Origin: Planctomycetota bacterium
GTDB taxonomy: Bacteria > Planctomycetota > J058
Assembly: GCA_020425635.1 (NCBI GenBank)
Contig: JAGQRJ010000691.1
Coordinates: 1 to 34,910, forward strand
DNA: 34,910 bases
Reading direction: 5' to 3'
The position numbers and the translations under genes are program-made. The notes beneath the pieces are model-generated. The model ran no database searches. It saw nothing but the letters and a program-made list of their open reading frames with translations, and had not been told where the DNA came from. Of this stretch, positions 1-34,910 are shown piece after piece. Every line of letters starts with the position of its first letter. Position 1 is the first letter of the stretch.

Positions 1-931
1 ACGCGGAGTCCTGGACCAGGAGCGCCCCCGCCGCGACGAGCGCCGCGACCGCTCCGAGGCCGAGCGCCGCCGCGGGGACGCGGCGGGAAGACGGCGCCCC
101 GGGGACCTCGTAGCGGCTCGTACCGTGCAGGTAGTCGTCGAGGTCGCGCTCGAGCAGCGCGCAGGAGCGGTAGCGCTCGCTGAGCTCGGCCTTCAGACAG
201 CGCTCCACCAGGTGCGCCAGCTCCTTGGGGACGTCGCTGCGCAGGGAGCGGATCCGCGGCGGAGCCTGGTGAATGTTCGTCATGATCTCGAACACGGTGC
301 TGCCCTCGACCGGCGCCCTCCCGGTGAGCGCGTAGTAGAGGGTCGCCCCGAGCCCGTAGACGTCGGTGGCGGGGCCCACCCGTTCGGCCTCGCCCATGGC
401 CTGCTCGGGCGCTACGTAGCCCGGGGTTCCGAGGAAGCCGCCTTCCACGGTCAGCTGCGACTGCTCGAGGGCCACGTCCTTGGCCAGGCCGAAGTCACCG
501 AGCACGACCTCGCCGTCGGCCCGCAGGAGCACGTTGTCGGGCTTGACGTCGCGGTGCAGGATCCCCAGCTCGTGGGCCGCGGCGAGGGCCGAGGCGAGCT
601 TCATGCCGACCTCGGCGACCATGCTCGGCGGGAGCGGTCCGCGCGCCTCCACCAGGTCGTCGAGCGACTTGCCGTCGACGAGCTGCATGACCAGGTACGG
701 TCGCCCCTCCGCCTCGCCGAAGTCACGGATCGGGACCACGTTGGGGTGCTGCAGGCGTTGCAGGACCTGGACCTCGCGCTTGAAGCGGCTCAGGCGTTTG
801 GGGTTGTGCGCCGCCAGCAAGAGCTTGATCGCGACGTGCGACTGCGAGTGCGGATCCCAGGCCTTGAACACGACCCCCATGCCGCCGCGCCCGAGCTCGC
901 CCATGACCTGGTAGTGGCCGATCCGGTCCAT
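1..931 (-). CDS. Ser/Thr protein kinase with TM segment, 3' end beyond window
   Basis: Partial gene; about 310 N-terminal residues are visible and the frame runs off the left edge. It is a Hanks-type kinase predicted to phosphorylate Ser/Thr from a cytoplasmic domain. Visible motifs: glycine loop GRGGMG (14-19), VAIK lysine 36, HRDVKPDN with catalytic Asp 128, DFG at 146-148, APE near 174. A hydrophobic stretch at about 287-305 should be a transmembrane helix. The tandem neighbour upstream (987-3263) has the same order and continues into TPRs, so this one probably does too, but that part is not seen. The gap to that neighbour is 55 bp, same strand, so co-transcription is likely. The ATG at 931 is chosen because the kinase fold begins at once and the 14 nt before it are identical to those before the neighbour's ATG. 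All catalytic residues are present, so activity is expected. Confidence 0.93.
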   Translation of the reverse strand, partial: MDRIGHYQVMGELGRGGMGVVFKAWDPHSQSHVAIKLLLAAHNPKRLSRFKREVQVLQRLQHPNVVPIRDFGEAEGRPYLVMQLVDGKSLDDLVEARGPLPPSMVAEVGMKLASALAAAHELGILHRDVKPDNVLLRADGEVVLGDFGLAKDVALEQSQLTVEGGFLGTPGYVAPEQAMGEAERVGPATDVYGLGATLYYALTGRAPVEGSTVFEIMTNIHQAPPRIRSLRSDVPKELAHLVERCLKAELSERYRSCALLERDLDDYLHGTSRYEVPGAPSSRRVPAAALGLGAVAALVAAGALLVQDSA

Positions 932-986
932 GCCCGAGGGTGGCACGCGGGGCGCCGATCGGCCAGCGCGCCCGGGTGCGGCGCCG

Positions 987-3263
987 CTACTCCTCCCGCT
1001 GCTTGGCGAGCTTGGCGCTCAGGCGCTCGACCCACACGGTCGCGATGGCGCGCTCGCTGCTCCCCTCGGGGGCGTGCGCCTGCATGTCGCGCATGACGCG
1101 CAGCGCGACCTCGGTCTTCCCGGCCGCGTCGTAGGCGATCCCCATGTGCCAGCGCACCGTGTGCTGCTCGGGCTGCTCGGCCAGCACGATCGTGTAGTCC
1201 GCGATCGCGGCGTCGTATTCCTCGAGCTCCTGGGCCGCTTGCCCACGCCCAATTCGCAGATCGAGCCGCTCCGGCGCGAGCTCGATCGCGCGCGCGTACG
1301 CCGCGCGCGAGGCCGCGAACTCCTTGAGCGCGTACTGACAAGCCCCGATCTGGGTCCAGCCCTCGACCGAGTCTGGCTCGAGCTGCACGAGGCGCTCGGC
1401 GTCGGCCAGCGAGCCGAGGTAGTCCTCGCGCGCGAACAGCGCGACCATGCGGTTGTTGAGCGCGTGGGTCGCGTCCGGGGAGTAGGCCAGGATGGCGTTG
1501 AGGTCGGCGAGCTCCTCGTCCCCGCGGCCGAGGGCGGAGTAGGTCAGCGAGCGGGCGAAGAGCAGGTCCAGGTTCTGCGGCGTGTCGCGCAGCCCGCGGT
1601 CGAGCACGCTCAGCGCTTCCTCGTCACGGCCGGCAGCCGACAACGCCTGGGACAGGGGCCGCACGGCCAAGAGGAAGTCTCCCCCGCTCTGCTCCCAGAC
1701 CCAGCTGAGCGGCTCGAGGGCGCCCTCGAGGTCGCCCAGGGCTGCGCGCAGGGCGCCCTGGTAGTAGCGGGCGGGGAGCGAGCTGGGGTCGAGCTCGACC
1801 GCGTGGTCGGCCATGCGCGCGGCCTCGGGCAAGCGACCCAAGGCGCTGTAGCTGCTCGACAGGTTCAACGCGACGGTGTAGCTGGGGGCGACCTCCCAGG
1901 CGCGCGCGAGGATCTCCGCCGCCTCGGCGTGCCGATCGAGCTTTGCGAGGAAGTTCCCCAGGGTCGTGAGCAGCTGCGCGTCGCGGGGGTTGGCCTCGAC
2001 CCCGCGCCGGAGGGCGCGCACGGCCCCCTCCTCGTCGCCGTAGGCGTGGCGGTTGTTCGCCCAGCCAAGGCTCACCCGCGGGCGGGGATCGGCCGCGAAG
2101 GCGCGCTCGAGCAGCTCGATCTGACGAGGATCCTGGAGCTCGTTGAGCACCTCCCACAGCCCGTGGAGCACGTCCGGGTCCTCCGGACGCTCGCCCAAGA
2201 GCCGCTCGTAGGCGTGTCGCGCGGCCTCCCAGTCCTTGACCTGCGCGTAGGCCTGGGCCTGGCTCAGGGCCTCGGCGAAGGCGTCCGGCTTACCCGGGGC
2301 CGTCGCCTCGGGGGGAGCCGACCCCTCGGCGCCCCCCCCGCGCAGCGCCAGGCCAACCGCCGCCGCGGCGAGGAGCGCGCCGACCGCGCCGAGGCCCAGC
2401 GCCCACCCCGGGAGCCTGCGGCCCTCGTCCAGGCGCAGCGGGGCGGCGGGGACCTCACCCGACAGGAAGCGCTGCAGGTCCTGCTCGACCAGGGCGCACG
2501 AGCGGTAGCGCTCGCGGACCCGGGGCTGGAGGCAGCGCTGCACGAGGCTGGCGAGGGCCGGAGACACGTCCGGACGCAGGTCGGTCAGCGGCGTAGGCGG
2601 GTGCTGCAGGCTCTCGAGGGTCTCGATCACGGTGTCCCCCTCCACCGGGGGCCGTCCAGCCAGGGCGAAATAGAGGGTCGCCCCCAAGCCGTAGACGTCG
2701 GTGGGAGGGCCAAGCTTCTCGGTGCTGCCCAGCGCCTGCTCGGGGGCGACGAAGCCCAGGGTCCCCATGAAGCCGCCCTCGACGGTGAGCTGGGTCATGT
2801 CGAGGGCCACGTCCTTGGCCAGGCCGAAGTCGCCGAGCACCACCTCGCCGTCTGCGCGGAGGAGCACGTTGGCGGGCTTCACGTCCCGGTGCAGGATCCC
2901 CAGCGCGTGCGCAGCGCTGAGCGCCCGCGCGAGGCGAATCCCCAAGCCGGCGACGCGATCGACGGACAGCGGACCGCGCGCCTCCACGCGGTCCTCGAGG
3001 GTCTGGCCCTCGACGAAGTCCATGACCAGGTAGGGGTGCCCGCCCTCGAAGCCGTAGAAGCGCACGGGGACCACGTTGGGGTGCTGCAGGCGCTGCAGCA
3101 CCTGCGCCTCACGCTCGAAGCGCTTCGAGGTCCGCGGGTCGCTCTGCAGCAAGAGCTTGATCGCGACGTGGGCCTGGGCCTGCGGGTCCCAGGCCTTGAA
3201 CACGACGCCCATACCGCCGCGCCCGAGCTCGGCGATCACCTCGTAGCGCCCGATCCGCCTCAT
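987..3263 (-). CDS. Ser/Thr protein kinase, TM helix, TPR sensor domain
   Basis: A 758-residue membrane kinase. The kinase domain spans about 7-268: GRGGMG 14-19, Lys35, HRD 125-127, DFG 145-147, APE 173-175. One transmembrane helix follows at about 287-308. The remaining 430 residues contain about 12 tetratricopeptide-like repeats (recognised by G..EEA..(L/Y) helices), placed outside the cytoplasmic membrane if the kinase is inside. TPRs bind proteins or peptides, so this part may sense or scaffold; that is inference. It is a close paralogue of the next gene (1-931), very similar through the kinase domain, suggesting tandem duplication. It lies 52 bp after the dynamin-like GTPase gene, so it is probably transcribed from the promoter upstream of 10676. 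The upstream CCACCCT 5 nt before ATG could be a degenerate -10 giving an extra leaderless start. Confidence 0.95.
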   Translation of the reverse strand: MRRIGRYEVIAELGRGGMGVVFKAWDPQAQAHVAIKLLLQSDPRTSKRFEREAQVLQRLQHPNVVPVRFYGFEGGHPYLVMDFVEGQTLEDRVEARGPLSVDRVAGLGIRLARALSAAHALGILHRDVKPANVLLRADGEVVLGDFGLAKDVALDMTQLTVEGGFMGTLGFVAPEQALGSTEKLGPPTDVYGLGATLYFALAGRPPVEGDTVIETLESLQHPPTPLTDLRPDVSPALASLVQRCLQPRVRERYRSCALVEQDLQRFLSGEVPAAPLRLDEGRRLPGWALGLGAVGALLAAAAVGLALRGGGAEGSAPPEATAPGKPDAFAEALSQAQAYAQVKDWEAARHAYERLLGERPEDPDVLHGLWEVLNELQDPRQIELLERAFAADPRPRVSLGWANNRHAYGDEEGAVRALRRGVEANPRDAQLLTTLGNFLAKLDRHAEAAEILARAWEVAPSYTVALNLSSSYSALGRLPEAARMADHAVELDPSSLPARYYQGALRAALGDLEGALEPLSWVWEQSGGDFLLAVRPLSQALSAAGRDEEALSVLDRGLRDTPQNLDLLFARSLTYSALGRGDEELADLNAILAYSPDATHALNNRMVALFAREDYLGSLADAERLVQLEPDSVEGWTQIGACQYALKEFAASRAAYARAIELAPERLDLRIGRGQAAQELEEYDAAIADYTIVLAEQPEQHTVRWHMGIAYDAAGKTEVALRVMRDMQAHAPEGSSERAIATVWVERLSAKLAKQREE

Positions 3264-3315
3264 GCCCGAGGGTGGCAGGTTCGTAGCGCTCCGGCCAGCC
3301 CGGGGAGCGCCGCGC

Positions 3316-5625
3316 TCAGTGCGCGACGTCGCGCTCGAGGGTCGTCACCGCGGCGTCGATCGCCTTCCACGTCTCGAAGTGCTGGAGCAGCTTCGCCGGC
3401 GAGCCGAAGCGCCCGGTCTGCGAGGGCAGCTGAATGTCGTCGAGGTTGACGGTCACCAGGCCCATGAGCTCGTCGGAGGCGAGGAACTCGTGCACCCGGC
3501 CCTCGGCCTCCTCCAGGTGGAGGTAGTAGAGGTTCCAGAGGTAGGTGCGCAGGCTGAGGGTGTATTTCTTGAGCCGAACCTTGAGCGCCGAGGCGTAGTC
3601 GCGCGCGTAACGCTTGGCCCAGTCGGGGTACTGCACGCAGCCCTTGGCCAGGTCGTCGATCTCGCGGCTGTCGCTCAGCTCGAGGGTCTCGCGCATGAGG
3701 AAGTTGCGGGTCGTGATCTCGAGCGCGAGGTCGAGCTCGGCGAACACGCGCTGGAAGATCTGCTGCTCCTCCTGGTTGTGTGGCAGGAGCCCCTGGATCA
3801 GGCCGGTCAGCTCGCTGAACTCGATCGCCTCGTAATACTTGTCGCGAATGTGGCGGCGCAGCATTCCGCGCGAGTCCGCGGCGAGCTCGGGCACGCTGCG
3901 CGCCTCGGGCTCGACCTCGAGCCCGAAGTCGTCCTCGGCGCGCTCGAAGGTCTGGCGGGGCATGCGGTCCCACACCAGCTCGTAGAAGTCGCTGAGGATG
4001 TCCTTCTCGGTCGCCTCACGGAAGCGGTTGAGCAGCTCGACCGGCTCGCGGCCGCCGCCGAGGCCGTCGTGCAAATGGCGCAGCGACTCCTCGGTGCAGA
4101 GCTCCATGTATTGGTCGATCCGCTCGCCGATCTGAGTCAGCGCGGCCTCGAGGGTCTCCTCGAAGTTCTGCTTCTGCACCTGCTCGCGGCGGAAGCGCTG
4201 CGAGCGCTTGACGAAGTTGTCGGCCGAGGTGTTGAGGAAGCGGATCGCGTGGGCGATCCGCCGCGCGCCCTGCTTGCTCTGCTCGCCAGCCGCGCTCTCC
4301 CAGCGCTTGCGGTAGGTCCCGCCGAGCTGTCCGCTGAGGATCCCCAGGCTCTTGGCGATCCCGTGGATCTTGAGCTGGATCATGCTCGAGCGGAACTGAT
4401 CGAGCAGCACCCGCCGGACCTCGGGCATGCCGCCGTCCTGGGTGTAGAACTGCAGGAGCTGGTCGAGCTCGGCGTTGCCGGTGGACTCGACGTTCCAGGC
4501 GCGCTCGCGGTTCAGGTCGGCGAGCTCGTCGTCGGAGAGCTTCTCGCCGCGCTTCTCGCGCTCGGCGAGCAGGGCGAAGGTGCTCGCCATGTAGAAGAAC
4601 GGCGCGCCGCCGAGCCCCATTTGCGTGAGCTTGAGCCGCAGCGAGCGGTACTCGCCGTCGAGGCGCTCGGGCTGACGCTCGCTGCCGAAGCCCAGGCGGT
4701 CGAACATGGTCACGCACACGAACACGCGACCCTTCAGCGAGTCGTGGTTGTCCTTGAGGATGTCGACCACCGCGCCCTCTTCCTCGCCGAAGGGCGCCTG
4801 GGCGGTGGTGGTCACGACCACGCCGTCGGTGCGCTGGAGGAAGTAGCGCTGAATGAAGCCGTCGATTGGGTCGGTCGCGCCGGCGCCTGGGAGGTCGACG
4901 ATCTCGACGGTCTCGGTGAGGTACGGCGAGTCGACGTAGAGCACGACCTGCTTGATCGTGCGCAGCAGGTCCTGGTTGGGCTCCCCCTGGGTCGAGTCGA
5001 CCTTGATGATGTACTTGAGGTGCGGGTAGTCCTTCACCGAGGGGTCGTGGCGGTGCTCGGGGGCGACGTCCTTGACCTCCACCTCCTCCGAGTTGCCGAG
5101 CTTGCTGGCGTGGCGCTCGTGGGCCCGACAGAAGTTCTCGTAGTCGTCGATGATCCGCCGCTTCTCCGGCGGGAGGCTCGGGCGCAGCTCCTGGGCAGCC
5201 TGCTGGCCCTCGGCGACGGGAACGGAGCGGGGGATCCCGATCTCGTTCATGTAGAAGCGCTGCATTTCGTCGGACTCGGTGCGGGTCCAGTAGGTGACCT
5301 GCATGATCGAGCGCCGGCCGCGGCGCAGCGCGCACACCACGCCCGTGGTCGGGCGGTTGTAGCTCGGCAAGAGCCCGCTCTTTCCGAGGAAGGCGTTGAC
5401 GAGGTAGCTCTTGCCCACCGAGAACCCGCCAGCGAACGCAAGCCGGAAGCGGCGCTCGCGGATCTGCTCGGCCTGAATGTCGAGCTGCTCGCGGAACTGC
5501 TCCCAGTTGAAGGGGGTGCGATACGAGTTCGCGCTCGAGATCTCACGACCGAGCTCGCCGAGCTTGGTCGAGATCTTCTGCAGGTCGTCGTACTTTTCGA
5601 GGAGGGCTTCGGGGTTGCGTGCCAT
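3316..5625 (-). CDS. Dynamin-like large GTPase
   Basis: A 769-residue protein with a dynamin-type GTPase domain. Seen: P-loop GGFSVGKS (66-73), switch threonines in PTTG (92-95), DLPGAG (244-249) as G3, and a G4-like TMFD (306-309) after a hydrophobic strand; G4 is not the classic NKxD. The remaining ~450 residues are rich in charged helices, as in the stalk of bacterial dynamin-like proteins. I see no transmembrane helix, so it is probably cytosolic and membrane-recruited. Family members bind GTP and remodel or repair membranes, or act in cell division or chromosome processes; which applies here is unknown. It sits between a lipoprotein gene (54 bp upstream) and two kinase genes (52 bp downstream) on the same strand. 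That makes regulation by phosphorylation or by the pseudokinase scaffold plausible. The ATG precedes a helical N-terminus about 60 residues before the P-loop, normal for the family. Confidence 0.88.
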   Translation of the reverse strand: MARNPEALLEKYDDLQKISTKLGELGREISSANSYRTPFNWEQFREQLDIQAEQIRERRFRLAFAGGFSVGKSYLVNAFLGKSGLLPSYNRPTTGVVCALRRGRRSIMQVTYWTRTESDEMQRFYMNEIGIPRSVPVAEGQQAAQELRPSLPPEKRRIIDDYENFCRAHERHASKLGNSEEVEVKDVAPEHRHDPSVKDYPHLKYIIKVDSTQGEPNQDLLRTIKQVVLYVDSPYLTETVEIVDLPGAGATDPIDGFIQRYFLQRTDGVVVTTTAQAPFGEEEGAVVDILKDNHDSLKGRVFVCVTMFDRLGFGSERQPERLDGEYRSLRLKLTQMGLGGAPFFYMASTFALLAEREKRGEKLSDDELADLNRERAWNVESTGNAELDQLLQFYTQDGGMPEVRRVLLDQFRSSMIQLKIHGIAKSLGILSGQLGGTYRKRWESAAGEQSKQGARRIAHAIRFLNTSADNFVKRSQRFRREQVQKQNFEETLEAALTQIGERIDQYMELCTEESLRHLHDGLGGGREPVELLNRFREATEKDILSDFYELVWDRMPRQTFERAEDDFGLEVEPEARSVPELAADSRGMLRRHIRDKYYEAIEFSELTGLIQGLLPHNQEEQQIFQRVFAELDLALEITTRNFLMRETLELSDSREIDDLAKGCVQYPDWAKRYARDYASALKVRLKKYTLSLRTYLWNLYYLHLEEAEGRVHEFLASDELMGLVTVNLDDIQLPSQTGRFGSPAKLLQHFETWKAIDAAVTTLERDVAH

Positions 5626-5679
5626 GGGGGCGCGTCCTGTCCTGTCTGCTTGGTTGCGGGGCGAGGAGAGCTCGCCCTG

Positions 5680-6807
5680 CTACTTCTCTTTGTCGGCCTG
5701 GGTGCGGACCGACTCGCTGTGATCCACGCCGTCGATCGTGAACTCGAACTGCACGGCGTCGGGCACGGTCTTGTCGGCGGCGACGTCGAGCTTGAAGTCG
5801 AGGACCACCTGGTCTCCGTCTTCGTCGTAGGTCGCGGTCAGGTTGTAGCCGTCCTTCTCCAGGTCTCCGCCGACGCTGTAGTCGCCGATCCCGGGGACCT
5901 TGACGTTGACGCTGGTGGCGGGCCCGGTGGCCTCCTGGATCCAGCTCGCGCGGATCCGGGTCTTGAACCCGCCGCCGCCGATCTCCGCGTTGAGCCACAC
6001 GTGGGTCTGCTTCATGCGGAAGGAGGCGAAGCGCGGGTTGGCCGACTCGTCGAGCGGGCGGTTCTCGCGCAGCAGGTGGCAGAGCAGCTCGCTCACGTTG
6101 CCGCTGAAGCCGTTCACCTCGTAGAGGATCACGGGCGGGGTCTCGACGGTGGCCGTGTCGTCGAGCACGTCGAGGTCGACCTCGCTGTTGTTCTGCTTGT
6201 CCTTGAGCTTGAACAGCACGCGGCGGAAGCGGTAGGTGTTCTCGCCCTTGGAGAGCAGATCGGGCCCGCGGCAGCGCAGCTTGGCCTCCTCCTTGAAGCT
6301 GAGCTTGAACTCGCCCTCGCCGAGGTCGAGCAAGCGCACGGGGGAGTTCTCGACGTTGACCTCGAACACCTTCTTGTCGCTGCCGCCGTCCCACTCCACG
6401 ACCATGGGCTTCGTGGTGTCGAAGGCCTCGGCGCGCAGGCGCACCTCGTAGGTGTTCACCCGGGGCTTGTCGTTGGTGTAGGGGCCGCCGTCGCCGCGCG
6501 CGAACTGCAGCATGTTTTCGGCGGCCTTGCCGTCGCTGACCTGCGACACGCTCCCGCCGCCCGACTCCTTGAGCGCCTCGCCGATCGCCTTCTCGATGTC
6601 GTCTTGCTCGTCCTTCGAGCGCGCGAAGCAGGCGAGGTAGAAGGTGCCGGGCTCGACCGGCTCGAGGTCCTCGTCTTCGGTGCCCGGGCGCTTGACGCGC
6701 TCGTACTTCTCGTAGGGGTTGAAGCCGTCGCAGGGGCTCGAGCAACCGGTGGGAGCGAGCAGGCTCGCGGCCGCGGCAACGAAGAGCAGGGCGTGTCGCA
6801 TGTTCAT
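5680..6807 (-). CDS. Predicted lipoprotein, function unknown
   Basis: A 375-residue exported lipoprotein. The N-terminus has MNMRH, a hydrophobic core, then lipobox LAPTGC, so signal peptidase II should cleave before that Cys and anchor it by lipid. The mature part is acidic and predicted beta-rich, with short repeated-looking strands near the end. I do not recognise the family. The start ATG (6807) overlaps the TGA of the upstream pseudokinase/TPR gene as ATGA, so translation is coupled and the two products are probably made together, perhaps as a complex at the membrane surface. A second ATG two codons later (6801) is an alternative. The dynamin-like GTPase gene follows 54 bp downstream. 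Function cannot be stated from sequence; the tight coupling suggests a partner of the TPR ectodomain of the upstream gene, which is inference. Confidence 0.85.
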   Translation of the reverse strand: MNMRHALLFVAAAASLLAPTGCSSPCDGFNPYEKYERVKRPGTEDEDLEPVEPGTFYLACFARSKDEQDDIEKAIGEALKESGGGSVSQVSDGKAAENMLQFARGDGGPYTNDKPRVNTYEVRLRAEAFDTTKPMVVEWDGGSDKKVFEVNVENSPVRLLDLGEGEFKLSFKEEAKLRCRGPDLLSKGENTYRFRRVLFKLKDKQNNSEVDLDVLDDTATVETPPVILYEVNGFSGNVSELLCHLLRENRPLDESANPRFASFRMKQTHVWLNAEIGGGGFKTRIRASWIQEATGPATSVNVKVPGIGDYSVGGDLEKDGYNLTATYDEDGDQVVLDFKLDVAADKTVPDAVQFEFTIDGVDHSESVRTQADKEK

Positions 6808-9800
6808 TTCAGGTCTTCCAGCGAGTTGATCGTGTTGTTGCGTTCCGTCTGCCACTTCTCGGCCTCGGCAGGGATGTCCTTGCCCGAGACGAGCTTGTCG
6901 AAGGCCTCGTAGGCTCGCAGCGCGTCGTCGAACTTGGTCTTGGCTTGGTCCTTGCGGTTGTTGCGGTAGAACTCGCGCGCCTGCTCGTAGTGGCTGCGCG
7001 CGACCCAGTAGGCGGGCGCGTAGTTGTAAGAGAACTTGGCCTGGGTCGCGTCGCGCCCCATGAGGTCGGAGGCCGCGCGCATGCCGGCCTCGGCCGTGGG
7101 CAGGAACTTCTCGGTGTCCTGGGCCGCCTTCGAGGAGAGCAGGAAGCGCGCGTAGCAATACAGCCGAGCTGCCTGGACCTTGGTCGCGAGGCTCTCGCGG
7201 TCGTTGCTCAGCTGGAAGGCCTTCCAGGCGTTGTCGACCGTCCCCGCGAGCTCGTCCTTGCCCTGGGAGAACTGGATCCGCCCGAGGACCAGGTAGGCGT
7301 TGGCGTTCTGGTCGTCGAGGCGCGCCACGAACTCCATGTCCTCCTTGAGCCGGCGCGCGTTGCTGACCTCCTTGCCGAAGGGCGGGTCGCGGGGGACCGT
7401 CTCCTCGTTGTCGGTGGTCTTGACCACGTGGGCCGCGATCGCGCGCGCGGGCGCCTGCTTGGGCTGCCAGGAGCCGGCCTTGAGCTTGCTCTTGAGGTCG
7501 GCGAAGCCGCTCGCGCCGGCGGCGCGGGCGAGGGCGTCGTAGCCGCGCTCGATCGTCTTGCGCGGGTCGCCGCCGAGCGAGTTGCCCTCGTTGAGCGCGA
7601 GCCAGCCGAACATGTAGTTGACCTTCTCGCGCAGCCCCGGGGCCCGGGGCTCCTCCGCGTCGTCCACGCGGTCGAGGAGCTCGACGGCGCGTTCGTAGTG
7701 GGCGGCGACCTTGGGGTTCAGGCGCAGGGCGCGGTTGAGCTGGGCCAGGCGGTAGTGCACGAGGCCGGCGTTGTAAGCCGCCTTGCCCTCGAGGTCCTCG
7801 CCGGCCATGCGCACCGCCTGCTCGAGGATCCCGATCTCGTCCTTGGCCTGCTGCTCGTCGTAGCTCGGCTTGGTCACGTCGATCGAGTCCCAGTCGTCCT
7901 TGCGCTCCTTCATGAAGGCTTCGATCTGACTGAGGAACTGCATGTTCAGGCTCAGCTCTTGCTCGCCCGCGAAGTCGCGCCACTGCCGACGCAGGCTCGC
8001 GGGGACCTTCTCTCCGAGGCGACTGAGCACGCCCAGGGCCTCGCCGATCGGGGCCAGGCGCTCGCCGACCTCGGCCCCCGAGCTGACGAAGGCCGCCTTC
8101 TGCTTGAGCACGTCGAGCTGGGTGCGCACGGCCTCGAACCAGCGGTCGGGGCTGTCGGCGTCGACCTTCTCGAGCAGCTCGCGGGAGGCCTCGACGGCGT
8201 CCTTCAGCGCGCGCTCGGCGGTCGAGCCGTCGTAGGCGCGGGCCTTGGCGAGCATCACCTGGGCCTTGGCCAAGAGCGCGCTCGTCGGGTCGAGGCTGCT
8301 CGCGTCGGGGAGCGAGAACAAGCTCTGGAGGTCCTTCAGCGCGCGCTCGGCCTGGGTCACCTGATCCTTGGTGGGCTTGGCCAGGGAGGCCACGCCCTTG
8401 AGCCGCTTGAGCAGCGCCTCCGCGAGGGGCTCGAGGATCCCGCGGGTCTCGGTGCGGCTGAGCGGGGTCGGGTCGAGGTTCGGGAGCTCCGCGTAGCCTT
8501 CGGACACCGTCTGGTTGCGGAAGCGGTAGGCCAGGTCCTCGAGCGCCTTGTCGAGCTTGCCGAGCCGCGCGCGCACGAGCCCGCGCGCAATGTGCGCGTC
8601 GGGGCCGAACCTGTCGAACAGCTCGGGGTCCTTCTCGAGGTCCTCGAGCAGTCCGTCGAGGGCGTCGGAGGCGAGGTCGAGCTGCGAGGGATCGACCGCG
8701 AGGGTCACCGCCGCGTAGAACTCGGCCTCGTTGGCGAGGGTCAGGGCCTGGCGCTGCACGTCCAGCCCCGGCGTCGCCGGGCTCTGGCTGCTGGCCTCCT
8801 CGAGGATCTTGATCGCGGCCTGGTAGCCGGCCGGATCGCGGGTGGAGTGGGCCCGGGCGAGGGCGGCTCGCCCGAGGGCCAGGGTGCCCTCGGCGAAGGG
8901 GCGCTTGCCCATGGCGGCTTGCACCAGCGCCTCGGCGGTGGTCGCGTCTTCGTCGGTCTTGGCGGTGTTGGCCAGGTGCAGGCCGTAAGCAGCCTGGGTC
9001 GACCAGATCGCGAGCCGCTCGTAGGCCGACTGCAGCTTGGAGCGCGCGTCCTCGGCGTTTCCGCGCACGGCCTGGGCGCGGCCGCCGATCAGGTAGGCGA
9101 GCCACGCTGCGTCGATCGCGACAGCGCGCGGCTTGACCTCGAGCTCGACGCTGTAGGCGGACTCGTCGTGCAGGGCGTAGGGGCGGTTCAAGACCCCGGA
9201 CTGCTCGACCCAGGCGTTGCTCGCGGCCTCGCCCCAGCGGGTGAGGTCCTCGCCCGAGGGCTCGCCCTGGACCCCCGTGGGGGTCAGCTTGAGCGCCGCG
9301 GCCGCGAGCTTGGAGAGGTCGTCGTCGCCGCCGGCGAGCTTGGCCAGCGCCGCGTCGCCGAGGGCGCGGTCTTCCTCTTCGGCGAACTCGTAGCGCCGCA
9401 GGGTGCCGGCCAGGAACGCCCCGACCCGTGCCATGTCGTCGGTGGACTCACCCACGAGGTCGCGCTCGAGGCCCTCGACCACGGCGCGCAGGTCCGAGCC
9501 CTCCGCGTTGGGGGTCGCGCGCCAGAGGCGATACTTCGCCAGCGCGCGCAAGCGCTTGGCCTCGGGGAGCAGCACCTTCTCTCCGCTCGCCGAGTCGGTG
9601 ACCTTCGCCTCCTCGAGGGCAGCCAGCTGCGCGCTGGGGTCGTCGGCCTGGGTCGCGGTGGCGAAGGCGGTCTGCGCGCGCTCGACCTCGGGCGAGGGTC
9701 GCAGCGCGAAGAACGCGCCGATCAGGAGCGCGACGATCACCACCCCGATCGCGGCGTACTTGGGCCACTGCGCGGGCGGCTCGTAGGTCAGCTTGTCGCC

Positions 9801-10676
9801 GTCGATCAGCTGCCCGAGGCGCTGGGCGAACTCCGCGGCCGAGGGCCGCTTCTGCGGGTCGGGGCTCAGGCCGCGCGCGATCAGGTCGCGGAGCTGGAGC
9901 GAGTAGCGGTCCTCGGCCTCGGCCTCGAAGCCCTGGCCCGAGAGGGCGCGCGCGAGGGGCTCGCCTTCGCCCTTGGCCTTGGGCACCGCGCCGTGGAGGA
10001 AGGCCCAGGAGGTCGCGGCGAGGGCGTAGACGTCGGCCGCGGGCCCGGTCTGGACCACGGTGCCGTTGCGCAGCGCGGCGAGGACCTCGGGGGCGTGGAA
10101 CACGACCATGTCGGGGTCGAGCTGCTCGCGGTCGAAGCCAGGGTCTTCGGGGGTGTAGCCCAGCCCGACCTCGGCGATCCGCGGCGCGTCGTTGTCGAGC
10201 ACGACGTTCCAGGGCGAGAGGTAGGGGGCCTGCACGCCGGCCTCGTGGAGGCGCGCGAGCCCTTCGCCGAGGGCCTTGAGCAGCTGCACCTTCTGCACGA
10301 GGGTCGCGTTGCGCAGGCTGTTGGCGTTGCGCTGCTCCTCGTCGAACTCGCGGGTGGTCTCGATGCACTCGCTCTGCAGGTGGGTCCTGCCGACCGCGAC
10401 GCCGAAGGCCGCGGCCTGCAGGGTGTGGGTGGCGAGGACCTTGGCGTCGCCCGTCTCCCCCGCGGCGAAGTGCACGAGCTGAGCGTGCTTGCTGAGCTCG
10501 GCGTAGTCGCCCTCCGAGAGGACCAGCCCCTGCCCGGGCTTGAGCACCTTGAGCAGGCGCAGGCCCTGGGCGCTGTGCCCGAGGTAGTCGGTGCCGAAGA
10601 CGCCGAAGCTCAGCGCCTTGTTGCCCATGATCGTGAAGCCCGCCACGTGGGTTGGCGCGGGCCCAGAGTCACCCAT
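6804..10676 (-). CDS. Membrane pseudokinase with large TPR-like ectodomain
   Basis: A 1290-residue protein, first gene of the minus-strand operon. Residues ~10-293 have the protein-kinase fold but lack catalysis. The HRDLKPxN segment reads APYLSPWN (150-157), losing His, Arg, the catalytic Asp and the Lys. DFG reads EVG (169-171), and the glycine loop is absent. Structural motifs HAPE and DVYALA are kept, so it is probably a folded pseudokinase. A transmembrane helix lies at 307-325. About 960 residues follow, helical and with TPR-like pairs, outside the membrane by topology. ATG at 10676 is chosen because AAGGGAG lies 5 nt before it; the longer open frame to 10742 adds residues unlike the family. 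It is translationally coupled (ATGA) to the lipoprotein gene. Likely role: scaffold or allosteric partner for the operon's active kinases; this is inference. Confidence 0.9.
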   Translation of the reverse strand: MGDSGPAPTHVAGFTIMGNKALSFGVFGTDYLGHSAQGLRLLKVLKPGQGLVLSEGDYAELSKHAQLVHFAAGETGDAKVLATHTLQAAAFGVAVGRTHLQSECIETTREFDEEQRNANSLRNATLVQKVQLLKALGEGLARLHEAGVQAPYLSPWNVVLDNDAPRIAEVGLGYTPEDPGFDREQLDPDMVVFHAPEVLAALRNGTVVQTGPAADVYALAATSWAFLHGAVPKAKGEGEPLARALSGQGFEAEAEDRYSLQLRDLIARGLSPDPQKRPSAAEFAQRLGQLIDGDKLTYEPPAQWPKYAAIGVVIVALLIGAFFALRPSPEVERAQTAFATATQADDPSAQLAALEEAKVTDSASGEKVLLPEAKRLRALAKYRLWRATPNAEGSDLRAVVEGLERDLVGESTDDMARVGAFLAGTLRRYEFAEEEDRALGDAALAKLAGGDDDLSKLAAAALKLTPTGVQGEPSGEDLTRWGEAASNAWVEQSGVLNRPYALHDESAYSVELEVKPRAVAIDAAWLAYLIGGRAQAVRGNAEDARSKLQSAYERLAIWSTQAAYGLHLANTAKTDEDATTAEALVQAAMGKRPFAEGTLALGRAALARAHSTRDPAGYQAAIKILEEASSQSPATPGLDVQRQALTLANEAEFYAAVTLAVDPSQLDLASDALDGLLEDLEKDPELFDRFGPDAHIARGLVRARLGKLDKALEDLAYRFRNQTVSEGYAELPNLDPTPLSRTETRGILEPLAEALLKRLKGVASLAKPTKDQVTQAERALKDLQSLFSLPDASSLDPTSALLAKAQVMLAKARAYDGSTAERALKDAVEASRELLEKVDADSPDRWFEAVRTQLDVLKQKAAFVSSGAEVGERLAPIGEALGVLSRLGEKVPASLRRQWRDFAGEQELSLNMQFLSQIEAFMKERKDDWDSIDVTKPSYDEQQAKDEIGILEQAVRMAGEDLEGKAAYNAGLVHYRLAQLNRALRLNPKVAAHYERAVELLDRVDDAEEPRAPGLREKVNYMFGWLALNEGNSLGGDPRKTIERGYDALARAAGASGFADLKSKLKAGSWQPKQAPARAIAAHVVKTTDNEETVPRDPPFGKEVSNARRLKEDMEFVARLDDQNANAYLVLGRIQFSQGKDELAGTVDNAWKAFQLSNDRESLATKVQAARLYCYARFLLSSKAAQDTEKFLPTAEAGMRAASDLMGRDATQAKFSYNYAPAYWVARSHYEQAREFYRNNRKDQAKTKFDDALRAYEAFDKLVSGKDIPAEAEKWQTERNNTINSLEDLK

Positions 10677-10680
10677 AGGT

Positions 10681-10688
10681 ACTCCCTT
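10681..10688 (-). promoter_or_regulatory. Shine-Dalgarno site deciding the pseudokinase gene start
   Basis: AAGGGAGT on the minus strand leaves 4-5 nt between the GGGAG core and the ATG at 10676. It supports this start over the longer open frame beginning at 10742. Confidence 0.6.
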
Positions 10689-10720
10689 GCCTCGGGTTTT
10701 GGTCCGTCCGAGGTCCGCGA

Positions 10721-10749
10721 AAGCTATCTGAGACCAAGTCATAAGGCAA
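10721..10749 (-). promoter_or_regulatory. Candidate sigma-70-type promoter of the five-gene minus operon
   Basis: On the minus strand TTGCCT (10749-10744) and TAGCTT (10726-10721) are separated by exactly 17 nt, giving a start point near 10714 and a leader of about 40 nt before the ATG at 10676. The match is moderate and unproven. The region 10677-10912 separates divergent genes and otherwise holds only the opposing promoter. Confidence 0.4.
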
Positions 10750-10836
10750 GAGACGGCCGCACCTTGACTTGATTCAAATCCCGCTGCGCGTCGGCCCTGC
10801 CCCGCGCGCGCGGCTGTAAATCCCCCAGGCTGACGC

Positions 10837-10842
10837 TATGAT
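10837..10842 (+). promoter_or_regulatory. -10 box TATGAT upstream of the secreted orphan gene
   Basis: A near-consensus TATGAT lies about 71 nt before the chosen ATG at 10913, so the mRNA should have a roughly 60-nt leader with a Shine-Dalgarno site, unlike the leaderless genes elsewhere here. No good -35 element is visible 17 nt upstream. Confidence 0.5.
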
Positions 10843-10912
10843 CCCCGCCCCTTGAATGCATGGTGGGCCACGCCCGTCGGGAGCGCGCTCAGGGAGGGTT
10901 ATGGAGGCGTCG

Positions 10913-12283
10913 ATGACTCGCGCTGCGTGGTTGATTCTGTTGGGGCTCGGGCTGCTCGTCCCGGTCAACGCTCGAGGCAAGGTTCGCTCCCGCAGGACCC
11001 TCAAGCGGACCTTGGACACCGTGGTGCTCAAGGCCGACGTGCTCGGGGAGAAGATCCTCGGCGTGCACAAGAACCGACTGCGGGTCTACGCCTGCCGCGC
11101 GGGCTTCATGGTCCCGATCACCTACCAGCTCGACGAGCGCGACCCCGAGGGCGTCTACTGCTACGACAAGGGCCCCGAGGATCGACGCACCCGCGACGTC
11201 GACAACGGCAACGTCGACGCCAACGACGAGCTCCTGGTCCTCGCCCGCGAGGCGGGCGATCGCGCGGTCCCCCGCACGCTGGCCATGGTCCCGAACCACT
11301 CCGCGGTGCAGGAGGTGACCCTCCGCGACCCCCTCGACGACACCGAGGCCTGGATCTACGTCTACCGCTTCGACACCCCGGCCGTCCCGGGGCGCACCCA
11401 GGACGACCACGCCGGGATCGAGATCAAGCAGCTCGAAGACGACGAGGAGGCCGAGTACACCTGGTGGGGCGACGGCTTCCGCTTCGACAACAAGCGCAGC
11501 CCGCTCAACGCCGTGCGCGCGACCTACGCCTCGTACCTGCAGCCCGACGGGAGCTGGAGCGACAACGTCTTCGACTGCACCTGGGTCAAGGCCACGGTCT
11601 CGTTCATGTGGTACACGACGGTGCGCAAGAGCGACGACGTGAAGGTCAAGATCGGGGGCTACATAGACGGCCCGATCCGCGTGGTGGCCGAGAACCAGCT
11701 CCAGGTGCACCTGGCGCTCGGCTTCTACGTCTCGGCCCCCGCGAGCTACGTGATCATGTGGCCCAACCGCGTGTCCATGCCGACCAACGTCAGCTCGCCG
11801 GTCAACCTCGACGAGAACGACGAGTCGAGCTACACGCTCTGCATGGACATGAGCAGCAAGCTCAAGGGCTGGAAGTTCTACAACTCCCACAACAAGACCC
11901 CGGTCGAGATCGACGGCGTGACCTCCCCCGCGGAGCGCGCGCTCGACATGACCTACCCGGACTGGAACTGCATTTACGGCCCCGAGGGCGCCCTGCTCGC
12001 CAAGTTCGTGATCCCCAAGGAGCTCGTCGGCCGCAAGACCAACAAGCTCTACTACTCCGACGACAAGAACCTCGTGCGCGACGGCGACCTCGAGGGCCTC
12101 GAGTTCGAGGACGGGACCTTCGGCACCACGGGCTTCCATATCGACATGCGCGGGCTCAAGAAGGGCGTCTACTCGGGCGACTACGTCGTGTGGTACGGCA
12201 AGAGCGGCTTCAAGCCGGGCGACGAGGTCGCCTACCTCCAAGAGTACGAGCACCCCCTGCAAGCGGTCGCGACGACCGACTAG
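10913..12283 (+). CDS. Secreted protein of unknown function
   Basis: A 456-residue exported protein. The N-terminus MTRAAW plus a leucine-rich core ending near VPVNA is a typical Sec signal peptide. ATG 10913 is preferred because GGAGG sits 5 nt upstream (10903-10907); the in-frame ATGs at 10901 and 10856 would bury the signal peptide behind extra residues. The mature protein is acidic, tryptophan- and tyrosine-rich, likely beta-structured, and has at least five cysteines. It contains a DVDNGNVDANDELLVL segment whose spaced Asp/Asn resemble a calcium-binding loop; this is a visual similarity only. I do not recognise the family. It is divergent from the pseudokinase operon and 49 bp upstream of the RING-like gene. 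It may be a structural or carbohydrate-associated surface protein, but nothing in the sequence proves that. Confidence 0.85.
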   Translation: MTRAAWLILLGLGLLVPVNARGKVRSRRTLKRTLDTVVLKADVLGEKILGVHKNRLRVYACRAGFMVPITYQLDERDPEGVYCYDKGPEDRRTRDVDNGNVDANDELLVLAREAGDRAVPRTLAMVPNHSAVQEVTLRDPLDDTEAWIYVYRFDTPAVPGRTQDDHAGIEIKQLEDDEEAEYTWWGDGFRFDNKRSPLNAVRATYASYLQPDGSWSDNVFDCTWVKATVSFMWYTTVRKSDDVKVKIGGYIDGPIRVVAENQLQVHLALGFYVSAPASYVIMWPNRVSMPTNVSSPVNLDENDESSYTLCMDMSSKLKGWKFYNSHNKTPVEIDGVTSPAERALDMTYPDWNCIYGPEGALLAKFVIPKELVGRKTNKLYYSDDKNLVRDGDLEGLEFEDGTFGTTGFHIDMRGLKKGVYSGDYVVWYGKSGFKPGDEVAYLQEYEHPLQAVATTD

Positions 12284-12317
12284 GGCCCGCCTCTCGGACG
12301 GACGCGCAGCTCTCGGC

Positions 12318-12323
12318 TACCCT
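12318..12323 (+). promoter_or_regulatory. -10-like box TACCCT near the RING-like gene start
   Basis: TACCCT ends 9 nt before the ATG at 12333, so a transcript from it would start within a few bases of the codon. It is a weaker member of the leaderless set in this window. No Shine-Dalgarno site is seen before this ATG. Confidence 0.35.
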
Positions 12324-12332
12324 CGAACGAGC

Positions 12333-13445
12333 ATGAGCGACGGGCTGAACATTCGCGTCCGGCAGCGCAGCGGGGCTCCCCTGGCCCACGGGCAGGCCCA
12401 CACCCCGCCCCCGCGGGGCCACGCGCCCGCGGAGGCGCACGCCAGCGAAGGCCTGCGCGGGCGCGTGCGCGAGGCGCTGTGCTGTCCCTATTGCCGCGAA
12501 TCGTTGACCCCCGAGGAGCTCGAGGGTGAGGACGGCCGCGGCCGGCGCGCGCGGCCGCGCTATTCGACCCTGCGAGAGGCGGGGGGGCTGTTCGCCGTGA
12601 GCGCCGTCGGCGCGCTGGCGTTCTTTGTCAGCGTGCTCCGCGCCTCCCACGTGGGCGTCGGGCTGGGTCTCTCGGTGGCCCTCGGGCCGCTGCTGTTCCT
12701 CGTGCTGCGCAACGTCGGCGCGGCGCTCGCCGCGCGCTGCTCGGGGCTGCTCGAGCTGCTGCGCGAGGCGCGCGAGCTCTGGCGGCGCGGCGACACGGCG
12801 GTCCCGGGCTCCGCCGAGGCCGTCCTCGGCTGCGCGCGCCCCGGCTGCGGCGCGGTCTACCACGCCGAGTGCTGGGAGGAGTGCAAGGCCTCCTATGGCG
12901 CTTGCGCGGTGTTCGCGTGCGGCAGCCAGGAGGCCACGGGGCTCAGCGAGACCCAGCTCCGCCTGCGCGGGCTGCGCCTGCTGCTCGCGGCGTTCCTCTT
13001 TCCCCAGCGCCTGGTCGACGCCGTGCGCAAGGGCGACGACGACGACGGCGACGACGGCGAGCTCAGCCGGCTGCGGGCGGCGATCCGTGCGCGGGCCGCG
13101 GCGACCCACGGCAACCTCTGGGCCGACAGCGCCGTCCGGCGCTCCTCGGTGTGGACGGCGCTGTTCGGCCTGCTGCAGCTGGGGGTCGTGCTCGGCGGCG
13201 CCTTCGTCGGCTACTCCGCCGCCTTCGTGCTCTTCACGTCGTATTCCATGGACACCCGAGTCAAGCTGAGCTTGGCTGGGGGGATCGGGCTGCCCGTGCT
13301 CCTGGCGCTCGGGCTCTACGGCACGTCGTGGTTCGCGGCGCTCGCGCTCTACGCGGCCAAGTCGCTCTTGTCCGCGGAGTTCTCCGCGCTGGCCCGCCTC
13401 GGCCAGCGCGGCGCGTTCCTCAGCCGGTCCTCGTCGAAGAAGTAG
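12333..13445 (+). CDS. Membrane protein with prokaryotic RING-type zinc finger
   Basis: A 370-residue protein. Zinc ligands: CPYC (51-54), then Cys167, Cys172, His177, Cys180 followed by Trp181, Cys184, Cys191 and Cys196. The CxxC then C-x4-C-x4-H-x2-C-W then C spacing resembles the prokaryotic RING finger family 1. Unusually, about 110 residues separate the first Cys pair from the rest, and they hold two hydrophobic segments (about 83-102 and 107-130). Two more lie at about 275-302 and 313-342. If all span the membrane, both zinc halves are on the same side. RING-type domains can act in ubiquitin-like conjugation or as protein-binding modules; no E1, E2 or ubiquitin-like gene is nearby, so the role is open. 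A run of Asp (235-241) follows. Neighbours are the secreted orphan gene 49 bp upstream and aidB 39 bp downstream. Confidence 0.82.
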   Translation: MSDGLNIRVRQRSGAPLAHGQAHTPPPRGHAPAEAHASEGLRGRVREALCCPYCRESLTPEELEGEDGRGRRARPRYSTLREAGGLFAVSAVGALAFFVSVLRASHVGVGLGLSVALGPLLFLVLRNVGAALAARCSGLLELLREARELWRRGDTAVPGSAEAVLGCARPGCGAVYHAECWEECKASYGACAVFACGSQEATGLSETQLRLRGLRLLLAAFLFPQRLVDAVRKGDDDDGDDGELSRLRAAIRARAAATHGNLWADSAVRRSSVWTALFGLLQLGVVLGGAFVGYSAAFVLFTSYSMDTRVKLSLAGGIGLPVLLALGLYGTSWFAALALYAAKSLLSAEFSALARLGQRGAFLSRSSSKK

Positions 13446-13457
13446 CCCAGCGCGCGC

Positions 13458-13463
13458 TATGAT
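13458..13463 (+). promoter_or_regulatory. -10 box TATGAT of aidB
   Basis: TATGAT lies 21 nt before the ATG at 13485, which has its own AGGGAGGA Shine-Dalgarno (13473-13480). Transcription would start near 13470, so this gene probably has a short leader of about 15 nt just covering the ribosome site. GTG codons at 13467 and 13470 in the same frame are alternative, less likely starts. Confidence 0.5.
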
Positions 13464-13484
13464 CGCGTGGTGAGGGAGGACCCC

Positions 13485-15140
13485 ATGACCGCCGAGACCC
13501 GCGCCCACGCCCCCGACGAGGTCTTCAACCAGGCGACGCCCTTCGCCGACGTGAACCTCTACGCCCTCGACGCGCCGCTGCGCGACGCGGTAGCGCGCCA
13601 CGGCGCGGCCTGGATCGAGCCCAAGGCCCTCGAGCTCGGCGCGCACTGCGGGCGGCCGGAGGTGCTCGAGCTCGGCCACCTGGCCAACACCCACCTCCCC
13701 GAGCTCAAGACCCACGACCGCTACGGGAACCGGATCGACGAGGTCCAGTTCCACCCGGCGTGGCACGAGCTCATGAAGATCGGGATCGAGAGCGGCTGCC
13801 ACTCGCTGCCCTGGGCCACCCCCAAGCCCGGAGCGCACGTCGCGCGCCTGGCGCTGAACCACGTGCGCAACCAGCTCGAGGAGGGCTCGAGCTGCCCGCA
13901 GACCATGACCTTCGCCGTGATCCCGACCCTGCGCGTGCAGCCCGAGCTGGCGGCGGAGTGGGAGCCGCGGGTGCTCTCGAACCACTACGACCCGCGCTCG
14001 CTGCCCGCCGACCAGAAGCGGGGCGTCCTGTTCGGCATGGCCATGACCGAGCGCCAGGGCGGCTCCGACGTGCGCGCGAACACGACCCGCGCCGAGGCGC
14101 TCGCGGGCGGCGGCCCCGGCGCGGAGTACGCGCTCCAGGGCCACAAATGGTTCTGCTCGGCGCCGCAGTGCGACGGGTTCATGGTCCTCGCTCAGGCCCC
14201 CGGCGGGCTGAGCTGCTTCTTGCTCCCGCGCTTCTTGCCCGACGGGACGCGCAACGCGATCAAGGTCCTGCGGCTCAAGAGCAAGCTCGGCAACCGCAGC
14301 AACGCCTCGAGCGAGATCGAGTTCCACGGCGCGCGCGCGCGCCTGATCGGCGAGGAGGGCCGCGGCGTCCCCGCGATCATTGAAATGGTGCGCCACACCC
14401 GCCTCGACTGCGCCCTCGGCTCGACGAGCACGCTGCGCCGCGCGCTGAGCGAGGCGATCCACCACTGCCGGCACCGCGCGGCCTTCGGCAAGACCCTGAT
14501 CCAGCAGCCGCTCATGCAGAACGTGCTCGCCGATCTGTGCCTCGACTACGAGGGCGCGCTGGCGCTGGCCATGCGCCTCGGAGAGGGCTTCGACCGCGCC
14601 GACGACAGCGAGCAGCGCCTGTTCACCCGGCTCGCGACCTCGGTCGCCAAGTACTGGAACTGCAAGCGCGCGATCTTCGGGGTCGCGGAGTGCATGGAGG
14701 TCCTCGGCGGCAACGGCTACGTGGAGGACTCCGGGCTCCCGCGCATGTTCCGCGACGTCCCGGTGAACTCGATCTGGGAGGGCTCGGGCAACGTGCAGTG
14801 CCTCGACACCCTGCGCGCCATGCGTCGCGAGCCCGAGACCTTCAACGCGGTGGTCGAGGAGCTGAACCAGGCGCGCGGGCGGCACGACGCCTACGACGCG
14901 TTCCTCGACGAGCTGGTCCAGCGCTTCACGCTGACCGACGCCATGGAGTTCCGCGCCCGGCGGCTGGTCGAGGGGCTGGCCCTCGCGCTGCAGGGCTCGC
15001 TGCTCTTGCGCCACGCGCCGCAGCTCGTGGCCGACGCCTTCTGCGCCACCCGGCTCGGGGGGGCCGGCGGCCGACAGTTCGGCACCCTGCCCGCGGGGAT
15101 CGACGCGCTCGCGATCGTCGAGCGCTCGCTGCCCGGCTAG
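13485..15140 (+). CDS. aidB: AidB-like acyl-CoA dehydrogenase family flavoprotein
   Basis: A 551-residue protein; E. coli AidB has about 541. It matches that family throughout: FNQATPFADVNLY near the N-terminus, THDRYGNRIDEVQFHPAWHEL, the flavin-domain MTERQGGSDVRANTT, LTGHKWF-like LQGHKWFCSAP, KLGNRSNASSEIEF, and SIWEGSGNVQCLD with the glutamate at residue 432 that corresponds to the acyl-CoA dehydrogenase catalytic base. AidB binds FAD and double-stranded DNA and is induced in the adaptive response to alkylation in E. coli; its true substrate is not settled. Its usual partners (ada, alkA, alkB) are not in this window, so the response may be wired differently. ATG 13485 is set by the Shine-Dalgarno 5 nt upstream. 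It may share transcription with the RING-like gene 39 bp upstream but has its own -10 box. The next kinase gene starts 28 bp downstream with its own box. Confidence 0.93.
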   Translation: MTAETRAHAPDEVFNQATPFADVNLYALDAPLRDAVARHGAAWIEPKALELGAHCGRPEVLELGHLANTHLPELKTHDRYGNRIDEVQFHPAWHELMKIGIESGCHSLPWATPKPGAHVARLALNHVRNQLEEGSSCPQTMTFAVIPTLRVQPELAAEWEPRVLSNHYDPRSLPADQKRGVLFGMAMTERQGGSDVRANTTRAEALAGGGPGAEYALQGHKWFCSAPQCDGFMVLAQAPGGLSCFLLPRFLPDGTRNAIKVLRLKSKLGNRSNASSEIEFHGARARLIGEEGRGVPAIIEMVRHTRLDCALGSTSTLRRALSEAIHHCRHRAAFGKTLIQQPLMQNVLADLCLDYEGALALAMRLGEGFDRADDSEQRLFTRLATSVAKYWNCKRAIFGVAECMEVLGGNGYVEDSGLPRMFRDVPVNSIWEGSGNVQCLDTLRAMRREPETFNAVVEELNQARGRHDAYDAFLDELVQRFTLTDAMEFRARRLVEGLALALQGSLLLRHAPQLVADAFCATRLGGAGGRQFGTLPAGIDALAIVERSLPG

Positions 15141-15156
15141 CGCCGGCTCCCGCGGC

Positions 15157-15162
15157 TACGCT
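15157..15162 (+). promoter_or_regulatory. -10-like box TACGCT, leaderless start
   Basis: TACGCT ends exactly 6 nt before the GTG at 15169. The GGGAGG in between touches the start codon, too close to act as a Shine-Dalgarno, so a leaderless mRNA beginning at the GTG is the simplest reading. Confidence 0.5.
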
Positions 15163-15168
15163 GGGAGG

Positions 15169-17709
<2,541 letters not shown>

Positions 17710-17765
17710 GCCCGCCCGACCCTCGCCGGTCTCGACCTCTGCCTGGGTTCCCTCGCCCGACGCGT

Positions 17766-17771
17766 TATCAT
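17766..17771 (+). promoter_or_regulatory. -10 box TATCAT, leaderless start
   Basis: TATCAT ends exactly 6 nt (CACGAC) before the ATG at 17778. No Shine-Dalgarno lies in the space, which supports a leaderless transcript. Confidence 0.55.
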
Positions 17772-17777
17772 CACGAC

Positions 17778-19151
<1,374 letters not shown>

Positions 19152-19168
19152 CCCGCCCCGCGACAGCC

Positions 19169-21481
19169 ATGACCGACGGACGCCCTCGCCCACGAACCCT
19201 GCCCTACACCGAGGTCCTCGCTGTTCCAGGACAAGCGCCGCTCGACCTGATCGACCGACCGGGCTTCGACACGGGCCTCGCGCGACGTCTGCACGAGCTC
19301 GACCTGATCGGCCTCAGCGGGCTGATCGAGGCCCTCGCGGCCTGCAGGCGCAGCGGAGAGCAGACCCTGGCGAGGGTCCTGCTCGAGCGAGGGGTCCTGA
19401 CCCCTGAGCTGGCCCGTCTCTTGCTCCAGGAGGTGGCGGGTCGACTGACCCCGGGCGCGGCAGACCCGACCCTGAGGAGCTCGCTCCCGCGCATGGCGGA
19501 CCCCGCGGCCCACGCCTCGGGCGAGCTCGCCGGCGACCCCTGGACCCCGGGGGCCCAAGTCGGCCCCTACCGACTGCTGGAGCGGATCGGGATCGGCGGC
19601 ATGGGGCTCGTGTTCCGCGCGCAGCACTCGACCTCGGGAGCGCAGGTGGCGCTCAAGACCTTCCGCCTCGACGCCGACCCCGAGCTCAAGGCGCGCTTCC
19701 ACCGGGAATACGAAGCCCAGCGCCGCCTCGATCACCCCAACCTGATCCCGGTCCTCGAGCGAGGCGCGCAAGAGGGGCGCCCGTGGTTCGTCATGGAGCT
19801 CGCCGAGGGCGGTGACCTGGGCTCCCGGCTCCGCCGCGAGGGCAGCCTGCCACCGCTGGAGGCCGCGCGGATCACGCGCGACCTGGCCCGAGGGCTCGAG
19901 CACGCCCACGACCAGGGCGTCCTGCACCGGGACGTGAAGCCCGCCAACGTGCTCTTCGACGCCGCGGGGGTGCCCAAGCTCGTGGACCTCGGGATCGCGA
20001 AGCTGGTCGGCGCCGAGTCGCTGACCCTCTCGGGAGACCTGCTGGGGACCCCGGCCTACATGTCCCCCGAGCAGGGCCTGGGAGAGCGCGACAAGATCGG
20101 TCCGCGCTCGGACGTCTACTCACTGGGCGTGGTGCTCTATCGGCTCTTGACCGGCGAGATCCCCTTCCGCGCCGAGAACCCCATGGCGCTGATCGCGGCG
20201 GTCGCGACCGCCACGCCGCGCGCCCCCGCGGACCTCGACCCCGAGCTCCCCGTGGAGCTCTCCGAGCTCTGCATGCAGCTCCTCGAGAAGGAGCCCGCAG
20301 ATCGCATGTCGGCCCGCGAGCTCGGCCGGCGCCTCGACGGGTTCATGCACGGCGAGGCGCCCCCGTCCGCGGTGGCGCCCGCCCTCGCACCGCGCACGCG
20401 CAACGCGGTGGCCGTGGCTGGCTTCGTGCTCTTCGTCCTCGGGCTGGGGCTCGGGGTGTGGCACTCCGCCGGGGCCCCCGCTCCGCCGCGCGCGACCTTG
20501 GCGCTGACCCCCGAGCTCGAGAGCCCGCCCGCCCGCGCTCCTGCTCCAGAGCCGAGCTACCCCCTGGCGCTCACCCCGGGCCCCCAAGGCCTCTACCGGC
20601 TCGAGGTGAGCTCCCGCTCCGAGTTCACCCCGTTCGGGGTCGCGGTGACCGAGCTCGAGCTCGACTGCGCCCTGGACCTGCGCCTGGTGGTGCGCGAGGT
20701 CGACGGGCGGCAGGCCTCCCTGGAGGCGACGGTCGACGCGCTCAAGTTCGCCTGGAAGCTCGACAGCGAGCGGGCCATGGATCCGAGCTTGCTGGACCCG
20801 CTGAGCTTCGACTCCCAGCGCGAGCTCGACCGTGAGCACCCGCTCCTGCGCGCCCTGGGAGAGCGCTTCACCTTCCAGGTCGACATGCAGACCGGAGCGA
20901 TCGACGGCGTCACCGGCTCCCTGGCGATCCTCGACAAGACCCTCGCCTCCCTCGACCCGCTGCAGACCGCGCGCCTGCGCGTCCCGCTGTTCGATCCGAC
21001 TGTCTTGCGGGACGTCCTCGAGCACCTGACGCACGCGCTCCCCGACGAGCCCCACCTCCCCCGGACCTGGTCGCTCCTGCGCGGGCAGCTGCGCCTCCTG
21101 CGGCGCCAGGGCGCTGCCGCTGAGCTCAGCGTTGGACCGACCCTCGAGCCGCCCGAGGTCGAGGTGGTGTTCGAGCGCAACCTCGACGAGCCCGTCGGGC
21201 GACTCGGGGTCGACGGACGGGGGCGCGCCAGCGCGACGAGGTCAGGCCTGCGCTGGACCCCGGTCGGCGTGCCGAACCCCGAGGAGAAGGAGTTCGACCT
21301 GCGCTCGACCCTCGAGCTGGCGTCGCGGCTCTCTCACGCGCGGGGTCGGCTCGAGGCCGCGACCCTCGAACAGCGCTGGGAGCAGGAGCGCACCTACCGA
21401 CTCCCGGGCGACGCCGCGAGGGAGCGCAAGGCGCTCTCCTTTGGGCGCGAGTCCTTCTCCCTCAGGCGCCTCTCCGACTGA
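19169..21481 (+). CDS. Ser/Thr protein kinase, TM helix, unknown beta-rich ectodomain
   Basis: A 770-residue protein. Residues 1-120 form an N-terminal extension with a short helical unit ([16 protein letters not shown]). Kinase domain about 134-395: GIGGMG 141-146, Lys163, HRDVKPAN with Asp255, DLG at 273-275 in place of DFG (a tolerated variant keeping the metal-binding Asp), and MSPEQ. A transmembrane helix is at about 413-431, followed by a proline-rich linker and about 320 residues that look beta-rich; I do not recognise that domain. It begins 17 bp after the stop of the sigma-54-type regulator, has no upstream TAnnnT box or strong Shine-Dalgarno, and is therefore probably co-transcribed with it. 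The pairing suggests that kinase and regulator act in one pathway. The downstream gene is convergent. Confidence 0.92.
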
Positions 21482-21487
21482 GCGTCG

Positions 21488-21523
21488 GCGAGGCGTGGCT
21501 CAGGTTCGCCTCCCACGGCTCGC
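21488..21523. terminator. Weak hairpin between convergent genes
   Basis: Arms GCGAGGCGTGG (21488-21498) and CCACGGCTCGC (21513-21523) pair over 10 of 11 positions around a 14-nt loop, just after the kinase stop at 21481. There is no T-run, so intrinsic termination is doubtful. It is the only secondary structure I see in 21482-21575. Confidence 0.25.
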
Positions 21524-21575
21524 TGGTTCCTCGCGAAGCTGACCACGGCCAGGTGTTTGCGAGCTGGCGCGCGAA

Positions 21576-21785
21576 TCAATCCGCCTGGCCCACCTCGAGG
21601 ATCCGGCCGTCCCACAGCGCCTTGAAGTGCGTCATTCCCCAGCGCTCGAGCCCGGTGCGCGGGTCCCCGACGAGGACGACTTCGGCGTCCTCGCCTGCGC
21701 TCCCTGGCTCGACCCCGAAGAAGACGACCGTGTGCGCCTGGCCCTCGAATCCACGAGCGGAGCGAGTGGTGAGAAGTGCGGCGGC
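21576..21785 (-). pseudogene. Remnant of a C39-like cysteine peptidase (C-terminal end)
   Basis: Directly after the TAG of the TPR gene, and in the same frame, the minus strand stays open for 69 codons to a TGA at 21576. The peptide contains GQAHTVVFFGVEPGS, then VVLVGDPRTG and LERW..FKALWDGRIL. This His followed about 20 residues later by GDPxTG resembles the C-terminal half of C39-like peptidases, where His and Asp are catalytic. The Cys-containing N-terminal half is absent and no start codon fits before an internal ATG. It is best read as the 3' end of a lost gene. Readthrough of the TAG, adding this tail to the TPR protein, cannot be excluded. Confidence in the family is modest because only about 60 residues are left. 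Confidence 0.45.
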
Positions 21786-24413
21786 CTAGTCCTCTTCGAG
21801 GTCGACGCCGAGTTCGCGGGCCCGCTCGAGGTCTTCGTCGGCCTGCACCGGGTTGCCCAGCGCCCGGTGGGCCTGGGAGCGGCGGAGGAAGGCCGGCCCG
21901 AGCTGATCGTCGAGGGCCAGCGCGCGCTCGCAGGCCTCCACGGCGCGCTGGGGCTCGCCGCGGAACAAGAACACCCCGGCGCGCCCGACGTGGCCCATGG
22001 CGTTCTCGGGGTCGAGGGCGAGGGCCGCCTCGAAGTCGGCGGCCGCGCTCTCCATGTCGCCGAGCTCGAAGTAGGCCTCCCCGCGCCCGACGAGGGCGTC
22101 GGTGTCCTCCGGGTCGAGGGCCACGGCGCGAGAGAAGTCGCTCAGCGCACGCGCCGGCTCGCCGAGCTGCAGGTAGGCGAAGCCGCGCCCGCCGTGGGCC
22201 CCGGGGTCGTCCTGGTCGAGGGAGATCGCCGCGTCGAACTCGCGCCGCGCCTGCTCCTCGGCGCCGAGCTCGAGGTGCACGCGCCCGCGGAACACGTAGG
22301 CCTCGGCGTAGTACGGGTCCTTGGCGATCGCCTTGGTGAAGTCCTCGATCGCGCCGTCGAGGTCGGCGTTGTGGAAGCGCGCCCAGCCGCGACCGACCAA
22401 GGCTCGCGGGTCGTCGGGCATGCGCTCGAGCACGGCCTCGAAGTCGACGAGGGCCTGGTCGGCCTTGCCCAGCTCGAGCAGGGTCCAGCCGCGCCCGTAG
22501 CGGGCCTGGGCGTCTTGCCCGTCGAGGTCGACGATCCGGGTGTAGTCCTTGAGCGACTCGACGAAGTGCCCGTCCTCGAACAAGACCTCGGCGCGCAGCA
22601 TGCGCGCTTCGAGGTCGTCGGGGGCGAGGGCGATCGCGCGGTCGAGGTCGTCGAGGGCGTGCCCCAGCTCGTTGAGCTCGAGCAGCGCCTCGGCCCGGCG
22701 GTGGAGGGTCACGGGGTCGTCGGGGTCGAGCTCGAGCACCCGCGTGAGCTCGACCACGGCGCGGGTGAAGTCGCCGGTCTCGCAGCACAGCGCCCCCAGC
22801 GCCGCCCGCGGGTGCGGGTCAAAGGGCGCAATGTGCGCGGCGCGCTCGAGGTCGCTGGCTGCGCTGCGCACGTCGCCCTTGGCCCACAGGCGCCGGCCGC
22901 GCGCCGTCAGCGCCAGCGAGCTCTCCGGGTCGCGCTCGGTCGCGGCGTTGAAGTCGGCCAGCGCGCCCTCGAGGTCGCCGTCTTCCTCGCGCGAGATCCC
23001 GCGCACGAAGTAGGCCTCCGCCGACTCGGGGTCGATCGCGATCGCCTGGTCGAGGTCCTCCTGGGCGCGCTTGAGGTCGTCGCGGGCGCGGTGCACCTTG
23101 GCGCGCCCGATCAGCGCCGCGGAGTTCTGCGGGTCGAGGCTCACCGCGCGGTCGAGGTCCTCCGCGGCCTCCTCGAGGCGCCCGGCCTCGTAGCGCACGC
23201 TGGCGCGGGCCACCCAGGCCTCCGCCTCGCCCTCCCCGAGGGCCACGGCGCGGTCGAGGTCGCTCAGCGCACCCCGGCGGTCGCCGGTGCGCCAGCGCGC
23301 GATCCCGCGCTCGATCCGGGAGCGGAAGTCGTCGGGGTCGCGGGTCACGGCGCGCTCGAAGTCGCTGAGCGCGCCCGAGGGGTCGCCCGAGGTCATGCGC
23401 AGCAGCCCGCGCTCGCGCAAGGCCGCGGCCGAGTCCGGCGCCAAGACCAGCGCCTCGTCGAGGCACGCCGCGGCCTCGCCCAGCTGACCCTGCTCGCGGT
23501 AAGAGCCTGCCCGGGCCACCAGCGAGCCGACCCGCAGCTGGGGGTCGACGGAGGCGGCGCGCACGAGGTCTCGGCGCGCCTCGCTGTGGTCGCCGGCCTG
23601 ACGGCGGAGCAGCCCGCGCTCGAGGAGCGCCGGTCCGTGCTCGGGGTCGAGGGCCAGCGCGCGGTCGAGGTCGGCGCGCGCGCCGAGCAGGTCCCCCCGC
23701 TGCCGGCGGGCGACGGCGCGCTGCGTGCGCAGGTCCGCCCGATCCGGCTCGCCGTCGAGCGCGAGGGTCAAGTCCTCGACCGCCGCGTCGTATTCCTTTC
23801 GGCGCGCGCGCAGCTCGGCGCGGGTCATGAGCACGACCCCGGTCACCCGGCTGTCGTCGGTCGCCCCCAGCGCGGCCGCGAGGTCCTCGAGCGCGCCCTC
23901 GCCGTCGCCGAGGCTCATGCGCATGCGCGCGCGGCTGACCAAGGTCGTGGGGTCGGGCGCGTCTTCGCCGTCGATCCCGACCGCGCGATCGAGGGAGGTG
24001 ATCCCCCCGCGCAGGTCGCCCATGCGCGCGCGCAGCCGGCCGAGGGAGACGTGGTAGCGCGCGCCCGTCGGGTCGAGAGCCACCGCGCGAGCGTAGGCGT
24101 CGTGGGCCCCGGCTTCGTCGCCCTGGTCGAGGAGCACGTCGCCGCGGCGGTGGTGCGCGGCCGCGTCCTGGGGCGAGAGCTCGAGCCAAGCGCGCACGTC
24201 GTCGAGCGCCCCGAGGGGGTCGCCCGTCTCGAGCAGGAGCAGCGAGCGCCGGTCGCGCAGCCGGCAGTCCTTGGGGTCGCGGGCGATCGCGAGGGTCAAC
24301 TCTTCGAGCCGCGCGCGCAGGCGCGGGGCGACTCCCTCGACCGCCGCCGCGACGTCTGCGGCGCGGACGCGCTTGGTGGCTCGCTTCTCTTCTTTACGGC
24401 GTCTGCGGCGCAT
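21786..24413 (-). CDS. Cytoplasmic 24-TPR repeat protein
   Basis: An 875-residue protein made almost entirely of tetratricopeptide repeats. I count 24 consecutive units of about 34 residues, from residue ~35 to the C-terminus, each with a G(D/N)xxxAxxD core and LDP turn. It has no signal peptide or membrane helix and begins with a basic segment (MRRRRRKEEKR). An array of this length should form several superhelical turns that bind protein partners; the partner is unknown. The ATG at 24413 is supported by a TATGAT box 5 nt upstream, giving a leaderless mRNA. The upstream phosphoesterase gene on the same strand ends 38 bp before, so readthrough from it is also possible. Many near-identical units suggest internal duplication. 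Its TAG stop is followed in frame by a peptidase remnant. Confidence 0.93.
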   Translation of the reverse strand: MRRRRRKEEKRATKRVRAADVAAAVEGVAPRLRARLEELTLAIARDPKDCRLRDRRSLLLLETGDPLGALDDVRAWLELSPQDAAAHHRRGDVLLDQGDEAGAHDAYARAVALDPTGARYHVSLGRLRARMGDLRGGITSLDRAVGIDGEDAPDPTTLVSRARMRMSLGDGEGALEDLAAALGATDDSRVTGVVLMTRAELRARRKEYDAAVEDLTLALDGEPDRADLRTQRAVARRQRGDLLGARADLDRALALDPEHGPALLERGLLRRQAGDHSEARRDLVRAASVDPQLRVGSLVARAGSYREQGQLGEAAACLDEALVLAPDSAAALRERGLLRMTSGDPSGALSDFERAVTRDPDDFRSRIERGIARWRTGDRRGALSDLDRAVALGEGEAEAWVARASVRYEAGRLEEAAEDLDRAVSLDPQNSAALIGRAKVHRARDDLKRAQEDLDQAIAIDPESAEAYFVRGISREEDGDLEGALADFNAATERDPESSLALTARGRRLWAKGDVRSAASDLERAAHIAPFDPHPRAALGALCCETGDFTRAVVELTRVLELDPDDPVTLHRRAEALLELNELGHALDDLDRAIALAPDDLEARMLRAEVLFEDGHFVESLKDYTRIVDLDGQDAQARYGRGWTLLELGKADQALVDFEAVLERMPDDPRALVGRGWARFHNADLDGAIEDFTKAIAKDPYYAEAYVFRGRVHLELGAEEQARREFDAAISLDQDDPGAHGGRGFAYLQLGEPARALSDFSRAVALDPEDTDALVGRGEAYFELGDMESAAADFEAALALDPENAMGHVGRAGVFLFRGEPQRAVEACERALALDDQLGPAFLRRSQAHRALGNPVQADEDLERARELGVDLEED

Positions 24414-24418
24414 GCAGG

Positions 24419-24424
24419 ATCATA
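24419..24424 (-). promoter_or_regulatory. -10 box TATGAT of the TPR gene, leaderless start
   Basis: On the minus strand TATGAT ends 5 nt (CCTGC) before the ATG at 24413. It is close to consensus and there is no Shine-Dalgarno, so the mRNA should begin at or next to the start codon. Confidence 0.55.
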
Positions 24425-24451
24425 CCCCGCCCCCAGGTCGGCCCGCGCGCT

Positions 24452-25273
24452 TCACGGTAGGTGGGGCGCAGCGGGCCCTCCCCCCCCCGAGCCTCCGTCG
24501 TAGGGCTCGGCGAGGTCCGCCTGCATGAGCCGGCGAAACAGCGCCTGGATCCGCGGGGTCTTGTCGAGGGCGTGCAGCGAGACCCGGCGCGCGACGAGGT
24601 CGAGCACCGCGTAGGTCGAGCGCTCGAGGGCCGCCCCGCCCCGGGTCCGCGTCGGCCGCGCCAGCGAGCCCGCGTCGACCACGTAGCGCGTGCGCGGGTC
24701 GAGGTCGGCGGTCATGGGCGTCTTGCGGGTGGGCTCGAAGCGCCGCGAACTCACCTCGCCTCGAGCGTCGAGGGTGTAGATCGCCGCGCGGTGGGTGTGC
24801 CCGCAGAACACGAGCTGGGAGCCCTCGGTGTCGAGCAGGTTGCGCGCGTTCCTGACGTTGACGTAGCTCCACTCGCCCACGGCGTGGACCACCGAGACCC
24901 GCAGCCCGTCGAGGGCCGCGGCTTGAACCTTGATCCGGCGGGGGAGCTTGGCCAGCCACGCTTGCGCGCGCTCGCTGAGCTGCGGCGGTCCGTCGCTGAC
25001 CAGCTTCAGCATGCCGTCTCTGACCCAGGCCTCGTGGTTCCCGCGCACGCTGGGGATCCCCTGATCCTCGAGCAGCCCGCACAGCTCCGACGACAGGCGC
25101 CCGTCGGCGTAGCCCACGTTGTCGCCCACGGAGACGAAGGCCGTGTCGGCGCGACGCTCCCGGCGCAGCACCTCGTCGAGCCCGATCACGTCGCCGTGCG
25201 GATCGCCGAGCACGACCAGCCGCGTGATCGAGGCCGGGAGCGACAGCGTGTGGGTGTCGAGCGCGTCGTGCAT
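24452..25273 (-). CDS. Calcineurin-like metallophosphoesterase
   Basis: A 273-residue cytoplasmic enzyme of the calcineurin-like phosphoesterase family. Metal ligands in order: GDPHGD (Asp24, His26), GDNVGYAD (Asp51), GNHE (Asn79, His80), VVHA (His130) and GHTH (His159, His161). These form the usual di-metal site that hydrolyses phosphate mono- or diesters; the cap after GNHE is compact, as in YfcE-like or protein-phosphatase-like members. In a kinase-rich region a protein phosphatase role is attractive, but the sequence does not separate this from nucleotide diesterase activity. The ATG at 25273 has TAGCAT 6 nt upstream and lies divergent to the tRNA-Lys gene. The TPR gene follows 38 bp downstream on the same strand. 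The C-terminal tail is Gly-rich. Confidence 0.88.
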   Translation of the reverse strand: MHDALDTHTLSLPASITRLVVLGDPHGDVIGLDEVLRRERRADTAFVSVGDNVGYADGRLSSELCGLLEDQGIPSVRGNHEAWVRDGMLKLVSDGPPQLSERAQAWLAKLPRRIKVQAAALDGLRVSVVHAVGEWSYVNVRNARNLLDTEGSQLVFCGHTHRAAIYTLDARGEVSSRRFEPTRKTPMTADLDPRTRYVVDAGSLARPTRTRGGAALERSTYAVLDLVARRVSLHALDKTPRIQALFRRLMQADLAEPYDGGSGGGGPAAPHLP

Positions 25274-25279
25274 GCGCGC

Positions 25280-25285
25280 ATGCTA
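25280..25285 (-). promoter_or_regulatory. -10-like box TAGCAT of the phosphoesterase gene
   Basis: On the minus strand TAGCAT ends exactly 6 nt (GCGCGC) before the ATG at 25273, matching the leaderless pattern of other genes here. Confidence 0.5.
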
Positions 25286-25338
25286 CCCGCCGCGCCGAGG
25301 GCCCGACCTTTCGGCTAGGCGCGATCCCGTCTGCGCCG

Positions 25339-25344
25339 TATGAT
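25339..25344 (+). promoter_or_regulatory. -10 box TATGAT of tRNA-Lys
   Basis: TATGAT ends 9 nt before the first base of the mature tRNA, so the precursor would have only a few 5' extra bases. It is the same hexamer used before protein genes in this window. No clear -35 is visible. Confidence 0.55.
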
Positions 25345-25353
25345 TTCGCCCAC

Positions 25354-25426
25354 GGGGGTGTAGCTCAGTCGGTAGAGCATCGGCCTTTTAAGCCGCTGGT
25401 CCTGGGTTCGAGTCCCAGTGCCCCCA
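25354..25426 (+). tRNA. tRNA-Lys (anticodon TTT)
   Basis: A 73-nt cloverleaf ending at the discriminator A. Acceptor arms GGGGGTG / TGCCCCC pair with two G-T wobbles. The D-arm is GCTC..GAGC, and the anticodon loop CTTTTAA places TTT at positions 34-36. The T-arm is CTGGG TTCGAGT CCCAG. The top pair of the anticodon stem (T27-C43) is mismatched. CCA is not encoded (ACG follows), so it must be added after transcription. It should read AAA and AAG. It stands alone between a divergent phosphoesterase gene and ppk2, with its own promoter box and terminator. Confidence 0.97.
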
Positions 25427-25430
25427 ACGC

Positions 25431-25457
25431 CAGAGCCCGCCAGGTTGGCGGGCTCTG
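25431..25457 (+). terminator. Hairpin terminator after tRNA-Lys
   Basis: A perfect 12-bp inverted repeat, CAGAGCCCGCCA and TGGCGGGCTCTG, with a 3-nt loop (GGT) starts 5 nt after the tRNA. It is followed by CTCTTGGTTG, a T-rich but not uninterrupted stretch. The stem strength and position fit an intrinsic terminator for the tRNA transcript. Confidence 0.75.
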
Positions 25458-25517
25458 CTCTTGGTTGCTCCGTCGCGTGCCAACGCCGCTGGTCCCGCCG
25501 GCTGCCCAGGGATCCGC

Positions 25518-25523
25518 TAGGAT
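25518..25523 (+). promoter_or_regulatory. -10 box TAGGAT of ppk2
   Basis: TAGGAT lies 18 nt before the ATG at 25542, with a GGGAGGGG ribosome site (25532-25539) in between. This gives a short leadered mRNA of roughly 12 nt. Confidence 0.45.
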
Positions 25524-25541
25524 GCCGACGCGGGAGGGGCC

Positions 25542-26534
25542 ATGGGCAAGGGACGACAGGGGAGCCGGGCGAAGGGGACACGCCCAAGCAAGCCCAAGGC
25601 GAAGCCCAAGCCCAAGCCCAAGCCCAAGCCCAAGCCCAAGCCCAAGCCGCTCAGCCCGCCTGCCGCCGCGGCGGGCCCTACGGCGCTCGCGCCCTCCCCC
25701 CCAAGCTTCACGCCGATCCTCGACGGATCGGGCTCGCACGGGCCCCTGCCGGAGACGCGCCGGCTGAGCCGCAAGAACTACGAAATGGAGCTGCGCCATC
25801 TGCAGATCGAGCTGGTCAAGCTCCAGGAGTGGGTCCGGCACAAGGGGCTGCGCGTGGTCGTCCTCTTCGAAGGCCGCGACGCCGCGGGCAAGGGCGGGGT
25901 GATCAAGCGGATCACCCAGAGCCTCAGCCCGCGAATCTGCAAGGTGGTGGCCCTCGCAGCGCCCACGGAACGCGAGCGAACCCAGTGGTATTTCCAGCGC
26001 TACGTGGCCCACCTCCCCGCAGCAGGCGAGATCGTGCTCTTCGACCGCAGCTGGTACAACCGCGCGGGCGTCGAGCGGGTCATGGGCTTTTGTAACGAGA
26101 CCCAGCTGCGCGAGTTCATGCGCACCTGCCCAGAGTTCGAGCGCATGCTCGTGCGCTCTGGGATCCAGCTGATCAAGTATTGGTTCTCGGTGAGCGACGA
26201 GGTCCAGGAGCAGCGCTTCCAGGCGCGGATCGACGACCCCACCAAGCGCTGGAAGCTCAGCGAAATGGACCTCGCGAGCCGCGAGCGCTGGGTGGAGTTT
26301 TCGCGGGCGAAGGACGAAATGTTCCACTACACGGACATCAAGCAGGCCCCCTGGCACGTGGTGCGCGCGGACAACAAGAAGCGCGCCCGGCTCAACTGCA
26401 TTCACCACCTCCTGAGCATGATCCCCTACGAGGACCTGACCCCCGCGCCGGTCGAGCTCCCCCAGCGCGCCAACAACTCGGGCTACGTTCGCCCACCCAT
26501 GTCCGATCAGACCTTCGTGCCCGAGGTCTACTGA
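25542..26534 (+). CDS. ppk2: Polyphosphate kinase 2 family enzyme
   Basis: A 330-residue PPK2-family enzyme, transferring phosphate between inorganic polyphosphate and nucleotides. The catalytic core begins near residue 74. Walker A GRDAAGKGG is at 111-119, followed by the Walker B/lid-1 block FDRSWYNRAGVERVMGF from 167, then YWFSVSDEVQEQRFQAR and DPTKRWKLSEMD near the lid. The single core with this lid fits the long single-domain PPK2 type that mostly favours ADP or GDP as acceptor, but class assignment from motifs is uncertain. Unusually, residues 18-36 are a Lys-Pro run encoded by about eight AAGCCC units, followed by a Pro/Ala linker to about 70: a flexible basic tail that may bind polyphosphate or membranes. 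The ATG is set by GGGAGGGG. A small lipoyl-like gene starts 4 bp after its stop. Confidence 0.95.
   Translation: MGKGRQGSRAKGTRPSKPKAKPKPKPKPKPKPKPKPLSPPAAAAGPTALAPSPPSFTPILDGSGSHGPLPETRRLSRKNYEMELRHLQIELVKLQEWVRHKGLRVVVLFEGRDAAGKGGVIKRITQSLSPRICKVVALAAPTERERTQWYFQRYVAHLPAAGEIVLFDRSWYNRAGVERVMGFCNETQLREFMRTCPEFERMLVRSGIQLIKYWFSVSDEVQEQRFQARIDDPTKRWKLSEMDLASRERWVEFSRAKDEMFHYTDIKQAPWHVVRADNKKRARLNCIHHLLSMIPYEDLTPAPVELPQRANNSGYVRPPMSDQTFVPEVY
25602..25648. repeat. (AAGCCC)n hexanucleotide tandem repeat, about 7.8 copies
   Basis: Perfect 6-bp units in tandem inside ppk2, encoding alternating Lys-Pro. Being a multiple of three, copy-number change keeps the frame and only alters tail length. Confidence 0.9.
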
Positions 26535-26538
26535 ACGC

Positions 26539-26784
26539 ATGAAGCAACACAGGGTCGAGGTGTGGACGCCCCACGAGCCCACCCGCTCGGTCGTCGGGGT
26601 GCGCTGGGAGGTCAAGCTCGGTGACGAGGTTTGGGACGACCAGCCGATCGCGACCGTGTGCTTCGCGGACGGAGCCGAGGCCGCCTGCCTCGCGGACACG
26701 CCGCTCAAGGGCCGGGTCACCGAGCTCTTCGCTCGACTCCTCCCCGCCAGCGCCGAGATCTACTGCATGCTGGAGCCGCTCTAG
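26539..26784 (+). CDS. Small lipoyl/biotinyl-like single-hybrid domain protein
   Basis: An 81-residue protein beginning 4 bp after ppk2, so almost certainly co-translated with it. The pattern V.WEVKLGDEVWDDQPIATV, then PLKGRVTELFARL and a final IYCMLEPL resembles the hammerhead fold of biotinyl/lipoyl domains: VKxGDxVxxxQPLxxL, then PxxGxVxEL, then a closing strand. The modified lysine (MKM in biotinyl, DKA in lipoyl domains) is missing; the loop reads GAEAAC. It is therefore a lipoyl-like fold without the usual attachment site, or a divergent adaptor. Two or three cysteines could bind metal. I cannot name a function. Pairing with a polyphosphate kinase gene is the main clue. Confidence 0.75.
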   Translation: MKQHRVEVWTPHEPTRSVVGVRWEVKLGDEVWDDQPIATVCFADGAEAACLADTPLKGRVTELFARLLPASAEIYCMLEPL

Positions 26785-26825
26785 GCAGCGCGCCTGGAGG
26801 GTAGGTCGGACTCCACGTCCAGCGC

Positions 26826-26831
26826 TAGGCT
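26826..26831 (+). promoter_or_regulatory. -10-like box TAGGCT, leaderless GTG start
   Basis: TAGGCT ends exactly 6 nt (ACGGGG) before the GTG at 26838. No Shine-Dalgarno is present at functional distance. Confidence 0.5.
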
Positions 26832-26837
26832 ACGGGG

Positions 26838-28829
26838 GTGGACCTGTCCAACTACCAGTTCGGTGAGCTCCTCGGCGAAGGCTCGGCGGGGAGGGTCTAC
26901 CGCGCGCGGACGCGGGACGGCGGCGAGGTCGCGATCAAGCTCCTGCGCGCGACCCACGAGTCGGCCGCCGAGCGCTTCTGGCGCGAGCGCGACCTGCTCG
27001 TGCAGCTCGCCGCGGGGGGCGGCTTCGTGCCCTTGCTCGAGAGCGGACGTTCGGGCTCGGGCTCGTTCTTGGTCATGCCCCTGCTCTCCGGCGGGACGCT
27101 GGGTGAGCGCCTGCGTCGGGGCCCGCTGCCCGTGGAGCTGGCGCTCGATCTGGGGCGAGCGCTCGCCCAATCCATGGGGCGCGCCCACGCAGCAGGGATC
27201 GTGCACCGCGACCTGAAGCCCGACAACGTGCTGTTCGACGCAGAGGGGAGGCCGCTGATCGCCGACCTCGGGTTGGCCAAGTACTTCGCCCAGGGTCAGG
27301 ACGACCCGTCGGGCCTCTCACAGACCGGCGAAGTGCGAGGCACGCCGGGCTACATGGCGCCCGAGCAGCTCGCCGACGCCAAGCGCGCGGGGCCCGCGGC
27401 CGACGTGTTCGCGATCGGCGCGATCCTCTACGAAGCGCTCACCGGCCAGGCCCCCTTCGCAGACCCCACCCTGCGCGGCGTGCTGGTGCGAACCGCCCGC
27501 GGACAGGTCACCTCGCCGCGCGCGCTGCGCGCCGGGATCCCGCCGTGGCTCGAAGCCGCGGTGCTCCAGTCCCTCGACCCCGACCCCGGCCGGCGGCCGG
27601 CCACCGGCCTCGCGCTCGTCGAGCGCCTGCGCCCGCCGGCGACTCCGGTCACGCGTCCTTATCGCGGGCCCCTGCTCGCGCTGGGGGGGCTGGCGCTCGT
27701 CCTCGCGGGCGCGGTGGGCGCGCTCGCCTGGCAACGCTCGAGGCCGAAGCTCCAGGTCGTGAACCACGGCGACGCAGCGCCGGAGCCCTCGGCCCCCCAG
27801 AACGAGGCTGCGAAGCTCCCCTCTGTCCCGCCAAGGGGGGCGAAGACCGCAGACGCAGACGCAGGCAGCGAGTTCGGCGACCTCGCCCGCCTCTCGTCGG
27901 AGCGACTGCAGCTCGTCGCGGTGTGGGAGGGGCACGTCGGCCCAGTGAACGTGCTCCATTGGCCGGCGGCGGTGGGTTGGGTGTTCTCGGGCGGCGCGGA
28001 CCGCAGCGTGCGCGCCTGGACCCTCGCTCAGCCCAAGGGGCCTGAGCTCAAGCGCTGGGAAGACCACGCGGGCGAGGTCCGGGCGCTGGCCGAGGCGTCC
28101 GGGGCGACCCTCTACGTCGGCGGCGACTTCCCGCAGCTGTGGATCTACCGAATCCAGGGCGAGAAGGGACTTCAGCTCAACGTCAGCCAGCCGATCCACT
28201 CCCTCGACGTGCGCGCGGGGCAGCTCATGATCGGGGTCCAGGGCCGCGCGTTCAGCCTCGACCTCCAGACCCAGTCCAAGGACAGCCAGCTCACCCTGCG
28301 CCAGTTCGTGTTCCCCCCGGGGCTGGGGCAGGTCGCGACCCGGTCTCTGGGGAGGTCACCCGCCGACCTGCACTTCGCCACCGACGGCCCGCCCGACACC
28401 GCGCCCTTTTGGATCTCGCGCGCAACCCAAGCCGAGTCCGGCGAACAAGGCTCGCAGGCCTACGACCCAATCGCCGGTCACCTGGGGCCGATCACCGCCC
28501 TCGCAGCCTCGGCCGACCAGCGGCGCCTGGTCAGCGCCTCGGCGGACGGCAGCGCGCGGGTGTGGGACCTGGACCAGCGCAAGCAGGTCTACGAGCTGCA
28601 GCACAACCTGCAAGTGCGCGCCGTGGCCGTGTCCCCAGCGGGAGATCGAGTCGCCACCGCGGTCGCGGACCAGGTGATCGTGTTCGCCCTCGACCCGCTC
28701 GAATCGCGAGGCTCGCTCAAGCTCGAGACGACCTCGGACCGCCCGACCTCGCTCTGCTTCGATCCCGACGGGCGCCACCTCGCCGTCGGCACCCAGCTCG
28801 GCCTCGTGCTGGTCTTCCGCCTGCGCTGA
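26838..28829 (+). CDS. Ser/Thr protein kinase with TM and WD40-like propeller
   Basis: A 663-residue protein starting at GTG. Kinase domain 7-265: loop GEGSAG 13-18, Lys34, HRDLKPDN with Asp125, DLG 143-145 replacing DFG but keeping Asp, MAPEQ, and DVFAIGA. The transmembrane helix is at about 277-298 and a charged/Pro linker follows. The last ~310 residues show WD40-type blades (GHVGPVNVL...SGGADRSVRAW; GHLGPITAL...SASADGSARVWDLD), about six in all, some degenerate. By topology the propeller is outside the membrane, where it could bind a ligand or protein. The GTG is preferred because the TAnnnT box is 6 nt upstream and the kinase fold begins at residue 7. It lies 53 bp after the small lipoyl-like gene, with its own promoter. 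Confidence 0.93.
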   Translation: MDLSNYQFGELLGEGSAGRVYRARTRDGGEVAIKLLRATHESAAERFWRERDLLVQLAAGGGFVPLLESGRSGSGSFLVMPLLSGGTLGERLRRGPLPVELALDLGRALAQSMGRAHAAGIVHRDLKPDNVLFDAEGRPLIADLGLAKYFAQGQDDPSGLSQTGEVRGTPGYMAPEQLADAKRAGPAADVFAIGAILYEALTGQAPFADPTLRGVLVRTARGQVTSPRALRAGIPPWLEAAVLQSLDPDPGRRPATGLALVERLRPPATPVTRPYRGPLLALGGLALVLAGAVGALAWQRSRPKLQVVNHGDAAPEPSAPQNEAAKLPSVPPRGAKTADADAGSEFGDLARLSSERLQLVAVWEGHVGPVNVLHWPAAVGWVFSGGADRSVRAWTLAQPKGPELKRWEDHAGEVRALAEASGATLYVGGDFPQLWIYRIQGEKGLQLNVSQPIHSLDVRAGQLMIGVQGRAFSLDLQTQSKDSQLTLRQFVFPPGLGQVATRSLGRSPADLHFATDGPPDTAPFWISRATQAESGEQGSQAYDPIAGHLGPITALAASADQRRLVSASADGSARVWDLDQRKQVYELQHNLQVRAVAVSPAGDRVATAVADQVIVFALDPLESRGSLKLETTSDRPTSLCFDPDGRHLAVGTQLGLVLVFRLR

Positions 28830-28917
28830 GCGCGCACGCCTCCGTACTTCGGCGTCCTGATCTGGGAAATCCGCAGCCAGCGTTTACACCCGAGGTCACT
28901 TCGCGCAAAGGCTTAGG

Positions 28918-28960
28918 CCTCCGCTCGGTCGCGGCTCGCGCGTTGCACACCGAGCGGAGG
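28918..28960 (+). promoter_or_regulatory. 12-bp perfect inverted repeat in the leader of the TGA-containing gene
   Basis: CCTCCGCTCGGT (28918-28929) and ACCGAGCGGAGG (28949-28960) enclose a 19-nt loop. The 3' arm contains one GGAGG, while a second GGAGG at 28963-28967, 7 nt before the ATG, remains free. It may be an operator or an mRNA hairpin modulating ribosome access. Confidence 0.5.
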
Positions 28961-28974
28961 ACGGAGGAGCTCGC

Positions 28975-29868
28975 ATGCACTGCAAGACGTGGATTTGGCT
29001 CGGGTGCGCCCTGATCGCAGGAGGAGGGACGGCCCTCGCCGCCCCCAAGCCGGAGTCGGCCGCCAAGGCGCTCGTGCGCGGGGCCAAGCAGCTCGCGCAG
29101 CTCAAGAGCTACCGGATCGAGTTCTCGGTCTCAGGGGGGCTCGCCAAGGGCGCGGACCACGCCCTGGTCGAGACGCGGGTCAACGAGAGCTGGACGGGCG
29201 CCGTCCGCGGCAAGGTCGTCCAATTGAACCAGGGCGAAGGCTTCCGCCTTCGCCGGGGTGAGTTCGAGGGAGCGATCCAAGACGGACTCCAGTGGAAGGC
29301 CCTGCTCGCGACCGACAAGGGCCGGCTCCTGGGCCGGCTGTTCAAGGACCCAGAAGCGACCCTCGCCCGCGCGCTGCGCTCGAAACGGCGGGCCACGTGG
29401 CTGGCCCCCGTCGCGGGCGCGAGCGCTGACGGGGCGCCTGCGCAGGCCGAGACCGAGGACGGCACCCGGAGCGGCTCCCGCGGAGCGAGCAGCGAGCTCG
29501 ACGAAGGCCCGCTGCCGACCGTGCTCGAGGTCGAGGGCCCGGCGATCGAGGCGATCCAGCACTTCGAACAGATCGTCTCCTCGGGCTGCTTCGCCGAAGG
29601 CTGAGGCGTCTCCGAATCCTTGTCCCGTGCGGACAAGACCCTCACCAAGATCGTCTACCGCGTGACCTTCGACGAAACCCGCCAACGCGTGACCGAGCTC
29701 CAGGTCACGACCCTCTGCGCCCAGAAGAACGGCCTGCAGTCGGTCGACCCGAAGGTGGCGTTCAGCTCCAACGAGCACATTGCCTTCGTCGCGACGTACC
29801 GCTTCTCCCAGGAAGACGCGGTCGAGATCTTCCCCGTCCCAGCGGCCGCAGGCAAACTGCTCAAGTAG
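28975..29868 (+). CDS. Secreted protein with in-frame TGA; candidate selenoprotein
   Basis: A 298-codon frame from ATG (Shine-Dalgarno GGAGG 7 nt upstream) to TAG, interrupted once by TGA at codon 210 (29602-29604). Residues 1-23 are a signal peptide (MHCKTW, hydrophobic core, cleavage near TALAA), so the product is exported. The body has strand-rich segments such as SYRIEFSVSGG and KIVYRVTFDET, loosely like periplasmic lipid- or lipoprotein-binding folds; the family is not recognised. Around the TGA the peptide is SSGCFAEG-stop-GVSESL: Cys205 lies five residues before position 210. After the TGA the frame keeps strong coding character for 87 codons and has no good start of its own (a TTG at 29620 only). 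A SECIS-like hairpin follows the TGA. Options are selenocysteine insertion, a recent nonsense mutation, readthrough or a sequencing error. If TGA stops, a 209-residue product results. Confidence 0.75.
29602..29644 (+). promoter_or_regulatory. Candidate bacterial SECIS hairpin at the in-frame TGA
   Basis: CTTGTCC (29619-29625) pairs perfectly with GGACAAG (29631-29637) around the loop CGTGC, whose second base is G. The loop begins 21 nt after the TGA. A lower stem TGAGG (29602-29606) with CCTCA (29640-29644) puts the TGA at its base, as in E. coli fdhF. The internal loop is asymmetric (12 against 2 nt), a weak point. Confidence 0.5.
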
Positions 29869-29919
29869 TCGGTCGCGGCGCCACCTCGAGCGCCCCTACG
29901 GACCAGGGCGCGCCCCGGA

Positions 29920-31422
29920 TCAGCCCTCGAGGTCGTAGCGCTGGAGCAAGCCGTAGAGGGTCGAGCGGGGGATCCCGAGCTGGCGCGCGGCCTTGGCCTT
30001 GTTGCCCTGGGCCTCGCGCAGCGCGGCCTCGATCATGGCGCGCTCGACCTCGCCCAGGGTCTTCCCGGCGAGGGTGCCGCTCGCGCGGGACACCCCCCGC
30101 CCCGCGCGGACCTGCTCCGAGAGCTGGCGCGCGCTGAGCACCTCGACGTCGAGCTCAGCGAGCCGGCGGACCTCGTTTCGTAGCTCGCGCACGTTGCCCG
30201 GCCAGGCGTAGGCGCAGAGCAGCGAGAGCGCGTTCTCGGTGAAGGCCAGCCGCCGGCCCGCGAAGTGCTCGATCAGGTCGGGGACGTCGCCGGGGCGCTC
30301 GCGCAGCGCGGGCACGCGGATCCGCTGCACGTCGAGGCGGTAGTAGAGGTCCTCGCGGAAGTCCCCGGCCTCGACCCGCGCCAGCAGGTCGTGCCGGGTG
30401 ATCGCCACCACGCGGCAGGCGACACGCACGCGCTGGGCGCTGCCGGCAAGGGTCAGCTGCCCGTCGCGCAAGACCGCGACCAGCTTGCCTTGCATGACCG
30501 GGCTGAGCTCGGCGACGTCGTCGAGGACGAGCGTGCCGCGCTCGGCGCGCACCAGAGCGCCGCTGTTGGGTCCCTGGCGCGCCTGGCCGAACAGCTCGGC
30601 CTCGAGCTGCTCGTCGGTCACCGCGGCGCAGCCCTGGACGACGAAGGGCTGCTTGGGGAGCTCGCCGCGCGCGTGCAGTTCACGCGCGACCAGGGCCTTG
30701 CCGACGCCCGTCTCCCCGAGCAAGAGCACCGGCTCACTGCTGCGCGCGGCGCGCTCGAGCTGCTCGAACAGGCCGCACATGACGGGGCTGCTGCCGACCA
30801 GCGCGCCGAAGCGGCCCAGCGCACGAGGCGCGGCCTCGGCCCCGCGCGGGGCGCGGGTCAGGCGCTCGAGCTCGCGCAGGCTCTCGCTCATGCGCGCGGC
30901 GTCGGCGCGCAGCTCGGCGGTCTCCAGCGCCAGCGCGGCCTGGTCGGCGAAGGTGCGCAGGATCGGGAGGTCCTCCGTCGAGAACGCGGCCCCGTGCAGG
31001 CGGTGATCGAGGTAGAGCACCCCGCGGACCTCGCCCCGCAGCCGCAAGGGCACACAGAGGATCGAGACCACCCGGTTGGCCTGCACGCTCGAGACCTCGA
31101 GCACGTCGGCGTCCTCTTCGCGGGTGGTGACCAGGCCTTCGCCGCTGTCGAGCACGCGCTGGACGACGGTCCGAGACACGTCGCCCTCGGCGCTGCGCAG
31201 CCGGGTCTGGCTGAAGCCCCGGGCGCTCTCGACCCGGCAGGCCGGGCGCCCGTCGGGCTGCCTCCCGGTCACACGCACCAGGTAGCCCCGCTCGGCCTCG
31301 GTGATCTCGATCGCCGAGTCGAGGATCAGCGGCAGCAGATCTTCGGCCCGGGTCTCGTCGGCCAGGGCCTGGGAGAGGTCGCGGACACGCCGCAGCCAGA
31401 GGAGTTCGCGCTCGTCGCTCAC
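29920..31422 (-). CDS. GAF-AAA+-Fis regulator lacking the sigma-54 GAFTGA loop
   Basis: A 500-residue regulator starting at GTG. A GAF domain spans about 25-170 (ILCVPLRLRGEVRGVLYLDH is typical), followed by a helical linker. AAA+ domain: Walker A GETGVGK (236-242), ELFGQ at 276-280, Walker B TLVLDD (297-302, DD instead of DE), [11 protein letters not shown] and [12 protein letters not shown] Fis-type helix-turn-helix is at about 473-496 (GNKAKAARQLGIPRSTLY). The sigma-54-binding GAFTGA is replaced by QGPNSGA at 283-289, so normal sigma-54 activation is unlikely; it may act on sigma-70 promoters, as TyrR-type relatives do, or repress. The GTG is supported by CATAAT 6 nt upstream; a longer in-frame start at 31512 would overlap the divergent kinase gene. 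Its divergent neighbour is the dual kinase, a possible target or partner. Confidence 0.9.
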   Translation of the reverse strand: MSDERELLWLRRVRDLSQALADETRAEDLLPLILDSAIEITEAERGYLVRVTGRQPDGRPACRVESARGFSQTRLRSAEGDVSRTVVQRVLDSGEGLVTTREEDADVLEVSSVQANRVVSILCVPLRLRGEVRGVLYLDHRLHGAAFSTEDLPILRTFADQAALALETAELRADAARMSESLRELERLTRAPRGAEAAPRALGRFGALVGSSPVMCGLFEQLERAARSSEPVLLLGETGVGKALVARELHARGELPKQPFVVQGCAAVTDEQLEAELFGQARQGPNSGALVRAERGTLVLDDVAELSPVMQGKLVAVLRDGQLTLAGSAQRVRVACRVVAITRHDLLARVEAGDFREDLYYRLDVQRIRVPALRERPGDVPDLIEHFAGRRLAFTENALSLLCAYAWPGNVRELRNEVRRLAELDVEVLSARQLSEQVRAGRGVSRASGTLAGKTLGEVERAMIEAALREAQGNKAKAARQLGIPRSTLYGLLQRYDLEG

Positions 31423-31428
31423 GGGTCG

Positions 31429-31434
31429 ATTATG
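31429..31434 (-). promoter_or_regulatory. -10 box CATAAT, leaderless GTG start
   Basis: On the minus strand CATAAT ends exactly 6 nt (CGACCC) before the GTG at 31422. Together with 31459-31464 it forms a compact divergent promoter pair within 49 bp. Confidence 0.5.
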
Positions 31435-31458
31435 CCAGGGGCGCCCGACCCCCTGTGC

Positions 31459-31464
31459 TAGGCT
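31459..31464 (+). promoter_or_regulatory. -10-like box TAGGCT of the dual-kinase gene
   Basis: TAGGCT ends 7 nt (CGCGCCG) before the ATG at 31472. It is identical to the box before the kinase-WD40 gene at 26838 and has no Shine-Dalgarno. Confidence 0.5.
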
Positions 31465-31471
31465 CGCGCCG

Positions 31472-34400
31472 ATGACCCTCTCCTGGTCTTTCGGGGCGGA
31501 CGTGCCCGCCACCTCGCGCTCGGATTCGCGCGACGGCGTGCTCGCTCCAGGGCAGCGCTTCGGCCCCTACCGGATCCAGGCGCTGCTCGGCGAGGGAGGC
31601 TCGAGTCGCGTCTACCGCGCGACCGACGCGGCCGGGCGAGAGGTCGCGCTCAAGCTGCTCAAGGCGACGAGCCTGGACGCCACGCGCCGCGAGCGCTTCC
31701 TGCGCGAGGGCCAGGCGACGGCCGGCCTCGAACACCCTGGGATCGTGCGCGTGCTCGCGGGCGGCGAGGTCGAGGGACTCCCCTTCCTGGCCTACGAGCT
31801 CGTCCCCGAGGCCACGGACCTGCGCGCGCGGCTCAGCGAAGCCGGGCTCGCGGGTCGCGTGCGCCTGCTCCGCGCCGCCGCCGCCGCGGTGGCCCATGCC
31901 CACGCCGCGGGGGTCGTGCACCGCGACCTCAAGCCTTCGAACCTGCTCGTCGACGGCGCCGGCCAGGTTCGCGTCGCCGACTTCGGCCTGGCGCTGGTCC
32001 AAGGCCAGGCGCGCCTGACCCACGACGGCGAGGTCGTGGGCACCCCGCGCTACATGGCCCCCGAACAAACGACCCCAGGGCCCAGCGAGCCGGGTCCTCC
32101 GGCGGACGTGTGGGCGCTGGGGGTGCTGCTCTACGAGGCGCTGACCGGGCAGCGTCCCTTCCCCGCCGCGCGCTGGCTCGAGCTGCGCGCGCAGATTCAA
32201 CAGGCCCGTCCCGCGCCGCCACGCGCGCACGACCCCACGCTCCCGGCTGCGCTGGAGGCGGTGTGCCTGCGCGCGCTCGCCCTCCACCCCGAGCAGCGCT
32301 ACCCAGACGCAGGCGCGTTCGCCGCGGCCCTCGACGCGGCCCTCGCGAGCTGCTCCTTGCCCGACGCCCCCGACGCGGCGCCGCCCCTCACCGCCCTCAG
32401 CCCCGGCTCCGGGTCCTCGGTCTTTCCCCTGGGCGAGGTAGGCGGCTTCACCTTGCTCGAGGTCCTCGGCCGCGGCGGCATGGGGATCGTCTACCGCGCC
32501 CGCGACCACGCCCTGGGGCGCGAGGTCGCGCTGAAGTTCATTCTCGACGCGCGCGGGAACGCCCGCCGCCTGGAGCGTTTCCGCCGCGAGGGTCAGGTGA
32601 CCGCCTCGCTGAATCACCCCGCGATCCTCAAGGTCCACGGGGCGGGCGAGCTCGAGGGGATCCCCTACCTCGAGTACGAGCTCGTCCCCGAGGCGCGCTC
32701 GCTGAAGCAGGCCTGTCGAGCCCTCGCGCTGCGAGATCGCCTGACCTTGCTGCGCGACGCCGCCCGCGGGCTGGGCCACGCCCACGCCCACGGCGTCGTG
32801 CACCGCGACGTCAAGCCAGACAACGTGCTCGTCGACACCGAAGGCCGCGTGCTCGTCGCCGACTTCGGGCTCGCTGCCGCCGGGGGCATGCAGCGGCTGA
32901 CCCTCTCTGGCGCCATGGTCGGCACCCCGCACTACATGGCGCCAGAGCTCGCGGTCGGCGAGCGCGACAAGGTCGGACCGCCGACCGACGTGTGGGCGCT
33001 CGGCGTGCTCTTGTTCGAGCTGCTGGCCGGACGCCTGCCCTTCGACGCGCAGAGCCTGGTCCAGCTCAGCGTGCAGATCGCGAGCGGCCAGACGCCCAGC
33101 CCGCGCGACGTCGACCCCTCGATCGATCGTGGGCTGGAGGCGATCTGCGCCAAGGCGCTGCGCAAGGAGCCAGAGCTCCGCTACGCCCACGGCGACGCCT
33201 TCGCCGACGACCTCGACGCGTGGCTCTCCGGGGCGCAGCTCTCCGCCTCGACGCCGACGGCGCGTCGCCCCCTGGCGCGCGGCGCCAGCCGCGCGCTCCC
33301 GGTGGCGTTGGCCGTGGGCGGGGTGCTCGGGGCGGGGCTGTTCGTGGTCCTCTCGCGCCCGGGCGGCGCGAAGGGCCCGAGCGCCGCGGGCGTCTCCGCC
33401 GTGGAGACGCAGGCGCTTCCGCCGGCGCCCAGCCAGCCCGCGCGCCTCTCCGCGGCGGAGGTGACCGCGGGGCGGGCCGAGTGGACGACGGCCCTGGCCA
33501 TGCACGACCCGGAGCAGCAGGTCGCCCTCGCCTACGACTGGCTGCGTCGCTACCCCCAGCACCCCGAAGCGCCCGAGGTCGAGCGCTTCGTCGCCGAGCG
33601 CCGCTTCAGCTACCCACTGCGCACGCTCCGCCACGCCGACGACGGGACGTCCCACTGCGTCTTCGTCGCACCCGGCAAGCTCCTCGTCGCCGGCGCCGAC
33701 GGCACCCTGACCCGCTGGAACCTCGACACGGGCGCCCTCGAGCAACGCTGGGCGGTTTCGTCCGGCGAGCCCATGCCGGCGGTCAAGGCCTTCGTGGCGA
33801 CCGCGGACCTCGCGGTGCTTGGGACCCAGTCCGGCCTCTACTGGTTCGACTTGCGGATCGGGAAGACCGTTACCCGGATCCGGGGCCCGCGAGTGAACGC
33901 GCTGCGCCGCTCGCCGGACGGCTCGACGCTCGCCGTCGCCGAGGAGGGACCGCAGGTCCGAGCGTTCGCCTTCGCCAGCGGAGCGCGGGTCCACACCTTC
34001 TCGGGCTACCCCAGCAGCGTCGCGACCCTGGCCTACTCCCCCGACGGAGGGCGGCTGCTCACCCTCGTGGGACACAAGAGCGAGCTCGGCCTGCCCGTGG
34101 ACTGCGAGCTCTGGATCTGGGACCTCGCCGACCCCAGCCAGGAGCCGGTGCGGACGCCCTTTCCGACGCTCTCCACCTGCGCCGCGGTGTCGCCCGACGG
34201 AGCCCGGATCGTGGTCGGGACCGTCCCCGGACAGCTCTACGTCCGTAACGCGCGCACCGGCAGGTTCCTGTTCCAGTTCGAGGGGGATCCCCCCGCGGGA
34301 GTCGAAGTGCCCACCTTCTTTCAGCGCCGTGCCCATGACGGGGGCTGCAAGGGCGTCGCCTACTCGGGCGACGGCGCGACCCTGTATTCCGTCAGCCAGG

Positions 34401-34573
34401 GGAACCGCCCGCACATGAACCAGCTCCGGGTGTGGGACGTCGCCACGAGGCGCGAGCGCCGGACCGTGGTCGTCCGCCCCTACGACCTGCAGTCGCTCGC
34501 GCTGTCCCCCGACGGGACCCTGCTCGCGATCGGCACGGACCGGGGCACCGTCGAGGTCTGGGCCACCCAGTAG
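31472..34573 (+). CDS. Dual-domain Ser/Thr kinase with TM and WD40-like propeller
   Basis: A 1033-residue protein with two complete kinase domains in tandem. Domain 1 (about 31-290): loop GEGGSS 40-45 (third Gly replaced by Ser), Lys61, HRDLKPSN with Asp152, DFG 170-172. Domain 2 (about 325-585): GRGGMG 333-338, Lys355, HRDVKPDN with Asp446, DFG 464-466. Both keep all catalytic residues. A transmembrane helix (607-627) follows, then a linker and a beta-propeller of WD40-like blades from about 660 to the end (GADGTLTRWNLDTG, YSPDGGRLLTL, SPDGTLLAIGTDRGTVEVW). The kinases should be cytoplasmic and the propeller external. ATG 31472 has the TAGGCT box 7 nt upstream. It is divergent from the GAF-AAA+ regulator with 49 bp between the two start codons, suggesting joint control. 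Two active-looking domains in one chain could allow intramolecular trans-phosphorylation. Confidence 0.94.
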   Translation: MTLSWSFGADVPATSRSDSRDGVLAPGQRFGPYRIQALLGEGGSSRVYRATDAAGREVALKLLKATSLDATRRERFLREGQATAGLEHPGIVRVLAGGEVEGLPFLAYELVPEATDLRARLSEAGLAGRVRLLRAAAAAVAHAHAAGVVHRDLKPSNLLVDGAGQVRVADFGLALVQGQARLTHDGEVVGTPRYMAPEQTTPGPSEPGPPADVWALGVLLYEALTGQRPFPAARWLELRAQIQQARPAPPRAHDPTLPAALEAVCLRALALHPEQRYPDAGAFAAALDAALASCSLPDAPDAAPPLTALSPGSGSSVFPLGEVGGFTLLEVLGRGGMGIVYRARDHALGREVALKFILDARGNARRLERFRREGQVTASLNHPAILKVHGAGELEGIPYLEYELVPEARSLKQACRALALRDRLTLLRDAARGLGHAHAHGVVHRDVKPDNVLVDTEGRVLVADFGLAAAGGMQRLTLSGAMVGTPHYMAPELAVGERDKVGPPTDVWALGVLLFELLAGRLPFDAQSLVQLSVQIASGQTPSPRDVDPSIDRGLEAICAKALRKEPELRYAHGDAFADDLDAWLSGAQLSASTPTARRPLARGASRALPVALAVGGVLGAGLFVVLSRPGGAKGPSAAGVSAVETQALPPAPSQPARLSAAEVTAGRAEWTTALAMHDPEQQVALAYDWLRRYPQHPEAPEVERFVAERRFSYPLRTLRHADDGTSHCVFVAPGKLLVAGADGTLTRWNLDTGALEQRWAVSSGEPMPAVKAFVATADLAVLGTQSGLYWFDLRIGKTVTRIRGPRVNALRRSPDGSTLAVAEEGPQVRAFAFASGARVHTFSGYPSSVATLAYSPDGGRLLTLVGHKSELGLPVDCELWIWDLADPSQEPVRTPFPTLSTCAAVSPDGARIVVGTVPGQLYVRNARTGRFLFQFEGDPPAGVEVPTFFQRRAHDGGCKGVAYSGDGATLYSVSQGNRPHMNQLRVWDVATRRERRTVVVRPYDLQSLALSPDGTLLAIGTDRGTVEVWATQ

Positions 34574-34597
34574 CGAACCGTCCCCAGCGGTCACGCT

Positions 34598-34609
34598 CCC
34601 AGATCTGGG
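34598..34609. other. 12-bp palindrome after the dual-kinase gene
   Basis: CCCAGATCTGGG is a perfect dyad 24 bp after the stop codon. It has no loop or T-run, so it is not a terminator. A protein-binding site is possible, but chance is also plausible at this GC content. Confidence 0.3.
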
Positions 34610-34674
34610 CAAGGAACAGCGTCGGATCTCGACACCTCAGCCGAGGGTCGTCGGGACGCCGACACGCGCGGACT

Positions 34675-34699
34675 GGTTAGGGCGCCTGGCGCCCTGACC
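34675..34699. promoter_or_regulatory. 25-bp palindrome upstream of the last gene
   Basis: Arms GGTTAGGGCGCC (34675-34686) and GGCGCCCTGACC (34688-34699) around one central T; 11 Watson-Crick pairs plus one G-T. It lies about 50 bp before the ATG at 34749. It could be an operator or a terminator stem without a T-tract for the kinase gene. Nothing else is seen in 34574-34748 apart from a smaller dyad and the ribosome site GAGGGAGGTG (34734-34743). Confidence 0.4.
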
Positions 34700-34748
34700 C
34701 CGCAGCGGGCGCGCCGGTTGCGCTGGCCAGCTGAGAGGGAGGTGCGCC

Positions 34749-34910
34749 ATGAAGCGTCGCGCGATCTTGGGGGCCGCGGTCACCGGGGTGGTCTTGGGAG
34801 CGTGGGGGATCCTGCGTTCGGACGCCCGCCCCCCGACCCAGGCCCAACCGACGGCGGCCCCTGCCCCCGCCGTCCTCACCGGCTCCTTCGTGGTCACCGC
34901 CGCGAGCCCG
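34749..34910 (+). CDS. Secreted protein, 5' end only
   Basis: Fifty-four codons are visible before the right edge. MKRRAILGAAVTGVVLGAWG is a clear signal peptide (basic n-region, hydrophobic core), followed by a Pro/Ala/Thr-rich stretch typical of an exported linker. A GAGGGAGG ribosome site is 7 nt before the ATG. There is no lipobox cysteine in the visible part. The family cannot be judged. It is separated from the dual-kinase gene by 175 bp holding a 25-bp palindrome, so it probably has its own regulation. Confidence 0.75.
   Translation, partial: MKRRAILGAAVTGVVLGAWGILRSDARPPTQAQPTAAPAPAVLTGSFVVTAASP

Follow-up and report, generated by a model that had tools for sequence, protein, structure and literature searches.

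A probable new family of exported planctomycete selenoproteins with a predicted LolA/LprG-like fold

Prokaryotic selenoproteins were catalogued in May 2026 as 119 families and subfamilies (PMC13188914, Table 1), and most characterised selenoproteins are described as thioredoxin-like (PMC13188914). For bacterial SECIS elements (bSECIS), the current model comprises a loop of 3-9 nt on an upper stem of 4-16 bp with a minimum free energy of -7.5 kcal/mol or lower, a G in the first two loop bases followed by U or G, and a distance of 16-37 nt from the TGA (PMC13188914). The gene described here shares with the catalogued SelB/bSECIS selenoproteins an in-frame TGA, the bSECIS geometry, the Sec machinery of the genome, a redox-like motif and, to the extent of a single sequence with an insertion beside the site, a Cys homologue. 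It differs from them in that Cys homologues are nearly absent from its family, with one found.

The closest described proteins in terms of predicted fold are lipoprotein and lipid carriers. LolA (PDB 8cgm, 4mxt) resembles the protein studied here in its fold, in its probable export and in an N-terminal helix followed by a half-open barrel with helical segments. In contrast to LolA, our protein has no family match above cut-off, and its model contains a helical hairpin bearing Cys and Sec as well as a low-confidence linker (residues 149-176). The best fold match in the PDB was to the Mycobacterium proteins LprG, LppX and LprF (PDB 3mh9, 2byo, 4qa8), the known members of which have a lipid-binding cavity. 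These are lipoproteins without Sec, whereas no lipobox was seen by eye in our protein, and sequence identity amounts to only 10-14%.

Reading frame and SECIS hairpin

The window, i.e. the whole stretch of 34,910 nucleotides analysed, is contig C400 of a 7.46-Mb draft genome of an uncultured planctomycete that is 89% complete; the selenoprotein gene and its associated elements are located on the forward strand of the contig. The putative selenoprotein gene occupies positions 28975-29868. Its frame proved to be as claimed in the initial annotation: it opens with ATG at 28975, meets TGA at 29602-29604 (codon 210), continues through 87 sense codons and ends with TAG at 29866-29868, yielding 297 codons in total. 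The sequence GGAGGAG at 28963-28969 is the likely ribosome-binding site. As judged by eye, the first ~22 residues (28975-29040) form a probable export signal peptide with a cleavage site between MHCKTWIWLGCALIAGGGTALA and AP; a hydrophobic N-terminal stretch is also present in most homologues. A 12-bp perfect inverted repeat with a 19-nt spacer (28918-28929 with 28949-28960) lies just 5' of the start, separated from the ribosome-binding site by a few bases. It could be the terminator of the upstream kinase gene or a regulatory hairpin; a counterpart was not evident upstream of six close homologues checked. The window also contains an ORF at 25542-26534, named by eye as polyphosphate-kinase-2-like, whose N-terminal region contains a long Lys-Pro repeat (KPKPKPKPKPKPKPKPKP).

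Conservation within the family peaks inside the stretch formed by the downstream frame and the residues flanking the TGA. Wherever read, the TGA was situated inside the motif SGCxxGGU...LSRxDK, which takes the form S-[GN]-C-x-x-x-G-U-x-x-x-x-L-[SA]-[RSG]-x-[DE]-[KR] with small variations, and it was invariant among the Sec-bearing family members read. In comparison with five relatives, amino-acid identity rose from 41-50% upstream of the TGA to 47-64% downstream of it, which indicates that the part beyond the TGA is translated and subject to selection.

Downstream of the TGA, a 7-bp perfect stem with a 5-nt loop and a G as second loop base had been described at a spacing of 21 nt, and each of these elements was confirmed. 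The apical hairpin (29619-29637) consists of the stem 29619-29625/29631-29637 and the loop CGTGC (29626-29630), 21 nt after the TGA, and 36 distinct homologous sequences preserve both stem and loop. The 50-nt segment 29602-29651 folded with -15.7 kcal/mol (z = -2.2). Thus loop length, stem length, the G at position 2, the spacing and the folding energy all lie within the bSECIS model. The TGA itself had further been proposed to take part in a 5-bp lower stem (29602-29606/29640-29644, together spanning 29602-29644). This stem exists in the window and in the close homologues L083 and L085 and is absent from most others; it was rejected as a part of the SECIS element because it is not a conserved feature of the family.

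The 36 distinct 42-nt contexts were aligned without gaps. In the 7-bp stem, 96% of the 252 cells were paired, compared with 29-44% when the partners were slid by 1-3 columns. Sixteen stem cells were altered on both sides, a value as high as in none of 500 shuffles. Columns 19 and 35 pair as C-G in 17 sequences, as U-A in 15 and as U-G in two. At the codon level, Leu TTG stood opposite Lys AAG/AAA and CTG opposite Arg AGG/AGA (16/2 versus 1/18; Fisher p = 2e-7, with p-values for stem covariation being inflated by the relatedness of the sequences). Kinship alone does not seem to account for this covariation, given the slid control and its recurrence in several families. In one homologue (L012), a G-C pair of the stem has turned into C-G (CTC with GAG). 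All 36 contexts have G as their second loop base, though the encoded residue varies between Arg, Ser and Gly (CGT, CGG, AGT, AGG, GGT). Since TTG accounts for 5% of the Leu codons and CGT for 4% of the Arg codons in the genes of the window, codon choice at the hairpin seems best explained by RNA structure. Judging by these alignments, UGA 210 is kept as a sense codon with the downstream frame under protein-level selection, and compensatory and synonymous changes have preserved the SECIS hairpin that follows after 21 nt.

Distribution, Sec loss and Sec decoding

A profile search retrieved at least 51 homologous genes, a few of them cut by contig ends, from 36 of 392 sampled Planctomycetota genomes, each gene with exactly one in-frame TGA. 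When 58 relatives were searched with the read-through protein, 15 TGA-bearing genes including that of the window were found in 11 genomes, and TGA was the sole internal stop of each. The family was present in 25 of the 29 genomes of the class that includes G026, G053 and G254, and in all 16 genomes of this class with a completeness of 90% or more and a contamination of 5% or less. Within the window's own family, all seven genomes examined possess the selenoprotein gene; the window's genome has a second copy of the family on contig C424. The sensitive profile search was confined to Planctomycetota and the other phyla were covered by a single conserved peptide pattern; with this coverage, the family was found only in Planctomycetota. 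In the pattern scan of contigs from all phyla, the hits were titled Planctomycetota or Planctomycetes, apart from three unclassified bacteria and a single 'Bacillota bacterium' record (L092, QNYK01000097.1). The latter shows the same gene neighbourhood as the planctomycete records, and its label is probably wrong. A viral or plasmid origin was rejected, with no relative in viral_contigs or plasmids and no viral fold match at E 0.001.

The alignment at codon 210 showed TGA in every full-length relative except for one Cys homologue and the tandem paralogues without U. Trp, Gly or Arg never occurred at this position within an otherwise intact motif, nor did TAG or TAA in the contexts read. The Cys homologue (L063, G254:C234) is a single sequence with TGC in the U column after a short insertion beside the site, and is the sister of a Sec paralogue of the same genome in the tree. 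In family f20, U has been lost, and Cys in part, from seven tandem paralogues; their motif has drifted, and they are still homologous along their length. Tandem arrays of this family (L065, L066, L067, L068, L069 and L072, also L089, L093 and L097) combine Sec-bearing copies with a degenerate copy and represent a natural experiment in Sec loss. In the midpoint-rooted tree, which included two of the seven tandem paralogues, both on long branches, these two and L063 lie inside the Sec-bearing family. With these three TGA-free relatives nested in this way, the family looks ancestrally Sec-bearing.

A cysteine five residues upstream had been put forward as a partner of Sec. Cys205 (TGC, 29587-29589), its likely resolving partner in the arrangement C-x4-U, is nearly invariant apart from one subgroup, usually with a spacing of x4 and in a few members with x5. 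The suggestion does not extend to this subgroup (L090, L091, L092, L093), in which U is kept and Leu replaces Cys205. The motif here reads SGLLGGFSU, e.g. in L090 and L093, or SGLLGGSLU (Cys205-less loci L090:3742-4698, L092:4838-5710 and L093:3771-4727). Hence a Cys-Sec pair is not obligatory, and any resolving thiol must come from elsewhere in this subgroup.

The check for sel genes was positive, with selA, selB, selC and selD all present in the window's genome. SelA scored 437 bits, the tRNA-Sec has the anticodon TCA, and SelD contains an internal TGA in the sequence CGGU and is itself Sec-containing. Two SelB proteins exceeded the curated cut-off (L115, G000:C837:465-1544; L114, G000:C948:8689-9804). 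Two or more SelB-like genes were also observed in G006, G022, G029, G043 and G045; possibly, separate SelBs serve different SECIS types, or their C-termini have diverged. In each of the 11 carriers among the 58 relatives, SelB or tRNA-Sec scored above the curated threshold, and the gaps are those to be expected of draft assemblies; since the machinery is present in most of the 58, its co-occurrence with the gene is weak evidence when taken alone. With the machinery present, SelA and the Sec-containing SelD would supply Sec, and SelB carrying Sec-tRNA(UCA) would bind the hairpin and insert Sec.

On the strength of these sequence data, the gene very probably encodes an exported selenoprotein with Sec inserted at codon 210. 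The Sec at position 210 proposed in the initial annotation is thereby supported, and nothing that sequence can test refuted it. Programmed readthrough without Sec, by near-cognate insertion of Trp, Arg or another residue, would produce a short and a long form with the hairpin as stimulator. Hairpins 3' of a TGA can indeed stimulate readthrough as well, but the geometry fits the bSECIS model (PMC13188914), Sec machinery was present in every carrier tested, and the flanking C-x4-U motif is redox-like. Moreover, none of the contexts read has TAG, TAA or Trp in place of the TGA, and the one substitution in a non-degenerate copy is Cys, which leaves this explanation very improbable. That the TGA is an ordinary stop of a 209-residue protein, followed by a frame open by chance or a decayed remnant, has a negligible probability: TGA is a true stop elsewhere in these genomes and the normal C-terminal stop of some relatives, yet the downstream frame is conserved with an amino-acid identity of 47-64%, which rules out a pseudogene or stop, and a remnant with a TGA would not be expected 51 times over. 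An assembly error was rejected, as the same TGA occurs in dozens of independent genomes.

Predicted fold and possible function

The AlphaFold2 model, based on 22 sequences, reached a pLDDT of 84 and a pTM of 0.79. The best Foldseek matches in the PDB were LprG (E 3e-5) and Porphyromonas gingivalis LolA (E 1.7e-4), followed by LppX, with a probability of 1.0; further matches included LprF and lipid-binding barrels of the apoB/vitellogenin type. TM-scores to LolA and LprG were modest, with ~0.30-0.36 by query and 0.41-0.52 by target. According to the model, the mature protein is likely to be a LolA/LprG-like half-open beta-barrel with helices, a fold that accommodates a lipid or acyl chain in the known proteins. 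Searches of Pfam, NCBIfam and PDB sequences gave nothing convincing, including no Pfam LolA match. The best profile scores were obtained with NF053532 (E 1.5e-4, one member) and LolA1_Flavo (0.075, one member), neither above the curated cut-off. The description as a secreted protein of unknown family holds insofar as no known family matches, and can be narrowed down to a separate family whose predicted fold is LolA/LprG-like.

In the model, the helices 190-202 and 210-217 are located between the strands 183-187 and 219-232. Cys205 lies in the turn between these two helices and Sec210 starts the second one. A Sec that begins a helix and has a Cys close by is a usual redox arrangement, and GPX4 is a selenoprotein which reduces lipid peroxides. 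Tentatively, the protein may have a lipid-associated redox or peroxidase activity in the periplasm. Sec210 would attack a group that is oxidised or electrophilic; the most plausible target is a hydroperoxide, on a lipid or otherwise, and the alternative is a disulfide. Sec210 would then be regenerated via a Cys205-Sec210 selenenylsulfide. A still bolder and rather unlikely reading is that of a LolA/LprG-type barrel turned selenoenzyme, which would hold an acyl chain while Sec reduces a peroxide or oxidised group on it. The likeness to GPX4-like proteins is confined to the proposed chemistry, i.e. Sec acting on lipid-associated peroxides; fold and motif differ, and the comparison is one of analogy, not homology.

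A selenoprotein without a lipid redox task comes close to an even chance. For instance, it may be a lipoprotein carrier of a chaperone-like type whose Sec has a structural role or binds a metal(loid), or it may act in lipoprotein maturation as a thiol-disulfide partner. This would agree with fold matches that are carriers and not enzymes, and with U-less tandem paralogues that stay homologous along their length. It would also agree with a neighbourhood without a redox partner: no neighbour was common across the window's own family, no conserved gene neighbour pointing to a substrate was found, and family f20 showed local synteny only, e.g. with an ORF resembling valyl-tRNA synthetase (named by eye). 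On the other hand, the helix position of Sec next to a Cys and the drifted motif of the U-less paralogues favour a redox function, and among the selenoproteins characterised or predicted so far, many act in redox reactions or contain redox motifs (PMC13188914).

Novelty and significance

None of the 119 catalogued families is listed with an SGCxxGGU or C-x4-U motif or with a LolA/LprG-like description (PMC13188914), and the Pfam and NCBIfam models of the named catalogue families did not match the family of the window. No relevant paper in the open literature links a selenoprotein to LolA or a lipoprotein carrier; the text of the Porphyra planctomycete paper names other selenoproteins. We call this a new selenoprotein family in which the decoding system is known and the protein is new, with one catalogue and the open literature being no proof of priority. 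As far as these two sources show, the predicted LolA-like fold would be new for a selenoprotein.

Gene finders based on Cys homologues would tend to miss the family, and standard annotation truncates the gene. As the authors of deep-Sep note, their method may fail to identify families without Cys homologues correctly (deep-Sep paper). If the reading as a selenoenzyme barrel is true, Sec occurs in a fold in which it was previously not known, almost without Cys counterparts. The finding, if true, extends the known selenoproteins by a family whose fold resembles that of lipid carriers, and suggests a use of Sec in reactions at or on the lipids of the bacterial envelope.
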